A stretch of 64,000 nucleotides of DNA. Origin: an uncultured Desulfuromonadales bacterium. Lineage in GTDB: Bacteria; Desulfobacterota; Desulfuromonadia; Geobacterales; Pseudopelobacteraceae. Both the position numbers and the translations under genes were made by a program. Below are positions 1 through 64,000 of the stretch, in pieces (position 1 is the first letter of the stretch; each line of letters begins with the position of its first letter). The notes beneath the pieces were generated by a model. The model ran no database searches. It worked only from the letters and a program-made list of their open reading frames with translations, and was not told where the DNA came from. Where the stretch lies: contig CAIPTY010000071.1 of assembly GCA_903868145.1 (NCBI GenBank), positions 62,001 to 126,000 on the forward strand, read 5' to 3'.

Positions 1-380
1 ATCATGTTGGAGAAACCGCCGTCGGACCACTCGAAGATGCGGTGGGTGTAATCCCAGTACTGCTCCAGGGTCTCGCCCTTAACGGCAAAGACCGGCACCC
101 CGCCGGCAGCAATGGCTGCGGCGGCGTGGTCCTGAGTTGAGAATATATTGCAGGAAGCCCAGCGAACTTCTGCCCCCAGGGTGGTCAGAGTCTCGATCAG
201 CACCGCGGTCTGGATGGTCATATGGAGCGAACCGGTGACTCGGGCGCCTTTGAGCGGCTGTGCGGAGGCAAACTCCTCGCGGATGGCCATCAATCCCGGC
301 ATCTCGGTCTCGGCGATCCTGATCTCCTTGCGGCCCCAATCGGCCAGTTTAAGGTCTGCTACGATGAAATCCTGTGACAT
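1..380 (-). CDS. ahcY: Adenosylhomocysteinase, N-terminal part (cut by window edge)
   Basis: The minus-strand reading from the ATG at 380 runs off the window edge and gives about 126 residues typical of the N-terminus of S-adenosylhomocysteine hydrolase: [43 protein letters not shown] and a following [12 protein letters not shown] stretch. The enzyme splits S-adenosylhomocysteine into adenosine and homocysteine in the methyl cycle, in the cytosol, using bound NAD; the NAD domain lies outside the window. A good ribosome site (AAAGGAG) sits just before the ATG. Only 74 bases separate it from the upstream minus-strand gene, so the two may be co-transcribed. No SAM or SAH riboswitch is visible in that gap. 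Confidence 0.95.
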
Positions 381-454
381 CTAGTTTCTCCTTTTGAGTA
401 GTGATGTTCAATTATACGTGGATAAGCCGGTGACTGTATCCTATGGTGATGAAG

Positions 455-2716
455 CTATCCGACCGAAACCAGCACCAGCCGGAAACCGAATCCATTGTAG
501 CGGCAGCCGGGGACGCCTCCGTCGCGGTTGGATGACGTGGCGTAGCTTGCGGCGTTGCACCAGCCGCCGCCACGAAAGACGCGATAGAGACCCGTTGAGG
601 GGCCGGTTGGATCTATAAAGGCATCGGCCGTGTAGTCGCCATGCCAATCCTGGCACCACTCGAAAACATTGCCGTGCATATCGTGCAGCCCCCACGCATT
701 GGGTTTCTTCTTTCCCACAGGCTGGGTCTGGCTGCCGGAGTTTGCGCTGTACCAGGCATAGTCACCCAGTTGGGACTCGTCATCGCCAAAGCAGTAGATT
801 CCCGTTGAACCGGCCCGGCAGGCATACTCCCATTCCGCCTCGGTCGGCAGACGATAGCTGCCCTTATTCATGGTGTTCAGGCGCTTGATAAACTCCTGGC
901 AATCTTCCCACGACACCATCTCCACCGGACGATCCGGATTCTTGAAATGGCTGGGGTTGGTGCCCATCACCGTCTCCCACTGGATCTGGGTTACGGGGTA
1001 CTTGCCCAGATGGAAATCCTTGCTTATTGATACCTGGTGGATCGGGCCGCTGGTTTCATCACCCATCATGAAGATTCCGGCCGGAACCGGACAAAAATCG
1101 AATCGCGCCGGAATAACAGTTTTCCGGCTCTTCGTGACAGTCCGCGTTTTGGTCAGTATCTCGGTTACCGCCTTTTTGAAGAGTCCTCCAGGCTTGATGA
1201 CAACCTTTTCCTGATAGCTTTCCTGCTCATGATATATCTCATCGCGTGTTTTGGAGGATTCCATTGTTATCATGATTGGCAGGCGCTGTGCTCCGGCAAT
1301 CATGTCATCCAGCCGTTGAACGACCGCCAGCATATCCAGCAACGGCCAGCTTTCACCATTTTCCAGAAAGTCCTTAAGCTGCCGGATCGCCTTTAATACG
1401 GTTTCCTCAGGGCTTCGCTCAAGAATCCGTTTTAATTGATCCAGACCCTCACGTATCTTCGGCACCGCCTGGCGATGCTTTTCTTTGCGCATGGCATCCA
1501 GAAAGCTGCGCAGCTTCTCGTCATGCCGCTGAAAATCATCATCACCGGCGGCCTTGATCGTATAGAAACGGTCGACATCAATTGCCTTGCTCAGGAGCGG
1601 CAACGCGGAATCAAGCTCGCCCAGCGCAATACGCACCTTGGCGGCCTGAAACAGTGCCTCGCCCAGATCGGGATTGATAGCCAGAGCCTGCTCCGTATGC
1701 ACAAGTCCTTCCTTCATTTTACCCTGGCAATAGGCCGCCCACCCGGCGGAGAGAAATGCCTGGGCGGCGTGATCGGGATAATCGGTTCTGGCGTACCGGG
1801 CGGCCAGGGCAAAGGATTCCTCAGCATCAGCAAGATCAATCAGCGACATATCGCCATTGACAAAACCGAGCCGGAGAGTCCCCTTCATCTGGTGAAAACG
1901 CCACCCCAGTTTATAACCGGCAGAGGTATGGTCACCGCTGATCGCCTTGTCCAGCGATTCCACGCACTCAAGGTACAGACCCTGGCGGAAGGCGTCGCGA
2001 GCTATCTCGTACTGTTCGTATGCTGCATTCTGGGCCGGGGTCTTGGCGATCCGGAGCAGCTCTTCCAAGGTATCGTTCATCCGCCCGATCGAGGCGATAG
2101 CCTGACCGAAACCCCAATGAAACGTGGCATTCAACTTTGAGACCCCGGAAGAGATCTCCTGCATGTCGTATGAAAGGCGGGTGACGCCTTCATTCACAGT
2201 GCCGCTCATTATTTCGGTGGCACGGATGTTCTCGGCCGCCAGTGCCTCATTGGAAGCAATCACCTCACGGGTCTGGCTGGAGATATCCAGAGACAGCCGC
2301 CGGCTTGCGCTGGTAGTGGCCGATGCAAGCCCATCCACAAACTCCCGTGAGGTCAGGTAGTCAACGTAACTCGGTTTGTTGCCGAACATGACCGGCGCCA
2401 GCCAACGCTTGAACGGTTCTGCCTTGGGGGATGGAATTGCCTGGACGATCCGCAGAAGCTGCTCGGTATCGGCAACGTCCGTAAGGTACAGCTTGCCGTC
2501 CGCCGCCTGCATCTTAAGCTGCCCGATATTTCCGGCCAGATCGCTCCCCTCATGCATCAGCTTTGTTTTCAGGTCGTTCCAGTATTTTCTCGGGCGAGGG
2601 CTTTCAACGAGCACTTCAATCACGTCAACAATGGAGAAAAACCATTTCTGTTTTTCACTGTCCCACTGTGTACGTATCTTTTGCTGGTCGAATATTTTGG
2701 TTTTCTCTGTCGCCAT
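455..2716 (-). CDS. BRO-N / TPR / formylglycine-generating-enzyme-like fusion protein; possible DGR target
   Basis: A protein of about 753 residues in three parts. Residues ~8-115 match the BRO-N/phage antirepressor family (SPRPRKYWNDLKTKL, IGQLKMQAADGKLYLTDV, PSPKAEPFKRWLA). Residues ~120-370 are helical with TPR-like repeats (WAAYCQGKMKEGL, EALFQAAKVRIALGELDSAL). Residues ~538-752 are an FGE-sulfatase (SUMF1, C-type-lectin fold) domain: PAGIFMMGDE, YRLPTEAEWEYACRAGS, LHDMHGNVFEWCQDW, then RVFRGGGWCNAAS and a final GFGFRLV. I start it at the ATG at 2716, which has GGAGG at the right distance; an upstream in-frame ATG at 2752 has none. The true biochemical role is unknown. FGE domains with this ending are the usual variable proteins of diversity-generating retroelements, and this is an inference here because no reverse transcriptase or template repeat is in the window. 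Confidence 0.85.
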   Translation of the reverse strand: MATEKTKIFDQQKIRTQWDSEKQKWFFSIVDVIEVLVESPRPRKYWNDLKTKLMHEGSDLAGNIGQLKMQAADGKLYLTDVADTEQLLRIVQAIPSPKAEPFKRWLAPVMFGNKPSYVDYLTSREFVDGLASATTSASRRLSLDISSQTREVIASNEALAAENIRATEIMSGTVNEGVTRLSYDMQEISSGVSKLNATFHWGFGQAIASIGRMNDTLEELLRIAKTPAQNAAYEQYEIARDAFRQGLYLECVESLDKAISGDHTSAGYKLGWRFHQMKGTLRLGFVNGDMSLIDLADAEESFALAARYARTDYPDHAAQAFLSAGWAAYCQGKMKEGLVHTEQALAINPDLGEALFQAAKVRIALGELDSALPLLSKAIDVDRFYTIKAAGDDDFQRHDEKLRSFLDAMRKEKHRQAVPKIREGLDQLKRILERSPEETVLKAIRQLKDFLENGESWPLLDMLAVVQRLDDMIAGAQRLPIMITMESSKTRDEIYHEQESYQEKVVIKPGGLFKKAVTEILTKTRTVTKSRKTVIPARFDFCPVPAGIFMMGDETSGPIHQVSISKDFHLGKYPVTQIQWETVMGTNPSHFKNPDRPVEMVSWEDCQEFIKRLNTMNKGSYRLPTEAEWEYACRAGSTGIYCFGDDESQLGDYAWYSANSGSQTQPVGKKKPNAWGLHDMHGNVFEWCQDWHGDYTADAFIDPTGPSTGLYRVFRGGGWCNAASYATSSNRDGGVPGCRYNGFGFRLVLVSVG

Positions 2717-2833
2717 CGTTATTGCCTCCATCGGCCTTGCCACGCACCTCAACCACCGCCTGCCGCTCCTGTGTGTATCTATTGATCCTTTCTCAGGTTC
2801 TATATATTCACGAAACCAGCCGTAAAATCAAAT

Positions 2834-2866
2834 TAAAAAAGTCCGCCGGATTTTTCCGAAGGACTT
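2834..2866 (-). terminator. Rho-independent terminator of the nitronate monooxygenase-like gene
   Basis: An imperfect stem AAGTCC/GGACTT (2839-2844 with 2861-2866), with additional CCGG-type pairing inside, is followed on the minus strand by a run of six T (plus-strand A at 2835-2840). It lies just past the stop of the gene that ends at 2892. Confidence 0.6.
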
Positions 2867-2891
2867 GTGGTGGTAATCTGTTTTACCGGTG

Positions 2892-3965
2892 TCACGCCGC
2901 CAACCGCTCCCCGAACAGCTCGTCGAAGATTGCCTGTACGGTGGTAATTTTGTCGGATTTCCAGGCATTGCTGCCGCAGAATACCAGGCCGGTTTCCACA
3001 TCACCCCGCTGGGCCCGATCCAGAGCCGTGACGATGCAGAAGCGCTCGCCCGACTCCTTGTAGGAGCACTTCTTCAGGCATCCCATCCGGCAGGGCGAGG
3101 TATGCTCAAGATCGTAGCGGCGGATGTTATCCTTATTGTTCAATATGGCGCGACCCGGCAGCCCGGCGGGGCTCATGATCAGTCCGATATCCTCCTGGGA
3201 GCATTCGAGGTACCTCTGCTTGAAGGCATCGGATGCATCGCACTCCTGGGTGCAGACGAAACGGCTGGCCATCTGCACACCATCAGCGCCCTCAGCCAGA
3301 GCGTGTTCCAGGTCTGCCCTGTCCCAGACGCCGCCGGCAGCTATGATTGGAATGTCCGCTCCGTACTCCGTCAGAAAAAATTCTTTGATACCGCGAACCG
3401 TAGCATACTGATCGTACTCACCAGTGCCGATGTTCTCCATCTTCTCGCCAAGATGTCCGCCTGCGGTATCAGGATCTTCCACGACCACCGCATCGGGCAG
3501 CCGGTTGTAGCTCTTGTGCCATTTTTTGGCTATCAGTTGGGCGGCACGCACCGAAGAGGCAATCGGAACCAGAGCCACATCGGGACGGTCAGCGGTCAAT
3601 TCCGGCAGACTCATGGGGAGGCCGGCTCCGCAGACTATCAGTTTGGCGCCCCCCTCCACCGCAGCCTTGACCAGCGCCTCAAAATCGGACAGGGCAACCA
3701 TGACATTGACACCGACGATGCCGTCCGGTGCAATCTGGTAAGCCTTTTTCAGCTCGGCCTTGAAGGCCTCCGGCTCGGCCTGGAAGTAGTTTTTGCCATT
3801 GTAGAACTCACTGTTAAGGGCTATTCCGGCTGCGGCAACCAGGCCGATCCCGCCGCATTTTGCCACATGTCCGGCCAGGTTTCCGGCAGAAATGCGCACC
3901 CCCATGCCACCCTGGATGACGGGATAACGGGCGATATGTTTTCCGATACGCAGTGGTTGTGACAT
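2892..3965 (-). CDS. Nitronate monooxygenase / 2-nitropropane dioxygenase family flavoprotein
   Basis: This 357-residue protein has the FMN-binding TIM-barrel signatures of the NMO/FabK family: PVIQGGMGVRIS at the N-terminus, GGIGLVAAAG, VEDPDTAGGHLG (equivalent to the catalytic-His AGGH motif), IIAAGGVWDRADLEHALAEGADGVQM and SRFVCTQECDAS. The C-terminal ~80 residues add a cysteine set (CRMGCLKKCSYKES) typical of the anaerobe-type NMO subgroup. Family members oxidise alkyl nitronates or act as FMN-dependent reductases, so the substrate cannot be fixed from sequence. It is transcribed alone, with a terminator behind it and nadA 86 bases upstream on the same strand. Confidence 0.85.
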   Translation of the reverse strand: MSQPLRIGKHIARYPVIQGGMGVRISAGNLAGHVAKCGGIGLVAAAGIALNSEFYNGKNYFQAEPEAFKAELKKAYQIAPDGIVGVNVMVALSDFEALVKAAVEGGAKLIVCGAGLPMSLPELTADRPDVALVPIASSVRAAQLIAKKWHKSYNRLPDAVVVEDPDTAGGHLGEKMENIGTGEYDQYATVRGIKEFFLTEYGADIPIIAAGGVWDRADLEHALAEGADGVQMASRFVCTQECDASDAFKQRYLECSQEDIGLIMSPAGLPGRAILNNKDNIRRYDLEHTSPCRMGCLKKCSYKESGERFCIVTALDRAQRGDVETGLVFCGSNAWKSDKITTVQAIFDELFGERLAA

Positions 3966-4051
3966 GGCACGCGCTCCCCCAATCTAGATAAATGAGGTTC
4001 GCATATTATCAATCATTTGGCAGATTTTGTGTAATACTTTTGTAAAAGTAG

Positions 4052-4966
4052 CTAGTCCCGCGGCACCGCCAGCATCCGGTCCAGCGCCGCCCTGGCCTTG
4101 ATGCGCACAGCCTCACTCACGGAAATGACCGGTGAAAGGGTCTGCAGTGAAAAAAGAACATCCTCCAGCGAGGTCAGTTTCATGTTGGGGCAGAACAGGG
4201 CCGGAGATGCCAGGATAAACTCCTTGCCTGGGTTCTCAAGCCGCAGTTTGTAGAGGATACCGGCCTCGGTGCCGATGATGAATTTCGTTGCAGCGCTGGT
4301 GCGGCAATAGTCGTACATACCGCTGGTGGAACAGGCGTGGTCGGCCAGAGCAGTAACTTCGGGAGCGCTCTCGGGGTGGCAGATGAACAGGGCGTCCGGA
4401 TATTCGGCCTTTTTCAGCTTTATCGCCTCCACCGTCATGCGTTCGTGAGTCGGGCAGAAACCATCCCAGTAGATGAAACGTTTTTCGGGTACATACTGTC
4501 CCACCCAGCGCCCCAGGTTGCGATCCGGTACAAAGATCAGCTCATCCTCGTTCAGTGACCGGACGACTGTGATGGCATTGGCGGAGGTACAGCAGATATC
4601 AGATTCCGCCTTCACATCGGCCGATGAGTTGACATAGGTCACCACCGGAACACCAGGGTGCCGGGCCTTGAGCTCCACCAACCCTTCCGCCGTGACCATG
4701 TCCGCCATCGGGCAACCGGCATCGGGGCGGGGAAGCAGTACCTTTTTACCCGGCGACAGGATTGCGGCAGATTCCGCCATGAAATGGACACCGCAAAAGA
4801 CGATGACATCGGCATCGGTCCTGGCAGCCTCCAGGGACAGTCCCAGCGAATCGCCGGTGATGTCGGCAATCTCCTGCACCTCGTCGCGCATGTAGTTGTG
4901 AGCCAGCAGGACGGCGTTACGCTGTTTAAGAAGATCCCTGATCTGAAATTTGATATCGTTTGACAT
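4052..4966 (-). CDS. nadA: Quinolinate synthase A
   Basis: 304 residues, the usual length of NadA. It condenses iminoaspartate with dihydroxyacetone phosphate to quinolinate, the first committed NAD precursor, using a [4Fe-4S] cluster. Visible family motifs are [60 protein letters not shown] and CPNMK; three of these cysteines would hold the cluster. A GGAGGCGGAG ribosome site precedes the ATG at 4966. nadB and nadC are not next to it. tRNA-Ala follows divergently about 170 bases away. Confidence 0.95.
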
Positions 4967-5138
4967 TGTCTCCGCCTCCGTCTGGAATACGTGGTACAGG
5001 TGACGTCAGCATACGGTAAGTGGCATCAAAAGACAAGTCAAGCCAGACGGCTGCCGGTTAGTCATTGCCCTGCTGACAGATATATAGTAGAGTGCAGGGC
5101 ATAATCATAACGGGATGATGTCTGTATAAATGCACAAA

Positions 5139-5214
5139 GGGGATGTAGCTCAGCTGGGAGAGCGCTGCCTTCGCAAGGCAGAGGCCGACGGTTCGATCCC
5201 GTTCATCTCCACCA
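5139..5214 (+). tRNA. tRNA-Ala (anticodon CGC)
   Basis: A full cloverleaf with encoded CCA. The acceptor stem GGGGATG pairs with CATCTCC and carries the G3-U70 wobble that identifies alanine tRNAs. The anticodon stem is CTGCC/GGCAG with loop TTCGCAA, so the anticodon is CGC (codon GCG). A -10-like TATAAA lies at 5125-5130, without a good -35 box. Confidence 0.95.
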
Positions 5215-5215
5215 A

Positions 5216-5264
5216 TAAAGACAAGGGGTTACGCAACTGCGCGTAGCTCCTTTTCTTTGTCTTG
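5216..5264 (+). terminator. Imperfect inverted repeat after tRNA-Ala, possible terminator
   Basis: AAAGACAAGG at about 5217-5226 can pair imperfectly with CTTTGTCTT near 5254-5262, with TTACGC/GCGTAG pairing inside. There is no clean T-run at the end, so the terminator role is uncertain. Confidence 0.35.
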
Positions 5265-5326
5265 TGCCAAAACCGTGCTAAATGTCATCGAGGAGTTCAG
5301 CACATTTAACCTATCTTTTCCCTTAC

Positions 5327-5344
5327 TGTAACATTTTTGTAACA
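5327..5344 (+). promoter_or_regulatory. PHO box before pstS
   Basis: Two perfect copies of TGTAACA (5327-5333 and 5338-5344) separated by TTTT form the 7-4-7 direct repeat bound by PhoB-type response regulators. A -10-like TATGGT lies 9 bases downstream at 5354-5359, the usual spacing for Pho promoters in which PhoB replaces the -35 contact. Confidence 0.88.
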
Positions 5345-5399
5345 ATTATCTGTTATGGTAGCCTCCAGATTCGTTACACACAAAAAGGAGGAATATTCA

Positions 5400-6365
5400 A
5401 TGTTCAAGAAGTCAATTCTGGCCGCGTTGCTCGTGATCGTCACAGCCGTGGCGGCTCATGCTGAAAAAGTAACCGTCGATGCCAAGATCAAGAAGTACGC
5501 CCCAGCCGCCGGTGTGGCCGGTAACCTGGGCAGCATCGGTTCCGACAGCCTCAACAACCTGATGACCTACTGGGCCGAAGGGTTCAAGAAGAAGTACCCC
5601 AACGTCAACATCCAGATAGAAGGCAAAGGCTCCAGCACCGCCCCCCCTGCCCTGATTGCCGGTACCGCCCAGCTTGGCCCCATGTCCCGCGAAATGAAGA
5701 GCTCCGAGATTGAAGAGTTTGAAAAGAAGTACGGCTACAAACCGACCAGAATCGGTGTGGCGCTTGATTCACTGGCGGTATTTGTCAACAAGGACAACCC
5801 GATCAAGAGCCTCTCGCTGGACAAGGTTGACGCCATCTTCTCGAAAACCCACAAACGTGGCGGCGCAGATGTATCCACCTGGGGACAGGTGGGGGTAAGC
5901 GGCAAACTGGCCGCCATGCCGATCAGCCTCTATGGCCGTAACTCCGCTTCCGGCACCTACGGTTATTTCAAGGAACATGCCCTGAACAAGGGTGACTTCA
6001 AGAACACGGTCAAGGAACAGCCCGGCTCCGCTTCGGTTGTGGAGGGCGTTGCCAAGGATATCAGCGCCGTCGGCTATTCCGGCATCGGCTATGCGACCTC
6101 CGGCGTTCGTGCCGTCCCGCTTTCCGCAAAAGAAGGCGGCAAGGTGGCCGAGGCAACCTACGCCAATGTTCTGAACGGTTCCTACCCCATGAGCCGCATG
6201 CTCTATATCTACGTTGCCAAGAAGCCGGGACAGGCGATGCCCAAGGTGGTTGAAGAGTTCCTGCGCTATGTCCTCTCCAGGGAAGGTCAGGAGATCGTCA
6301 TCAAGGACGGCTACGACCCTCTGACCGCCAAACTGGTTGATGACCAGTTGAAAACGCTGAAATAA
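5400..6365 (+). CDS. pstS: Phosphate ABC transporter substrate-binding protein
   Basis: A 321-residue periplasmic phosphate-binding protein. I start it at the ATG at 5400, which has AAGGAGG in front and gives a clean signal peptide (FKKSILAALLVIVTAVAAHA). The upstream ATG at 5355 in the same frame has no ribosome site and would bury the signal. Family motifs are GSDSLNNLMTYWAEGF, GKGSSTAPPALIAGTAQLGPMSRE, YGRNSASGTYGYFKEH and VAKDISAVGYSGIGY. It delivers phosphate to the PstCAB importer coded downstream. Expression is likely induced by phosphate shortage through the PHO box upstream, and partly uncoupled from the later genes by a terminator-like hairpin. Confidence 0.96.
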   Translation: MFKKSILAALLVIVTAVAAHAEKVTVDAKIKKYAPAAGVAGNLGSIGSDSLNNLMTYWAEGFKKKYPNVNIQIEGKGSSTAPPALIAGTAQLGPMSREMKSSEIEEFEKKYGYKPTRIGVALDSLAVFVNKDNPIKSLSLDKVDAIFSKTHKRGGADVSTWGQVGVSGKLAAMPISLYGRNSASGTYGYFKEHALNKGDFKNTVKEQPGSASVVEGVAKDISAVGYSGIGYATSGVRAVPLSAKEGGKVAEATYANVLNGSYPMSRMLYIYVAKKPGQAMPKVVEEFLRYVLSREGQEIVIKDGYDPLTAKLVDDQLKTLK

Positions 6366-6392
6366 ATTTCACCGTAGGACCCCCCATGTTAT

Positions 6393-6420
6393 TCCCCTCC
6401 CTGCGGGGAGGGGACTTTTT
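6393..6420 (+). terminator. Terminator/attenuator between pstS and pstC
   Basis: A strong stem CCCCTCCC (6394-6401) / GGGAGGGG (6406-6413), with one more T-A pair, a TGCG loop and CTTTTT behind it. It would make pstS mRNA more abundant than the downstream permease mRNA. Confidence 0.75.
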
Positions 6421-6438
6421 AAGCAAACTCAGGTACTC

Positions 6439-8667
6439 ATGACTCATACTGTTATCGATAAATCCCGACGCAACGATCGTCTTGCCGAAGTGCTGATCCG
6501 CATCGGCGGCATCCTCGTGATCGTCTCGGTCGTCTGGATCCTGGTGATGATCTCACGGGTGGCCCTCCCGCTCTTTTACCCACCCTCAGCCACCGTAGTG
6601 GCAACGGTGAAGCTGCCGACGTCCATATCTGCCGGTAAGGCACTGGCGGTCGGGGCTGAAGAGAACCAGCGGGGAGCCTTCATCCTGGATGAAACCGGAA
6701 CCTTTCATTTCCTGAAGGTCGCAGACGGCACCCTCTCGGCCAGCATCAAGGCCCCCGTAACACCGGAGGGAGCCACCCGCGTCGTATCCGCAGAGTATGT
6801 CGGCAAATCGGCCTACAACCTGCTGTGGGATAACGGCGCGATAAGCTCGGTCGCCGTGGCGCTTTCCTCCACCAAGGATGCCGATGGCAAAGCCTCACTC
6901 TCACACGATGTAACTCCCCAGGAAAGTCTGTCGTTCGCAGCATCAAGCGGCATCGTGCAATCTTTTGCCCGTCCGGTCGAAGGCAAGGGCACAGTGCGGA
7001 TCGACCGACTGGCCGGTGATCGTCTGCGCATAACCTACCAACTGGTGGAAAAGGATCTGCTCGGCAATGAGAAGCGGAATAATGCCATCTGCGAAATCAA
7101 CGATGCCCTGCCGGGCAAGCTGACCGCAATCGCCGTTGATGCCAAGGGGCATTATCTCTATGCCGGCACCGATACTGGCATGCTTCTTCGCTGGGATGTC
7201 TCGGAGCCGGGCCAGCCGCATCTTCTGGAAAGCATGCCGGCGTCCGATGATCGTCAGGCGATCACCTCTCTGGCGCTGCTGCTGGGTGACGTGTCGGTCG
7301 CGGTCGGTGATGCCGGGGGGAAGCTGACGACCTGGTTTCCGGTCAAAGTGGCCGGAAGCGGCGAAGACCGGCGCCTGACCCGCATCCATACCCTGCGACC
7401 CAATAGCGGCGGGGTAGCAAGCATCATCCCTTCGCCGCGCGACAAGACGCTGTTCTCGGGGGATGGCCGGGAGATTCATGTCGACCATACGACCTCGGAG
7501 CGCAATCTGCTGACTATCAAGAGCGCGAACCCGATCATTCAGGCGGCACTTTCGCCCAAGGGCAACACTTTTTCGGCACTGGATGCCAATGGCGCCTTGA
7601 CGGTCTGGAAGATGGATATCCCCCACCCGGAGATATCATTCGGCACGCTGTTCGGGAAGGTCTGGTATGAGGGGTATGACAAACCTGAGTATGCCTGGCA
7701 GTCCTCGGCCGCTAACGACGACTTTGAGCCCAAGCTGAGCCTGGTTCCGCTGGTATTCGGCACCATCAAGGCCACGCTGTTCGCCATGCTGTTCGCCGTG
7801 CCGCTGGCGCTGCTGGCCGCCCTCTACACCAGCCAGTTCATGTCGCCGAAGCTGAAGGGGGTTGTCAAGCCGGTGATAGAGATCATGGCCGCCATCCCCT
7901 CGGTGGTGATCGGCTTTCTGGCCGGACTCTGGCTGGCGCCGCTGATCGACAAAAGCGTCCTGACCATATTCCTCAGTCTCGTGATAGTGCCGCTACTGAT
8001 GGTATTCACCCTATTCTTCTGGAAGCGGATCAAGACAGCCTCACCGCTTCAAAGAGCGACACGCGGTCACGAATTTATCGCCATGGTCCCGGTGGTGCTG
8101 CTGGGCATCTATCTGGCCTTTCTGCTGGGGGGACTGGCCGAGTTTCAACTGTTTGCCGGTGACTTCAAGCAGTGGCTGTTCAGTACTCTGGGTGTCCGTT
8201 ATGACCAGCGTAACAGCATCATTATCGCCATCGCGCTCGGCTTCGCCGTGATTCCGATCATCTTTACGATTGCCGAGGACGCCATCTCCAATGTGCCGCG
8301 CAACCTGACCGCCGCTTCGCTGGCCCTGGGCGCCAGCCGATGGCAGACCGCATGGAGGGTGGTCCTCCCCTCGGCGCTGCCCGGTGTGTTTACCGCGATC
8401 ATGATCGGTTTCGGTCGTGCCATCGGCGAGACCATGATCGTGCTGATGGCCACCGGCAATACGCCAATCTTGAGCTGGAGTCTGTTTAACGGGCTGCGCT
8501 CCCTGTCGGCCAACATCGCGGTGGAAATCCCGGAAGCGCCTTTCAACAGCTCGCTCTATCGGGTTTTGTTCCTCTCGGCGGTGCTGCTGTTCATCTTCAC
8601 CTTTATCATCAACACCGTGGCCGAAGCGATGCGCCAGAAGTTCCGCAAGAAGTACGGACGATACTAA
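6439..8667 (+). CDS. pstC: Phosphate ABC transporter permease PstC, enlarged form
   Basis: 742 residues, against about 300 in the classical PstC. One membrane helix (~22-45) is followed by a ~370-residue soluble part with WD40-like repeats (YAGTDTGMLLRWDVSE, LDANGALTVWKMD), presumably periplasmic. The permease proper starts near residue 435 and carries the EAA loop that contacts the ATPase (SLALGASRWQTAWRVVLPSA, then GFGRAIGETM). Long PstC proteins of this kind are known in some Proteobacteria; the job of the extra domain is not established. The gene lies in the pst operon directly after the pstS hairpin. Confidence 0.9.
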   Translation: MTHTVIDKSRRNDRLAEVLIRIGGILVIVSVVWILVMISRVALPLFYPPSATVVATVKLPTSISAGKALAVGAEENQRGAFILDETGTFHFLKVADGTLSASIKAPVTPEGATRVVSAEYVGKSAYNLLWDNGAISSVAVALSSTKDADGKASLSHDVTPQESLSFAASSGIVQSFARPVEGKGTVRIDRLAGDRLRITYQLVEKDLLGNEKRNNAICEINDALPGKLTAIAVDAKGHYLYAGTDTGMLLRWDVSEPGQPHLLESMPASDDRQAITSLALLLGDVSVAVGDAGGKLTTWFPVKVAGSGEDRRLTRIHTLRPNSGGVASIIPSPRDKTLFSGDGREIHVDHTTSERNLLTIKSANPIIQAALSPKGNTFSALDANGALTVWKMDIPHPEISFGTLFGKVWYEGYDKPEYAWQSSAANDDFEPKLSLVPLVFGTIKATLFAMLFAVPLALLAALYTSQFMSPKLKGVVKPVIEIMAAIPSVVIGFLAGLWLAPLIDKSVLTIFLSLVIVPLLMVFTLFFWKRIKTASPLQRATRGHEFIAMVPVVLLGIYLAFLLGGLAEFQLFAGDFKQWLFSTLGVRYDQRNSIIIAIALGFAVIPIIFTIAEDAISNVPRNLTAASLALGASRWQTAWRVVLPSALPGVFTAIMIGFGRAIGETMIVLMATGNTPILSWSLFNGLRSLSANIAVEIPEAPFNSSLYRVLFLSAVLLFIFTFIINTVAEAMRQKFRKKYGRY

Positions 8668-8800
8668 AATCCACCACAGAATAAAGGAAACACAGAGGAA
8701 GTCAAAGCCAGGCCAGGTCTGACTTATCCCGAAAGACGTAACCCATTTTAATCGTGGTTTTATCCGTGTCTCAGTCTCTCAGTGATAAAGGTTTTTAACT

Positions 8801-10393
8801 ATGAATAAATTCTGGAAAACAGGAGAACCCTACGTACTGCTGACCGGCACCGCTCTGGCGGTCATGCTGGTTCTGACACTCACGCTGGTCGGAGTGGTCA
8901 TGACCAACGGCCTGGGTTACTTCTGGCCGCGGGCGCTGCTCAAGTTTGATCTGAAGGACGGCACCTCTGCCCTTGGGCAGGTCATGGTGAAGGAGAAAAA
9001 CCCGATCAGCGGAGTCAGCCGTCTGCAACTGAAGGTTGCCAACCGGGATGTCTTCGGTCAGGATTTCCGCTGGATTGATGAAAAGGATATTGCCTCACGC
9101 AGTCTGCCGACCGATGCGATGCTGATCGAGCGCCGCGAGCATGGCAACTATTTCGGCTTCCTGAAGGGGGTTACGGCAGAGGGGTTGGCGCAGTCAGCTT
9201 CGCCACAGGAAACACTGCAACAGGCAATGAAGCTGGTAGCGGGTAAAATGGAAGATACCCGCGCCATCAAAAAGCAGATGTCAAACCTGAACCATACCGT
9301 CGAGCGTCTTCGGTTGAAACTGCTGAAACTCGAATATGGCGGCAAGGAAAAGAATTCCGCTGAAATCAGCGAACTGACCGCCGTTCGTGAAAAGACTATG
9401 GCTGAATTCACCCGCCTGAACGAGCAGGCAACCGCCGCCCAGGCGGAAATTGGCCGGATAACAGGCCAGTTCACCGATGTCACCGGTGGCAGCAAAGACA
9501 TAGCCCTGATGGAGATAGTTGCCCTGCAACGCCCCAACAGCATGTCGTTTCTGGCCAAGTGCGGGGCATACCTGGAACGTGTCCGCGAACTGCTGCTGGA
9601 TGACCCGCGCGAATCCAATACCGAGGGGGGACTGTTTCCGGCCATCTTCGGCACAGTCATGATGGTACTCCTGATGAGTATCTTTTCCCTGCCCTTCGGC
9701 GTGGTCGCCGCCATCTATCTGCGCGAATACGCCAAAGACGGCCTGATGACGCGCATGGTGCGCATCGCCGTCAACAACCTGGCCGGTGTCCCTTCAATCG
9801 TCTATGGCGTCTTCGGCCTCGGTTTCTTTGTCTACGGCATCGGCGGCAGTATGGACAGCCTGTTCTTTCCCGAGCGTCTGCCGACGCCGACCTTCGGCAC
9901 CGGCGGTATCCTCTGGTCGAGCCTGACCCTGGCGCTGTTGACGGTGCCGGTGGTTATAGTCGCCACCGAAGAGTCGCTGGCCTCGATTCCGAAAGGGATC
10001 CGCGAGGGCTCGCTGGCTCTGGGCGCTACCAGATTCCAGACGCTGACCAGGATCCTGCTGCCGATGGCCACCCCCGGCATCATGACCGGCCTGATCCTCT
10101 CCATGGCTCGCGCCGCAGGTGAGGTAGCGCCACTGATGATTGTCGGCGTAGTCAAGCTGGCTCCGACGCTCCCCTTTGATACCAATTTCCCGTTCTTCCA
10201 TATGGATCGAAAATTCATGCACCTGGGCTTCCATATCTACGACGTCGGTTTCCAGTCTCCCAACGTTGAGGCAGCCAAACCGATGGTCTATGTTACCACC
10301 ATGCTGCTGCTGGCAATCGTTGTTGCAGCAAGCAGCGCAGCCATTTACCTGCGTAACCGCATGCGGAGAAAATATACGTCATCGACGTTTTAA
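8801..10393 (+). CDS. pstA: Phosphate ABC transporter permease PstA, enlarged form
   Basis: 530 residues, longer than the classical ~300. A first helix (~15-38) is followed by a ~240-residue soluble region with a predicted coiled coil (~150-235, rich in K/E/L, for example TVERLRLKLLKLEYGGKE). The C-terminal permease carries the EAA loop (GSLALGATRFQTLTRILLP, ARAAGEVAPLMIVG). It forms the membrane channel with PstC. Both permeases of this operon have gained large soluble domains, which suggests that the two additions pack together outside the membrane. 133 bases separate it from pstC. Confidence 0.92.
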   Translation: MNKFWKTGEPYVLLTGTALAVMLVLTLTLVGVVMTNGLGYFWPRALLKFDLKDGTSALGQVMVKEKNPISGVSRLQLKVANRDVFGQDFRWIDEKDIASRSLPTDAMLIERREHGNYFGFLKGVTAEGLAQSASPQETLQQAMKLVAGKMEDTRAIKKQMSNLNHTVERLRLKLLKLEYGGKEKNSAEISELTAVREKTMAEFTRLNEQATAAQAEIGRITGQFTDVTGGSKDIALMEIVALQRPNSMSFLAKCGAYLERVRELLLDDPRESNTEGGLFPAIFGTVMMVLLMSIFSLPFGVVAAIYLREYAKDGLMTRMVRIAVNNLAGVPSIVYGVFGLGFFVYGIGGSMDSLFFPERLPTPTFGTGGILWSSLTLALLTVPVVIVATEESLASIPKGIREGSLALGATRFQTLTRILLPMATPGIMTGLILSMARAAGEVAPLMIVGVVKLAPTLPFDTNFPFFHMDRKFMHLGFHIYDVGFQSPNVEAAKPMVYVTTMLLLAIVVAASSAAIYLRNRMRRKYTSSTF

Positions 10394-10438
10394 CCTCTCT
10401 ATCTCTCTGCGGTAAAAATGAGGATTAAGGATACATAT

Positions 10439-11221
10439 ATGGCACAAGCTCACGATCAATCCGGAGGCGCACCGATTCTTTCGGTCTCCAACCTCAACCT
10501 TCACTACGGTGAGGCGCATGCGCTGAAAAATATCAACCTTGACATGACGCGCCACCAGGTGACCTCCTTTATCGGCCCTTCTGGTTGCGGTAAATCAACG
10601 CTGTTGCGCTGTTTCAACCGCATGAACGATCTGGTTGAGAGTGCCCGGATCGAAGGGAGTATTCGCCTTGATGGCGATGAGATCAACGAATCCTCCACCG
10701 ATGTCATCTCTCTGCGGCGTAAGGTCGACATGGTATTCCAGCAATCCAACCCCTTCCCCAAATCGATCTATGAGAATATTGTCTACGGTCTGCGCATCGC
10801 CGGAGTCAACGATAAGGCAACCCTGGATGAGGCAGTTGAGCGCAGCCTGAAAAGCGCAGCCATCTGGAACGAGGTCAAGGACCGCCTGAATGATTCGGCG
10901 CTGGGGCTTTCCGGCGGCCAGGCTCAGCGCATCTGCATAGCACGGGCAATTGCGGTTAATCCCGAGATCATCCTTATGGATGAACCCTGCTCGGCGCTCG
11001 ATCCGATCTCGACGCTCAAGATCGAAGAATTGATTGAAGAGCTGAAGAAACAATATACTATAGTAATCGTCACCCACAACATGCAGCAGGCTGCGCGTGT
11101 CTCGGATGTGACCGCATTCTTCTATCTGGGAGAGCTGATCGAAGCCGGGGGAACCCGCATGATTTTTACCAATCCCTTGAAGAAACAGACAGAAGACTAC
11201 ATTACCGGAAGGTTCGGTTAG
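10439..11221 (+). CDS. pstB: Phosphate ABC transporter ATP-binding protein
   Basis: 260 residues with all ABC ATPase motifs: Walker [10 protein letters not shown], signature LSGGQAQR, Walker [13 protein letters not shown] and switch His in IVTHNMQQ. The stretch [20 protein letters not shown] is typical of PstB. I start it at the ATG at 10439, preceded by AAGGAT; an in-frame ATG at 10418 lacks a ribosome site. It powers phosphate import by PstCA from the cytosolic face and, in known systems, takes part in signalling to PhoR through PhoU. Confidence 0.96.
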
Positions 11222-11263
11222 TTCGTAAACGGACTGCCACATTTATCGGGATTAGGAGAAAGA

Positions 11264-11935
11264 ATGGAACGTGAACATATCAGTACGGCATTTGACATTG
11301 AGCTGGATGAATTACGGCAGAGTATCCTGATTATGGCCGGCAAGGTTGAGCTGATGATTGCCAACTCGGTCAAGGCGCTTGTTGAAAGGGATACACCGCT
11401 GGCCGAACGTACCATTGCACAGGATCATGAGGTCAATGCAGCCGAGGTAGCGATCGATGAGCACTGCCTTGAACTGCTGGCGCTCCGTCAACCGGCGGCT
11501 CGCGACCTGCGCTTCATCACCATTGCACTCAAGATCGTCACTGATCTGGAGCGTATTGGCGACCAGTGCGCCAACATTGCCAAGCGGGTCCGCGAGTTGA
11601 ATGAGGAACCGCCGCTCAAGCCGTACATCGATATCCCCCGCATGGCCCACTGGGCCGAGGTAATGGTCAAGGAGTCATTGGATGCCTTTGTGAATGGAGA
11701 CCCGGATCTGGCTGTCAAGGTCTGCAGGGACGATACGTTTGTGGATGAGCTTAATGTCCAGATTCAGAGAGAGCTCCTGACGTTTATGATCGAGGATCCG
11801 GCCACAATCTCGCGAGCCATCAAGCTCAATTACGTCTCAAAATCACTGGAGCGCATCGCCGATCACGCCACCAACATTGCCGAAATGGTCATCTTCATGG
11901 TCAAGGGAAAGGATATACGGCACACAATAGCGTAG
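11264..11935 (+). CDS. phoU: Phosphate signalling complex protein PhoU
   Basis: 223 residues made of two PhoU three-helix repeats, with the metal-binding ExxxD-type clusters (TIALKIVTDLERIGDQCANIA and NYVSKSLERIADHATNIAEM). PhoU links the Pst importer to the PhoR sensor kinase and represses the Pho response when phosphate is plentiful. GGAGAAAGA precedes the ATG. It closes the pst operon; no phoR or phoB gene is in the window. Confidence 0.96.
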   Translation: MEREHISTAFDIELDELRQSILIMAGKVELMIANSVKALVERDTPLAERTIAQDHEVNAAEVAIDEHCLELLALRQPAARDLRFITIALKIVTDLERIGDQCANIAKRVRELNEEPPLKPYIDIPRMAHWAEVMVKESLDAFVNGDPDLAVKVCRDDTFVDELNVQIQRELLTFMIEDPATISRAIKLNYVSKSLERIADHATNIAEMVIFMVKGKDIRHTIA

Positions 11936-11993
11936 GTTTGCCGCAGTGCATGGTTTCGGGGCATATCACTATGAGTTGTCAGTGGCTTTGCGC

Positions 11994-12021
11994 TTGACAT
12001 TCAGGCTTTTTTCTGTAATAT
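11994..12021 (+). promoter_or_regulatory. Sigma-70-type promoter of the DksA-like gene
   Basis: TTGACA at 11994-11999, a 16-base spacer and TAATAT at 12016-12021. The gene start at 12075 follows about 50 bases later. Confidence 0.6.
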
Positions 12022-12074
12022 TCTGCCGCCTTTTTCCAGAAAAATGAACCGTGGCATACAGAGGAGCGCATAGA

Positions 12075-12815
12075 ATGGCGACAAAATCCGCTAAATCTTC
12101 AAAAACTGTTGAGGCCGCACAGCCTTCTCGTCCAACTCCCGCAGCAAAACAGTCAAAGCCGTCCGCTGCTAAAGGCGTCACAGAGAAAAAGCCGGCAAAA
12201 CCAGCGGCGGCCGCAAAATCTGTCAAGTTGCCTGTGGAAACCAAACCTGCCAAGCCGTCCACAGAAACCAAAGCCTCAAAACCGGCTGCACTGAAACAGG
12301 TTGCAACGAAAAAAACGGCAAAAACCCCGGCAGCCGCGAATACGGTCAAATCGGTTGCAGATACCAGGCCGGCACATCCAGCTGTGGCGACGAAATCAAA
12401 ATGGAGCGAAATCCGGGAAATTCTCCTGCAGATGAAGAATGATACGCTCCGCGAGATTTCAAAAACGCTTAAACATGGTGCGGACACCGTGCTGATAGGT
12501 GAACCGAGTGGTGACATCTACGACCAGGCATCCTCAGAGAGGGATCGCGAGCTGGGGCTGCTGCTGGGGGACCGTGAGCGTGAAAAGGTGCACGCCATCG
12601 ATGACGCTCTGCTGCGAATCGATGAAGAAGAATATGGTATCTGTGAGGAGTGCGAGGAGGATATTCCGCTCGGTCGCCTTAAAGCAATGCCGTTTGCCCG
12701 GCATTGCGTCAAATGCAAGTCGGATCTGGAAAAATTTCAGGCCCAGACCAAACGCTTTGAAGAGGATCGGGCCTATCGTGAGATCCCCCTCGGCACCGAT
12801 GAGGAAGAGGGCTGA
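12075..12815 (+). CDS. TraR/DksA-family zinc-finger protein with basic repetitive N-terminal tail
   Basis: 246 residues. The C-terminal ~115 are a DksA/TraR domain with a coiled coil and four-cysteine finger (CEECEEDIPLGRLK, then HCVKC). The N-terminal ~115 are low-complexity Lys/Ala/Pro/Thr with KPAKP-like repeats, resembling histone H1-type tails. I start it at ATG 12075 behind GAGGAG; a GTG at 12051 is in frame but has no ribosome site. DksA proteins bind RNA polymerase with ppGpp; whether this tailed form does is unknown. A standard DksA-size paralogue is at 43006. Its last 43 bases overlap the end of the convergent DUF362 gene. Confidence 0.85.
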   Translation: MATKSAKSSKTVEAAQPSRPTPAAKQSKPSAAKGVTEKKPAKPAAAAKSVKLPVETKPAKPSTETKASKPAALKQVATKKTAKTPAAANTVKSVADTRPAHPAVATKSKWSEIREILLQMKNDTLREISKTLKHGADTVLIGEPSGDIYDQASSERDRELGLLLGDREREKVHAIDDALLRIDEEEYGICEECEEDIPLGRLKAMPFARHCVKCKSDLEKFQAQTKRFEEDRAYREIPLGTDEEEG

Positions 12816-13948
12816 CCGCACCCTTTCAGGGCAGAAACAATTCTGAGTAGCACCCCCCGCCGGATCAGCATGGCATCATGGGGGCAGAGTTCCCGGCAGC
12901 ACCAGCACCGAATACAGCGCTCCTGATCGACGGACAGGGCGCTGTTTTTTATTTCGATGGCAGCGGGGGGGCAGGCGTCACGACAGACGCCGCACAGCAC
13001 ACACGATGTCCGGTCGGCTGCCGGGTACGATGTCAGGTGGTGTTTCAGGATGGTATTTAAAAATGTCGGCATACCGAACTGAACATCCAGGCCGCCTGGC
13101 AGCTTGAATGGATGTATCCTAAAGCTGGCCAGAGGATTGCCGCAGATGCGGATTCCATCACGGTCGGCACCGTGAAGCCCCATGCGTCTGGCTTCACGGC
13201 CGATTGGCAGCAACTCTTCCGGGATGCCGGCCAGACGTGCCGCTATCACGTCGACCGCTACCGGATTTACCCCGGCAATCAGAGCGCCAACGCGAACAGG
13301 ATCACCACTGCCGGGCCCATTGCCTTCCATTGCAACGATTGCATCCACAATGTTGAGAACCGGTTTTTTAAGAAGGTAGATTTCCAGCAGGAGGCGGGCA
13401 AACTGCTCACGCGTCGCGCCGGCCTTGAGATGCCAGCCGGCCTTCTCAGCACCAACCACTGCGCCGAACAGGTTTTTTACGGCACAGGTCATGGTCATCA
13501 TCTCGTGGGTTTTCAGCTTGGGCAGGTTGATGATCTTGTCCGCATCCCAATAGGCCTTAGCCACGGTAATGCGCCGGAAGGTGCCGCTTCCCGGCAGATC
13601 GACTGTGGTTGAAAACTCCACCAGCTCCGCACCGCTTTCCGCTGCTGCCCGTGCAATGCCGCTCTTTTCAGCAACCCGCTGGAACCCGCCGATGCCGGGG
13701 CTGTCACCAATTATTGCCCGGCCTCCAGCTTCCCGTACAAGTTCGGCCACGACACGCACCACGGTGGGATGGGTGGTAACCGCCCGTTCCGGTAATTTTG
13801 CAGACAGCAGGTTCGGCTTGAGCAGCACCCGATCACCCGGCATGACAAATACCGACATACCACCAAACGGTTCAAGCAGTGACAGCAGCGCATTCCGTAC
13901 CAGCCCGTAATCATACCCATCACACTGTTGCAGGCATACAGTATCCAT
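12773..13948 (-). CDS. DUF362 protein with two ferredoxin-type 4Fe-4S motifs
   Basis: 391 residues. The N-terminal ~290 fit the DUF362 family (LLKPNLLSAKLPERAVTTHP, IIGDSPG, INLPKLKTHEMMTMTCAVKN, GVNPVAVDVIAARLAG). The C-terminal part has two cluster motifs, CVLCGVCRDACPP and CIRCWCCRELCP, so it should carry two [4Fe-4S] clusters. DUF362 proteins are common in anaerobes and their reaction is not known; an electron-transfer role is inferred from the clusters. Its 3' end overlaps the DksA-like gene tail-to-tail. Confidence 0.85.
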   Translation of the reverse strand: MDTVCLQQCDGYDYGLVRNALLSLLEPFGGMSVFVMPGDRVLLKPNLLSAKLPERAVTTHPTVVRVVAELVREAGGRAIIGDSPGIGGFQRVAEKSGIARAAAESGAELVEFSTTVDLPGSGTFRRITVAKAYWDADKIINLPKLKTHEMMTMTCAVKNLFGAVVGAEKAGWHLKAGATREQFARLLLEIYLLKKPVLNIVDAIVAMEGNGPGSGDPVRVGALIAGVNPVAVDVIAARLAGIPEELLPIGREARRMGLHGADRDGIRICGNPLASFRIHPFKLPGGLDVQFGMPTFLNTILKHHLTSYPAADRTSCVLCGVCRDACPPAAIEIKNSALSVDQERCIRCWCCRELCPHDAMLIRRGVLLRIVSALKGCGQPSSSSVPRGISR

Positions 13949-14134
13949 CCCTCGCCCCCACCCATGAATGTCAAAATCGCTTTAAACGTACCAACTCCAG
14001 CGAGTAGTGCAAGGATTATCTCCACAGGGACATACATTTCCGTACGTGTATGGTTGACTATCTCCTTCCCTTTAGGTACTTTTAAGCAGCTTTTTGATAT
14101 ACGGAATATTATCGACAACAGGGGGTAGCAGGGT

Positions 14135-15136
14135 ATGACGCGGGAAAAGAATTTTACGTCACTGGTGGTGGATAAGACCCCAGACAAGCAGTTCGTGCGG
14201 GTGATTCAGGAGCGAAACCTCGCCGATCTGCCGGCAGGAGATCTGGTGGTGCGGGTCAGTTACTCATCCCTCAACTACAAGGATGCGCTTTCGGCCACCG
14301 GGCATCCCGGAGTCACGCGGCAGTTTCCCCACACCCCCGGCATAGACGCTGCGGGTGAAGTGGTTTCGTGCGAGAGCGACGCCTTCAGGCCGGGAGATGA
14401 GGTCATCGTCACCGGCTATGATCTGGGGATGGAGACCGACGGTGGATGGGGGCAGTACATACGGATCCCGTCCGGGTGGGCTGTCCGACTACCGCCTGGA
14501 TTGACCCTGCGCGAAGGGATGGTGATAGGCACTGCGGGCTTTACTGCAGCACTTTCGGTGCTGAAGCTCCAGCAGGCCGGGGTGAAACCCTCAGACGGCG
14601 ACATCCTCGTAACCGGAGCGACCGGAGGTGTCGGAAGTATTGCTGTGGCCATTCTGGCAAAAGCGGGCTACCGGGTGGTGGCCGCAACCGGAAAGAGTTC
14701 CGATGAGGCATTCCTGCGTACACTGGGGGCAAGCGAGGTTGTTTCACGCGATCAGGTGACGGACGGGTCTGATCGCCCCATGATGAAAGAGCGCTGGGCA
14801 GGGGTTGTTGATGTGGTTGGTGGCGAAACCCTGGCGGCGGCAATCAAGTCGACCCGTTACGCTGGAGCGGTCACCTGCTGCGGTCTGGTCGGCTCACCGG
14901 ATCTTTCCCTGAATGTCTATCCATTCATTTTGCGGGGCGTGAGTCTTATCGGCATCGATTCGGTTAACTGCCCGTCCGACACCCGTCTGCGGCTATGGGA
15001 AAAACTTTCTGATGAATGGAAACCAGAGCAACTGGCAGAAATGGCGACGGAGGTGCCTTTGGAGGGTCTGGAGGAAAAAATCCAGACAATCCTTCAGGGG
15101 GGGGCGAAGGGTCGGGTTGTCGTGAGGCTTCCGTAA
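14135..15136 (+). CDS. Quinone-oxidoreductase-like MDR protein, YhdH/AcuI family (acrylyl-CoA reductase type)
   Basis: 333 residues, right for the family. It has the zinc-free medium-chain reductase fold: SYSSLNYKDALSATGHPGV at the N-terminus, PHTPGIDAAGEV, the nucleotide-binding VTGATGGVGSIAVAILAKAG, and a C-terminal GVSLIGIDSVNCP that is characteristic of AcuI/YhdH. Family members reduce acrylyl-CoA to propionyl-CoA with NADPH. In an organism handling propionate units this would fit, but substrate cannot be proven. It is divergent from the DUF362 gene across 186 bases and is followed by a HAD gene 27 bases later, likely the same transcript. Confidence 0.85.
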   Translation: MTREKNFTSLVVDKTPDKQFVRVIQERNLADLPAGDLVVRVSYSSLNYKDALSATGHPGVTRQFPHTPGIDAAGEVVSCESDAFRPGDEVIVTGYDLGMETDGGWGQYIRIPSGWAVRLPPGLTLREGMVIGTAGFTAALSVLKLQQAGVKPSDGDILVTGATGGVGSIAVAILAKAGYRVVAATGKSSDEAFLRTLGASEVVSRDQVTDGSDRPMMKERWAGVVDVVGGETLAAAIKSTRYAGAVTCCGLVGSPDLSLNVYPFILRGVSLIGIDSVNCPSDTRLRLWEKLSDEWKPEQLAEMATEVPLEGLEEKIQTILQGGAKGRVVVRLP

Positions 15137-15163
15137 AAATATATGGATGATCAGGGGGCCAAG

Positions 15164-15856
15164 ATGCCTGTTACGGTTGGGTTTGATGTATACGGTACAC
15201 TGATAGACACGCACGGCGTTGTTGTAACCCTGCAACAGATGGTTGGATCAAGGGCTGCCGATTTCTCACGTGTTTGGCGTGATAAACAGTTGGAATATTC
15301 ATTCCGCAGGGGATTGATGCAGCAATATGAAAACTTTACCATATGCACACGTCATGCCCTTGACTACACCTGCTCATACTTTAAAACCCCGCTCGACCGG
15401 GAACAACGGGATAAGTTGCTCGCCGTCTATCGCGTGCTCCCCGCATTCGATGATGTGAAAGAATGCCTGGCCCGCTTCAGTTCCGGGGATTTTCGGCTGT
15501 ATGCCTTTTCAAACGGCAGCGCGGATGCCATCGAGACGTTACTTGTCTCGGCTGGCATCCGCGCATTTTTTCATGATGTCGTAAGTGTTGATGAAGTGAA
15601 GTCTTTCAAGCCGAACCCTGGTGTTTATTGCCATTTTCTCAGAAGAACCGGATCATCTGGCAGCGAAGCATGGCTGGTATCAAGTAACCCCTTCGATGTA
15701 ATCGGCGCAATTTCCAGCGGCATGAAATCAGCCTGGGTTCAACGCTCTGCCGAAGCCATTTTCGATCCCTGGGGTATAGAGCCCACCATCACGGTACCTG
15801 ATCTCTCGCTTCTGGCAGAGCAGATTGCCTCATATCGGTCAACAACCGCACCATGA
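15164..15856 (+). CDS. HAD-superfamily hydrolase, type II 2-haloacid dehalogenase-like
   Basis: 230 residues. The nucleophile motif FDVYGTLIDTHG starts close to the N-terminus, followed by YAFSNGS (motif II), VKSFKPNPGVY (motif III lysine) and LVSSNPFDVIGA (motif IV, where the usual acidic pair is replaced by the S-N-x-x-D pattern of L-2-haloacid dehalogenases). Family members remove halide from 2-haloalkanoic acids, but many homologues act on other substrates. I prefer the ATG at 15164, preceded by AGGGGG, over the ATG at 15143. Confidence 0.82.
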   Translation: MPVTVGFDVYGTLIDTHGVVVTLQQMVGSRAADFSRVWRDKQLEYSFRRGLMQQYENFTICTRHALDYTCSYFKTPLDREQRDKLLAVYRVLPAFDDVKECLARFSSGDFRLYAFSNGSADAIETLLVSAGIRAFFHDVVSVDEVKSFKPNPGVYCHFLRRTGSSGSEAWLVSSNPFDVIGAISSGMKSAWVQRSAEAIFDPWGIEPTITVPDLSLLAEQIASYRSTTAP

Positions 15857-15886
15857 ATGGTTAAGGCCGCCTGGCTGAAACGGATA

Positions 15887-17062
15887 TCAGACTCTTTCGA
15901 AAATTACAGCAACCGCTTCTCCGCCGCCAATACAGATTGCGGTAAGACCGTAACGGAGCTGACGTCTGTGCAGTTCGCGGATCACCGTTGCCGCAATGCG
16001 TGTCCCGCTGGCACCCAGCGGATGGCCGAGAGCACACGCGCCACCGTTGACATTAACCTTGTCCATTGGGATATTCAGGGTTTTGATCGTAAGGAGTGCC
16101 ACTGAGGCAAATGCCTCGTTGATTTCAAACAGATCAATGTCGTCCAGTGTGAGATTTGCTTTGTTGCAGGCTCTCTGAGCTGCCACCGCCGTTGCTTCCG
16201 AGAAGTAGTCGGGGTGGAGACTGGCTGTGGCATATGCAATAATTTGAGCCTTGGGTTTGAGGCCGTATTTTTTCAGCCCTGCTTTGCCGCTTAACAGCGC
16301 CGCAGCCGCTCCGTCGTTAATGGTTGACGCATTTCCGGCGGTAATCGTTCCATCCTTCCGGAAGACTGCGCGCAACTCACCCAGCTTGATGATTTCACCC
16401 CTGAATGGTTCTTCGTCCTTGTACAGGGTCTCGTCGCCTTTTTTCCCTTTTTTGATTATCGGAATGATCTCATCGACAAAGATACCTCCCTTGACTGCAG
16501 CCTGGGCTCGCTCATATGAACGTGCCGCAAACTCGTCCTGTTCGGCGCGAGTCATGCCGGCACGAGCTACGCTGTCCTCGCCGATCTCACCCATATGGCG
16601 CCCGGAAAAGGGATCCTGCAGGCCATCATAAATCATCAGGTCGAGCAGTGCCCCATGTCCCATTCGATAGCCGATACGACCCTTTTTGAGAATGTAGGGT
16701 GCCAGGCTCATATTCTCCTGGCCGCCGGCGATAACCAGATCCGATTCACCAAGCCGGATACTGTCACTGGCCAGCATCATCGACTTCAGTCCGCTACCGC
16801 AGACTTTATCAATGGTCATTGCGTGGGTCGCATCGGATATGCCAGCGGCACGCATGGCCTGGCGCGCCGGTGCCTGACCGCAGCCGCCCGTAAGAACGTG
16901 ACCCATAATGACTTCGGTCACCGCAGTGGACGGAATACCCGTCTTCTCAATAAGGGCCTTCATGACGGCCCCCCCCAGCTTTGGTGCTTCGATGTCGGCA
17001 AGCATGCCGCCCAGTGAACCGAATGGGGTTCGTAACGCCTCCACTACATACACTTTGTTCAT
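15887..17062 (-). CDS. phaA: Acetyl-CoA acetyltransferase (beta-ketothiolase) of the PHA locus
   Basis: 391 residues, the normal thiolase length. Catalytic features are DKVCGSGLKSMML (acyl-accepting Cys near residue 88), NEAFASVALL, NGGACALGHPLGASGTR (His) and CIGGGEAVAVIF (second Cys). It condenses two acetyl-CoA to acetoacetyl-CoA, the first step of polyhydroxybutyrate synthesis, or runs in reverse in degradation. It stands divergently from the phasin gene, in the same locus as phaE, phaC and phaB, which supports the PHA role. The symbol follows the context. Confidence 0.88.
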   Translation of the reverse strand: MNKVYVVEALRTPFGSLGGMLADIEAPKLGGAVMKALIEKTGIPSTAVTEVIMGHVLTGGCGQAPARQAMRAAGISDATHAMTIDKVCGSGLKSMMLASDSIRLGESDLVIAGGQENMSLAPYILKKGRIGYRMGHGALLDLMIYDGLQDPFSGRHMGEIGEDSVARAGMTRAEQDEFAARSYERAQAAVKGGIFVDEIIPIIKKGKKGDETLYKDEEPFRGEIIKLGELRAVFRKDGTITAGNASTINDGAAAALLSGKAGLKKYGLKPKAQIIAYATASLHPDYFSEATAVAAQRACNKANLTLDDIDLFEINEAFASVALLTIKTLNIPMDKVNVNGGACALGHPLGASGTRIAATVIRELHRRQLRYGLTAICIGGGEAVAVIFERV

Positions 17063-17114
17063 AGAAACTCCCTACCTGAATGCATTTATTGTCCTGCATG
17101 AAGCTTGATGAGAC

Positions 17115-17141
17115 ATTATAGGGGTTATACTGAAAAAGCAA
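17115..17141 (-). promoter_or_regulatory. Possible promoter of the thiolase gene
   Basis: On the minus strand TATAAT lies at 17120-17115, with TTGCTT 15 bases upstream. The spacer is short, so this is a moderate candidate only. Confidence 0.4.
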
Positions 17142-17178
17142 GATATAAATATTTTTTCAACACGATTTATTTTTTTGC

Positions 17179-17214
17179 TTGACATTGAGTTTATTTTTGT
17201 TTAAGTTTTGTTTA
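17179..17214 (+). promoter_or_regulatory. Phasin promoter with TGTTTA direct repeat (copy A)
   Basis: TTGACA at 17179-17184 is followed 17 bases later by a -10-like TAAGTT. The -10 is overlapped by two TGTTTA words (17198-17203 and 17209-17214) spaced exactly 11 bases start to start. The same words recur before the second phasin and phaE. Confidence 0.6.
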
Positions 17215-17272
17215 CACGAACCAGGCAATTGTGCCGGTCACCCAACATCAAAATCAACAAAAGGAGAAAAAA

Positions 17273-17803
17273 ATGAAAAATCAGAATGTTGCTCAGGAAA
17301 TTTTGGACTTCAACAAAAACGCGGTTAAAGAAGGTTTCGAGGCCCTCAGCACAAGCTCAAATCAGGCTGCCAAGACTGCCAGCCAGATCCTTGGCGCAAC
17401 CCCCAATGTTCCTGAAGAAGCCAAGAAAGCTGTTGATCTCTTCTTCAAGGAAAACCAGAAGGGTCTGTCCAGCCAGAGAAAGTTTGTTGAAAGCGGACTG
17501 GAAATCGACTGGACGAGCCCCAACGCCCCGGTTAAGGGCCTTGAAGCAATCGAAAACCTCTACAACAGCGCTTTCACACAGGTCGGTGCCTTGCAGAAAG
17601 AAACCAAAGAACTGCTCAAAAAAGCTACTGAGCAGCTCCCCAAGGAAGCCAAGCCCGTGGTTGAATTCTGGAATGAGACCCTCAACAGCAATTACAATAT
17701 CTTCCAGAGCTTTGTGACCAAGAACTTTGAACTGGCAAAAAAGGTAATTGGCGACCTGGCAGCCGACGCACCGAAATCCGAAGGCAAGTCCTCCTCTAAG
17801 TAA
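17273..17803 (+). CDS. Phasin family granule protein 1
   Basis: 176 residues, helical and amphipathic, typical of phasins: EILDFNKNAVKEGFEALS, NQAAKTASQILG, FNxxQ-like VEFWNETLNSNYNIFQSF and a lysine/serine tail. Phasins coat polyhydroxyalkanoate granules, controlling size and number. AAAGGAG precedes the ATG at 17273; an earlier in-frame GTG at 17231 lacks one. A paralogue of nearly the same length lies at 19402 and shares EIDW/DIDWS and QLPKE positions, so the two arose by duplication. Confidence 0.9.
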   Translation: MKNQNVAQEILDFNKNAVKEGFEALSTSSNQAAKTASQILGATPNVPEEAKKAVDLFFKENQKGLSSQRKFVESGLEIDWTSPNAPVKGLEAIENLYNSAFTQVGALQKETKELLKKATEQLPKEAKPVVEFWNETLNSNYNIFQSFVTKNFELAKKVIGDLAADAPKSEGKSSSK

Positions 17804-18033
17804 GACGGTATTACGCTATCCGCCTGAATGTCAGGGCGAAAAGCACAAACATATCAATGGCAGCGCTGTGGTAACCCTGGTGGCAATCTTGCCGCCTGGA
17901 ACACAGAAGCTGCCATTGTGGTTTCCGCTGTTCAGAAATTTTTATGGGATCCATGCAGATGATACTTTACTACTGCGCGACGAGTTGCTACAATCCCGCG
18001 AAATTGTACTTTTAAATCAGGAGGAAGCAAAAC

Positions 18034-18516
18034 ATGAAAACAGTCAGGGATATGCTCCACAACAAAGATGCAAGCATATTATCTATTCCACCAGACGCCA
18101 CGGTTTTCGCGGCGATTAAACTCATGTCTGAGCGAAATATTGGCGCGCTGCCGGTTATGGATGGCGATAAACTCGTAGGCATCCTCTCGGAGCGGGATTA
18201 TGCCCGCAAGGTCATTCTGGAGGACAGATCATCCAAGGACACGCTGGTAAAGCATATCATGACACAAACAGTAATAACCATCGGAACGGATAACACTACG
18301 GAGGAGTGCATGACGCTCATGACGGAGCGGCACTTGCGGCACCTGCCGGTAATAGAGAACGATCGGATTATCGGAATGGTTTCAATCGGAGATGTGGTCA
18401 AGGCGATTATTTCAGAGCAGCATCGCACAATAAATGATCTTCATTCAATAATAAACAACGGTCCGTCCGATAGGAATTTTCGGAATTTGCTTTTTCGGGA
18501 ACTTGATAAATGCTGA
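18034..18516 (+). CDS. CBS-domain protein
   Basis: 160 residues made of two CBS repeats (VRDMLHNKDASILSIPPDAT, GILSERDYARKV; VKHIMTQTVITIGTDNTTEE, GMVSIGDVVKAI). Such stand-alone CBS pairs bind adenine nucleotides and act as energy sensors, partner unknown. AGGAGG precedes the ATG. It lies inside the PHA locus, convergent with the HTH regulator, with a shared hairpin between them. Confidence 0.9.
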   Translation: MKTVRDMLHNKDASILSIPPDATVFAAIKLMSERNIGALPVMDGDKLVGILSERDYARKVILEDRSSKDTLVKHIMTQTVITIGTDNTTEECMTLMTERHLRHLPVIENDRIIGMVSIGDVVKAIISEQHRTINDLHSIINNGPSDRNFRNLLFRELDKC

Positions 18517-18527
18517 TTGTCTCTCAT

Positions 18528-18558
18528 GGGGGGCGTGAAACCGCACGGCGCCCCCTTT
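18528..18558 (+). terminator. Hairpin between convergent CBS and HTH genes
   Basis: GGGGGCG (18529-18535) pairs with CGCCCCC (18549-18555), followed by TTT. The T-run is short, but the position between two converging stops supports a terminator. Confidence 0.5.
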
Positions 18559-19198
18559 AGTTGCACGATCCCTTCAAGCGCTCCATCAAGTGCCCCTCAA
18601 TTTCCCGGTAGGCCTCAACCGGGTCTATTTTCAGCGTAACGAGCATTTCAGCAAGCTTATCCTCATCCCCTTCACTCAGGCTGTCCACCAAATCAAGTTT
18701 CTCAAAAAGGCTGCGACCTTCTTCCTTTTTCTGTACCCGATACAGCCTCATGATCCGTATGACATCCTGATACATATCAGCCTGCGAGTCGGGTGGATCC
18801 TCCGGGCCGTCCTCATCTGCGAGCGCCTGTTTCATTAAATTTGCCTCGGTGGCCTCCATGAAATCGACCATGGCGTTGCTCCAGGGTGCCGCAGGTGCGC
18901 TCAGAAAACCGCTGGCCGCGATGAAATTCTTTAATGACTTGGAGCCGACGAGACCGAAGTCTTTGTTCGTAATGCCAAGAATTTCAAGCAGCCTCTCGAT
19001 CTTCGCTTTAGGAACACCGGCACGCCCAGACTCAAAACGTGCCACCACCTGAATTGCACTGTTCCCTTCATACCCGAGCGCAACCCCGATTTCCTTGCGG
19101 TTAAGCCCTTTTTCCAATCGACGTTTCTCAAGCAGCTTTCCCACCGCTTTTCGAAAGAGGTCCTTCTGCTCTTTGGTGATCATGGTAGAGTCCGTCAC
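18557..19198 (-). CDS. Xre-type helix-turn-helix protein of the PHA locus, candidate regulator
   Basis: 213 residues. Residues ~10-70 form a Cro/Xre HTH (LLEKRRLEKGLNRKEIGVAL, VARFESGRAGVPKAKIERLLEILGI). The rest is acidic and helical with no family I recognise; it may bind a ligand or the granule. The start is a GTG at 19198; an ATG at 19183 is possible. Its placement between two phasin genes whose promoters share TGTTTA repeats makes it the obvious candidate for binding those repeats. It is not the classical PhaR/PhbF family, so this is an inference from context. Confidence 0.75.
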   Translation of the reverse strand: MTDSTMITKEQKDLFRKAVGKLLEKRRLEKGLNRKEIGVALGYEGNSAIQVVARFESGRAGVPKAKIERLLEILGITNKDFGLVGSKSLKNFIAASGFLSAPAAPWSNAMVDFMEATEANLMKQALADEDGPEDPPDSQADMYQDVIRIMRLYRVQKKEEGRSLFEKLDLVDSLSEGDEDKLAEMLVTLKIDPVEAYREIEGHLMERLKGSCN

Positions 19199-19308
19199 TT
19201 TCTGTGAATGATTAATGGAACCGAAGTGTCTTGATACAACGGACAGTCGCAGACATGCTATATCTATTTATTGCCAAAAGCAACGCTCAAAAAATATTTA
19301 AAAAATCC

Positions 19309-19344
19309 TTGACTTTTATTTAATTCATGTTTATATTTTGTTTA
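19309..19344 (+). promoter_or_regulatory. Second phasin promoter with TGTTTA repeats (copy B)
   Basis: TTGACT (19309-19314), 17-base spacer, TATATT (19332-19337). The words TATTTA (19317), TGTTTA (19328) and TGTTTA (19339) follow each other at exactly 11-base steps across the promoter. Copy A aligns with this one without gaps. Confidence 0.68.
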
Positions 19345-19401
19345 AGGGCATGAACGCAAAGTCTGCACACAAAAAATGAAGCACAAAAAAGGAGACTAAA
19401 A

Positions 19402-19929
19402 ATGGAAAATCTGAATTTCAACAAAGAAACCGTGGCCTTTAGCAAAAGCGCAATCACACTGAGCTTCGATGCGCTCAGCACAATCTCCGGCCAGGCAGCC
19501 GTTACGACGGATCTGCTTCTCGGAGCAGTTCCATCCGTCCCTGAAGAAGGGAAGAAAGTTGCAAGCCTGTACTTTGCAGAGAGCCAGAAGAGCCTGACAA
19601 ACCTGAAAAAACATGCTGAAAACAGTCTGGATATTGATTGGAGCGCCAAGGACGCGCCGGTGAAAAGTCTGGATGTACTGGCAAACTTCTACAAGGATGC
19701 TTTCAGTCAGGCTGCCGAGTTCAGAAATGAGACAAAGGGTCTGGTAGAAAAGGGTGTTAAACAGCTTCCCAAGGAAACAAGATCAATCGTTGATTTCTGG
19801 AACGATTCTTTCAATTCCGGCTTTGTATCATTCCAGGGCGCTGTGAACAAGAATATTGAAATGGCGAGAAAAATCGCGGCTGACATTTTTGTTGTTGCGC
19901 CTGTTGTTCAGGCAAAAGCAGCCAAGTAA
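19402..19929 (+). CDS. Phasin family granule protein 2
   Basis: 175 residues, the paralogue of the phasin at 17273: FNKETVAFSKSAITLSFDAL, VPEEGKKVASLYFAESQK, DIDWSAKDAPVKSLDVL, KQLPKETRSIVDFWNDSFN. It should bind the surface of PHA granules. AAGGAG lies before the ATG. The last residues (QAKAAK) are short, without the long lysine tail seen in PhaE. Confidence 0.9.
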   Translation: MENLNFNKETVAFSKSAITLSFDALSTISGQAAVTTDLLLGAVPSVPEEGKKVASLYFAESQKSLTNLKKHAENSLDIDWSAKDAPVKSLDVLANFYKDAFSQAAEFRNETKGLVEKGVKQLPKETRSIVDFWNDSFNSGFVSFQGAVNKNIEMARKIAADIFVVAPVVQAKAAK

Positions 19930-19932
19930 TCC

Positions 19933-20010
19933 AGCCCCCCCCCTTGCCCTCGCGAGCAGTGCCGAAATTGATCATCTCATCAATTGCGGCCTGTCGAGCA
20001 AGGGGGGGCT
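19933..20010 (+). repeat. Long imperfect inverted repeat after phasin 2
   Basis: A stem of about 30 pairs. AGCCCCCC...TTGC (19933-19947) pairs with GCAAGGGGGGGCT (19998-20010), and AATTGAT pairs with ATCAATT around the CATCTC loop. There is no T-run, so it is not a simple terminator. Confidence 0.6.
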
Positions 20011-20327
20011 TCCGATACAGACTCCTGGCCGCACGGCAGGATCAAAGGATTGTGCTCCTGCAGCGTGTTAGCTTTCCGGTTACAGACCATTCTCGCCGAT
20101 TGCAGGCGAAAACTGCCTGCCGCACCCCACCCTCCTAAACACATCAAATGCCCCTGCTTCCTGATTCGGTCATGTTCGCGTATGCCTGTACTCTCTGGTA
20201 ATGTCTGCCGAAATTACGCGGTCTGCTAAAAAACGTTGAATTCCGCATCGTATTCCACTTGACTAAAGCGGTCATAAATATAATATGTTGCCTCAATAAT
20301 TTCTATTGAGTCAGCATCAGATTTTGC
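20011..20327. other. Non-coding stretch before phaE
   Basis: I see no convincing gene. Two small hairpins are visible: GCAGGA (20036) with TCCTGC (20056), and GGCG...CGCC-like pairing near 20104-20121. The remainder is AT-rich leader sequence. Confidence 0.5.
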
Positions 20328-20385
20328 TTGCATAAAACAAAACAAGCGGCTATTATTTATTTAATTTTTGTTTACGCCCTGTTCT
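20328..20385 (+). promoter_or_regulatory. phaEC promoter with TGTTTA repeats (copy C)
   Basis: TTGCAT (20328-20333), a 17-base spacer, TATTAT (20351-20356). Just downstream come TATTTA (20358), TGTTTA (20369) and TGTTCT (20380) at 11-base steps. Here the repeats sit after the -10 rather than over it. Confidence 0.6.
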
Positions 20386-20440
20386 TTACGGGGACTACGA
20401 CACATCAAGAGTGATCACAGAGACAATGAGAGGGGACAGT

Positions 20441-21829
20441 ATGCAGGATTTCATCAAAAAGCAGACAGATTGGCTGAAGACCTGGCAAGAGAATCAGGAG
20501 TCATTGACGAAACAGTACGCCGGGATGAGTGAAGAGTGGACCAGGAACATACTTGGCGGCAAGAGAAAAGATCCGGACTTCTTTGAGGGATGGTTCAAGT
20601 CTCAGGGAGATCTGGAGGATCAGTTCAGGGAGTTTGGCAAGCGCATGAACGAAATGATCGGCAATCTATGGAGCAACAGGATTCCCGGAGACGTCCTCAA
20701 GTTCGTGAATGTCTCCTTCTTCGAGGAGTTTTACAAAAACTGGCTGTCCAACATCGAGTTACCCGGTGGTATCAAAAATCCTCTGGGCATGAATGGCGGC
20801 ATGCAGCAGGCTACACAATTCCTTCGTTCTTTTATTGAGAAGGAGAATCCCTTCTTCTCCTCCTTCAGCAGCTCCAGGATGTCTGACCAGATGAGTCAGA
20901 TGTTTGGGCTGTTTCAGGGAGCTTTGGGGCAGGGGGGCGGCCCTTTCAGTGGAATGCTGAGCGGCTATCAGGATATGTTCGGCAAATTGTTTGAGTCCAG
21001 CACCGCTCAAAGTGCGGAAAAGCTGGCCGAGGGCTTTGAAACCTGGTCGAAGGAGATCATGAAGCACCTGTCAGCTCCCAAGCTGGGGATCAACAGAGAA
21101 CAGACCCAAGAGATTTCACAGGCGCTCGTGTTGTCACAGAGCTACATGCAGTCGTTCGTCAAGATGGCCCAGCTTGTCGAGAAAACCACTCGCAAGGCAG
21201 GTAGCCGCTTTCAGGCGAAATTGAGCGAAGAGGCCATTAAAAACAGGCCGGTGACCAAATTCACCGACTTTTGTGCGTTGTGGGCTGCTGAAAATGAGGC
21301 CGTATTTCTCGAAGTAATGGCTACCCCGGAGTTTGCACAAACCCAGGGCGATTTTATTGACGCCGGTCATCGTCTGAAGATCCAGTGGAACAAACTGGCA
21401 GAAAAGGCTTTGGAGCCGAGTCCCATTGCCCTCAAGCGGGATCTTGACCTGGCCATCGCAGAGATTCATCAATTGAAGCGCGACATGAAAACATTTAAGC
21501 GCGAGCTGCGAGTCATAGAAAAAGATGCTCTGTCGGCGCACGATGCCCAGACTGTAGCGGCAGAAACAGCGAAAAAGGCACAGATCGCCGTAAAAGCCGC
21601 CGAGGCTGCTGCACAGGAACAGGTTAAAAAAGCGAAGGCCGCCGAAGCTGCCGCACAAAAAGTTGCGCAGAAGGCACAAGCCGCTGAAGCCGCAGCGCTG
21701 GAAAAGGCAAAAAAAGCGAAAGCCGTTGCGGATGAATTGGTAAAAAAGGCAAAAAGTGATACTAAAACCGTCAAATCAGTTAAAACCACACCCAAGGTTG
21801 CCACCACAACCAAGTCCAAGAAAGCTTAG
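20441..21829 (+). CDS. phaE: Class III PHA synthase subunit PhaE with histone-like tail
   Basis: 462 residues; typical PhaE is about 320-370. The N-terminal ~330 residues fit the PhaE family (DFIKKQTDWLKTWQENQESL, KSYMQSFVKMAQ-like SQSYMQSFVKMAQLVE, KFTDFCALWAAENEAVFLEV). Residues ~350-462 are a long coiled coil turning into an Ala/Lys tail (AAAQEQVKKAKAAEAAAQ and so on, ending TTKSKKA). PhaE activates PhaC for polymerisation of 3-hydroxyacyl-CoA at the granule surface. The ATG at 20441 has AGGGGAC before it; a GTG at 20411 is less likely. The tail resembles that of the nucleoid-binding phasin PhaF. phaC follows 11 bases later. Confidence 0.9.
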   Translation: MQDFIKKQTDWLKTWQENQESLTKQYAGMSEEWTRNILGGKRKDPDFFEGWFKSQGDLEDQFREFGKRMNEMIGNLWSNRIPGDVLKFVNVSFFEEFYKNWLSNIELPGGIKNPLGMNGGMQQATQFLRSFIEKENPFFSSFSSSRMSDQMSQMFGLFQGALGQGGGPFSGMLSGYQDMFGKLFESSTAQSAEKLAEGFETWSKEIMKHLSAPKLGINREQTQEISQALVLSQSYMQSFVKMAQLVEKTTRKAGSRFQAKLSEEAIKNRPVTKFTDFCALWAAENEAVFLEVMATPEFAQTQGDFIDAGHRLKIQWNKLAEKALEPSPIALKRDLDLAIAEIHQLKRDMKTFKRELRVIEKDALSAHDAQTVAAETAKKAQIAVKAAEAAAQEQVKKAKAAEAAAQKVAQKAQAAEAAALEKAKKAKAVADELVKKAKSDTKTVKSVKTTPKVATTTKSKKA

Positions 21830-21840
21830 GAGAGGTCACG

Positions 21841-22905
21841 ATGCTTAATTTGCCGAATAACTTCAAGGAATCTCTGGAAGATTTCAACAAATTCGCCCAA
21901 AGCCTGAAAAAAGGGGCGGAGAATCTGGCGTCAATCAACGAGATCAAGGTTGGCCAGACCGAAAAAGATCTGGTGTTTCAGGATGGCAAGCGCAAACTCT
22001 ACCGGTACAAGCAGCGTGAGAGAAAGGTGTGCCCCGTGCCTACGCTGGTCGTGTACGCCCTGGTTAATCGCTTCACCATGCTCGATCTGCAGCCCAACCG
22101 TTCCCTGATTCGCAACCTGCTGGATAATGGCCAGGATGTGTATATTATCGACTGGGGCTACGCCGACCGTATGGATCGGTTCATGACCATGGAGGACTAT
22201 ATTGATGGCTTTATCAACGATTGTGTTGATTTCATCCGTGAGGAGCACAAGCTTGAGGCGATCAATCTGCTGGGAGTATGCCAAGGCGGCACATTCTCCG
22301 CTATTTATGCCTCACTCTACCCGCAAAAAGTGAAGAACTTCATTCCGATAGTTACTCCGGTCGATTTTGACACAAAAGACAGTCTGCTGAATGTCTGGGC
22401 TTCATCGTTCGATGCGGATCTGATGGTTGACGCCTACGGAAACATTCCCGGTGACATGATGAACAACGCATACATGATGTTGCAGCCGTTCACCCTGAGT
22501 GTGCAAAAGTACATCAACATGGTTAACATCATGGAGGATTTAGAGAAGCTGGGCGATTTCCTGCGCATGGAGACCTGGATTTTCGATAGCCCCGACCAGG
22601 CCGGTGAGACCCTGCGCCAGTTCCTGAAAGAAATTTATCAGGGCAACAAGCTGGTAAAGGGTGAATTTACTCTGGGCGGGCGAAAAGTTGACCTGAAAAA
22701 CATCACCATGCCGGTACTCAACGTATATGCCGAATTCGATACTCTGGTTCCACCTGTTTCTTCCAAGGCTCTGGCCAAACACATCGGCAGTAAAGATATT
22801 CAGGAATTGACCTACCCTGTCGGACACATCGGCATGTTCGTTTCCGGCAAAACACAGAAAACCCTGGCTCCAAAAATTGCAGAATGGATCAACAAGAGAG
22901 TTTGA
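21841..22905 (+). CDS. phaC: Class III PHA synthase catalytic subunit PhaC
   Basis: 354 residues, the class III length. The alpha/beta-hydrolase triad is complete: Cys147 in the lipase-like box GVCQGG, Asp300 in AEFDTLVPP and His329 in PVGHIGMFV. Other family marks are YIIDWGYADRMDRFMTMEDY and IVTPVDFDT. It polymerises (R)-3-hydroxyacyl-CoA into polyester together with PhaE. GGAGAGG lies just before the ATG; the gene is coupled to phaE and followed by phaB 54 bases later. Confidence 0.96.
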   Translation: MLNLPNNFKESLEDFNKFAQSLKKGAENLASINEIKVGQTEKDLVFQDGKRKLYRYKQRERKVCPVPTLVVYALVNRFTMLDLQPNRSLIRNLLDNGQDVYIIDWGYADRMDRFMTMEDYIDGFINDCVDFIREEHKLEAINLLGVCQGGTFSAIYASLYPQKVKNFIPIVTPVDFDTKDSLLNVWASSFDADLMVDAYGNIPGDMMNNAYMMLQPFTLSVQKYINMVNIMEDLEKLGDFLRMETWIFDSPDQAGETLRQFLKEIYQGNKLVKGEFTLGGRKVDLKNITMPVLNVYAEFDTLVPPVSSKALAKHIGSKDIQELTYPVGHIGMFVSGKTQKTLAPKIAEWINKRV

Positions 22906-22959
22906 CGTTTTAGCAGGTTCCCGTTACTAAACTAAATTACAGACGGAAGGGAGAATTCA

Positions 22960-23718
22960 ATGATCATCAAGGATAAGGTTTTTGTAGTTACCGGTGCGGC
23001 GCGTGGTTTGGGTTTTGCTTTTGCTCAGAACCTTGCTGAAGTGGGGGCCAGGCTGGCACTGGTTGATATGAATGCCGAAGGATTGGAACAGTCTGCTCAG
23101 GTTCTCCGGGGGCAGGGCACGGATGTGCGGACATACACCGCAAACGTTACATCGGATGAGGCGGTAACCACCCTTTTTGACAACGTGCTGAAGGATTTTG
23201 GCAGGATTGACGGCCTGATCAACAACGCCGGCATCACACGCGATTCCCTGCTGGTAAAGAGCAAGGACGGTGACATTCAAACGATGAAGACGAGCGATTG
23301 GCAGCAGGTTATCGACGTTAACCTCACCGGTGTGTTTCTATGTGGACGGGAAGCGGCTGCCCGTATGGTTCAGACAAAATCCGCAGGTGTGATCGTCAAC
23401 GTCAGCAGTGTCTGCAGCGCTGGAAATATGGGGCAGAGTAACTACTCCGCAGCCAAGGCCGGCGTTGTAGCCCTGACAACCACATGGAGCAAGGAACTGG
23501 TACGCTACGGCATCCGTGTAGGCGCAGTGGCTCCAGGGTATGTCAACACGGAAATGGTTCAGCAGATTCGTGCCGAGGTGTTGGAGAAGATCAAGGCCCA
23601 GGTTCCGATGAAACGTTTGGCAGAGCCCGCTGAGATTGCTCACACCGCCCGTTTTATAATAGAGAACGATTACTTCACCGGTCGGACCATCGGAGTAGAT
23701 GGCGGTTTACGCATCTAA
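22960..23718 (+). CDS. phaB: Acetoacetyl-CoA / 3-oxoacyl reductase (SDR)
   Basis: 252 residues of the short-chain dehydrogenase family: cofactor motif TGAARGLGFAFA, NNAGITRD, catalytic Ser-Tyr-Lys in NVSSV, SNYSAAKAG, and a C-terminal TGRTIGVDGGLRI. In this operon it most likely reduces acetoacetyl-CoA to (R)-3-hydroxybutyryl-CoA for PhaEC. The FabG-like sequence could also serve fatty acid synthesis, so the symbol rests on context. GAAGGGAG precedes the ATG; a strong terminator ends the operon. Confidence 0.85.
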   Translation: MIIKDKVFVVTGAARGLGFAFAQNLAEVGARLALVDMNAEGLEQSAQVLRGQGTDVRTYTANVTSDEAVTTLFDNVLKDFGRIDGLINNAGITRDSLLVKSKDGDIQTMKTSDWQQVIDVNLTGVFLCGREAAARMVQTKSAGVIVNVSSVCSAGNMGQSNYSAAKAGVVALTTTWSKELVRYGIRVGAVAPGYVNTEMVQQIRAEVLEKIKAQVPMKRLAEPAEIAHTARFIIENDYFTGRTIGVDGGLRI

Positions 23719-23752
23719 CTTCCTTGGTAATAAAGAATATATGTTTCACAAG

Positions 23753-23787
23753 GCCCCCATTCTCCACGCGAGATGGGGGCTTTTTTT
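23753..23787 (+). terminator. Terminator of the PHA operon
   Basis: GCCCCCAT (23753-23760) pairs perfectly with ATGGGGGC (23773-23780), followed by seven T. Confidence 0.88.
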
Positions 23788-23901
23788 ATATCTATTTGTT
23801 GAGCAATTTTATCAAAATAATCTGGTGCCATAAGCCTGAACCGATATGTGGGCCAAAAAAAATAATATAATGCTGTTTTTTTTCTTGATATTAAAATTCC
23901 A

Positions 23902-23930
23902 TTGGCATATTGAATTACTACACAGATAAT
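23902..23930 (+). promoter_or_regulatory. Candidate promoter of the fused carboxylase gene
   Basis: TTGGCA (23902-23907), a 17-base spacer and GATAAT (23925-23930) in an AT-rich stretch without genes (23790-24069). The start codon is 140 bases further on. Confidence 0.45.
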
Positions 23931-24069
23931 CAGAAATAAAAAAAACAATCACAGATAAAAACGCTAAAAAGACCCTTCGTTGGTACGTTTGTTCTATGCC
24001 ATAAAAAAAAACATCAGAGACCCAGTACCTCCTGGTTCACAAAATCCCGTTTTGAGAAAGGCCATACCC

Positions 24070-27000
24070 ATGCCAACTCCTCCATCAATCGATCGTTTCT
24101 TTGAGCTCGCTGAACAACTTGCATCCGACTTTTCTCTCCTCAAAGGGGTCAGTCGCTCTAATCGTGCCCGAGAAAAACAGGAGGTGGAACTTGCTCTTGC
24201 CGGGCTTGTCGATCACCGTACTGTCGAGCAGAACACCAAGCGCCTTAAAGAGCTTGACGTTGACGCCTATATCAGGGAAACCGTGGAGCCATCGGAGCAG
24301 AAGAACCGTATTGGTTTCAAGGCGATCCTGAAACAATTGAAACTTAAGATAGTGGACGAGATCGCTTTTGGTCCTTTGCACTGTGTAGAGGCCGAATTCG
24401 ATTTTGATGGCTACCAGCGGCGACTCTGCCTGCTGGCTCAGGACCGCAACACCAACAACGGTGTCTGGGGACCGGAGCATCACCGCAAGGCGATCGAAAT
24501 TGTTCGCAAATACGAACGCTATTCGGTTCCAGTCATCACCTTTATCGATACGCCGGGCGCAGACGCCGGTGAGGTTGCCAACGCCAACAACCAGGCGCAT
24601 TCTATTTCCCATTTTATTGCCGAGATGGCGAATCTGAACGTTCCCTCCGTCGGCATCATTCTCGGCAACGGCTATTCCGGCGGTGCCATCCCACTGGCCA
24701 CCACCAATATCCTTCTCTCGGTTCGTGACGGCGTGCTGAATACCATCCAGCCCAAGGGATTGGCTGCCATAGCCCGAAGCCTGGATCTCAGTTGGCAGGA
24801 GTGTGCCAAATACGTAGGTGTAAGCGCATATGAACTCTACCAGCAGGATTTTGTTGACGGCATAATTGACTACGTGCCGGGCGAAAAGGGGCCACAACTT
24901 GAGAATCTGCGCAACGCCATCGTTTCGGCAGTCAGCGCTATCGAGAACCGTGCAATCACCTTTGTAAAAGAAACCGACGGTGTTTTGGACCACTATCGCG
25001 AAAACCTGCTTCGCTACGTCAATCCGTCAGAAAAACTAAAGGCCCTGAACAGTCTTTCGGCGCTTTCCCTGACCCACTTCCCGACTGAATACTTCAGCGT
25101 TTTCGGCATCACCTACCGCTATATGCGCTATCTGAGCATGAGAGGGCGTATCAAATCCACCTCGGCGGCAAATTACAGCCGCTCCACCAATCTGGCGACG
25201 CCCAAGGGGGATTTGTCCAGGCGTGTTCAGGAAGAGCAGGACAACGCTTTTGCAAGCTGGCTTGAAAAACCGCTGCATATTCGGTACGACGACCTCCTGA
25301 GCAAAAGCTACAAGACCTATCTCGACCGCAAGGAGCATTCGGGCGACGAGCGTGGCCGCTTGTCCAAATTGATCCTTGGAGATGCAAGCGAGAACTTTGA
25401 AAAAGCGCAGCATACCACGTACCTTGCGTACGGCTTTCACCTGTACAATCTCTGGAAATCGTGGAGTCAGAATAATTTCATCGCATTGATCAAGTACCTC
25501 GGCGCTTCGTCTGCAAATACCGCTTCAAACCCTTCAGAAATGACGGTTCTCGATGTCATTACACTGGCTGATTTCCGCGAAGGGATGATTCGGGAGTGCC
25601 AGAACTGCATCATTTTCGATCTGGTCTATGACCAGATCATTTCAGACCTGCGCCCGATTGCTGCTGAAGCCAAGGATACCAATACCTTCTCGAAAAAGTC
25701 TTTCCGGGCGTTACTGGAATCATCAATCCACGCCGCATCAACCAAGCTCAAGGTCATGTTTGGCGAGGGGGCCGTGGATTCCAACCGCCTCGAAGACAAC
25801 TTCTACAGTTGGCTCAACACTCTCCTGCAGCATCCGCAGATGAAAGATTTCATCCGACCGGTTCAGGAGTGGAAAAAGATCCAGTATCCCCGCATCTCGG
25901 AACCTCTCTTTGCCATCGTCACGTTCCTGTTTGAGAAACTGCTGCTGGAGTACGTCGAGTCTGAACGTGAAGGGCGCGCCTATGACGGTCGCATCAATCT
26001 GCGCGACATCGGCATGAAAGATTTCTGGAACCGTCTGACAACCGCATATAATGACCTGTTGATTCAGGATGTACTGCTACAGGACAAGCGAGCCAAGAAC
26101 TGCCGTTTTGAGACAATTGTCGCGGAGTTCTTCACCGATTTCCGCGAACTCGACAGCGACCTGATGACCTCAGACCCGGCCAACTTCCCCGGTTTCCGTC
26201 TCTCCATCGAGAAGGCACTCGATAAAGGCATCAAGCCGTGCGGTGTCCTGACCGGCCTTGCCAAACTCAAAAAAGAGGGGGATCACCCAGCCACCAGGGT
26301 CGGGGTACTGATCTCTAACCTCGATTTCCAGGCAGGGGCCTTTGACATGCCGTCGGCCGAGAAGTTCTGCAACCTCCTTCTTCAGTGCGCACGTCGTAAA
26401 CTTCCGGTGGTCGCCTTTGTCTCATCGGGCGGCATGAACACCAAAGAGGGAGCCGGATCGCTCTTTTCAATGTCGATTGTCAATGACCGTATCACCCGCT
26501 TTATCCGGGACAACGAACTCCCCATCATCTGTTTCGGCTTTGGTGACTGTACCGGTGGGGCACAGGCATCATTTGTTACGCACCCGCTGGCACAGACCTA
26601 TTATTTCTCAGGTTGCGGCATGCCCTTTGCCGGACAGATTGTGGTACCATCCTATCTTCCCTCGACGGTGACCCTGTCCAACTATTTGAGTTGCACCCCC
26701 GGTGCCATGCAGGGACTGGTAAAACACCCCTTCAACCACGACCTTGATAAACAACTGCGTGCCATCGATCCGGCGATACCGACACCGGTTGAAAGCGTTA
26801 TGGATGTCTGTCACCGCGTATTCAAAGGCCTCTATCGCCCGGATGTTGATATCACTGCATCCGAAAGCAGTTCACTGGTGGATGAACGTTCGTTGCTGAA
26901 ACCGGTCAAGCGTACCCTGATTCACGCTCGAGGCTGTACGGCCGCCAAGCTGGTCATGGTTGCCCAGCGTGAGGGTATTGAAGTCGTGCTGGTGCAATCC

Positions 27001-28638
27001 GACGCCGATATGGATTCGGCGGTCGCCGGGCAGCTCACCGATAAGGACACCCTGGTCTGCATCGGCGGCAATACCCCTGACGAGTCATATCTCAACGCCA
27101 AATCGGTTCTGCGGATTGCTGAACAGCAGAAGGTCGATTCACTCCATCCGGGCATCGGCTTCCTGTCGGAAAATGCCGACTTCGCCCTGATGTGCCGCAA
27201 TCGCGGGATCAACTTTGTCGGCCCCTGGTTCTCCAGCATGGAGTTGATGGGCAACAAAACCAACGCCATTGACACCGCCACCAAGGCCGGAGTTCCGGTC
27301 GTTCCGGGAAGTCACGGCATCATCGGCAGCGTGGAAACCGGGATGGAAGTCGCCGAGACAATCGGCTACCCCGTGCTGCTCAAAGCTGTTCATGGCGGGG
27401 GCGGTAAGGGCATAAAGGTTGTTGAGAAAGCGGAGGATTTCCGTGAAACCTTCTTCACGATCTCCTCGGAGGCTCGGGCTGCATTCGGTTCAGGTGATAT
27501 CTACCTGGAAAAATATGTGACCAACCTGCGCCATATTGAAGTTCAGATTCTCCGCGATGCCCTTGGTAACTGCCGTATTCTAGGCCTGCGCGACTGTTCG
27601 GTGCAGCGCAACAACCAGAAGATTTTTGAAGAGTCCGGCTCGACCATGCTGCCTGAAAATCTCGAAAAAGATGTCTACAAATATGCGGAATTGATTGCAA
27701 ACCAAGTGGATTATGTCGGCGCAGGAACCGTCGAATTCATCTTTAATCTCGATAGCGTCGCCATCTATTTCATGGAAATGAATACACGCCTTCAGGTTGA
27801 ACACCCCGTTACCGAGCAGGTGACTGGTGTTGATATCGTTGCAAACCAGTTCAGGATTGCCGGTGGCGGTTCTATAGAAGATATAGTCTTCAAGCCCAAG
27901 GGGTACGCCATTGAGGCCCGTATAACCGCCGAACGCACCGCTGTAGAAGGCGGAAGCATCTCTTTCATCCCAACCCCCGGTAATGTAACGGCATTCAGCA
28001 TTCCCGACGCAAAACATATTAAAGTTATCAAGATGGTTGAGGCCGGCAAACCGATTACCCCCTACTATGACTCACTGATTGCGCAGGTAATCGCTACCGG
28101 CAAAGACAGGGATGATGCCGCAGACAAGCTGCTTGCGGCCCTGGAAGGCACCGTAATAAATGGTGTTCATACCAATATTCCGCTGTTGAAACGGGTTTTA
28201 AGAGATGAAACCTTCCGCAAGGGGATCTACAACACCCAGTATCTGAACGGTTTCCTTGACCGTATTAATGTTGATGAGATGATTGAAGAAGGAGAAACAG
28301 CTTCCGGCTCAACCCAGGTTGTGCTTGATCGTTCTGCTGTTGAAATCGAGGGAAGTAATGAACTCAAAGTTCTCTCTCCTTCCACAGGAGTCTTCTACGA
28401 CGCTTCATCTCCTAGCGAACCTCCCTTTGCACCGATCGGTAAAGAGATCAAACTCAGGGATACAATCGGCCTGCTTGAGGCAATGAAGCTTTTCGCGCCG
28501 GTCTCTCTTAACACCTGCAATCCGGGTGGCGTTTTCTATGATACTGATAAGACGTATGAAATCGTTCGCGTCATCCCAACTCCCGGCCAGGCTGTTAACA
28601 AAGGCGACCTGCTGTTCGTCGTCAAGGAGGCCGTCTGA
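24070..28638 (+). CDS. Single-chain acyl-CoA carboxylase with AccA-, AccD-, AccC- and AccB-like modules
   Basis: 1522 residues. In order: an AccA-like carboxyltransferase part (~90-290; TFIDTPGADAGEVANANNQ, NGYSGGAIPLATTN), a ~400-residue helical stretch of no known family, an AccD-like part (~742-880; FVSSGGMNTKEGAGSLFSMS, FGFGDCTGGAQASFV), a biotin carboxylase (~947-1400; LHPGIGFLSENADFA, KAVHGGGGKGIKVV, EMNTRLQVEHPVTEQ), and a biotin carrier with Lys1473 in LLEAMKLFAP. It should carboxylate a short acyl-CoA (acetyl- or propionyl-CoA) using ATP and bicarbonate. I choose the ATG at 24070; a TTG at 23980 is in frame but unsupported. The gene leads an apparent operon with a ketoacyl synthase and a thiolase. 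Confidence 0.88.
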   Translation: MPTPPSIDRFFELAEQLASDFSLLKGVSRSNRAREKQEVELALAGLVDHRTVEQNTKRLKELDVDAYIRETVEPSEQKNRIGFKAILKQLKLKIVDEIAFGPLHCVEAEFDFDGYQRRLCLLAQDRNTNNGVWGPEHHRKAIEIVRKYERYSVPVITFIDTPGADAGEVANANNQAHSISHFIAEMANLNVPSVGIILGNGYSGGAIPLATTNILLSVRDGVLNTIQPKGLAAIARSLDLSWQECAKYVGVSAYELYQQDFVDGIIDYVPGEKGPQLENLRNAIVSAVSAIENRAITFVKETDGVLDHYRENLLRYVNPSEKLKALNSLSALSLTHFPTEYFSVFGITYRYMRYLSMRGRIKSTSAANYSRSTNLATPKGDLSRRVQEEQDNAFASWLEKPLHIRYDDLLSKSYKTYLDRKEHSGDERGRLSKLILGDASENFEKAQHTTYLAYGFHLYNLWKSWSQNNFIALIKYLGASSANTASNPSEMTVLDVITLADFREGMIRECQNCIIFDLVYDQIISDLRPIAAEAKDTNTFSKKSFRALLESSIHAASTKLKVMFGEGAVDSNRLEDNFYSWLNTLLQHPQMKDFIRPVQEWKKIQYPRISEPLFAIVTFLFEKLLLEYVESEREGRAYDGRINLRDIGMKDFWNRLTTAYNDLLIQDVLLQDKRAKNCRFETIVAEFFTDFRELDSDLMTSDPANFPGFRLSIEKALDKGIKPCGVLTGLAKLKKEGDHPATRVGVLISNLDFQAGAFDMPSAEKFCNLLLQCARRKLPVVAFVSSGGMNTKEGAGSLFSMSIVNDRITRFIRDNELPIICFGFGDCTGGAQASFVTHPLAQTYYFSGCGMPFAGQIVVPSYLPSTVTLSNYLSCTPGAMQGLVKHPFNHDLDKQLRAIDPAIPTPVESVMDVCHRVFKGLYRPDVDITASESSSLVDERSLLKPVKRTLIHARGCTAAKLVMVAQREGIEVVLVQSDADMDSAVAGQLTDKDTLVCIGGNTPDESYLNAKSVLRIAEQQKVDSLHPGIGFLSENADFALMCRNRGINFVGPWFSSMELMGNKTNAIDTATKAGVPVVPGSHGIIGSVETGMEVAETIGYPVLLKAVHGGGGKGIKVVEKAEDFRETFFTISSEARAAFGSGDIYLEKYVTNLRHIEVQILRDALGNCRILGLRDCSVQRNNQKIFEESGSTMLPENLEKDVYKYAELIANQVDYVGAGTVEFIFNLDSVAIYFMEMNTRLQVEHPVTEQVTGVDIVANQFRIAGGGSIEDIVFKPKGYAIEARITAERTAVEGGSISFIPTPGNVTAFSIPDAKHIKVIKMVEAGKPITPYYDSLIAQVIATGKDRDDAADKLLAALEGTVINGVHTNIPLLKRVLRDETFRKGIYNTQYLNGFLDRINVDEMIEEGETASGSTQVVLDRSAVEIEGSNELKVLSPSTGVFYDASSPSEPPFAPIGKEIKLRDTIGLLEAMKLFAPVSLNTCNPGGVFYDTDKTYEIVRVIPTPGQAVNKGDLLFVVKEAV

Positions 28639-28742
28639 CGTTCTGAAAATGCGTTTTTCAGGAATGTCTTCAATCATCCGGTTAGAGCGATATCACATTT
28701 AGTCAAAATAGCTGCTACTTCAAATAGAATAAAGGAGAGTTT

Positions 28743-30674
28743 ATGAAACCGTTCAGACTGAACAAACATGGAAAACTGGTGCTTCCCTGCAGCATCTTCA
28801 TTGATATCGACTTCACGATCATCAAAAGTCTTGATCACTTACAGGCGATCGTTCGTCGGGACTTTGAAGGAAAGGCTCCGACGGGCACCGAAATTGCCAA
28901 GCGGGCTACCGCCGGTTCCTATGCAACTCGCTATGACCTGCTGCGGGACATCAGCCTCAACCTTTTCTGGGCAAATCGCTTTGCCCTGACTATGTACGAC
29001 AAACGTCCGACGCGCTGGCGCGATGTGCCGCGCAACCGCGAAGATGTCTTCGTGGCACTCTTGCAGCCATGGACGGATGGCAAGGCAAAGGCCGCGACTG
29101 TTCGTGAAGCCTACGGCAAGCTTGATGCGATGTGGAGCCAAACTTCCGAGGACGAGCTTTTTGAAATGCTCTTCGACGTCTTCTCGAACAAGCTCTATCG
29201 CGCACAGGAGCTCCCCCCGATCAAGGCTACAATTGCAGAAGCGCTCGCTACTCCCGATGCCATGACGACCACAATCGGAAAATTTAATCCTGACTTCCTG
29301 CATTACAGCGATGTTGAAATTCTCGATGCCTCTGAAGAGCAACCAGAGCTTGAGGCGCTCCGGCGATGGGCCATGGTGCTCCACAATCAGCACCCGTGGG
29401 ATAGAAGCCGAGCCAAGCTGAAAACATTTGACGACATGGAGGATGACGACGTCGTCGTGCTGTTTTATCCCAAAAATCGTGACGTCCTTCATTTTATAAA
29501 TCGCGCGAAGAGTGGAACCATGCCCACACCGAAATCACCGAAGGCAGCTCCTTCATGTGCACCCGTAACACCGCTCCTGCCATTGGTGCTTGCCACGGAT
29601 ACTCCTATTCGACCGAAGATCGAGGCACTCGCGATCCGCAAGGGTGAGGTTATTTGCAACAATGATGATGTTGTACGGAACTCTCCTCCATCATGGTCCC
29701 CCATGAGCGCCGATGAAATCGCGGAGAAAACCGGTATTGAGCGCCGCCGCTATACGGCCGAACCATTGGAGAACATCGCCCTTGAGGCTGCCCAGGCTGC
29801 AATGAAGCATTCCGGTCGAACACCGGGGGAAATCGGTGCGGTACTTTTCTGTACCTGCACCTCCAGCAGGTTGATTCCCTCGACTTCTACCTGGCTTTCA
29901 GGGCAGTTGGGCATCATGCAGACCCACTGCTCGGCGGACATCATCGCCGCCTGCGCCGGTTTCCCCTACGGAATGGCCGAGGCGGTCCGCCTGATGCGGG
30001 AGGTAAACCGTCCGGTTCTGCTGGTATGCGCCGAGAAGTTCTCGGACAAGATCGGCAATGCGCGACCGTCGCGCATGATCTTTGGCGACGGAGCAGCTGC
30101 CTTGGTAATCGCGCCGAGCGACGGTGAGCGTGACATAGAAGTGGTTCAGACCTACGCCAGCGGCCCCTTCAGCCAGGTCAACTCCATCATCTGGCCGAAC
30201 CATGACTACGACAACGACATTACCGTGTATGGCCCCGAGGTCAAGGATCTTGTCAAACGGTATCTTGACCAGATGATGAGTGAGCTCACCGCGCTCAAGA
30301 GTGTTAAAGGAGGCAAAGCGCTGATCGACGACATCGACGTGATTGTCCCTCATCAGGCCAACAAGACCATGATCATCGACATTGCCGTGCCGCAGGGTAT
30401 TAAGGCCGAGGATATTTATTTCAACATAACCGAAGTCGGCAACGCTTCCGCAGCGAGCATTCCAATCGCTATGGCAGACGCGGTCTATGACAAGGCGATC
30501 ACGAAGCGTTCACTGATTTTCGCTCCTGGCTTTGGTGCTGGTGCTGTCGGTGGCTACGTGGTAATGTGGCTGGATCCGGCGGTGGTTGCACCGGAAGCTA
30601 CAATTGAACTCGTGATGAGCCCCTCGCGGAAGACGTCAAACTCATCAGTCGAAGATATAAAAGATACATTTTAA
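28743..30674 (+). CDS. Ketoacyl synthase III (FabH-like) fused to an unknown N-terminal domain
   Basis: 643 residues. From about residue 285 it is a beta-ketoacyl synthase III with the full triad: Cys404 in AACAGFPYG, His537 in VPHQANK and Asn567 in EVGNASAASIP. Other marks are GIERRRY and RMIFGDGAAALV. KAS III enzymes condense an acyl-CoA starter with malonyl-ACP or a similar extender. Residues 1-255 match no family I recognise; they contain SIFIDIDFTIIKSLDHL and many Trp/Arg and acidic residues. A Pro/Thr-rich linker joins the two. AAAGGAG precedes the ATG. The upstream carboxylase could supply its malonyl-type substrate, which is an inference. Confidence 0.82.
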   Translation: MKPFRLNKHGKLVLPCSIFIDIDFTIIKSLDHLQAIVRRDFEGKAPTGTEIAKRATAGSYATRYDLLRDISLNLFWANRFALTMYDKRPTRWRDVPRNREDVFVALLQPWTDGKAKAATVREAYGKLDAMWSQTSEDELFEMLFDVFSNKLYRAQELPPIKATIAEALATPDAMTTTIGKFNPDFLHYSDVEILDASEEQPELEALRRWAMVLHNQHPWDRSRAKLKTFDDMEDDDVVVLFYPKNRDVLHFINRAKSGTMPTPKSPKAAPSCAPVTPLLPLVLATDTPIRPKIEALAIRKGEVICNNDDVVRNSPPSWSPMSADEIAEKTGIERRRYTAEPLENIALEAAQAAMKHSGRTPGEIGAVLFCTCTSSRLIPSTSTWLSGQLGIMQTHCSADIIAACAGFPYGMAEAVRLMREVNRPVLLVCAEKFSDKIGNARPSRMIFGDGAAALVIAPSDGERDIEVVQTYASGPFSQVNSIIWPNHDYDNDITVYGPEVKDLVKRYLDQMMSELTALKSVKGGKALIDDIDVIVPHQANKTMIIDIAVPQGIKAEDIYFNITEVGNASAASIPIAMADAVYDKAITKRSLIFAPGFGAGAVGGYVVMWLDPAVVAPEATIELVMSPSRKTSNSSVEDIKDTF

Positions 30675-30704
30675 GTTTGATGTTTGCTTCCTGAGGGAGT
30701 CGTT

Positions 30705-31877
30705 ATGAGAGATGTATATCTAATTGGCGTCGGCCAGACCAAGATGACAAAAAATGCAGGAGTTCGCGGTCGCTACATGGCTGCGGAGGCCATGCAAAAG
30801 GCAGTTGAGCACGCAGGGATTGACTGGAAACAGATCGGCATGCTGGTTACCGGTAATATGACGGCGGGTCGGTTGTCGCATCAACAGCAGTTGGGGGCTT
30901 TGCATGCAGATGTGGTCGGCTTGCGCGGAGTCGAGGCCGCGACGGTAGAGGCGGCCTGTGGTTCAGGCGCTGCTGCGGCTCGTTGGGGTTTTATGGCCGT
31001 GGGTGGAGGCTTTCACGATGTCGCGCTGATCTGCGGAAGCGAGCGCATGACCCAGGCGCCACTCGATGATACAACGGCGGCCCTGGCAACAGCGGCCGAC
31101 TGGGAACTGGAAGGGATCAACGGCGAATCATTTGTTTCGCTGAATGCCCGTCTCATGAAGCAATACATGCAGACTTATGGAGTTACTTCACAGGACTTCG
31201 GACACTTTGCAATAACCGCCCATGACAACGGTTTCACCAATCCAAATGGGTTCTTGCACAAGAAGATAGACATGGAAACCTATCTCCACTCACGGATGCT
31301 CGTTGACCCGGTCAAGTTACTTGATGCACCGCCTATCTGTGATGGCGCCGCATCGATTGTGCTTGCTACTGAAGAGGTTGCCCGTGCTGCCCATCGGCAG
31401 GGATTGCCTTTGATCAGGATAGCTGGCTCAGCCATTGGAACTGACTCGCTTGCCCTGGATTCCCGCCGCGACATGCTGGTGCTAGACGGTGCGGTTCTTT
31501 CCACGCGCCGGGCCATGGAACAGGCCGGCATCAAAAATGATGATATCGATATCTTCGAACTGCATGACGCCTATACCGTCATTACCTCGCTGAGTCTTGA
31601 GGCAGCGGGTTTTGCTGAAAAGGGCAAGGGAGTCCATTTTGGCAAGGATGGTGAGATAAGCCGGACCGGCAGGCTTCCAATTTCAACCTTTGGCGGTCTG
31701 AAGTCACGCGGTCACCCCGTCGGAGCAACCGGGGTCTATCAGTTGGTCGAAACCTATCTGCAACTGACCGGAACAGCCGGTGAAAATCAGGTGCCGGATC
31801 CGGAGTTTGCTCTCGTGCAGAATATTGGCGGAACCGGTGCAACAGTCGTCAGCCATGTTCTGCAACGATGCGCGTAA
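30705..31877 (+). CDS. SCP2/SCPx-type thiolase family protein
   Basis: 390 residues from the ATG at 30705, which has TGAGGGAG in front (a TTG at 30684 is in frame). Motifs are VEAACGSGAAAARWGFMAV (acyl Cys), DIFELHDAYTVITSLSLEAAG, PISTFGGLKSRGHPVGATGVYQ (His) and QNIGGTGATVVSHVL. This is the branch that resembles archaeal acetyl-CoA acetyltransferases and SCPx rather than PhaA. In archaea such thiolases work with HMG-CoA synthase; here the neighbour is a ketoacyl synthase III of the same superfamily, so a similar paired condensation is possible. A DUF35 partner is not seen. Confidence 0.85.
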   Translation: MRDVYLIGVGQTKMTKNAGVRGRYMAAEAMQKAVEHAGIDWKQIGMLVTGNMTAGRLSHQQQLGALHADVVGLRGVEAATVEAACGSGAAAARWGFMAVGGGFHDVALICGSERMTQAPLDDTTAALATAADWELEGINGESFVSLNARLMKQYMQTYGVTSQDFGHFAITAHDNGFTNPNGFLHKKIDMETYLHSRMLVDPVKLLDAPPICDGAASIVLATEEVARAAHRQGLPLIRIAGSAIGTDSLALDSRRDMLVLDGAVLSTRRAMEQAGIKNDDIDIFELHDAYTVITSLSLEAAGFAEKGKGVHFGKDGEISRTGRLPISTFGGLKSRGHPVGATGVYQLVETYLQLTGTAGENQVPDPEFALVQNIGGTGATVVSHVLQRCA

Positions 31878-31928
31878 CCCAGCGATTCCTGCTTTTCCGA
31901 AATCAGCCGCATCCGCTTTGAGATAATG

Positions 31929-31964
31929 AGAGCCCTGCCGTCAATAAAGCAGGGCTCTTTTTTT
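31929..31964 (+). terminator. Terminator after the thiolase gene
   Basis: AGAGCCCTGC (31929-31938) pairs perfectly with GCAGGGCTCT (31949-31958), followed by T residues to 31964. Confidence 0.92.
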
Positions 31965-32005
31965 GAAATATGCATAGTCTCTTTTTGATTTCAGAGAAAA
32001 AACTA

Positions 32006-32034
32006 TTGACTCATTTAACCGCCTGTTGTATAAA
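32006..32034 (+). promoter_or_regulatory. Sigma-70 promoter of the tRNA-Lys/tRNA-Glu unit
   Basis: TTGACT (32006-32011), a 17-base spacer, TATAAA (32029-32034). The tRNA begins 13 bases later. Confidence 0.82.
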
Positions 32035-32046
32035 TCCAGTTCCTTT

Positions 32047-32122
32047 GAGCCGCTAGCTCAGTCGGTAGAGCACCTGACTTTTAATCAGGTGGTCGTTGGT
32101 TCGACCCCAACGCGGCTCACCA
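32047..32122 (+). tRNA. tRNA-Lys (anticodon TTT)
   Basis: The acceptor GAGCCGC pairs with GCGGCTC, followed by ACCA. The anticodon stem CCTGA/TCAGG holds the loop CTTTTAA. CCA is encoded. Confidence 0.96.
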
Positions 32123-32131
32123 CTTATCTAC

Positions 32132-32209
<78 letters not shown>

Positions 32210-32243
32210 ATCATATATCCGGCAACATCCGGTGTGATACAAA

Positions 32244-32269
32244 AGGCCTTGAGAAATCAAGGCTTTTTT
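32244..32269 (+). terminator. Terminator of the tRNA unit
   Basis: GCCTTGA (32246-32252) with GAAA loop and TCAAGGC (32257-32263), then six T. Confidence 0.85.
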
Positions 32270-32386
32270 GTTTTCTATTGTCCAGCGACACCCTCTCAGG
32301 TATGATGAAATCCAGATGTTTTGACGGTGTTTGTTGCAGTGTCCAGAAAAACCGTAAAAGAAAACACCGTAAAAAAGGAGGAGATC

Positions 32387-32524
32387 ATGCCAAAGCGCAT
32401 CATTCCACTTTCCGACCTCCAAGTTAAAAACGCCAAGCCGAAAGAAAAAAAATACAAATTGTCAGATGGTGGCGGATTGTATCTGGCTGATGAGAAAGAG
32501 CCGTTAAAACTGGTTACAGTGTAG
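32387..32524 (+). pseudogene. Truncated tyrosine integrase (arm-binding DUF4102 N-terminus only)
   Basis: Only 45 residues remain. The first ~34 (PLSDLQVKNAKP, KYKLSDGGGLYL) are the standard N-terminus of P4-type integrases, behind a strong AAGGAGGAG site. The reading then diverges (ADEKEPLKLVTV) and stops, with the catalytic domain gone. Position directly after tRNA-Glu is the usual site of such elements, so this is the scar of a lost mobile island. An inverted pair ACGGTGTTT / AAACACCGT flanks the site upstream. Confidence 0.75.
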
Positions 32525-32627
32525 TCAAAGCGAATCAAAATCAAGACTGCCAACAACAACCGGAGGTCCTGTGCGTGTCAAACTGGGGTTTACGGATGGA
32601 CACTAGTTTGAAAAATTGCTTGTCGGC

Positions 32628-32644
32628 TGTCGAAAAGTTTTACA
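32628..32644 (+). promoter_or_regulatory. TGTCG-AAA-TTTACA motif upstream of the PEP-CTERM gene
   Basis: The 17-base word TGTCGAAAAGTTTTACA recurs at 33776-33792 as TGTCGGAAAACTTTACA. It lies about 75 bases upstream of a sigma-54 promoter, the right place for an activator site. I recall similar motifs at PEP-CTERM loci, but cannot verify that here. Confidence 0.5.
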
Positions 32645-32716
32645 TCGTATTTACATTTTTTTTAGTCCATGTAATATCGATAAACAAACACCTTAAATAT
32701 CAAGCATATACTTGAG

Positions 32717-32732
32717 TTGGCACAAAGTTTGC
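32717..32732 (+). promoter_or_regulatory. Sigma-54 (-24/-12) promoter of the PEP-CTERM gene
   Basis: TTGGCAC, five bases, TTGC, with the invariant GG (32719-32720) and GC (32731-32732) ten bases apart, fits the RpoN consensus well. The start codon is 57 bases downstream. Confidence 0.75.
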
Positions 32733-32788
32733 TTTAGATACAGACGTTGATAGAAAATCACACCATAGTAAAATGAGGAGAACCAGCT

Positions 32789-33715
32789 ATGAAAACAAAA
32801 ATGATTATGAAGGCGCTTGCTGTATTTGGATTTACGGCCATGATGGGTGGATTTTCACTGCCGGTCGACGCGACAACCTTTACCTATAGCCAAAGCACAG
32901 GATTTGAAGTCAACACATCCGTAACGGCTGGTAGACGTAATCCCATTACTACATGGAGTGGAAATCTGTTATCAAACGATCCAAACTCTCCACGTAACGA
33001 TATTAAGTGGTATTCGCTTGCTTCAGCGCCAGTGGACGAGCCTACCGGCACTTACGACACCATCGCCTGGGGAAATTCAAACAATGCTTCTAATGCTACT
33101 GCTCTTCTTCTAGGGAGCAATCCCATCGGCAACAGCAATTACAGCGCCCTGCAGGTGTTGGGCCAGAAAGGTTCCGTCTCGACAGGTGCTGCTGCGGGTT
33201 CCTATGGCAATTGGGTTACGATAAGCACTCTTACTCATCAGAATAATGCAATATCGAGCACCTATTACACTCTTGAATCAGCAATAATCTTTTCAAATCT
33301 GCAGATAGGCAGCTATGCATCCCCGAGCCATGAAATTCCGATTTCTTTCGTTGAGACATTGAACCAATCTCCGTGTACAGCAGGCACTAATCCAAACGGC
33401 AGCGTGTGTGACGACCGTTTCACCTTTCCAAATGTGAGTTTTGTGCACGAGTTGTTTTCTATAGGCGGAATTCAATATGAGGCGGAATTCCAACTTGCCA
33501 ACTTTGTCAACTCGAAGTCTGATTATCCGGACTATGACGCTTTAGGCAATAGCACGGTCTATACAGCAGAAAACAAGACAAGCAAAATGGATGTGCAGAT
33601 GGCAATCCGCGAAGTAGCTACTCCAGTCCCCGAGCCTGGCACGATGATGCTTCTCGGAGTTGGTATGCTCGGACTTGCGGTTTTCGGTAAACGCAGGATG
33701 AATAAAGGAGCATAG
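32789..33715 (+). CDS. PEP-CTERM sorting-signal protein, THxN type
   Basis: 308 residues. An N-terminal signal peptide (MIMKALAVFGFTAMMGG, cleavage near PVDA) is followed by a Ser/Thr/Asn-rich extracellular body and a C-terminal sorting signal: VPEPGTMMLLG, a hydrophobic helix, then KRRMNKG. The internal ISTLTHQNNAIS carries the T-H-x-N signature of one PEP-CTERM subfamily. Such proteins are processed by an exosortase and exported, often with exopolysaccharide. No exosortase is in the window. AT-richer than its neighbours and beside the integrase scar, it may be acquired. Confidence 0.85.
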   Translation: MKTKMIMKALAVFGFTAMMGGFSLPVDATTFTYSQSTGFEVNTSVTAGRRNPITTWSGNLLSNDPNSPRNDIKWYSLASAPVDEPTGTYDTIAWGNSNNASNATALLLGSNPIGNSNYSALQVLGQKGSVSTGAAAGSYGNWVTISTLTHQNNAISSTYYTLESAIIFSNLQIGSYASPSHEIPISFVETLNQSPCTAGTNPNGSVCDDRFTFPNVSFVHELFSIGGIQYEAEFQLANFVNSKSDYPDYDALGNSTVYTAENKTSKMDVQMAIREVATPVPEPGTMMLLGVGMLGLAVFGKRRMNKGA

Positions 33716-33740
33716 ACGTCGATCACAGTTTGACGAGAAG

Positions 33741-33764
33741 GGCGTTACTTCGGTGACGCCTTTT
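33741..33764 (+). terminator. Terminator of the PEP-CTERM gene
   Basis: GGCGTTAC (33741-33748), UUCG tetraloop, GTGACGCC (33753-33760), then TTTT. Confidence 0.8.
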
Positions 33765-33775
33765 CTATTATTGCC

Positions 33776-33792
33776 TGTCGGAAAACTTTACA
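33776..33792 (+). repeat. Second copy of the TGTCG-AAA-TTTACA motif
   Basis: It matches the copy at 32628 at 14 of 17 positions. No gene or clear sigma-54 promoter follows, so it may be left from a decayed PEP-CTERM gene. The stretch 33793-34181 holds only a weak minus-strand reading of 65 codons (33953-34150) that I cannot support as a gene. Confidence 0.45.
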
Positions 33793-34181
33793 CACCCCCC
33801 TTTGAGGCACCCCATCTCCGGTTTGATCATAAAGTGGATCGCGTCCGAATCCATAGACACCATTCATCATTAACTTCGGGCGGGATAATCCGTTGTTTGT
33901 GGTGAAGTGAACCAAAATTAAAGGGAAGAACTGAAGGTCACTGGGGCGATAATTATGAAACCATTTGACGAAGAGGCGACCAGAGGGCAGCCTCAGGTGC
34001 CGTAAAAGGTTTTCCTGATCTTGGTGTTGTACAGTACTGGATACCGATTTTAATCTTTTTAAGTATCGCCTGAAGTTTTTCAGGTGACATCCTGCTCTGT
34101 TTTGTGGACGTTTGCCGGTGTCGTTGCCTGCTTATTCCGGTTTGTGTCACACTCAGGCGTTTTATTCAGAAGATCCGTTCG

Positions 34182-35123
34182 CTACAGCAACCCCGCCTTT
34201 TTAAGATCATAGCGCCGCCGCAACCATAAGCCCAGCGACATGATCACGGCTATGACCGTGATACCGATACAGGAGATTTTCAGGAAGAAGAGATCAAAAC
34301 CCGTGTCAGCCACAACCGGTTTGCCGTCCTTACTGGCAACCGGGATTATCAGCTTCGCATCGGTTGCCAGTGGTACCTCCATTTTCTTAAACTCCGGTAT
34401 GGCTGGTGCCGGAACAGTGCCGGCAACCCGGACCAGCATGCGAACTTCACGGGGGTTGCGGGGTGTCCAGTCCACCTCTTTCAGCGGCATCGGCTCCGGG
34501 TGGCTGGAGTCAATCTTTATGATGAAGTTGACGGAATTCCCCGGTTTCCAGCCAACACCGGCTACCGGCAGCAGACGGTAATCTTCGCCGGTACCCACGC
34601 TTTTACTGGATTTGTGAACCACTTGCAGCTCGCTGACAGGAATCCCACGCAATGAGAGATGCTTTCCCGTGAAGTGAGGGATAGGTTTCCCGTCGGTCAG
34701 CACGATCGACTCGTAAGTCGCCACTGCATCTTCCTGAACATTTTGGACCTTCTTCCAGTACAGTCCGCCGCAGATGCTCCAGGTCAGCAGTATGATGATC
34801 AGGCCCGACAGGAAAAAGGTTTTCCCCTGGGCAGAAGGGGTCTCCGCTTGAGTCGGGGCGCCCGGACCGAGCAGCACCTGATCCAGGACGCCGTCGGACT
34901 TCCTTCCCATCAGCCTCGCCAGCCCGTCCGTGATAATCGCACCCACAATCGAGAATGCGGCTAGCATCACGGCAAAACTGACAAGAGCGTAATAGCTGCC
35001 GAAGATCCTTTGCTGGAAGGCGTTCAGCCCCCCGACCGGACCGGTGTTGGTGAACACACCATAGGCGCCGAACCCGGCGCCGATAAAAACAAGAATGGTG
35101 GTAAACCATGATTTTCGATCCAT
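34182..35123 (-). CDS. Membrane protein of unknown function
   Basis: 313 residues. Hydrophobic helices lie at ~8-25, ~45-68, ~103-122 and ~280-302, and a ~150-residue soluble region between the third and fourth is probably outside the cytosol (LSLRGIPVSELQVVHKSS, RMLVRVAGTVPAPAIPEFKK). The C-terminus is basic (RRRYDLKK). I recognise no family. It follows a secreted protein gene on the same strand by 26 bases, so the two are likely an operon and may work together in the envelope. Confidence 0.75.
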   Translation of the reverse strand: MDRKSWFTTILVFIGAGFGAYGVFTNTGPVGGLNAFQQRIFGSYYALVSFAVMLAAFSIVGAIITDGLARLMGRKSDGVLDQVLLGPGAPTQAETPSAQGKTFFLSGLIIILLTWSICGGLYWKKVQNVQEDAVATYESIVLTDGKPIPHFTGKHLSLRGIPVSELQVVHKSSKSVGTGEDYRLLPVAGVGWKPGNSVNFIIKIDSSHPEPMPLKEVDWTPRNPREVRMLVRVAGTVPAPAIPEFKKMEVPLATDAKLIIPVASKDGKPVVADTGFDLFFLKISCIGITVIAVIMSLGLWLRRRYDLKKAGLL

Positions 35124-35149
35124 TGGCGGTCTCTCAGGGAAGTGAAACG

Positions 35150-35680
35150 TTAATTTTTCAACGTCGCAATAAAATTTCCGATCAGTGACGACGGTTTTAC
35201 ATCCTGCTCGTCATTCGGGCCTGCCGGGACGGTAAGGCTGATCGTGCCACTGATGGTCTTGCCCGTGCGCTTGCCAAACGATACCTGCAGCGCGGCTTGT
35301 TTGACAAAAACGTGGTTCATCCTGATGCCACGTTCTTCTTCCTCTATTGACCAGGCTTGCACTTCCGGGAACCCCTCAAAAACTGATGGCTGATCAGATG
35401 TCTCGGTGTTCGGAAATTTGCGGAAGGTTTTTCCGTCCGGCAGCTTGCCGTGACGCATGGCGATCTTCACGAAAATCTGTCTGGCGGGAAAAATGGCGTC
35501 CTCACTCAGGAACAGCAGATTATAGGTGTCATAGGATTTGTCAGCTGCGCCGCGTTCAAGTTTTATCACTGCAGGGGTGTAGGGAACGCCACCAATGTTC
35601 CCGGTCAGTTCAGCGCTGGCAAGACTGATTCCAGACGTAAGAACCAGTGTGGTGACGAGTGCAACAACAAGTTTGTTCAC
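35150..35680 (-). CDS. Secreted protein of unknown function
   Basis: 176 residues with a clear signal peptide (NKLVVALVTTLVLTSG, cut near ASA). The mature part is beta-rich (QIFVKIAMRHGKLPDGKTFR, KTISGTISLTVPAG). The start is a GTG at 35680 with AAGGGAAA upstream. No family recognised. The downstream partner is the membrane protein at 34182. Confidence 0.7.
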   Translation of the reverse strand: MNKLVVALVTTLVLTSGISLASAELTGNIGGVPYTPAVIKLERGAADKSYDTYNLLFLSEDAIFPARQIFVKIAMRHGKLPDGKTFRKFPNTETSDQPSVFEGFPEVQAWSIEEEERGIRMNHVFVKQAALQVSFGKRTGKTISGTISLTVPAGPNDEQDVKPSSLIGNFIATLKN

Positions 35681-35750
35681 GGTAGTTTCCCTTCTCGTTC
35701 ATTAGTCTTGTTTACATAGCCGACTATGGTTCGTATTACAGGATGACTGA

Positions 35751-36389
35751 TTAATCTGGATTTTGGATAAGTTTGAGTACTTCGTGTTCGCTTGCATCAT
35801 CCATATCAGGGTCAAAGCCGTTCCAGTAACGCCGCATCAGATCTTCATATTCCTCCCACTGCTGCTCCTTCCAGCGCCAGATGTAACCGAACAGGGGGCT
35901 GTCCATGTAACTGCAGATGCGATAGATTGATGCCGGATGGCCATCAGTATGACGCCTGACATAATACTTGATGGATGTTACAGCGGCGGGGCGGTTGATG
36001 ATGGCTGCGGCTGCCCATTTTTCGGCGGCATCTTCGCCACGGTAATATTCCAGATCAACTTCATCCGGGTTGAATTCTATCCCCTGCTCACGGAAGTATC
36101 TGAGTACCCCGCCGGAGGTGCCGGAGAATGCTACACTCCCTTGTTTCCAGACGATCCCGAAGTTTTTGCTCTGATCCCCCCATTCAGAGAGGCTGATAAA
36201 GGCAACTGCCGCTTCTTGCGAGGCGTTTATTTCCCAATGCACAAGTGACTGTCTCTTCATCTCCGTAGAAAGCGCATCCGTGAGCGGCACCATGCCAAGC
36301 TCTCCGCTGAGATGGCAAACAACTGCACATGGCAGCGTCTGCCTCCATGATCGCAGCGCTATGATTTTGCCAAGATAAGCGTCAAGCAA
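35751..36389 (-). CDS. Hypothetical cytosolic protein
   Basis: 212 residues, no signal peptide or membrane helix, rich in Trp and acidic residues (YIWRWKEQQWEEYEDLMRRY). I recognise no family. The start is a TTG at 36389 with GGAG seven bases before it, placed inside the end of the DUF309 gene region, which suggests translational coupling with it. Confidence 0.65.
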   Translation of the reverse strand: MLDAYLGKIIALRSWRQTLPCAVVCHLSGELGMVPLTDALSTEMKRQSLVHWEINASQEAAVAFISLSEWGDQSKNFGIVWKQGSVAFSGTSGGVLRYFREQGIEFNPDEVDLEYYRGEDAAEKWAAAAIINRPAAVTSIKYYVRRHTDGHPASIYRICSYMDSPLFGYIWRWKEQQWEEYEDLMRRYWNGFDPDMDDASEHEVLKLIQNPD

Positions 36390-36403
36390 GTATACGCTCC
36401 AGT

Positions 36404-36799
36404 TTATAGGCGAGCAGCGGATACCGTCTTGACTTGCGGAATAATCGCAGGGTCTAACGATCTCATACCTTCTCTGCCAATTTTCTCCAAAGCAGCCCGC
36501 ATATTGTTTGAGTCAGCAATCAGAGCAGCCACGTCCACCCACAGGCAGGCTTCAGACACACGGGTCAAAAGCTTTACCCCGCCTTCAAGAAGGCTGACGG
36601 AGCCGCCGTAGTTACCATTGCGCCAGTGGTGAAGCGCTACCGCAATCTGAAGAATCCCCTGGTATAAGTTCCGTACCTCACCGGTTTCTCCAATCCATAA
36701 TTCTTCCAGGGTTTCATGACACTCAAACCATTCCCGTGAATTGAATTGGCGAATGGCCAGGAGTAGTTGTCCTGGCGGCGATTCCTCACAATGACGCAT
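36404..36799 (-). CDS. DUF309 family protein
   Basis: 131 residues with the DUF309 signature: FNSREWFECHETLEELW, LYQGILQIAVALHHWRNGN and a GSVSLLEGGVKLL helix. The fold is all-helical and conserved in many bacteria, function unknown. AAGGTGG precedes the ATG. It is followed by the TTG-start hypothetical 14 bases later. Confidence 0.85.
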   Translation of the reverse strand: MRHCEESPPGQLLLAIRQFNSREWFECHETLEELWIGETGEVRNLYQGILQIAVALHHWRNGNYGGSVSLLEGGVKLLTRVSEACLWVDVAALIADSNNMRAALEKIGREGMRSLDPAIIPQVKTVSAARL

Positions 36800-36855
36800 A
36801 TTCCACCTTTTTCAACACACCCGCACGGTAGCAGTGGCCCTTGAAGTCAAAGAGT

Positions 36856-37548
36856 TCAGCGTCGATTGCCGGTAAACCGCAACAGCATAAGGAACAGGTT
36901 GATGAAGTCGAGATAGAGCGTCAAAGCCCCGAGGATGGCCGGTTTTCTTCCCTCTGCCCCCTGGGCGGCCATTTCCTTTATCTTTGAGGTGTCGTACGCA
37001 GTCAGTCCGGTGAAGACGATTACACCTATGCCGGATATGACCCAGGATACGGCACTGCTTGCAACAAATATGTTCACGATCGAGGCGATCACTACGCCGA
37101 TCAACCCCATGAACAGGAAACTGCCCCATGAGGTCAGGTCACGTTTGGTCATGTAGCCAAACATGCTCATGGCCCCGAACATTCCGGCGGTGATGACGAA
37201 GGTGGATGTGATGGAACTGGCGGTGTAGACCAGTGCTACAACAGAGAGGGTTACGCCGTTGAGTGCCGAGTAGGCAATGAATATCAGCGTGGCAGTTGCG
37301 GCACTCAATTTGTCGATGGCTCCTGACAGGGTGAACACCAGCGCCAGTTCTCCAATCATCAGACCGTAGAACACGAGCTTGTTGCCTAAAACGGCATTGA
37401 GCACAGCAGGTGAGGCAAGTGTTACGAGTGCCATAACCGCTGTGATGGCCAGGCCCGCTCCCATCCAGGCATATACCTGACGGATAAGGTTGTTCTGCCT
37501 CACGACTGTCTGGGTTGCTGTTTGAGGATAGGTGGTATTTTCATTCAT
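36856..37548 (-). CDS. Bax inhibitor-1 family membrane protein
   Basis: 230 residues with seven hydrophobic helices and the UPF0005 signatures: YAWMGAGLAITAVMALV, FIAYSALNGVTLS, FGAMSMFGYMTKRDLTSWG and GLTAYDTSKIKEMAAQ. Bacterial members (YccA, YbhL, YetJ) sit in the inner membrane; YetJ conducts calcium and YccA binds FtsH. AAAGGAGCAGC precedes the ATG. It is the first of a minus-strand run with DUF309. Confidence 0.92.
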   Translation of the reverse strand: MNENTTYPQTATQTVVRQNNLIRQVYAWMGAGLAITAVMALVTLASPAVLNAVLGNKLVFYGLMIGELALVFTLSGAIDKLSAATATLIFIAYSALNGVTLSVVALVYTASSITSTFVITAGMFGAMSMFGYMTKRDLTSWGSFLFMGLIGVVIASIVNIFVASSAVSWVISGIGVIVFTGLTAYDTSKIKEMAAQGAEGRKPAILGALTLYLDFINLFLMLLRFTGNRR

Positions 37549-37706
37549 GATGCTGCTCCTTTGTCTGGTTGTTTCGGGCCTGCTTGCTCAGCACGCCTCT
37601 CAAAATGAAATCGGCTGTTTGGGCTGTGTTTATCTGCCTGCTGTTAATTTTAAGCGTACCAAGCAAGCATTTCAGGATGTAGTTTTCCTTGTGATTATTC
37701 TGACGT

Positions 37707-37731
37707 CCAACGGGACTGAGGTTGACCCGGC
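37707..37731. repeat. Flanking repeat, copy 1
   Basis: A ~24-base word beginning CCAACGGG and ending GTTGACCCG, repeated with four or so changes at 38675-38699. The pair brackets the metallophosphoesterase gene exactly. Confidence 0.6.
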
Positions 37732-37777
37732 CTCGGCGTGTCATGCCGATGGTTGGATTTTCCTCAATATATTTCAG

Positions 37778-38677
37778 TTAAGTTAACGTCAGTACCGTAG
37801 CCTCAGGCAGGCAGTTCAATCTGACTGGTGCCAGTAAACATCCCACTCCACGCGATATGTACGTTTGCCTGTCTCCGTCCCGAACCAATCCGGCGCGATA
37901 TTTCTGTCCAAACTTGGATGGCATGACAGGTTGACCAAGTAACGGTACAACAATCTGTCCTCCATGCGTATGACCGGACAACACGAGGTCGATTCGTTCA
38001 CGTGCCAGTGAAATCTCATCATTAATGTCTGGATTATGACTCAGAAGAATCTTGATCGCCCCTGAACTTATTCCCTTGCAGGCTGTTGCAAAAGAGCAGC
38101 TTTGCTCCCAGTAGTCGTCAACACCTAACAGGCGAAATGACGTTCCGCCTTTGTTTAGCTCAACGCTACTGTTCCTTAGCCAAACCATCCCGATCTGCTT
38201 TGAAAAAGTCTCACATATGATCTTTACGGCCTCCGGCCCACTCCAGAAATCATGGTTTCCAAGAACTCCGTATACTCCAAGAGGTGCCTTCAGTTGAGAT
38301 AGTGAATTGACGCAATCAGTCAAATGTACCTTGTTAAATTTACCGATTGATCCTGAAAGAAATTTGGTTGATCCGGAAATATAGTCTCCGGTCATAACAA
38401 TCACATCAGGCTTTTCCGACATTACGAGTTGTCCAGCCGTTTTTAATAATTTGCTGGAGACTATGTAAGAAGAGTGCAAGTCTGTCAGAAGGCCGATTTT
38501 GAGGCCTTGAAGCGCCGATGGCAAATTATTGATTTTTACAGGCAGTCGAACAAGCTCAATCTGCTCGCTCGTAGTGTTGTAGAAACCCTTTCCCACCGTT
38601 GCTGCAACAATGGCCCGAAAACTGTATTTTAGAAAATCTCGTCGTTTCAATCTGTTCTCGTTTTTTTTGTGCTCCAA
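37778..38677 (-). CDS. Tat-exported metallophosphoesterase (YkuE/YaeI type)
   Basis: 299 residues. A twin-arginine signal (RRDFLKYSFRAIVAATVG) is followed by a calcineurin-like phosphoesterase: GLLTDLHSS, VIVMTGDYISG, GVLGNHDFW, ILLSHNPD and LVLSGHTHGGQ supply the metal ligands. Relatives hydrolyse UDP-diacylglucosamine or other phosphate esters at the membrane. The start appears to be a TTG at 38677 without a good ribosome site, and the codons there are part of a flanking repeat; the base composition is AT-richer than nearby genes. This suggests a transferred cassette whose own start was lost. Confidence 0.82.
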   Translation of the reverse strand: MEHKKNENRLKRRDFLKYSFRAIVAATVGKGFYNTTSEQIELVRLPVKINNLPSALQGLKIGLLTDLHSSYIVSSKLLKTAGQLVMSEKPDVIVMTGDYISGSTKFLSGSIGKFNKVHLTDCVNSLSQLKAPLGVYGVLGNHDFWSGPEAVKIICETFSKQIGMVWLRNSSVELNKGGTSFRLLGVDDYWEQSCSFATACKGISSGAIKILLSHNPDINDEISLARERIDLVLSGHTHGGQIVVPLLGQPVMPSKFGQKYRAGLVRDGDRQTYISRGVGCLLAPVRLNCLPEATVLTLT

Positions 38678-38699
38678 CGGGGATGAAGTTGACCCGCCG
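38675..38699. repeat. Flanking repeat, copy 2
   Basis: The second copy of the ~24-base word (CCAACGGGGATGAAGTTGAC...). It lies between the metallophosphoesterase start and the broken monooxygenase gene. Confidence 0.6.
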
Positions 38700-38711
38700 G
38701 TTTATTGCAGG

Positions 38712-38879
38712 TCAACTTTCTGGTTGGAAATTCGTCTTTTCATTGTCCTGATGCAGTTTGTACTCGATGCAGCCCTTTTCTTCTCCGGTGGGAGCAATCA
38801 TCTTCAACAGTTCACGCTTGACGTTCTCTGCCTATTCCTGTTTGGCTGCAATCTTTGCCACGACGGTCAGATTTGTCAT
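38712..38879 (-). pseudogene. Broken antibiotic-biosynthesis-monooxygenase (ABM) family gene
   Basis: The minus strand from the ATG at 38879 reads MTNLTVVAKIAAKQE, an in-frame TAG (38832-38834), then ENVKRELLKMIAPTGEE and GCIEYKLHQDNEKTNF before a TGA at 38712. This is the first half of an ABM/YgiN-like quinol monooxygenase (normally ~95-100 residues) with one stop inside and the second half missing. Its ATG overlaps the stop of the upstream flavin reductase gene in an ATGA, so it was once translationally coupled. The break point lies next to repeat copy 2. Confidence 0.78.
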
Positions 38880-39451
38880 GATGGTCCTTTCGATGTTCCG
38901 ATGCTGAACGCTTTCCCCAGAAGAGGGCCGACGCCATGATAGCCTTTGTGCGAGGTGTCGTATATGAGCGGTCTGATCTTCATGATATCGAGCAGACCAT
39001 CTTCGGCTAAAACGGCGGCATCCGCCTTGACGTCAATAATTTCACCGATGAACTGGGTATGAATTCCTAACTCTACGGTTTGCAGCAGGCGACACTCCAG
39101 TACTACCGGGAATTCCGCTGCGTAGGGTGCATCTACCAGGTCGCTTTTGACATGAGTCAGTCCGCAGACGGCGAACTTGTCAACGTTGCGCCCGGAGACT
39201 ATGCCGACATAATCGGCTTCCGTCATAGTGCTTTCACTGGCGATCCCGATGGTAAATGCTTTGCACTCTTCGATATTGGCGTATGAATATCTCGCCTTAC
39301 GTAGAGACACAGTGACACAGGGCGGATCAGAGCAGCAAATGCCACCCCAGGCGGCGTTCATCAGGTTAGGCGTGCCGTTCTGGTCATAGCTGCCGACCAT
39401 CAGTACCGGGGTTGGAAAGAGCAGCGTCTTTGCCCCAAGTGATTTTTTCAT
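38876..39451 (-). CDS. Flavin reductase-like protein (flavoredoxin type)
   Basis: 191 residues of the FMN-binding split-barrel family: FPTPVLMVGSYDQNGTPNLM, AAWGGICCSDPPCVTVSLRK, AFTIGIASESTMTEADYVG and a closing YHGVGPLLGKAFS. Family members bind FMN and carry electrons in anaerobes. GAGAGG precedes the ATG. It is flanked by a nitroreductase upstream (20 bases) and coupled to the ruined ABM gene downstream, so the set was a small flavin/quinone redox operon. Confidence 0.88.
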   Translation of the reverse strand: MKKSLGAKTLLFPTPVLMVGSYDQNGTPNLMNAAWGGICCSDPPCVTVSLRKARYSYANIEECKAFTIGIASESTMTEADYVGIVSGRNVDKFAVCGLTHVKSDLVDAPYAAEFPVVLECRLLQTVELGIHTQFIGEIIDVKADAAVLAEDGLLDIMKIRPLIYDTSHKGYHGVGPLLGKAFSIGTSKGPS

Positions 39452-39471
39452 GCTATCCTCTCTGGGGGGTC

Positions 39472-39993
39472 TCAGACCCCTTTGTTGTATGTTATCCTGT
39501 CATGTTGCAGCTTTTCAGCTGGAACAGGGGGCTTCTTCTCATCCGGATAGCCGATACCCAGTGTGCACTCAACCTTGAGATGTTCTGGCAATCCCAGTAA
39601 CTGCTGGACAAAGGTTTCAGCGCTCTCGACATTATCATGCTGGCGGTTGCGTATTTGCGCCCAGCAGCTGCCGAGTCCGAGTGACACAGCTGTAAGCTGA
39701 ATAATGATTGCCGCAATGGAGCAATCCTCAACCCAGACGTCTGATTTGGTGCTGTCGCCGCAGACGACGATAGCCAGAGGAGCGTTTTTCAGGAACTCCG
39801 AGCCGTGCTGTTTTGCCTTGGCAAGACTCTGGAGCAGTTCCGGTTCGTCCACCACGATGAACTTCCACGGATTTATGCCGCGTGATGAGGGTGAGCGAAG
39901 TGCGGCTTCAATGATTGTTGTAATGGATTCCGGAGATACCTTCTCCGGCTTAAATTGTCTGATGCTCCGACGTTTGCGCAACAGTTCGATCAT
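39472..39993 (-). CDS. Nitroreductase family protein
   Basis: 173 residues from the ATG at 39993 (GGGAG in front; an ATG at 40005 lacks one). FMN-binding marks are LLRKRRSIRQFKPE, AALRSPSSRGINPWKFIVVD, DCSIAAIIIQLTAVSLGLGSC and TLGIGYPDEKKPP. It should reduce nitro compounds, quinones or flavins with NAD(P)H. It is part of the minus-strand flavin enzyme run between 38.9 and 41.3 kb. Confidence 0.9.
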   Translation of the reverse strand: MIELLRKRRSIRQFKPEKVSPESITTIIEAALRSPSSRGINPWKFIVVDEPELLQSLAKAKQHGSEFLKNAPLAIVVCGDSTKSDVWVEDCSIAAIIIQLTAVSLGLGSCWAQIRNRQHDNVESAETFVQQLLGLPEHLKVECTLGIGYPDEKKPPVPAEKLQHDRITYNKGV

Positions 39994-40069
39994 GTTTTCT
40001 CCCATTTAAAATACGAACCCCTGAGATCAATTCGCAAGGCTGGCACGATACTGCAGCCAGGCCAGCCTG

Positions 40070-40663
40070 CTAAAATGACAGGAGTTGGTTTCTGTCGCAT
40101 ACAAGTTGCCGGGCCAGTTCATCTGCCTGGACAAGTTTCTGTTCGGGTACGGAATCTACCGTCGATGGTCCAAATCCGCAGGTGCGGATCAAGTGCGTCT
40201 CGCTGAAGCCAAGCCACTTCAAGAAGCCGTCGTAGCGCGGAAAGATGTCGGCAAAGAGGGTTTCATCCGGATGCCCCTGGGTGAGGATGAAGACCAGCTT
40301 CTTGGTGGACAGGCGGCTCGGGACAGTGTTGGTCGTGTAGTCAGGCTTCAGGTATGAGAATGTCCGGTCGATGAAACCCTTGAGTTGCGCGGTGACGTCT
40401 CCGTAGTAGACCGGCGAGCTGAGAACGACAACGTCAGACTCCGTAACAGCAGCAAGCACGTCGGTCAGGTCATCATTCAGTATGCAGTGGTCCAGGCTCT
40501 TCTTGCAGGCATAACATCCCTGGCATCCCTTGTAGCTGAGTCGGTTCAGTTCAAAGCTGCGTATTTCTGCACCGAATTTTGCAGCGGTACCCTGAAAGCG
40601 TTGTGCGATGGTTGTGCTAATGCCTTGAGAACGGGGGCTTCCGAGAAGCGTTACGACTTTCAT
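40070..40663 (-). CDS. NADPH-dependent FMN reductase / iron-sulfur flavoprotein-type protein
   Basis: 197 residues with a flavodoxin-like fold: VTLLGSPRSQGISTTIAQ (phosphate loop), CQGCYACKKSLDHCILNDD (the cysteine cluster motif of the anaerobe flavoprotein group) and VVLSSPVYYGDVTAQLKGFIDR. It probably shuttles electrons using FMN, perhaps with an Fe-S cluster at CxxCxxC. AAAGGAAC precedes the ATG. Confidence 0.88.
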   Translation of the reverse strand: MKVVTLLGSPRSQGISTTIAQRFQGTAAKFGAEIRSFELNRLSYKGCQGCYACKKSLDHCILNDDLTDVLAAVTESDVVVLSSPVYYGDVTAQLKGFIDRTFSYLKPDYTTNTVPSRLSTKKLVFILTQGHPDETLFADIFPRYDGFLKWLGFSETHLIRTCGFGPSTVDSVPEQKLVQADELARQLVCDRNQLLSF

Positions 40664-40717
40664 GTCAGTTCCTTTCTAAGTGCGATATTGGTTGCGCACA
40701 TTCTTCAGAATCACTCT

Positions 40718-41278
40718 TCAGGCAGACCGGCTCATATTTTCCAGGATTTCGTCAACGCCCTTCACCTGGGCAAAGACGGCGCCGAGGGCCGCCATGTAGG
40801 ACGCATGCACCTGCTTGGCAGGTACAGTGACCCCGTTGAACTCCAGCTCTCTGGTTGCACAGGCATCATGGGTGACGATGCAGGAAAAGCCGAGGTCAAA
40901 GGCTGCACGCACGGTTGTGTCAACGCACATATGGCTCATCATGCCACAGATCAAAAGGGTATCGACACCGGCAGATTTCAGTTGCTCCAGCAGGTCGGTG
41001 TTGCGGAAACTGTTGGGGTAGTGTTTGATAATGACCGCTTCATCCGGTAACGGGGCAACGCTGGCATGGATATCTGCCCCCGGTGTTCCCGGCAGAAAGA
41101 AGGTCGGGTTTGGCTGGACAGCGATATGCTGGACATGGAATACTGACCAGGACAGTTTCCTGGAAGCTGCCAAAAGCCGAGCCGCGGCTGCCGCCGCATC
41201 CAAGCTGCCGTCCAGTTGCATCTTGCCACCGGGGAAGTAGTCGTTCTGGATGTCGATGATGAGTAAAGCTGTTTTCAT
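40718..41278 (-). CDS. Isochorismatase-family cysteine hydrolase
   Basis: 186 residues: LLIIDIQNDYFPGGKM (Asp), HYPNSFRNTDLLEQL, LLICGMMSHMCVDTTVRAAF (catalytic Cys region) and VTHDACAT. Members hydrolyse nicotinamide, isochorismate or other amides; the substrate is open. GAGGAA precedes the ATG. It leads the minus-strand run with the flavin enzymes. Confidence 0.9.
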   Translation of the reverse strand: MKTALLIIDIQNDYFPGGKMQLDGSLDAAAAAARLLAASRKLSWSVFHVQHIAVQPNPTFFLPGTPGADIHASVAPLPDEAVIIKHYPNSFRNTDLLEQLKSAGVDTLLICGMMSHMCVDTTVRAAFDLGFSCIVTHDACATRELEFNGVTVPAKQVHASYMAALGAVFAQVKGVDEILENMSRSA

Positions 41279-41318
41279 AGGGTTCCTCGTTTAGGAATTA
41301 ATATTTACCGTTTCATAC

Positions 41319-41358
41319 AAAAAAGGCACAAACAGCCTCAACCGTATGCGCCTTAATT
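41319..41358 (-). terminator. Terminator after tRNA-Pro
   Basis: On the minus strand AAGGCGCA pairs with TGTGCCTT (one G-U), followed by six T; plus-strand A residues lie at 41321-41326. Confidence 0.65.
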
Positions 41359-41371
41359 TGTTTGGTTTTTA

Positions 41372-41448
41372 TGGTCGGGATGACTAGATTCGAACTAGCG
41401 ACCCCCTGCTCCCGAAGCAGGTGCGCTACCAGGCTGCGCTACATCCCG
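41372..41448 (-). tRNA. tRNA-Pro (anticodon CGG)
   Basis: The acceptor CGGGATG pairs with CATCCCG, followed by ACCA. The anticodon stem CCTGC/GCAGG holds the loop TTCGGGA. CCA is encoded. Confidence 0.95.
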
Positions 41449-41594
41449 ATGAGTGCTTTTTCTAGCACCTGCAAGGAGTTTTTGTCAAGGGGAAAGACGA
41501 CCGCATGAGCTGTGGAACAGCCGGAATCGAGTCATAACAGACGGATTACCCAGATGACTTGAAAAGCCCAAAACCTTACAACCACTTATTCAGT

Positions 41595-42962
41595 TCATTC
41601 TACCAGTGGCAGGTTAACGGTGAATACCGCACCGTTTGCTTCGTTTGATGCCGTGATACTTCCGTTGTGGTTGATAACTATGCGGTTTACTATTGCAAGA
41701 CCAAGTCCCGTGCCGTGCAGTTTGGTAGTGAAAAACGGGCTGAAAATCTGAGACAGCATGTCAGACGGAATACCGCCTCCCGTATCTTTAATGCAGATAG
41801 TTACGGTTGGCTTATCCAACGTAGATCTTGTTGCGCATACGCTGAGGAAGCCGCCGTTTGGCATGGCTTCACAAGCATTCAGAATCAAATTCAGGAATAC
41901 CTGTTTAAGCTGGTGGGCGTCTCCCAGGAGCGGCCAGAGCGCTCCGCCCAGATCCTGGTTGAAGCGGATGTTGTTGTCCTCCATGGTGGCGGCGCAGGTT
42001 TCAAAACAATCCTTCAAAATTTCGGCGAGACTGCAGTGGTTGTAACAGATGGTTGGTTTGCGGGAAAATGCCAGAATATCCGATAACATCTTTTCAAGTC
42101 GACAGACTTCCTTGATGATGGTATCGGCATACTGACGTTCACGTGAACCTTCAGTCAGGACTTTTAGAAGTCTCCCCGCAAAACCTCCAATGCTGATAAG
42201 CGGATTTTTTAACTCATGTGCCAGGTTTGCAGCCATTTCGCCGATAGCAGCCAGACGTTCACCATGGTCAAGGCGTTCACGGGCGTCCCGCAGGCTCGAG
42301 TGTGCTTCTTCTATGCGGTTATACAGCATGGAGTTTTCGATCGCCATGCCCGCCTGATTTGCAAACAGCCTCAAAAAGTGCAGGTCGTCACCACCAATCG
42401 GCCTTCCTGATACCGGATTGTCTACTATGATAATGCCGATTGATCTGCCTCGCGATACCAGCGGAGCGGCTGCAAATGTAATGACACCAAGATGCTTGAT
42501 GAAAGTGCAGGAAGAGCACTCATGGCAGCCTGAATTTTCTGTGTGGTAGAGCTTCTGCTCCACAATAACACGCTTGACAACCGGACAGTCTTCATCTGTA
42601 TCTATGCGGGTAGCATGCACCAGGGCGCAGAATTCGCTCGCCCTCTGGCGGACGATAACATCATCATTGATATCCCAGCGGCAACTGAGATAATCCTGAT
42701 CGTCAATGATATGGAGATTTGTGGTTGAGTCCTGCTGAACGCCGAGCATCCCCTGCAGCGAGTTGGTCTTTTCGTTGCGAAGGAAAAGCATTGCGCGGTC
42801 AAAGAGTAACGGGTTGCCGGATGTCAGTGCGGTGAGGATGAGATGTGTGAGTTTGTTGAGCCGGATGGTGGACAGCAGGGTATTACTGAACTGATACAGG
42901 AGTGTCAGTTCAGTAAACTGTGTGGTGGATGCTGTCTGTCGGTGGGAACCGCTGTCTGCCAT
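41595..42962 (-). CDS. GAF-domain sensor histidine kinase
   Basis: 455 residues from the ATG at 42962 (AGGTG eight bases before). The in-frame reading extends to 43148 but would overlap dksA, so it is not used. A GAF domain (~20-200) contains several cysteines (CPVVKR, SGCHECSSCTFIKH) that could hold a metal or Fe-S cluster. The kinase core follows: H-box NLAHELKNPLISIGG, N-box LILNACEAM, G1 DTGGGIP, G2 GTGLGLAIV. No response regulator is adjacent and no membrane helix is seen, so it is a cytosolic sensor of unknown signal. Confidence 0.88.
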   Translation of the reverse strand: MADSGSHRQTASTTQFTELTLLYQFSNTLLSTIRLNKLTHLILTALTSGNPLLFDRAMLFLRNEKTNSLQGMLGVQQDSTTNLHIIDDQDYLSCRWDINDDVIVRQRASEFCALVHATRIDTDEDCPVVKRVIVEQKLYHTENSGCHECSSCTFIKHLGVITFAAAPLVSRGRSIGIIIVDNPVSGRPIGGDDLHFLRLFANQAGMAIENSMLYNRIEEAHSSLRDARERLDHGERLAAIGEMAANLAHELKNPLISIGGFAGRLLKVLTEGSRERQYADTIIKEVCRLEKMLSDILAFSRKPTICYNHCSLAEILKDCFETCAATMEDNNIRFNQDLGGALWPLLGDAHQLKQVFLNLILNACEAMPNGGFLSVCATRSTLDKPTVTICIKDTGGGIPSDMLSQIFSPFFTTKLHGTGLGLAIVNRIVINHNGSITASNEANGAVFTVNLPLVE

Positions 42963-43005
42963 AGACATACACCTGTGCAGGCCGATGATGAGTGACGCCG
43001 TGAAG

Positions 43006-43362
43006 TCAGGGTCGCCGCTCTTTCTGTTCAGCTTCCATCTTGCAGTTGATACAGAGCGTCGTAACCGGACGAACCTTGAGGCGGGCATCACTGATCTCTT
43101 CGCCACACTCTTCACAGACACCGAAATCGCCGTTGTCAATTCGATCAAGGGTGTCCTTGATCTTGTTGATCAGTTTTCGCTCGCGATCCCTGATCCGCAA
43201 CTCGAAACTACGATCGGACTCCTGGGTGGCACGGTCGGTAGGATCAGGAAAATTGGATGATTCGGAGGTCATCTCCGTTACGGTCTTGTCTGCCTCGCCC
43301 AAGAGGGTTTTCATCTCTTCTTTCAGAATATTCCTGAAGTATTCAAGCTTGTCTGCTTCCAT
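43006..43362 (-). CDS. dksA: RNA polymerase-binding protein DksA
   Basis: 118 residues, a compact DksA: LEYFRNILKEEMKTLL, a coiled coil with RATQESDRSFELRIRDRERK, then the four-cysteine finger CEECGEEISDARLK...CINC. It alters RNA polymerase initiation with ppGpp during the stringent response. AGGAGCAGGTA precedes the ATG. The histidine kinase follows 43 bases later and may be co-transcribed. Confidence 0.92.
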   Translation of the reverse strand: MEADKLEYFRNILKEEMKTLLGEADKTVTEMTSESSNFPDPTDRATQESDRSFELRIRDRERKLINKIKDTLDRIDNGDFGVCEECGEEISDARLKVRPVTTLCINCKMEAEQKERRP

Positions 43363-43443
43363 TACCTGCTCCTGAAGTCATATAAATGTACAAATCCTAA
43401 AGGTAACGGCCGTGTAAGTCCAGCAAAAAAATCAGGGGGGGCA

Positions 43444-44799
43444 TCAGCGATCAAAGAGCAGTTGCATGGCATCCTGAACTGAGACCACCCCCTCCATCCG
43501 GATAGCTCCCTTTTTAATACGTTTTATGCTGCCGGAGGGCATGAGGCAGGTTTTGAAACCAAGTTTTTCGGCCTCGGCTATGCGAAGTTCCGGCTGGGTG
43601 ACGGCTCGTACCTCCCCGGCCAGCCCGACTTCGCCCAGAACTACCGTCTGCGGATCAATGACCTTGTCCAGATGGCTTGAGGCTACAGCCATGATCATGG
43701 CCAGATCTGCTGCCGGTTCGTTGAGACGTGCGCCGCCGGCGGCATTGAGAAAGATATCCTGTCCCGCCAGGTGAAGCCCGACCTTTTTCTCCAGCACGGC
43801 CACCAGCAGAGCCAGGCGATTGTGGTCCACTCCGATGGTGGTGCGGCGGGGGACACCGTAGGATGACGCCGTCACCAGCGCCTGAAGCTCTACCAACAGT
43901 GGCCGGCTCCCCTCAAGCGACGTGGTCACCACCGATCCGGACACCCCCAGCGGACGTTCGGAGAGAAACAGCTCCGAGGGATTGGCAACCTCGCAGAGCC
44001 CCTCCTGTTTCATCTCGAAGACGCCGATCTCGTTGGTTGAACCGAAGCGGTTTTTGACTGCGCGCAGGATGCGGAACGGGTGGCTGCCGTCACCCTCAAA
44101 GTAGAGTACGGTATCGACCATATGTTCAAGAACCCGTGGCCCGGCGATGGAGCCGTCCTTGGTGACGTGGCCCACGAGAAACACCGGGATGTTGCTCCCT
44201 TTGGCAAGCAACATCAGCTTACCTGCCGATTCCCGCACCTGGCTGACGCTGCCGGGCGCCGATTCGAGCGATGATGTCCAGACGGTCTGGATCGAATCGA
44301 TAACCATCGCGCCCGGTTTTAAGGATGTCGCATGGGCAAGGATTGCCTCCAGCGAGTTTTCGGCCAGAACCAGCAGTCCCTTATGTGATACCCCCAGCCG
44401 TTCACCACGCAGACGGGTCTGGGAGGCAGACTCCTCTCCCGACACATACAGCACCGGTCCGACACTGGCGGCCAACTTGAGCATGGCCTGCAAGAGCAGG
44501 GTCGATTTGCCAATGCCGGGATCACCGCCGATCAGAACCAGCGATCCCGGTACAATACCGCCACCCAGAACCCGATCCAGTTCTCCGATGCCGCTGACTA
44601 CCCTGGTCTCAGCCTGGGCCGGCACATCACAGATCGGAATCGGTCGTGTGCGCTCACCTGATGAGGCAGCATGGCCGGACTTGACGGCGACCTCTTCAGC
44701 CATGCTGTTCCACGAACCGCAATCGGGACATTTCCCCAGCCATTTTGGTGATTGGCCGCCGCACTTCTGGCAGGTGAAAACGGTTTTAAGTTTCATCAA
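43444..44799 (-). CDS. radA: DNA repair protein RadA
   Basis: 451 residues, standard length. A four-Cys zinc finger (CQKCGGQSPKWLGKCPDC) is followed by a RecA-like ATPase (GGDPGIGKSTLLLQ, LYVSGEES), the RadA-specific KNRFGSTNEIG motif, and a Lon-like C-terminal domain (FLNAAGGARLNEPAADLA). It promotes branch migration of recombination intermediates. A second ATG three bases later is equally possible. Confidence 0.96.
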   Translation of the reverse strand: MMKLKTVFTCQKCGGQSPKWLGKCPDCGSWNSMAEEVAVKSGHAASSGERTRPIPICDVPAQAETRVVSGIGELDRVLGGGIVPGSLVLIGGDPGIGKSTLLLQAMLKLAASVGPVLYVSGEESASQTRLRGERLGVSHKGLLVLAENSLEAILAHATSLKPGAMVIDSIQTVWTSSLESAPGSVSQVRESAGKLMLLAKGSNIPVFLVGHVTKDGSIAGPRVLEHMVDTVLYFEGDGSHPFRILRAVKNRFGSTNEIGVFEMKQEGLCEVANPSELFLSERPLGVSGSVVTTSLEGSRPLLVELQALVTASSYGVPRRTTIGVDHNRLALLVAVLEKKVGLHLAGQDIFLNAAGGARLNEPAADLAMIMAVASSHLDKVIDPQTVVLGEVGLAGEVRAVTQPELRIAEAEKLGFKTCLMPSGSIKRIKKGAIRMEGVVSVQDAMQLLFDR

Positions 44800-44866
44800 A
44801 AAGGCAGCCTCTCTCCTGTTTGCGTTCTTGAATCATGGCACAGAGAAATCTACATTCTGCGTCTGT

Positions 44867-46285
44867 CTATTTTTCTTTTTTCCTGCCAGGCTTTTTCTCT
44901 TTTCCTGAATCCGGTTTGTCTTTTGAATGCTTTACCTTGGCCAGCTTACGGGATGTAACAGCAATCATCGGATTGGCTGCCGAAACCGTGACCGTGGCCG
45001 TTGAGTCCCCCAGCTCCTTATCAAGAGCGCGAACCGTGCCGTCAAACGAATGCTTGCTGTCCGGCTTGATCTCCCTCACTTCCGTCGGCAGGCCGATCCG
45101 GTCGAGAATGGCAATGAACGGCTCCGGATCAAGCTCCTCCACATTGACCATCCTCTTCGCATCCCATTCTCCGGTGGCCACCAGCATGGCGGCCGCGACC
45201 GGCGGAACACCGGCAGTGTAGCTGATTCCCTGGGATTCAACCTCTTCGTAGCATTTTTTGTGGTCAGAGACCTGATAGATCAGCACCTCGCGTTTTTTGC
45301 CATCCTTCTTCCCCTTAACGAAGTTTCCGATGCAGGTATTGCCGGTATAGCCGGGAGCCAGCGTCATGGGATCAGGAAGCAGCGCCTTGACAACCTTGAG
45401 CGGCACGACCTCCTGGCCGGTGGTCAGTGTCACCGGCAGATGGGAGAGGAAGCCGAGGGTACGCAGAACGGTGAATACGTTGATGTAGTGATCACCAAAC
45501 CCCATCCAGAAGCGTATGCTGTTGGCATCGATGTTCTTGGACAGGGAGTGCAGCTCGTCGTGTCCGTTCAGGTAGATCGGTTGTTTTCCGACCACCGGAA
45601 AATCATAGACCCGCTTGACCGAGTGGGTGGGGTACTCCTTCCACTGCCGGTCGATCCAGGTCCAGACCTTGATGAATTCACGGAAATTGATCTCCGGGTC
45701 AAAGTTGGTGGAAAAATATCTGCCATGACTCCCGGCGTTGACGTCCATAATGTCGATCGTATCAATTTTATCGAAGTAGCGCTTGACCGCCAGGGCACAG
45801 TATGCGTTGACCACACCCGGATCAAATCCGGCGCCGAGGATGGCGGTCACGCCCTTGTCAGCGCACAGATCTTTCCGTTTCCACTCGTAATTGGCATACC
45901 AGGGGGGCTCTTCGCAGACTTTGTCCGGGTCCTCGTGAATGGCGGTGTCGATATAGGCCGCGCCGGTTTCGATACAGGCCTCCAGCACCGACATATTGAT
46001 GAAAGCGGCACCGAGGTTGATCACAATGCCGGATTTGGTCTTTTTTATCAGCTTGATGGTCGCCGGGATATCCAGCGCGTCAAGTTGGGCTGCGTACAGC
46101 CGACCGGCCGGATTCTTGAGATGCCCCCTCCGGTTCACGCTTTCGATGATCGCATCACATTTGTCCAGCGTCCGCGATGCGATACATATATCGCCCAGGA
46201 CATCGTTGTTCATCGCCGCCTTGTGGGCCGCAACATGCGCCACCCCTCCTGCGCCGATTATCATTACGTTCTTCTTTTTCTGCAT
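44867..46285 (-). CDS. Carboxynorspermidine synthase (saccharopine dehydrogenase family)
   Basis: 472 residues. The NAD(P)-binding MIIGAGGVAHVAAHKAA, GAAYIDTAIHEDP, AILGAGFDPGVVNAYCALA and VNAGSHGRYFSTNFDPEINF are typical of the carboxynorspermidine/carboxyspermidine dehydrogenase branch. It reductively joins aspartate semialdehyde to a diamine. The last ~40 residues are a Lys-rich tail (KHSKDKPDSGKEKKPGRKK) not needed by the family. It lies 12 bases after nspC in the same transcript, which fixes the pathway. Confidence 0.9.
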   Translation of the reverse strand: MQKKKNVMIIGAGGVAHVAAHKAAMNNDVLGDICIASRTLDKCDAIIESVNRRGHLKNPAGRLYAAQLDALDIPATIKLIKKTKSGIVINLGAAFINMSVLEACIETGAAYIDTAIHEDPDKVCEEPPWYANYEWKRKDLCADKGVTAILGAGFDPGVVNAYCALAVKRYFDKIDTIDIMDVNAGSHGRYFSTNFDPEINFREFIKVWTWIDRQWKEYPTHSVKRVYDFPVVGKQPIYLNGHDELHSLSKNIDANSIRFWMGFGDHYINVFTVLRTLGFLSHLPVTLTTGQEVVPLKVVKALLPDPMTLAPGYTGNTCIGNFVKGKKDGKKREVLIYQVSDHKKCYEEVESQGISYTAGVPPVAAAMLVATGEWDAKRMVNVEELDPEPFIAILDRIGLPTEVREIKPDSKHSFDGTVRALDKELGDSTATVTVSAANPMIAVTSRKLAKVKHSKDKPDSGKEKKPGRKKEK

Positions 46286-46297
46286 GAAAAACCTCCC

Positions 46298-47404
46298 CTA
46301 AGATAGACTACCGGCGTAATCTTCAAACCCGAAACTGCGAATCAGCTCTACGGTGCCGTCCAGCCTGCGTACCACTATTGAAGGCATCGGAACACCGTTG
46401 AACCAGTTTTTCTTCACCATGGTATATCCTGCCGAATCGGCGATGCGCACCTCGTCGCCAACCTTCAGCCTGGTCTCCAGCTCGTAGCTGCCGAAAATAT
46501 CTCCTGCCAGGCACGACCGACCGGCAATCATCATGCGGTTATTTCCCGGAGCGGGGACTGAAATCCTCGGATTCGTCCGATAAATCAGGTGATCCAGCAG
46601 ATGCGCCTCCACAGAGGCATCAACGATGGCTATATCAATCTCGTTATGCACCACATCGAGTACCGTGGTCACCAGCTCGGTACTGTTGGTGATGGCTGCC
46701 TCACCCGGCTCCAGATAGAGCTGTACCCCGTATTTTTCACTGAAATTCTTCAGTATCGCACAGAACCGTTCCAGCGGATAACCGTCCTTCGTAAAGAAGA
46801 TACCGCCGCCGAGGCTGATCCAGTCCATTTTATCCAAAATCGTCGAGAAACGCGCACCGATCTGCTCCAGGGCGACGGAAAGATTTTCCACATCGTCGTT
46901 TTCGCAGTTAAAATGGAACATCATCCCGCTGATAAAACCCGCCACTTCGCGAAGTTCCTGTTCGCTACAGACTCCAAGACGGGAATAGCGGCGCGCCGGA
47001 TCGGCCAGATCATAGTGGGAATAACTGATGCCCGGATTGACACGCAGCCCGACTTTCAGGCCGCGGACCCGGTCGTGGAACATCTTCAGCTGCGAGACGG
47101 AATTGAAGATCAGCTTGTCGGCAAACTGGCTGACCGCATCGATCTCCTCAGCGGAATAGACAACACTGTAGGCATGCACCTCCTTGCCAAATTTTTCATG
47201 GCCAAGCCGGGCCTCGAAGAGCGAACTGCTGGTGGTTCCGTCCATATACTGCCGCATCAGGTCGAACACGCACCAGGTAGAAAAACATTTCAACGCCAGG
47301 ACAGAGTGTGCACCGGACTGCTCACGCACGTGCCGTATGATTTCGAGATTTTTTACCAGCTTGTTTTCATCGATGAGATAGTACGGGGTGTGCGCGTGCG
47401 ACAT
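46298..47404 (-). CDS. nspC: Carboxynorspermidine decarboxylase
   Basis: 368 residues of the alanine-racemase-fold PLP decarboxylases: YYLIDENKLVKNLEII, ALKCFSTWCVFDL (PLP lysine), WISLGGGIFFTKDGYPLE, LEPGEAAI and AGRSCLAGDIFGSYEL. It removes CO2 from carboxynorspermidine or carboxyspermidine to give the triamine. With the downstream synthase it forms the two-step alternative spermidine/norspermidine route. Confidence 0.94.
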   Translation of the reverse strand: MSHAHTPYYLIDENKLVKNLEIIRHVREQSGAHSVLALKCFSTWCVFDLMRQYMDGTTSSSLFEARLGHEKFGKEVHAYSVVYSAEEIDAVSQFADKLIFNSVSQLKMFHDRVRGLKVGLRVNPGISYSHYDLADPARRYSRLGVCSEQELREVAGFISGMMFHFNCENDDVENLSVALEQIGARFSTILDKMDWISLGGGIFFTKDGYPLERFCAILKNFSEKYGVQLYLEPGEAAITNSTELVTTVLDVVHNEIDIAIVDASVEAHLLDHLIYRTNPRISVPAPGNNRMMIAGRSCLAGDIFGSYELETRLKVGDEVRIADSAGYTMVKKNWFNGVPMPSIVVRRLDGTVELIRSFGFEDYAGSLS

Positions 47405-47499
47405 CTTTCAAACCTTTCGGAAAAGCGGGATTCAGGTTCGGAGAGCATAAAGTCATCCGGGCAATTTGTCAATTTCTGCAAACAATCCACGGTCAGCCG

Positions 47500-49029
47500 T
47501 CATGACGTCGCAAATACTACCGTGCAGCCGAAAGCTTTTTCGAACAGGTCTTTCTTGGCATTGGCGCCAAAGATCTCCACAGAGACATCTTCCACCGCAG
47601 TCAGGCGGATCGTTACGCTTGTTCCGCCGAACAGACAGGAGAGTCCCTGAATCAGACCGTTTCTGCGACGGTCAAGTCCATCGGCAAGTCGCAGAATCCC
47701 CCCGAGGCGAGCCACGATGACCTGATCTTTTTCGCTGAGGCTCTGAAAGTCCTCATGTTTTCTCTTGGGGAGCGATTTGCGATGGTAACGTGCAACCTGC
47801 GCTATCAGCTCCCGTTCACGCGGGGTGAAGCCGAACAGTTCGGCATGCCGGATAAGATGATAGGAATGCTTGTGGTGGCTGCCATAGCTGATGAAATAGC
47901 CGCTGTCATGCAGAATGGCTGCCGCTTCAAGGAGTTTTCTCTCCGGCTTCTTCAAGCCGAAGGGAAGCGCCAGGGCATCAAATATGGAGAGCCCCAGACC
48001 TGCTACATGCCTGGCATGCGGCTCGTCAATATGACAGGATCGCGCGAAATCGGTGACGGCATCCCTCCAGGTGGGGGGCGTTAGGCTTCCGGCTGCAAAC
48101 CCGAGGCGCTTGATGGCCCTGATCAACAGACCTTCCCGGATGCCCCGCTCATTCACCAGCATCCGGTTGGCGTCGAGGAAACGCATCAACTCATCGATCA
48201 CCACCACGCCGGCGATGATGATATCGGCCCGGTCCTGATTAAGCCCGGGAATGGTGCGCCGCCCTTTCAGATCCCTGCGGATCAGCATGGCCAGCAGGTG
48301 GACAACCTCTGATCGGAGCACCTCGTAACCGTGGATGGAGACATAGTTGTCCTTGCGCATCTGCATGGCCATGTAGCCAAGTGCCGTCAGGGTGCCTCCC
48401 GAGCCGATAACGGAGTCCACCGAGACCTTTTTCCCGCCGAAGGCGCGTTTGAGGGCTTTTCGTATATGATTCTGAAGTTTCAGCAGTTCGTCCTCTGCGA
48501 CCGGGTCGCTCTTCAGAAAACTATCGGTCATGACAACCGCGCCAAGATCGAGTGAGTGGAACTCCTCCACATGGTTTCCGCACGCCATGACGATCTCGAC
48601 ACTTCCGCCGCCGATATCGACCATGGCGGAACGCTTGCCGTACAGATCGAAGTTGGAAAGCGCGGATGCTGCCGTCAGTTCGGCTTCTTCTTCGCCTGAA
48701 ATAACCCTGATTTCGTGTCCCAGTTCTTCGGACAGCAGCAAAACCAGCTCTGTGCCGTTGGTTGCGGTTCGTACGGCACTGGTTGCCACCGCCTCGACCG
48801 CCTCTACATTCAGTCCGCTCACCAGCTTCCTGAAACGGCGGATGGCTTCGATCGCACGTTTTGAGGCATCTTCAGATATCTTTCCGGTCATGGCCAGCCG
48901 TTCTCCCAGACGCACGGTCGCCTTCTCGTCATCAACGATCTTGAACTTGCCGTCATGGGAGGCTTCAGCGATGATGCAGCGGATGGAGTTGGTGCCTATG
49001 TCGATTGCGGCGATGCGGGATTTTTTCAT
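47500..49029 (-). CDS. ppx: Exopolyphosphatase / Ppx-GppA phosphatase
   Basis: 509 residues. The ASKHA-fold N-terminus reads AAIDIGTNSIRCIIAEA, VISGEEEAELTA and AMVDIGGGSVEIVM, and the C-terminal HD-like domain contains ILHDSGYFISYGSHHKHSYHLI. It releases phosphate from polyphosphate ends or hydrolyses pppGpp. It is the last of three genes with CHAD and SixA, 8 bases after the CHAD gene. Confidence 0.94.
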   Translation of the reverse strand: MKKSRIAAIDIGTNSIRCIIAEASHDGKFKIVDDEKATVRLGERLAMTGKISEDASKRAIEAIRRFRKLVSGLNVEAVEAVATSAVRTATNGTELVLLLSEELGHEIRVISGEEEAELTAASALSNFDLYGKRSAMVDIGGGSVEIVMACGNHVEEFHSLDLGAVVMTDSFLKSDPVAEDELLKLQNHIRKALKRAFGGKKVSVDSVIGSGGTLTALGYMAMQMRKDNYVSIHGYEVLRSEVVHLLAMLIRRDLKGRRTIPGLNQDRADIIIAGVVVIDELMRFLDANRMLVNERGIREGLLIRAIKRLGFAAGSLTPPTWRDAVTDFARSCHIDEPHARHVAGLGLSIFDALALPFGLKKPERKLLEAAAILHDSGYFISYGSHHKHSYHLIRHAELFGFTPRERELIAQVARYHRKSLPKRKHEDFQSLSEKDQVIVARLGGILRLADGLDRRRNGLIQGLSCLFGGTSVTIRLTAVEDVSVEIFGANAKKDLFEKAFGCTVVFATS

Positions 49030-49037
49030 GGGGCCTC

Positions 49038-49910
49038 TTATATCAGGAATGTGTAGACGAGCGGTTTGCGCTCGATCAGTTCTGAAAACATCTCCAGCAG
49101 GAGTGCGTCCTCATGCCGGAGGATCGCTTCTGCCTGGTCCCGCTCATTTCGGGGCAGTTCCAGGGCTTTGAGCAGAATCTCGAACTCTGCGATGTCATTC
49201 ATCCGCCCCAGGATGGATTGATACTCCTTGAGCAGCCCCAGCAGCGCCGAATAGTCACAATCCAGTACCGTTGAGACAATCTCCAGCACGTAGCGCCACT
49301 TTTTTATTGCAATGCGGAGGGCATGGCGGGATTCTCGCTGTTCAGGCACCATCGAAACCGCAAGCAGTCGATGTATCGGCAGATACTGCCTGATGGATGT
49401 TTCGGAAAAATAGGCCGGTAAAGAAAAGCCGTGCCGGTCCGCAAGACACCCCTCGTTCAGCGCGGCGACAATTTCACGAACCATCCGGTCAAGGGTGCGC
49501 TGGTCGAAGGCAATAAGGGCCTTCTCTATCCGTTTCAATTTCCCGGAGCGCAGCCGGGAGAGAGCCTGAAAAAGCCTGCCGCCCGCTGCTGTCTCCGCAT
49601 CAATACGCGGCGGGAAAAAAAGCAGCGCCTCATCAATATTACGGAGCCCGCCCAGAACCTGCGTAATTTTGCGAATGACCTTTTTAAGCTCGTTCTTCGC
49701 GGATTTCGGTGCAATCGGATCAAACAGTTCCAGCAGTGCTCTGAAACGACGCGTCGCAACCCGCAGATCATGGATGTCATCCTGGTCGTATGTTTTCAGG
49801 ACTGTGCATCGCAGCCGGAGCAACTCCTGCCATTGCGCAAACAAAACCCCTCTGGAGCGTTCCAGGATAGTGGCCGGGTCAGGCGGTAATCTTTCAGGCG
49901 TGGGCGGCAT
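49038..49910 (-). CDS. CHAD domain protein
   Basis: 290 residues, all helical, with conserved CHAD histidines and arginines (DIHDLRVATRRFRALLELF, HALRIAIKKWRYVLEIV). CHAD proteins bind polyphosphate granules through these basic faces. Placement between sixA and ppx supports a role in polyphosphate metabolism. Confidence 0.9.
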   Translation of the reverse strand: MPPTPERLPPDPATILERSRGVLFAQWQELLRLRCTVLKTYDQDDIHDLRVATRRFRALLELFDPIAPKSAKNELKKVIRKITQVLGGLRNIDEALLFFPPRIDAETAAGGRLFQALSRLRSGKLKRIEKALIAFDQRTLDRMVREIVAALNEGCLADRHGFSLPAYFSETSIRQYLPIHRLLAVSMVPEQRESRHALRIAIKKWRYVLEIVSTVLDCDYSALLGLLKEYQSILGRMNDIAEFEILLKALELPRNERDQAEAILRHEDALLLEMFSELIERKPLVYTFLI

Positions 49911-49918
49911 GATGATGG

Positions 49919-50434
49919 TTATTTCCGGGGGAAAGCCTTTTTTAACGACAGGACCAGTCTCTTGTCCGGTGCCTGGTACCAGAGGAAACCGGCCGGCTTG
50001 TCATCTTTGTCCGGATCAAGTTCCAGGGCAACACAGGCGCCTTTTTTCAGGACGATTGTCTGGTCTGTGCGACCAAGCAGCAATGAGAGCAGTGAACCAA
50101 GCTGGGGTTCGTGTCCAACCAGCAAAACCCGCTTGGCATCACCGCAGCCTTTCAGGTGCCCAACCAGTTCGGAGATATCCGCTTCCTGAAGCAGAAGCCC
50201 GCTGGCGACCACCACATTCTTGCGGCAGGCCTTTCCCGCTACGATTTCCGCCGTTTGAACGGCCCGGGTCAGCGGACTGGTGATGATCAGACGCGGTTTG
50301 GGGCCGTACTTGATAATCAGTGAACTCATTTTTTCAGCCGCGACTCTGCCTTTTTCAGTCAGATAGCGCCATTCGTCCGGTAACGTGTCGCTGCCTTCCA
50401 CCGCTTCGGCGTGCCGCATGACATACACAATCAT
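49919..50434 (-). CDS. sixA: Phosphohistidine phosphatase SixA-type
   Basis: 171 residues of the histidine phosphatase superfamily: VMRHAEAVEGSD (catalytic RH), LTEKGRVAAEKM, ITSPLTRAVQTAEIV and VLLVGHEPQLGSLLSLLL. SixA removes phosphate from histidine phosphotransfer domains; family members in polyphosphate clusters may act on other phospho-substrates. It heads the sixA-CHAD-ppx transcript. Confidence 0.88.
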   Translation of the reverse strand: MIVYVMRHAEAVEGSDTLPDEWRYLTEKGRVAAEKMSSLIIKYGPKPRLIITSPLTRAVQTAEIVAGKACRKNVVVASGLLLQEADISELVGHLKGCGDAKRVLLVGHEPQLGSLLSLLLGRTDQTIVLKKGACVALELDPDKDDKPAGFLWYQAPDKRLVLSLKKAFPRK

Positions 50435-50488
50435 GGTTTCCTCCAGATAAATCGGATGGTTAAATCTTTCAATGGTCGAAAAAAAGAA

Positions 50489-51310
50489 TCAATGCCCGCG
50501 ATACAGTTGCATCAGGTAAATCACGATCTCTATTGCGATCAGGATGATTATGATCCATTCAAGGCGGGCTGAGCGGCGAGCGTGGGAAAGGCTGCTGAAT
50601 ACATCGGTCATGTCCAGCAGCGTCTCCGACTTGTGTTTTATCTCCTGATAGCGCTGGTTCAGCTCAAACAGACTTGCCATGGTCAGATACAGACGGTCTG
50701 CTTCCGGGTTGTCCCAGGTTATTTCCGGCTTGTCCAGCACCATGATATGGGCGATGGAGGTAAATTTGAAGCTCAGTATTGATGATGCCAGGCGGGCCAT
50801 GTCGCGATCCGGCAGTTCCAGCCTGCCTTTGCCGAGGTTGGAAATCAGCCCTTCCACCTCATCGAACACAACGTCGATCCGTTCCTCGATCCGTTCCAGC
50901 GCCACCGATTTGGCGATCACGAAGCAGATAATATCCAGAAAAGCCAGATTATACCGGGGCATTACCGCGCAATCGTTGGTAATGGCCGGTTCGCGTTCCG
51001 TGTCGATCTCCAGCCGGTACTCCTCACGATAGGGCAATTGAATCTGCCCCTTCAGGGACTCGGCGTACTGAGGGATGCTGTCCAGAAAGCGCGCAATGAG
51101 ATCACCCGAGCAGTTGAGAAAAACCACCCCGCCGAAATAATACAGATAGACCCGTTCGGTATCGCTGCCGGTGGCAAGTGCAAAGGTAAGCGGGTTGAGC
51201 TTCATCGGCTCTTCCCAGCGATACTTGCGCGTGATGCCCAGTCTGACCGCTAGACGATTCAAGTCGAGTTCGCCACCGAAGGCAAATGCTTTGAAATTAA
51301 ATAGTTCCAT
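50489..51310 (-). CDS. RMD1/DUF155 family membrane-anchored protein
   Basis: 273 residues from the ATG at 51310. It has the DUF155 features: KYRWEEPMKLNPLT-like N-terminal beta region, YLYYFGGVVFLNC, a helical middle ending in DNPEADRLYLTMASLFELNQRY and a C-terminal membrane helix (WIIIILIAIEIVIYLMQ). The yeast relative Rmd1 is organellar; the bacterial role is unknown. A small gene 19 bases upstream is likely co-transcribed. Confidence 0.85.
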   Translation of the reverse strand: MELFNFKAFAFGGELDLNRLAVRLGITRKYRWEEPMKLNPLTFALATGSDTERVYLYYFGGVVFLNCSGDLIARFLDSIPQYAESLKGQIQLPYREEYRLEIDTEREPAITNDCAVMPRYNLAFLDIICFVIAKSVALERIEERIDVVFDEVEGLISNLGKGRLELPDRDMARLASSILSFKFTSIAHIMVLDKPEITWDNPEADRLYLTMASLFELNQRYQEIKHKSETLLDMTDVFSSLSHARRSARLEWIIIILIAIEIVIYLMQLYRGH

Positions 51311-51329
51311 GTGTTCCGTTCTTGATCGG

Positions 51330-51521
51330 CTAACGTGCGACGATTCGTAACGCATTCCGTTCCTTGATTCCAATATCATGCAGGGCGGCATCCTCTGAAG
51401 CGCACAGCTTGTCTACGAGTTCTTCCCATTCGTGCCTGGGTATATGGCGTTCAAGCGGAATCGCTCTCAATCGAAGTCCTATTTCGGAATATTTTGCCTG
51501 TTTTGCATTCGGATTTGCCAT
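51330..51521 (-). CDS. Small hypothetical protein, 63 residues
   Basis: From the ATG at 51521, with GGGAG nine bases before it, a small basic/acidic protein (AKQAKYSEIGLRLRAIPLER, EWEELVDKLCASEDAALHDI). The reading extends upstream to 51575 but without a ribosome site. No family recognised; it is probably in an operon with the DUF155 gene. Confidence 0.55.
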   Translation of the reverse strand: MANPNAKQAKYSEIGLRLRAIPLERHIPRHEWEELVDKLCASEDAALHDIGIKERNALRIVAR

Positions 51522-51599
51522 GTCTATGTTCTCCCTGATTTTCCGTATTGTACAGGTATTTTCAGCGTTCGTCATGCACTGAATATTGCGCTCATCACC

Positions 51600-51773
51600 T
51601 TACCGCTCGCTACCAAGATTTTGATGAGTACCGGAATGGTTCAGATTTATGGGGTGATCGGGAGAATTCCAGTAACCGCACATAATGCACCGGTAGCCAT
51701 TGACCACACCGGTATCATGGACGATCTGATAACTCATGATTCCAATCTTCGCACTGCATTTCGGACATTTCAT
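51600..51773 (-). CDS. Small zinc-ribbon protein, 57 residues
   Basis: The minus strand from the ATG at 51773, behind a strong GGAGGAG, codes MKCPKCSAKIGIM, a 20-residue spacer and YRCIMCGYWNSPDHPINLN, ending at TAA. Two CxxC pairs form a rubredoxin-like zinc ribbon. Function unknown; such proteins often bind nucleic acid. It is too short for routine gene calling and lies alone between the DUF155 pair and the metallophosphoesterase. Confidence 0.72.
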   Translation of the reverse strand: MKCPKCSAKIGIMSYQIVHDTGVVNGYRCIMCGYWNSPDHPINLNHSGTHQNLGSER

Positions 51774-51853
51774 ATAACTCCTCCCGTATGTATGGAACGT
51801 TATGTGGCTGATCCTTGGTTACACTTCTGCCAGTACTCGCTGAAACAGCCAAG

Positions 51854-51889
51854 AAAAAAACCTCCGAAGTTCATAAAACGCCGGAGGTC
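51854..51889 (-). terminator. Terminator after the metallophosphoesterase at 51915
   Basis: On the minus strand ACCTCCG pairs with CGGAGGT and is followed by seven T (plus-strand A at 51854-51860). Confidence 0.85.
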
Positions 51890-51914
51890 TCTGTATCGAA
51901 AGGCTTTACTCCTG

Positions 51915-53129
51915 TTATTTATAGAGATCGGAACTCTTGAAGTCGTCCAATACAGTAAAAGGTGTAAGGGAGACGTCGGTTGCGTTGTTCCATTTGTTGA
52001 ACTGGAAGCCGCGGAACTGGGCACTCCAGGTATTGTCGGAATAGACAGTGACCAACATGTAGCCGAACATGGGATTGGAACTGCTGGACAGCGATTTCTG
52101 AACGTTGTACTTGGATGCGCCAGTGTAACCTTTTAATACTACATCAAAAGATGAGTAGTCATAGTTTCCGCCACCGCCGGTACCCACGACAAATGCCGGA
52201 ACCTTGTTGGTGCCGTTTGACATGACACCGCGAACATACATGTGGTCATGCCCGGCCAGATACGTGCCGTTCTTCGCCGCCAGGGCGGTGACCAGCGCGT
52301 CCCTGCTGTCGGGGTCATTGGCCAGGCAGTCCGGATGCGAAGCAGAAGGCCACATCTGTTCGTGAGACATGACGAAATTCACCCCGGCGGTGGAGTTATT
52401 GACCTGGTCGAGGACCCAGGAGTTCATCATCTGCCCTTTGTTTGATCCCGGCGCGTACTTGGTGTTGTCGAATGTAGCCGTGCGACCGGCGTATTCGTCA
52501 AACGCAACAATCTTGACATTCTTGTAGGTCAAAGAGTAGGTCAGACCATTTTCAGCGCCAGCCGGTGAAACCGGTGAGAAAGGAGAAAACAGGCTGGCAG
52601 TCAGGGGAAAATGAGCCTTGTACGTTGCAAGGCTCGGGTCAGCAGGGTTGACTGCACCAAGGGCCGAGGTAGGTGAGTACTCGTGGTTGCCACGGGTTGT
52701 GAAAATCGGGATGCTCGCCACCGGCGCCATGGTTTTTATCCAGGTATCCATTTCAGAAATGAGATGAGTCGGATCCTGATCTTCTCCGGTAATCATATCG
52801 CCGGGGAACAGGATGAAGTCGACCTTCTGAACAGCATTTTGAGCGGCAATGTCGTTGGCGATAGCCGCCATGACAGTTGTAGAAACACCATTATTCTGCG
52901 CCAGGTTGCCATTGCCAAATCCAGCACTGTTCACGGGGGTGAGTGTTCCACCGCCCGCTGCACGGCTGTCATCTGTTACCGCAAACCGCATCGTTACGGC
53001 TACTGGCGCAATAGCCGGACTTGAGCTACCGCAACCGCTTACGCTCACCATCATTGCAGCAAACACTGCCAAAAGCGATGCGGACACTATCGTCGATCTG
53101 AACCGTATAAACGTCTTCTCCTGGTACAT
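51915..53129 (-). CDS. Secreted lipoprotein metallophosphoesterase (purple acid phosphatase-like) 1
   Basis: 404 residues from the ATG at 53129 (AAAGGAG in front). A lipobox (VSVSGCGSSS) predicts anchoring to the outside of a membrane. The phosphoesterase core has MRFAVTDDSRA, ILFPGDMITG, TRGNHEYS, FVMSHEQMW and YLAGHDHMYV. The GNHE and GHDHxY motifs fit the purple-acid-phosphatase-like branch, so it probably releases phosphate from organic esters outside the cell. It follows a related gene on the same strand. Confidence 0.88.
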   Translation of the reverse strand: MYQEKTFIRFRSTIVSASLLAVFAAMMVSVSGCGSSSPAIAPVAVTMRFAVTDDSRAAGGGTLTPVNSAGFGNGNLAQNNGVSTTVMAAIANDIAAQNAVQKVDFILFPGDMITGEDQDPTHLISEMDTWIKTMAPVASIPIFTTRGNHEYSPTSALGAVNPADPSLATYKAHFPLTASLFSPFSPVSPAGAENGLTYSLTYKNVKIVAFDEYAGRTATFDNTKYAPGSNKGQMMNSWVLDQVNNSTAGVNFVMSHEQMWPSASHPDCLANDPDSRDALVTALAAKNGTYLAGHDHMYVRGVMSNGTNKVPAFVVGTGGGGNYDYSSFDVVLKGYTGASKYNVQKSLSSSSNPMFGYMLVTVYSDNTWSAQFRGFQFNKWNNATDVSLTPFTVLDDFKSSDLYK

Positions 53130-53160
53130 GAGACTTCTCCTTTGTGTGTTCAAAATTTAT

Positions 53161-53180
53161 CCGCACTGTCTCCAGTGCGG
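53161..53180. repeat. Perfect hairpin between the two metallophosphoesterase genes
   Basis: CCGCACTG, TCTC loop, CAGTGCGG. There is no T-run on either side, so it may stabilise mRNA ends rather than terminate. Confidence 0.6.
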
Positions 53181-53214
53181 AATTAATGGGTGTCTGTGAA
53201 AGCCGGGTCTTCGA

Positions 53215-54516
53215 TCAAAGCGCACGCGGAGCCAGTGATACCGTTTTGGAAGCGCCCCATGCCTTGGTGTTCCAGAGATACTCGCGCACCGTCATGAGTT
53301 TCTTGTCCGAGTCAATCTGTACAACCTGGAATGAAAGCTTGGTGGGATCGGTTGACGAGATATCACCTTTCATCGGGGAGTCAACACGGAACACGTTCAG
53401 ATTAACGGCATAGGCCGCGCCAAGATAGGCGGACGATGTTGTGTCCGTAGTCGGGTAGGTGTAATACTCATTCTTGTTGGAGTTCCCGTGGAAATAGGCA
53501 ACAATGTTTTTATGCGTCTTGAGCCAGGTCACAAACGCCTGCTGTTCCTTTATGCTTGGAATTGCAAGTGTGCCGGCTACGTCCGAATAGGGAGTCGGGG
53601 GGGTGAGAGTTGCTTCGGCGAACGTATCGGAAAGCAGGTTCTCAAACATATTGGTACTGTTGATGGTAAAGGGTGTCGCCGGGTTCGTGAAGTGTTTTGA
53701 TTCCGCATCCGGCTGGTCATGAGTGAAGAGGATTACCGGAGTAGTGTCCGGAACCTTTGCCAGGTCGGCATCAATCAGCGGACGGGAAACAGAATCGGGC
53801 CACATTCCGACAAAAAGAAAATGGACGCCGTTCACATCACGTGATGTGACAAGCCTTTTTTTGGCATACGTGGCGGCTGCGGTTGCGGCGGTTGTGAATG
53901 ATGCATTGGAAATCGTGGCAGCTGGATTCATCAGATTGTAAATACCCACATAGGAAGTCGCGTCTATGCCCGCATCTGCATTGAGGGGTGCCTTGTAAAA
54001 TCCGATTGCGTTGGAGACATCGTGGTTGCCGGGAGTCATCCAGATTGGGGCTTTTGTACCAGAACTGTTCAGCAGATTTATCCTGGTAAAATAATCGACA
54101 ACAAACTGCGGCCAGACGGCCGTTGCAGGTGCATTTTTGTAGGGATACACATTGCCGTCGGAACGGTTAACCGCATCCCCGGTTTCTACGACAAAATCCA
54201 CTGCACTGAAAGCCGACGCTGAGTTAACTCCACCATCGTTGGGCAATCCAACGTGTGAAAGCTGCAAACGATTCATTTCTGTGATCATCGCGCCATTTAC
54301 CTGTTGTGCGCTGCTGTATCCACTGAAAATTCCGGCGGGTAGACGCTTGATGCCGTAATGGGCATCTGACGTGTACACAAATGTGGTTACCGGCGTCGGC
54401 GTTGACGTCAGCACAACCGGCGTACTACCACTGCTGCCGCACCCTGCAACCAGGCCTGAAAACAATACAGCCGCTGTCAATGAGGCATAAGCCTGCCTCC
54501 TCTTATGAACGTTCAT
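53215..54516 (-). CDS. Secreted lipoprotein metallophosphoesterase 2
   Basis: 433 residues with a lipobox (SGLVAGCGSS) and Ser/Thr/Pro linker. Metal-binding marks are TSDAHYGIKR, VVETGDAVNR, MTPGNHDVS, LFTHDQPD and YFHGNSNKNEYY. The last differs from the usual GHxH motif, since the second His is replaced within HGNSN. It probably acts outside the membrane on phosphate esters. GGAGGTAACACC precedes the ATG at 54516. Confidence 0.86.
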   Translation of the reverse strand: MNVHKRRQAYASLTAAVLFSGLVAGCGSSGSTPVVLTSTPTPVTTFVYTSDAHYGIKRLPAGIFSGYSSAQQVNGAMITEMNRLQLSHVGLPNDGGVNSASAFSAVDFVVETGDAVNRSDGNVYPYKNAPATAVWPQFVVDYFTRINLLNSSGTKAPIWMTPGNHDVSNAIGFYKAPLNADAGIDATSYVGIYNLMNPAATISNASFTTAATAAATYAKKRLVTSRDVNGVHFLFVGMWPDSVSRPLIDADLAKVPDTTPVILFTHDQPDAESKHFTNPATPFTINSTNMFENLLSDTFAEATLTPPTPYSDVAGTLAIPSIKEQQAFVTWLKTHKNIVAYFHGNSNKNEYYTYPTTDTTSSAYLGAAYAVNLNVFRVDSPMKGDISSTDPTKLSFQVVQIDSDKKLMTVREYLWNTKAWGASKTVSLAPRAL

Positions 54517-54735
54517 TTAGGTGTTACCTCCACAAATTTCTAAATTTAAACAACCGACTGATTCCTACCACAAGTTATATTACGATTGGGTTCCAACTCT
54601 GCAAAAGTTTAGTCACGTGGATATGCCGCTCAGCAGTGTCTGTGATTTTGAACCGCCAATTTAATTGGTATTTATTTATCTTACAATCCCATCTGCATCA
54701 CTGAAGAGCCTGTCAACTCGCCCGTTTGCCAAAAT

Positions 54736-54768
54736 TGTAACTGCATTGTTGCCTTTTCGTCGCATACG
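54736..54768 (+). promoter_or_regulatory. PHO-box-like repeat before the lipid kinase
   Basis: TGTAACT (54736-54742), GCAT, TGTTGCC (54747-54753) in 7-4-7 arrangement, then nine bases and a weak -10 CATACG. It matches the pstS box at 10 of 14 repeat positions, so it is weaker than that box. Confidence 0.45.
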
Positions 54769-54799
54769 AATGAAAAAACTGTGGTATTAAGATGGGGAT

Positions 54800-55666
54800 A
54801 TGAGTGTATTCCTGTTCGTCAACCCCCTGTCCGGAAGCTATGCCCGTAAGAGAATCAATACGGCCATTACCCGTCTGAAAAACGCCGATCTGACACCGAC
54901 CGTTTTTTCGGCAACAACTCCGGAAGAAATACGTGTCTGCTGTCGGCAGATCAATGAAACCGACACCGATCCCCTGGTGATAGTTGCCGGCGGCGATGGG
55001 ACCGTCAACGCCGTTGTCAACGGCCTCAAGCATGGTACCGCCACGCTGGCGGTGCTTCCCATGGGAACGTCGAATGTGTTGGCTGCCGAACTGGGCATCA
55101 AGTCGGTAAAAAACGGCATCAAACGCATCGTGAAGGGTAAGACGCGACCGCTTGCGGTCGGTTTGCTGGAGTTGGAACAGGGGAGCTACCGCTTTGTGCT
55201 GATGGCCGGGGTCGGGCTGGACGGGACAGTGGTCAGGGATGTCTGGCCACTGGGCAAGCGGCTGCTGAAGCAGGGGGCGTACGCCCTTTCCGCGTGCTTC
55301 AGCGCTTTCAGGTGGGATCGGAGCCTGATCGAAGTCAGCACTCTGGACCGGCGCCTGGAGTGTCACAGTGTGATCGTCTGCAGCGCCTCGCGTTATGGCG
55401 GCGACTTTATCATTGCACCCGAAGGGGATCTGTTTTCACCGGAACTCACGGCGGTCTGCATCACAAAAAACGGACTGCGGAGCTATGTACGGCTGGCATT
55501 CGAGCTATTCCGGGGGAAAGCGGACACGAGCAGCGAGCGCATCCGTATCCCCGCCAGTGGACTCACCATCAGCGGCGTAAAACCGATCCAGATCGACGGT
55601 GACTTTGTCGGCTACAGTCCGGCGCGGGTCACGGCGGAACCCGATTTTGCCCGGATCATTGTTTAG
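54800..55666 (+). CDS. Diacylglycerol kinase-family lipid kinase (YegS/DgkB-like)
   Basis: 288 residues: FLFVNPLSGSYARKR, IVAGGDGTVNAVVNGL (the GGDGT nucleotide motif), LPMGTSNVLAAELG and a C-terminal IQIDGDFVG. It phosphorylates a membrane lipid such as diacylglycerol with ATP. A phospho-recycling role at the membrane fits the Pho-like box upstream, which is an inference. The next gene overlaps or abuts its end. Confidence 0.88.
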   Translation: MSVFLFVNPLSGSYARKRINTAITRLKNADLTPTVFSATTPEEIRVCCRQINETDTDPLVIVAGGDGTVNAVVNGLKHGTATLAVLPMGTSNVLAAELGIKSVKNGIKRIVKGKTRPLAVGLLELEQGSYRFVLMAGVGLDGTVVRDVWPLGKRLLKQGAYALSACFSAFRWDRSLIEVSTLDRRLECHSVIVCSASRYGGDFIIAPEGDLFSPELTAVCITKNGLRSYVRLAFELFRGKADTSSERIRIPASGLTISGVKPIQIDGDFVGYSPARVTAEPDFARIIV

Positions 55667-57842
55667 CATCTGTCATGTTCCCCGCTGGACGGGAGCCATA
55701 GTATTCATTGCTGTTACGCTGGTCGCGGCGCCATGCGTTTTTCCAGTCGACGCAGCACCTCTCGCCGTCACCATTCAGGCTACCCCACAACTACTCTCTT
55801 CACCCGTTGCCCGAACCGCCATTGATGATACCAGAGCCCTGCTGCAAAAGGCCATGCCATCCGCTGTCGTCGGCATCAACACCTCCGGTGCACAGGTTCT
55901 GCTGATCCTGCCGGACGTCCCTGCATCAGTAAACCGAACGCTCCCCGCGTCGACCACACATCGCCTGCCCACACCCGAAAGATCGTATCGCTGGAAATCC
56001 GGCGCAGAAAACGGCAAGACCGTGCTCCGTCTGCGAGCCGGCACGCCGGAAGGTGTGGCCTGTGGCCTCTATGGTCTGCTTCAGGGCAAGTTGGGATTCC
56101 GTTTCCACCACCCGCGTGAGTCCGTCATACCCGCGTATGACAGATGGCCGCTGCCCCATAACTTCATCTTTTCCGCTCGACCACGCTTTGAAAAGACCGG
56201 TTTTCATCTGCATACCATGCACCCCATCGAGCTGGCTGAGCAGTTCCTCAATCCGGATTATCCGGACGCTTTCGCGGATGTTGCGCGCTACATCGACTGG
56301 CTGGCGCGCAACGGCCAGAATACCCTCCAGTTTGTACTGTTGAGGGGCATCGACCGTGATCGCTGGCCCGGACATGCCAGGCGGATCGTGGAGTACGCCC
56401 ATCGGCGCGGCGTGATCTGCGGTGTCCAGATCTCCCTGAGTATGCTTCAACAACAGTCATTCCAGGCCATTACCCTGCTGCGCCTTTATCCGTCATACAC
56501 GCGACAGGTGGATGAAACCCTGGCATGGCTCTTCCAGGCTCCGTGGGATTTTATCTCGCTGGAACCGACCATGGGCGAACACCTGCCGTTTCTGAGCAGG
56601 CTGATCCCCGATGTCCAGGCACACCTCGAACGGCAGGTGGCAGAGCGGCATCATGCCCGACTACTGTTCGGCACCCACGTCATCGGCGGCGCCGATGTAT
56701 CGCGCGAACCGCAGCTTGCGTCCAGCGGTCTCCTGGTGCATTCGGTGATGTGCTATTCCGTGTCGGAGAAGGTAGCGCCGGTATACGGCAACCAGAACCA
56801 GTGCTTCATGCTGCAGACCGCGAAAAAGGAGCTTTTACGCAGGGAAACCTGGTACTGGCCCGAGTCATCATACTGGGTAGGCTTTGATACGCCCATACCG
56901 TTGCTGCTGCTCCCCTACCTCGATGTTCGCCATCAGGATATCCAGACGATGGGCGGACTGGGGATCAATGGGCACCTGACGTTCAGTTCCGGTTGGGAGT
57001 GGGGCTACTGGCTGATTGACTGGAGTATCGCCCGCTGGTCGTGGGAGTACCGGGATTCGCAGACTGTTCGGCAGAGCGGAAGTTTGTCCCCGCTGTTGGA
57101 GATACTGCCCGACTCGCGCCTGCACCCGCTCTGGAAAGAGGCGCTTCGCCTTCAGAGTATCTACCTGAAAGAACGGGACTTGATGCGCTTTATGGCCGCC
57201 GCAACGCCATTTTCAGAGTTGCCGCACCCATTTGACAAGCCCTTTCAGCCTGCGCCGGAGTTTCACTATTCCCACCTGCTTCGATCAGGTAATCCGGAGG
57301 CCGCCAAACGGCAGCTTGCCAAGCCGATCAGCGATCTTGAGGAATACGCACGTTTGATGGGCGATCTCACGGAGCGGATGGAGGCGATTCTCGCCAGGAA
57401 TGACCGTATCGGAAGCGGGGAGGCTCTCATGCGACGGGCTTTGGCCCGTGAATTGACCCGCGCCCTTTCAGTGAGCGCACTCAGGGCGCGTCACCGGGCC
57501 TTGACGCTGAGGGCGCTGTCAGCCAGAATCGGCGAGATGGGAGACGGGCAAAAGGACAGGAGCGCTTCAGCGGAATTGCTGGCCAACTCGCGACTGGTGC
57601 GGAGCAAAGCACTCGTGCTTGTCAAACGACAGGAAGCCGGTTACCGTTATCCGTTGCCGCTCTTGACCGGTCAGCGTGACAGTATGACCGCCTATCCCTT
57701 TGGATACCTCTATCCGGCCAGCCGTCTGTTTTTCTGGGAACGCGAGGAAAGACAGGTTGAGAGCGGGCGTTTCGACCCGCTCTTCATGAACCTGTGGGAT
57801 GTCAGGCGGACGCTGGGGTTGGGGAGCCTGTTTCTCAAGTGA
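55659..57842 (+). CDS. Exported glycoside-hydrolase-like protein of unknown specificity
   Basis: About 727 residues. A signal peptide (TGAIVFIAVTLVAAPCV, cut near VDA) precedes a domain resembling the N-terminal part of GH20/GH67-type glycosidases (LRLRAGTPEGVACGLYGLL, GFRFHHPRESVIP), then a barrel-like region (HLHTMHPIELAEQF, YIDWLARNGQNTLQFVL, DFISLEPTMGEHLPF) and a long helical C-terminus. I cannot name the family. The start is uncertain: the TTG at 55659 overlaps the lipid kinase stop and gives a sensible signal peptide, while a GTG at 55599 is also in frame. It likely acts in the periplasm on a sugar polymer or glycolipid. Confidence 0.65.
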   Translation: MFSICHVPRWTGAIVFIAVTLVAAPCVFPVDAAPLAVTIQATPQLLSSPVARTAIDDTRALLQKAMPSAVVGINTSGAQVLLILPDVPASVNRTLPASTTHRLPTPERSYRWKSGAENGKTVLRLRAGTPEGVACGLYGLLQGKLGFRFHHPRESVIPAYDRWPLPHNFIFSARPRFEKTGFHLHTMHPIELAEQFLNPDYPDAFADVARYIDWLARNGQNTLQFVLLRGIDRDRWPGHARRIVEYAHRRGVICGVQISLSMLQQQSFQAITLLRLYPSYTRQVDETLAWLFQAPWDFISLEPTMGEHLPFLSRLIPDVQAHLERQVAERHHARLLFGTHVIGGADVSREPQLASSGLLVHSVMCYSVSEKVAPVYGNQNQCFMLQTAKKELLRRETWYWPESSYWVGFDTPIPLLLLPYLDVRHQDIQTMGGLGINGHLTFSSGWEWGYWLIDWSIARWSWEYRDSQTVRQSGSLSPLLEILPDSRLHPLWKEALRLQSIYLKERDLMRFMAAATPFSELPHPFDKPFQPAPEFHYSHLLRSGNPEAAKRQLAKPISDLEEYARLMGDLTERMEAILARNDRIGSGEALMRRALARELTRALSVSALRARHRALTLRALSARIGEMGDGQKDRSASAELLANSRLVRSKALVLVKRQEAGYRYPLPLLTGQRDSMTAYPFGYLYPASRLFFWEREERQVESGRFDPLFMNLWDVRRTLGLGSLFLK

Positions 57843-57882
57843 GGATATTAACGGTGCAAAGCACACATGGTCTGAAGATCCG

Positions 57883-58077
57883 CTATTCGATGTGTGCTAA
57901 TTCCATTGGTGCACAGGTATACTGTGGTTCTGCAGACACCCTGCCACACAATGAGCAGAGGTACTTCCCGTCCTTGGCCAACCGGGCCAGCGAAAGCATC
58001 TGCTTCCGGTCGGCCAGGGAACAGAGATGTTGCCTGTGGAGTGATTCCGAGTCACACTCGACAAGATGTAATGACAT
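57883..58077 (-). CDS. Small cysteine-motif protein, 64 residues
   Basis: A short protein with KYLCSLCGRVSAEPQYTCAP, a CxxC plus a third cysteine that resembles a small metal-binding knuckle. GGGGGG lies eight bases before the ATG. It follows the basic protein at 58090 by 12 bases on the same strand. Function unknown. Confidence 0.55.
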   Translation of the reverse strand: MSLHLVECDSESLHRQHLCSLADRKQMLSLARLAKDGKYLCSLCGRVSAEPQYTCAPMELAHIE

Positions 58078-58089
58078 TGGTGAGCCCCC

Positions 58090-58398
58090 CTACTTTTTGA
58101 CTTTCTTTTTCGGTTTTTTTACCGGAGCACTCTCAGCACCGTCTTCAGGCACTTCCGCCTTTTTCGGCTCCGTGGCTTTCGCTGCAGTTGCAGTCTTCTC
58201 CGTCTTTTTCGGCGTGTCACTGGCGCCTACATACTTCTCAATGCCGGCAATCGCAGCACCGCCGTTTTTCCTGAACTTCTGGTAAGCGGCCGCGATCTCC
58301 CGGTATGCCTTAAGACATTTCTCCAGCTTGGGAACTGCCGCCGAAATGGCCTTAAAGTCCTCTTCCAATGCAGATGCAATCTTTTCCTTTTTGCCCAT
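58090..58398 (-). CDS. Small protein with lysine-rich tail
   Basis: 102 residues: a helical N-terminal half (IASALEEDFKAISAAVPKLE) and a Lys/Ala/Glu/Pro tail ending KKPKKKVKK. GGAGGCGGAG precedes the ATG. No family recognised; the tail suggests binding to nucleic acid or an acidic polymer. Confidence 0.65.
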   Translation of the reverse strand: MGKKEKIASALEEDFKAISAAVPKLEKCLKAYREIAAAYQKFRKNGGAAIAGIEKYVGASDTPKKTEKTATAAKATEPKKAEVPEDGAESAPVKKPKKKVKK

Positions 58399-58440
58399 CT
58401 CCGCCTCCTCATAGTAATAGTTGCTGTACTATACCCGTGG

Positions 58441-58465
58441 CGCAAAATGTTTCAAGCATTTTGCG
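58441..58465. repeat. Perfect inverted repeat in the divergent intergenic region
   Basis: CGCAAAATG, a seven-base loop, CATTTTGCG. It lies between the minus-strand gene at 58398 and the PHO-box-like repeats of the PP2C operon, so it may be an operator. Confidence 0.5.
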
Positions 58466-58469
58466 TGTT

Positions 58470-58487
58470 TGTAGCACAATCGTAACA
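58470..58487 (+). promoter_or_regulatory. PHO-box-like repeat, distal, before the PP2C operon
   Basis: TGTAGCA (58470-58476), CAAT, CGTAACA (58481-58487). It differs from the pstS box at two of 14 repeat positions. Confidence 0.5.
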
Positions 58488-58547
58488 ATAGGGGGCTCTT
58501 GGTTTCCCCCACCACTCCCCCGAGTATTCACAATAAAATAACCTCAT

Positions 58548-58581
58548 CGCAACCCGGATGTAACAGTGAATATGCTATCGT
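58548..58581 (+). promoter_or_regulatory. PHO-box-like promoter, proximal, before the PP2C operon
   Basis: CGCAACC (58548-58554), CGGA, TGTAACA (58559-58565), then ten bases to TATCGT (58576-58581). The start codon at 58591 follows so closely that the mRNA would have almost no leader. Confidence 0.5.
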
Positions 58582-58590
58582 CCTTTTCCC

Positions 58591-59784
58591 ATGGAAACGA
58601 TCGATCATAAAAACCTTCCTCTCTTGGGTGATGTCACGAGAATCGTGCCCCCGATTGCTGCTACCATGACAGTCAAGGATGTCGCCGCTGTCTTCCAGTC
58701 CAACGACGGCCTGCTCATGCTGCCGGTATGCGACGCATCCGGTCTTCAGGGTGTAATCAGCCGGAGAGAGCTGTTCTCGACGCATCTGGCGAAGAACTAT
58801 GCCGTGGATCTGTACGGCAACAAGCCGATCAGCATCCTGATGAACGCATCTCCCCTGATCATGCAGCCGGGCGTTGATGTGAACAAGGCGCTGGCGTGTC
58901 TGCTGGAGCATGATCCGGATCTCGTAACCGATTCATTTCCGGTGTGTGAGGCAGAGCGGTATGTCGGCGTCGTCCAGGTTTCGGAAATGATTATGGCCAT
59001 CTCGCGGGCTCAGGCCGCACTGCTTGAAACCCTGGCGCTGTTGAGCGCGCGAATCCGTTCCGAGGTAAACAAGGCCCGTCAGATCCAGCAGGGTCTGTTG
59101 CCCCCTTCATCATTCAGTCATGCCGGTCTTGAGCTTGACGCGGTACTTATCAACTCTACTGAAATCAGCGGAGACTTCTACGACTACTTTATCATCGACG
59201 ACCACCGTCTCGGGGTTCTGGTCGGCGATGTGAGCGGGCATGGCGTGCAGTCGGGGATGGTGGCCACCGCAGCCAAGGCCGGTTTGCAGATGCTGCTCGA
59301 CAGGGGCGTCCATGCGCCCGGTGAACTGCTTGCCGGGATAAACTCTGCGGTGCTGGCGACGTCCTCAAACGCCATGATGATGACGGCAGTGATAGCTGTC
59401 ATAGACCGTGAGGCCCATTCTGTGACACTGGCCAATGCCGGGCACCCCTATCCGTATATATACCGCGCCGCTGATGGGAACGTCACTATACTGGAGGATG
59501 TGGGAGGATTTCCGCTGGGCTTTGAAAGCGACAGCGAATATGCCGAGCTGGTGGCCGGTTTTCGTGCCGGCGACCGCATGGTGCTGTACACCGACGGCAT
59601 CGTGGAAGCGCCAAATGCCGCCGGAGAAGAGTTTGGCTATGATCGTCTTGAAACATATCTCCGGCAGGAGCTGTTGTCCGGAACCCCGGAACAGTTCAGG
59701 TGCGGTCTGGTGCAAACGGTGCGTCAGTTCAGCGGTTCGGATGAATTCGAGGATGATGTCACTATTGTGGTAGTGGCCAGTTGA
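58591..59784 (+). CDS. CBS-domain PP2C/SpoIIE-type serine phosphatase (RsbU-like)
   Basis: 397 residues. Two CBS repeats (~10-140) precede a linker (SEVNKARQIQQGLLP) and a PP2C domain with metal-binding SGDFYDYFIIDD, VGDVSGHGVQSGMVAT, LANAGHPYPYIYR, LYTDGIVEA and EDDVTIVVV. It would dephosphorylate the STAS protein coded two genes downstream in a partner-switching circuit, with the CBS pair sensing nucleotides. No ribosome site precedes the ATG. Confidence 0.9.
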   Translation: METIDHKNLPLLGDVTRIVPPIAATMTVKDVAAVFQSNDGLLMLPVCDASGLQGVISRRELFSTHLAKNYAVDLYGNKPISILMNASPLIMQPGVDVNKALACLLEHDPDLVTDSFPVCEAERYVGVVQVSEMIMAISRAQAALLETLALLSARIRSEVNKARQIQQGLLPPSSFSHAGLELDAVLINSTEISGDFYDYFIIDDHRLGVLVGDVSGHGVQSGMVATAAKAGLQMLLDRGVHAPGELLAGINSAVLATSSNAMMMTAVIAVIDREAHSVTLANAGHPYPYIYRAADGNVTILEDVGGFPLGFESDSEYAELVAGFRAGDRMVLYTDGIVEAPNAAGEEFGYDRLETYLRQELLSGTPEQFRCGLVQTVRQFSGSDEFEDDVTIVVVAS

Positions 59785-59802
59785 GATGGGGGAATTTTTG
59801 CC

Positions 59803-60384
59803 GTGAGAAGTGATACCCGCCGCGTTAATTCATTTTCAATCGCCCGCAATGGAGCGGTCGTGTGTGTTACGGAAAAGAAGCCACTCCTGCGGGAACGTTC
59901 CTGGAGCAATTACTGGAGGATTTCGTCATCGGAAGACAAGGAAAAAGTGATCGCGCACCTGGAACATCTGGTGCCGGGCGATGACGAGGAACATTGTTTC
60001 CTGCGACAGAGAGCCGTATTGATGGCTGATGAGATGCTGGAAAACGCCCTCTTCGCAGCCCCTCGGGATACCCAGGGAAGACCTCTCTACGCCAAGGGAG
60101 AGAGACGGTCGCTGAGTCCGGATGAACAGATCGAGTTTATTTCACTGTACGACGGCGACACCCTGGCTCTGGAAGTGACTGATACCTGGGGGAGTCTGAC
60201 TCCGGAAACCGTACGTTCTTTTCTCGACATGAACCTGTCTGAAAACGAGCCGGTAGAGGATCGGTCGGGACGAGGGCTGTATTTCATGTGGCGCGTCATG
60301 CAGGATTTTTATCTGAGTGCAGTCCCCGGCATCGAGACCACGGTCGGCGGGCTTCTTCAGCTTCAAACAAAAAATTGTGACTAA
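59803..60384 (+). CDS. RsbW-like ATP-binding anti-sigma/switch kinase
   Basis: 193 residues from a GTG at 59803. The HATPase part shows the N-box DEMLENALFAAP, DTWGSLTPE and DRSGRGLYFMWRVMQ. Such proteins phosphorylate a STAS partner and bind a sigma factor or other target. It lies 18 bases after the phosphatase and 10 before the STAS gene. The N-terminal ~45 residues are extra. Confidence 0.8.
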   Translation: MRSDTRRVNSFSIARNGAVVCVTEKKPLLRERSWSNYWRISSSEDKEKVIAHLEHLVPGDDEEHCFLRQRAVLMADEMLENALFAAPRDTQGRPLYAKGERRSLSPDEQIEFISLYDGDTLALEVTDTWGSLTPETVRSFLDMNLSENEPVEDRSGRGLYFMWRVMQDFYLSAVPGIETTVGGLLQLQTKNCD

Positions 60385-60394
60385 GGAGCGAACG

Positions 60395-60721
60395 ATGACG
60401 GAAGAAACCTTCAGAATTGATGTCAAAAGGGTTGGAGACAGCGAAGTGATGATGTTTCGCGGTAACATTGACACCCACGCCGAACCGCATTTCACCAATC
60501 TGTTTAACAGGATTTCCACAACCAAACTGACCATGGATTTCAGTCAGACCGGCAGGATAAATTCCATGGGTATAGCTTTCCTGCTGCGATCGATCAAAAA
60601 ATTCAAGACGGAAAAAAACGCCACCGTCATGGTCAGCGGCGTGAATCAGATCAATACCATGCTTTTCAAGATGACCGGAATCTTCATACTGGCACCGGAA
60701 ATCAAGCCGGCCGGGGCGTAG
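60395..60721 (+). CDS. STAS-domain anti-sigma factor antagonist
   Basis: 108 residues: FRGNIDTHAEPHFTNLF, TMDFSQTGRINSMGIAFLL (with the phosphorylatable serine in NSMGI) and VSGVNQINTMLFKMTGI. It should alternate between phosphorylated and free forms under the kinase and phosphatase coded upstream. AAGGAG precedes the ATG at 60395. Confidence 0.9.
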   Translation: MTEETFRIDVKRVGDSEVMMFRGNIDTHAEPHFTNLFNRISTTKLTMDFSQTGRINSMGIAFLLRSIKKFKTEKNATVMVSGVNQINTMLFKMTGIFILAPEIKPAGA

Positions 60722-60730
60722 GAGGAAATA

Positions 60731-60877
60731 ATGCAGCAGCGACGAATGTGGCGGTTGTTCGACTATTCGGAACTTGACACCCAGATAGAGAAGCTCAGGC
60801 AGCTTGCACAGGAATATAAACAGAGTAACCGCGCCTATTATGGCGAATATCTTTCAAGTATCCTTTTTGGCGACTGA
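60731..60877 (+). CDS. 48-residue protein at the end of the partner-switching operon
   Basis: The ATG at 60731 follows AGGAGG that overlaps the STAS stop region, so it is coupled. The product (RRMWRLFDYSELDTQIEKLR, AYYGEYLSSILFGD) is helical with aromatic residues at its ends. No family recognised. Its tight coupling suggests it is a partner or target adaptor of the circuit. Confidence 0.68.
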   Translation: MQQRRMWRLFDYSELDTQIEKLRQLAQEYKQSNRAYYGEYLSSILFGD

Positions 60878-60942
60878 ATTGAACTGTCGGAAAAGCAACC
60901 AGGCGTTACCGAACCCAATTTTCTACACAACAATTACACAAC

Positions 60943-60975
60943 CACAACATGTCTGTAACATTGCTGTGCTATGAA
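60943..60975 (+). promoter_or_regulatory. PHO-box promoter before the PHP-glycosyltransferase
   Basis: CACAACA (60943-60949), TGTC, TGTAACA (60954-60960), then nine bases and TATGAA (60970-60975), the same geometry as pstS. ACA words continue upstream at 11-base steps (60936, 60925), as in tandem PHO boxes. Confidence 0.65.
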
Positions 60976-60983
60976 TATAAGGC

Positions 60984-63428
60984 ATGAACTCATACAAAGC
61001 CGACCTGCACGTCCACTCCAGCCACTCCAATAAACCGACCTACTGGGCCATGCGCAAGTTCAATGTCCCGGAGAGTTACACCTCGCCCCAGTACCTGTAT
61101 CGGGTCGCACGGGAACGTGGTATGGATTTCGTCACCATCACCGACCATAATGCCATCAACGGCGCTCTGGAAATCGGTCATCTGCCGGGAACCTTCGTCA
61201 GTTCCGAGATCACGACCCATTACCCGGAAAACGGCTGCAAGGTGCATGTGGTGGTGCTGCATATCTCCGAGGCCCAGTTTGATGAGATTCTGGAGCTGCG
61301 CAAGAATGTGTACGAGCTGGTGGCCTACCTTCATTCCCAGAAGATAGCCCATTTTCTGGCCCACCCACTCTATGCCCAGAATGACAAGCTCAACCTGGAG
61401 ATTATTGAACGATCGCTGCTGCTCTTCACCACCTTTGAAATAAAGAACGGATGCCGGGCACACCGCTTCAACGGCTTCACCAAGCGGATGGTATCGTCGC
61501 TCAACGAAGCGGTTATCGAACGCCTGGCCAACAAATACAACCTGCAACCCTACGGCAGTACCCCCTGGGTCAAGGGCATTGTCGGCGGTTCAGACGACCA
61601 TGGAGGCCTGTTCATTGCCCGGGCGCATACAACCGTCTACGACACCCCGGACATAGACGGTTTCATTGATGCCATCAGGTCGGGCGACAGTTGGGCCGAC
61701 GGAGAGGATGGCGGACCGTTGACCATGGCGCACAGCCTGTACGGTATCGCCCACAGTTTCTACCGGGAACGCCTGGGAGATCGGCGACGCGGCGCTACGC
61801 CGTTTGTCAGCGCGCTGCTCGACCGCTTTTTCAACATCGGCGAGGACAAGGGCTCGTTTGTCGACAAGATCCGGCTGTTTATCCTCAAGAATATCCCCGC
61901 ATCCCGCAACCATAGCGGAAAAAGCTTTGAAGAGATCCTCGATTCCGAGGCGCGCCTGCTGCTCAATGACGCCGGATTTCTGGCAGGCATCCGCGACGCC
62001 GACAGCAACCGCAAGATCTTCGCCGTCACAAGCCGCCTGGCAAACCGTCTGATTTTCCACTATACCAGCCGTCTGATGACGCTGCCGTTTAATGCCGGTT
62101 TTTTCGACTATCTCAACACCGTCGGCACCATCGGCCTGGTGCACACCCTCATCACCCCTTACTATCTGGCGTTTCACCACCAGCACAAGGGGAAAGAGCT
62201 GATTCGGGACCTCACGAAGGCTCTTCCTGAAATGCATAACAGCAAGGCGCCAGAGAAAATTGCCCTGTTCACCGACACCCTGGATGAAATAAACGGGGTG
62301 GCCATCACTATTAAGCGCCTGATTAGTACCGCACGAAAACGCGGGGTCGAGCTGACGGTGATTACAGCCGGAGACGTTGGAGAAAACAGTATTGAAGGAG
62401 TTAAAAAGTTTCCGTCAGTAGGTGATTTCGTGCTGCCGGAATACCCGGAATTGAGGCTGAATTTCCCGCCGATTCTGGATGTCATGGACTTCATCGAGCG
62501 TGAAGGATTCACGCGCATCCATATCAGCACCCCCGGCACAGTGGGACTGCTCGGTCTCCTGATTGCCCGTCTGATGGATATCCCTGCCGCCGGAACCTAC
62601 CACACCGACATCCCCCAGTATGTGCGCAGTCTGACAAATGACGAATTTCTGGAGCAGGTTGCCTGGAGCTACATGATCTGGTTCTATGGACAGCTTGAAG
62701 AGGTCATGGTCCCCTCGGTTGGCACCAGGGAGCAGTTGCAATCCCGAGGTCTTCCGGCGGAACGCATGAAACCCCTTCCCCGCTGGGTGGATACGGATTG
62801 CTACTCGCCCGGGATGCGGAATCCCAGTTTCTGGAAAAGTCGCGGCCTGGGGTTGGCCAGAACGGTGCTGCTCTACGTGGGGCGTGTCTCGCGCGAAAAG
62901 GGGCTGGAGATGCTGGCGGATGCCTTTAAAAAGCTTGTGGGTGTCGGAGCGCCTATTGCGCTGGCCGTTATCGGAGATGGCCCGTACCGGAAAGAGATGG
63001 AAGAATCGCTTGCGGGATATCCGGTTCTGTTTACCGGCTATCTGGCAGGTGAACAGCTGCAACATGGGTATGCTTCGGCAGACCTGTTCGTATTTCCCAG
63101 CGCAACCGATACATTCGGCAACGTGGTGCTGGAAGCACAGGCATCAGGGCTTCCGGTAGTCGTATCCGATGAGGGTGGCCCCCGTGAGCTGATGATTGAT
63201 GGTGAGACCGGCCTTGTGTTCCGCGCCGGTTCCACCGACGATCTTGTTGCAACCATACGAACACTGGTCTCAGACCCCAAACGAATCGATCTGATGGGGC
63301 GCCAGGCGCGATGTTTCACGCTTGACAAGGCTCCTGACAGCAGCCAGACCTACAGCACCATACTGCGCCTTGATACGGATGTGAATGTCACCAATGAAAA
63401 CACCCTGTTCGCCGCTGCCGGATCATAG
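60984..63428 (+). CDS. PHP-domain / GT4 glycosyltransferase fusion
   Basis: 814 residues. Residues 1-~250 are a PHP metal-hydrolase domain: KADLHVHSSHS, VTITDHNAIN, VSSEITTHY, AHFLAHPLY and GGSDDHGGLF. From ~425 it is a GT-B glycosyltransferase of family 4: ALFTDTLDEINGVAITIKR, TPGTVGLLGLLIARL, GTYHTDIPQYVRSL, YVGRVSREKGLEML and the donor motif PSATDTFGNVVLEAQASGLP. The GT part resembles the lipid glycosyltransferases of the SqdX/MgtA/PimB group. With a PHO box upstream, a role in making phosphate-free glycolipids during phosphate starvation is plausible but unproven. The ATG must be near 60984, since the PHP motif begins at residue 5. Confidence 0.85.
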   Translation: MNSYKADLHVHSSHSNKPTYWAMRKFNVPESYTSPQYLYRVARERGMDFVTITDHNAINGALEIGHLPGTFVSSEITTHYPENGCKVHVVVLHISEAQFDEILELRKNVYELVAYLHSQKIAHFLAHPLYAQNDKLNLEIIERSLLLFTTFEIKNGCRAHRFNGFTKRMVSSLNEAVIERLANKYNLQPYGSTPWVKGIVGGSDDHGGLFIARAHTTVYDTPDIDGFIDAIRSGDSWADGEDGGPLTMAHSLYGIAHSFYRERLGDRRRGATPFVSALLDRFFNIGEDKGSFVDKIRLFILKNIPASRNHSGKSFEEILDSEARLLLNDAGFLAGIRDADSNRKIFAVTSRLANRLIFHYTSRLMTLPFNAGFFDYLNTVGTIGLVHTLITPYYLAFHHQHKGKELIRDLTKALPEMHNSKAPEKIALFTDTLDEINGVAITIKRLISTARKRGVELTVITAGDVGENSIEGVKKFPSVGDFVLPEYPELRLNFPPILDVMDFIEREGFTRIHISTPGTVGLLGLLIARLMDIPAAGTYHTDIPQYVRSLTNDEFLEQVAWSYMIWFYGQLEEVMVPSVGTREQLQSRGLPAERMKPLPRWVDTDCYSPGMRNPSFWKSRGLGLARTVLLYVGRVSREKGLEMLADAFKKLVGVGAPIALAVIGDGPYRKEMEESLAGYPVLFTGYLAGEQLQHGYASADLFVFPSATDTFGNVVLEAQASGLPVVVSDEGGPRELMIDGETGLVFRAGSTDDLVATIRTLVSDPKRIDLMGRQARCFTLDKAPDSSQTYSTILRLDTDVNVTNENTLFAAAGS

Positions 63429-63439
63429 CCATGTATCCA

Positions 63440-64000
63440 TCAATCCTCGCCTGTTCTTCGATTTATAACCACCGATGATCCCTGCAGTTTTTTAGCGGCT
63501 CTCTTGACTTCTGTTGAAAGGGAAGCCAGTTCGGCGTAGGAGGAGACCGGTGTCAGGCGGGTGTTGACGATACCGATGGAAAGCGACAACAGCGCGAATG
63601 TTTCCAGTTCCCCCTTGCGGCTTACGGCTCTGTAGAAGCCTGTGGTAAAATCATATGTTCCGTGGAATACCGGTAAATGCTCTTCGACTGTCTTTATAAC
63701 CTGGCATGAGATGTACTCCGCATGATGAGCACCGGTGATGATAATGAAGTCGTCTCCGCCAATGTGACCGCAAAAGCACGCTAATCCTTTGCCAGACGAC
63801 TGTACGACGCCTGAGATAATCTCTCCGATGGCCTTGATGACCACATCGCCCCGCTGAAACCCGTAATAATCATTGAACGGCTTGAAGTTGTCGATGTCGA
63901 TGTAGGCAATATCGAAACCTTCCCCGCTCCGTATCCGCTGATCGATCTCTCGCTGGATGCTCTCGTTGCCCGGCAGGCCGGTCAAAGGGTTGGCACCTTT
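63440..64000 (-). CDS. GGDEF-domain protein, C-terminal part (cut by window edge)
   Basis: The minus reading enters from beyond 64000 (KGANPLTGLPGN) and contains the cyclase core: DIDNFKPFNDYYGFQRGDVV, GHIGGDDFIIIT (a GGDDF variant of GGDEF) and LSLSIGIVNT. Diguanylate cyclases make c-di-GMP from two GTP. The Glu-to-Asp change in the signature is compatible with activity in some enzymes. It converges on the PHP-glycosyltransferase gene with 11 bases between them; the N-terminal sensor is outside the window. Confidence 0.85.
   Translation of the reverse strand, partial: KGANPLTGLPGNESIQREIDQRIRSGEGFDIAYIDIDNFKPFNDYYGFQRGDVVIKAIGEIISGVVQSSGKGLACFCGHIGGDDFIIITGAHHAEYISCQVIKTVEEHLPVFHGTYDFTTGFYRAVSRKGELETFALLSLSIGIVNTRLTPVSSYAELASLSTEVKRAAKKLQGSSVVINRRTGED

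Follow-up and report, generated by a model that had tools for sequence, protein, structure and literature searches.

AccS, reported in 2024, is a multi-domain acetyl-CoA carboxylase (ACC) of Shewanella oneidensis with a domain order unlike that of eukaryotic ACC (PMC11602165). It acts as a fatty-acid ACC, its reduction in Shewanella causes a growth defect that is rescued by E. coli accABCD, and AccS and its homologues were stated to be confined to Shewanella and a small number of gammaproteobacterial genera (PMC11602165). Two PDB entries, 9kkm (cryo-EM) and 9w4a, carry the title 'Acetyl-CoA carboxylase multifunctional enzyme AccADCB' (1,517 aa). Other described layouts are the heteromeric bacterial ACC (AccA, AccB, AccC, AccD) and the eukaryotic and actinobacterial multidomain ACC (BC-BCCP-central-CT, e.g. 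SACE_4237 of S. erythraea; PMC6491548). Here we describe a gene of the AccADCB type in a 64,000-nucleotide stretch of DNA (hereafter the window) from an uncultured Desulfuromonadales bacterium. The A-D-C-B architecture is already known from Shewanella. The novelty lies in the setting: the gene belongs to a Geobacter-type clade, is an extra ACC there and lies in a neighbourhood of polyhydroxyalkanoate (PHA) genes that a first-pass annotation of the same DNA had missed.

A predicted single-chain acetyl-CoA carboxylase

The gene and the domains of its product are as follows.

24070..28638, plus strand: accADCB, single-chain acetyl-CoA carboxylase, 1,522 aa (Pfam/NCBIfam domains; end-to-end match to PDB 9kkm)
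24448..24888, plus strand: AccA-type carboxyltransferase (CT) alpha domain, aa 127-273 (PF03255 (ACCA), E 1.4e-30)
24916..26169, plus strand: helical insert between the CT halves, aa 283-700 (AlphaFold2 model; 9kkm_A match)
26137..26860, plus strand: AccD-type carboxyltransferase beta domain, about aa 690-930 (TIGR00515; 2f9i_B)
26905..28248, plus strand: biotin carboxylase (BC) domain (N/ATP-grasp/C), aa 946-1393 (PF00289, PF02786, PF02785)
28324..28509, plus strand: biotin carboxyl carrier domain (BCCP), aa 1419-1480 (TIGR00531, E 3e-10)

The frame is an unbroken plus-strand ORF (23980-28638) in which the start conserved among homologues is the ATG at 24070, the position that the first-pass annotation had also given. 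Pfam and NCBIfam matches run from AccA (CT-alpha) through ~400 helical residues to AccD (CT-beta; the TIGR00515 match covers about aa 690-837, E 2e-9), biotin carboxylase and BCCP, in agreement with its description of all four ACC functions in one A-D-C-B chain, with the carboxyltransferase halves first and the carrier last. Its further claim that this order is unlike that of known single-chain carboxylases did not hold. A categorically new carboxylase architecture, as it implied, has next to no chance of being right and is already refuted: the order does differ from those of eukaryotic ACC and LCC, but Shewanella AccS (PMC11602165; PDB 9kkm, 9w4a) has both this order and this helical insert, and about 65 Shewanella-type loci align over the full length of accADCB.

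Sequence conservation supports the carboxylase assignment. In alignments with relatives, the DTPGAD..GE and YSGGAIP motifs of the AccA domain, SSGGM and CTGGAQAS of the AccD domain, GGGGKG, RHIEVQ and MEMNTRLQVEHPVTE of the biotin carboxylase domain and the biotinylation motif EAMKL of the BCCP domain are all intact, and the aligned motif windows place the CT Gly-Gly turns and the ATP-grasp loop as in the relatives. The loss of biotinylation or of carboxyltransferase residues, which had been named as a sign of a non-carboxylase role, is thus not seen at the sequence level. Among six intact Geobacter-type homologues, dN is 0.03-0.06 and dS 0.8-1.8 (high and mostly saturated), so synonymous change outpaces amino-acid change about 25- to 40-fold; a dN/dS of ~0.03 indicates that the chain is under purifying selection and that the gene is maintained.

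A PDB sequence search aligned query residues 7-1519 to 9kkm/9w4a with 1,645 bits. The likeness to S. oneidensis AccS/AccADCB comprises the A-helical-D-C-B order, the end-to-end alignment, a nearly equal length (1,517 aa vs 1,522 aa here) and the fold of the insert. Identity to the Shewanella enzyme is ~50% overall, 37% in the insert and 42% in BCCP, while comparison with a Shewanella homologue gave 57% for AccA, 64% for AccD and 59% for BC. The biotinylation motif is EAMKL here and EAMKM in Shewanella AccS. Directly upstream of accADCB, where the neighbouring gene encodes an SDR, there was no sign of a divergent LysR (AccR-type) gene. As a separate observation, an interrupted accS fragment of Shewanella type, together with a LysR gene, is present on the IncHI2A plasmid pOXA436 of a clinical Enterobacter asburiae (L053:10691-15144). 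The fragment adjoins blaOXA-436 and at its end is joined in frame to a gene annotated as cmlA, in keeping with the capture of a Shewanella chromosomal segment.

The ~400 residues between the CT halves, described in the first-pass annotation as unknown helical sequence, are indeed helical, yet they have a known counterpart. Pfam gave no match of note for the insert, and a weak Peptidase_C28 match (E 0.036, below cut-off) was discarded. The AlphaFold2 model is all-helical with a mean pLDDT of 61 and values of 70-87 over much of the core, and a fold search aligned it to 9kkm_A 385-683 with Z 26.3 and an rmsd of 2.8 Å over 278 residues. This was the sole convincing match; 14-3-3 and other helical folds (Z 4-4.5) were taken as background.

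The enzyme shares its four functions and its AccA/AccD-type CT halves with heteromeric bacterial ACC, but differs from it in being fused into one chain with a helical insert; the N-terminal zinc-ribbon cysteines of the genome's standalone AccD could not be discerned in the AccD part of accADCB. With eukaryotic and actinobacterial multidomain ACC it has in common that one chain holds all functions, but the domain order differs and the Pfam scan found no ACC_central match in the product. Given the full-length homology to a characterised enzyme, conversion of acetyl-CoA to malonyl-CoA can be assigned with high confidence, and judged from sequence the product is almost certainly an acetyl-CoA carboxylase of the AccADCB/AccS type. 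The BC domain would use ATP and bicarbonate to carboxylate the biotin that the C-terminal BCCP carries. Carboxylation of another short acyl-CoA, e.g. propionyl-CoA, in PHA monomer or anaplerotic metabolism is improbable. Other multidomain ACCs do accept propionyl-CoA (S. erythraea SACE_4237; PMC6491548) and genes for an acyl-CoA thiolase and an SDR are adjacent, but the CT halves are of AccA/AccD type, the nearest known relative acts as an acetyl-CoA carboxylase, and the genome encodes a separate Carboxyl_trans protein of 584 aa (C86) that could act on propionyl-CoA.

Distribution and standalone ACC genes

A scan of genome contigs for accADCB yielded 71 loci. Five come from Desulfuromonadales/Geobacteraceae MAGs and show about 90% identity; the remainder belong to Shewanella, Parashewanella and Paraglaciecola, nearly all with 46-50% identity. 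Within the order of the window's genome (Geobacter-type Desulfuromonadia) the gene was present in 7 of 141 genomes, and in a phylum-wide sample (n=395 genomes) it was found in the window's genome only. An unrooted tree of 26 sequences places the six of Geobacter type in a single group with full support, and a very long branch lies between this group and the gammaproteobacterial enzymes; the direction of any transfer is not readable from such a tree.

Separate accABCD genes, which the first-pass annotation had proposed to look for, are all present: the window's genome has a full standalone set of accA, accB, accC and accD, and accADCB is therefore an additional ACC there. Standalone AccA was also found in five further Geobacter-type genomes tested and in Paraglaciecola hydrolytica, whereas none was detected in three Shewanellaceae genomes, where the sole full AccA-type match was AccADCB itself. 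The gene described here differs from Shewanella AccS in being an extra ACC in a PHA neighbourhood.

Polyhydroxyalkanoate genes upstream

The genes upstream of accADCB that bear on its role, and the terminator that precedes it, are listed below.

15887..17062, minus strand: PhaA-type acetyl-CoA acetyltransferase (also near accADCB in four other loci, 74-75% conserved)
19402..19929, plus strand: phasin-like protein (45-63% identical to proteins in the other loci)
20411..21829, plus strand: PhaE, class III PHA synthase subunit (PF09712, E 1.8e-25)
21841..22905, plus strand: PhaC, class III PHA synthase catalytic subunit (TIGR01836, 491 bits, cut-off 365)
22960..23718, plus strand: SDR ketoreductase, PhaB/FabG-like (NF006072, 372 bits, cut-off 298)
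23752..23788, plus strand: intrinsic terminator in the SDR-accADCB intergenic region (hairpin of -21.5 kcal/mol with z -4.5, followed by U7)

Class III PhaC and PhaE are encoded together on the same strand as accADCB; PhaC carries the motifs GVCQGG, EFDTLVPP and VGHIG, while PhaE scores 83 bits against TIGR01834, under the cut-off of 155. The order phaE-phaC-SDR-accADCB recurs in six of the seven accADCB genomes of the order, in one of which SDR and accADCB are separated by one ORF on the opposite strand. The seventh genome (G022) has accADCB and the gene for a KASIII-like protein (see below) next to a class I-like phaC that lies on the other strand. The accADCB frame of G022 (L055:4782-9334) is broken near residue 1240; the gene may be misassembled or a pseudogene.

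Farther upstream, two related phasin-like genes (17231-17803 and 19402-19929) flank genes for a CBS-domain-like protein (18034-18516) and an HTH protein (18557-19198, minus strand); relatives of the 17231-19929 genes recur around accADCB in the other loci, and the homologue of the phasin-like protein in L065 has a weak Phasin_2 match (E 9e-4, below cut-off). Elsewhere in the window (455-2752, minus strand), a 765-aa protein shows an unusual combination of a Bro-N domain, TPR repeats and an FGE-sulfatase domain.

Equivalent hairpins between SDR and accADCB occur in the two other loci tested (L063 and L064), and in view of this conserved terminator phaE-phaC-SDR and accADCB are probably separate transcription units. 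A promoter-like site lies just upstream of accADCB (23902-23930), of a kind no commoner than in shuffled sequences. The terminator also fits a serious rival explanation, in which accADCB is a second general ACC, gained by horizontal transfer, that provides extra malonyl-CoA for fatty acids and whose location among PHA genes is incidental. The fatty-acid role of the Shewanella homologue (PMC11602165), the patchy distribution and the availability of PhaA nearby point the same way. On balance we regard it as the less likely reading, since the genome keeps its complete set of ordinary ACC genes and the PHA neighbourhood has been retained in six of seven genomes despite the high, mostly saturated dS.

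Condensing enzyme and thiolase downstream

Two genes follow accADCB on the same strand.

28743..30674, plus strand: N-extended KASIII-like condensing enzyme, 643 aa (KASIII profile, PDB sequence matches)
30684..31877, plus strand: archaeal-type/SCP2-like acetoacetyl-CoA thiolase (7yvy, 341 bits; 6esq, 214 bits)

The KASIII domain spans about residues 320-608, with Cys404-His537-Asn567 assigned by motif. For residues 1-290 there was no match among those listed in Pfam, plasmid tblastn and PDB sequence searches, and an AlphaFold2 model of the whole protein from three close sequences reached a pLDDT of 32. Homologues occur in 5 of the 141 genomes of the order, all of them among the seven with accADCB and adjacent to it each time. 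At L063 and L065, an archaeal-type thiolase gene stands directly or one gene after accADCB, and no KASIII homologue was found anywhere in either genome at E 1e-60. A strict accADCB-KASIII pair, our first hypothesis, is weakened by these two loci.

The window's genome encodes a second N-extended KASIII copy (86% identical), directly upstream of a 1,426-aa carboxylase ORF (L006:5019-9299; genome contig C37:25018-29298). This ORF has the order BT-BCCP-ACC_central-CT, i.e. that of eukaryotic and actinobacterial ACC, without a biotin carboxylase domain. ACC_central was found in 1 of the 141 genomes of the order and the 1,426-aa protein in 1 of the 395 of the phylum sample.

Proposed role

Our preferred reading is that accADCB encodes an AccADCB-type ACC that supplies malonyl-CoA for PHA; we give this reading as a whole, weighted to the enzyme identity, a probability of roughly 0.75. 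The PHA role by itself, which we draw from the gene neighbourhood, stands at about even odds. It is favoured by the standalone accA, accB, accC and accD in the same genome, by phaE-phaC-SDR beside accADCB in six of the seven genomes of the order that have the gene, by the restriction of the KASIII-like protein to such genomes and by the second KASIII copy, which adjoins another carboxylase chain. Against it are the two loci without KASIII, the conserved terminator and the nearby PhaA: with a PhaA-type thiolase gene ~7 kb away, an ordinary route to acetoacetyl-CoA also exists.

More tentatively, and with clearly less than an even chance, these Geobacter-type bacteria might use a malonyl-CoA-to-PHB route in which the dedicated single-chain ACC works with an adjacent putative acetoacetyl-CoA synthase. 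AccADCB would supply malonyl-CoA to the condensing enzyme encoded alongside it, the KASIII-like protein would act as acetoacetyl-CoA synthase, and its product would pass to the neighbouring ketoreductase and class III PhaEC for polyhydroxyalkanoate synthesis. The condensation, unfavourable on its own, would be pulled forward by decarboxylation of malonyl-CoA, with ATP spent to drive the step. The same logic from malonyl-CoA to acetoacetyl-CoA is used with NphT7 in engineered PHB producers. The candidate synthase resembles NphT7-like malonyl-CoA-dependent acetoacetyl-CoA synthases in its KASIII family domain with Cys-His-Asn, a likeness seen here at the sequence level. For a natural malonyl-CoA route to PHB, the titles and abstracts of the literature searched were chiefly those of engineering papers and reviews, and among these papers the route was seen solely in engineered strains.

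The range of AccADCB is herewith extended from gammaproteobacteria (PMC11602165) to a Geobacter-type clade that also has ordinary ACC. In this clade, a probable malonyl-CoA supplier is linked to PHA genes. A malonyl-CoA route, if one truly operates in these bacteria, would be the natural equivalent of the NphT7 strategy in engineered PHB producers.
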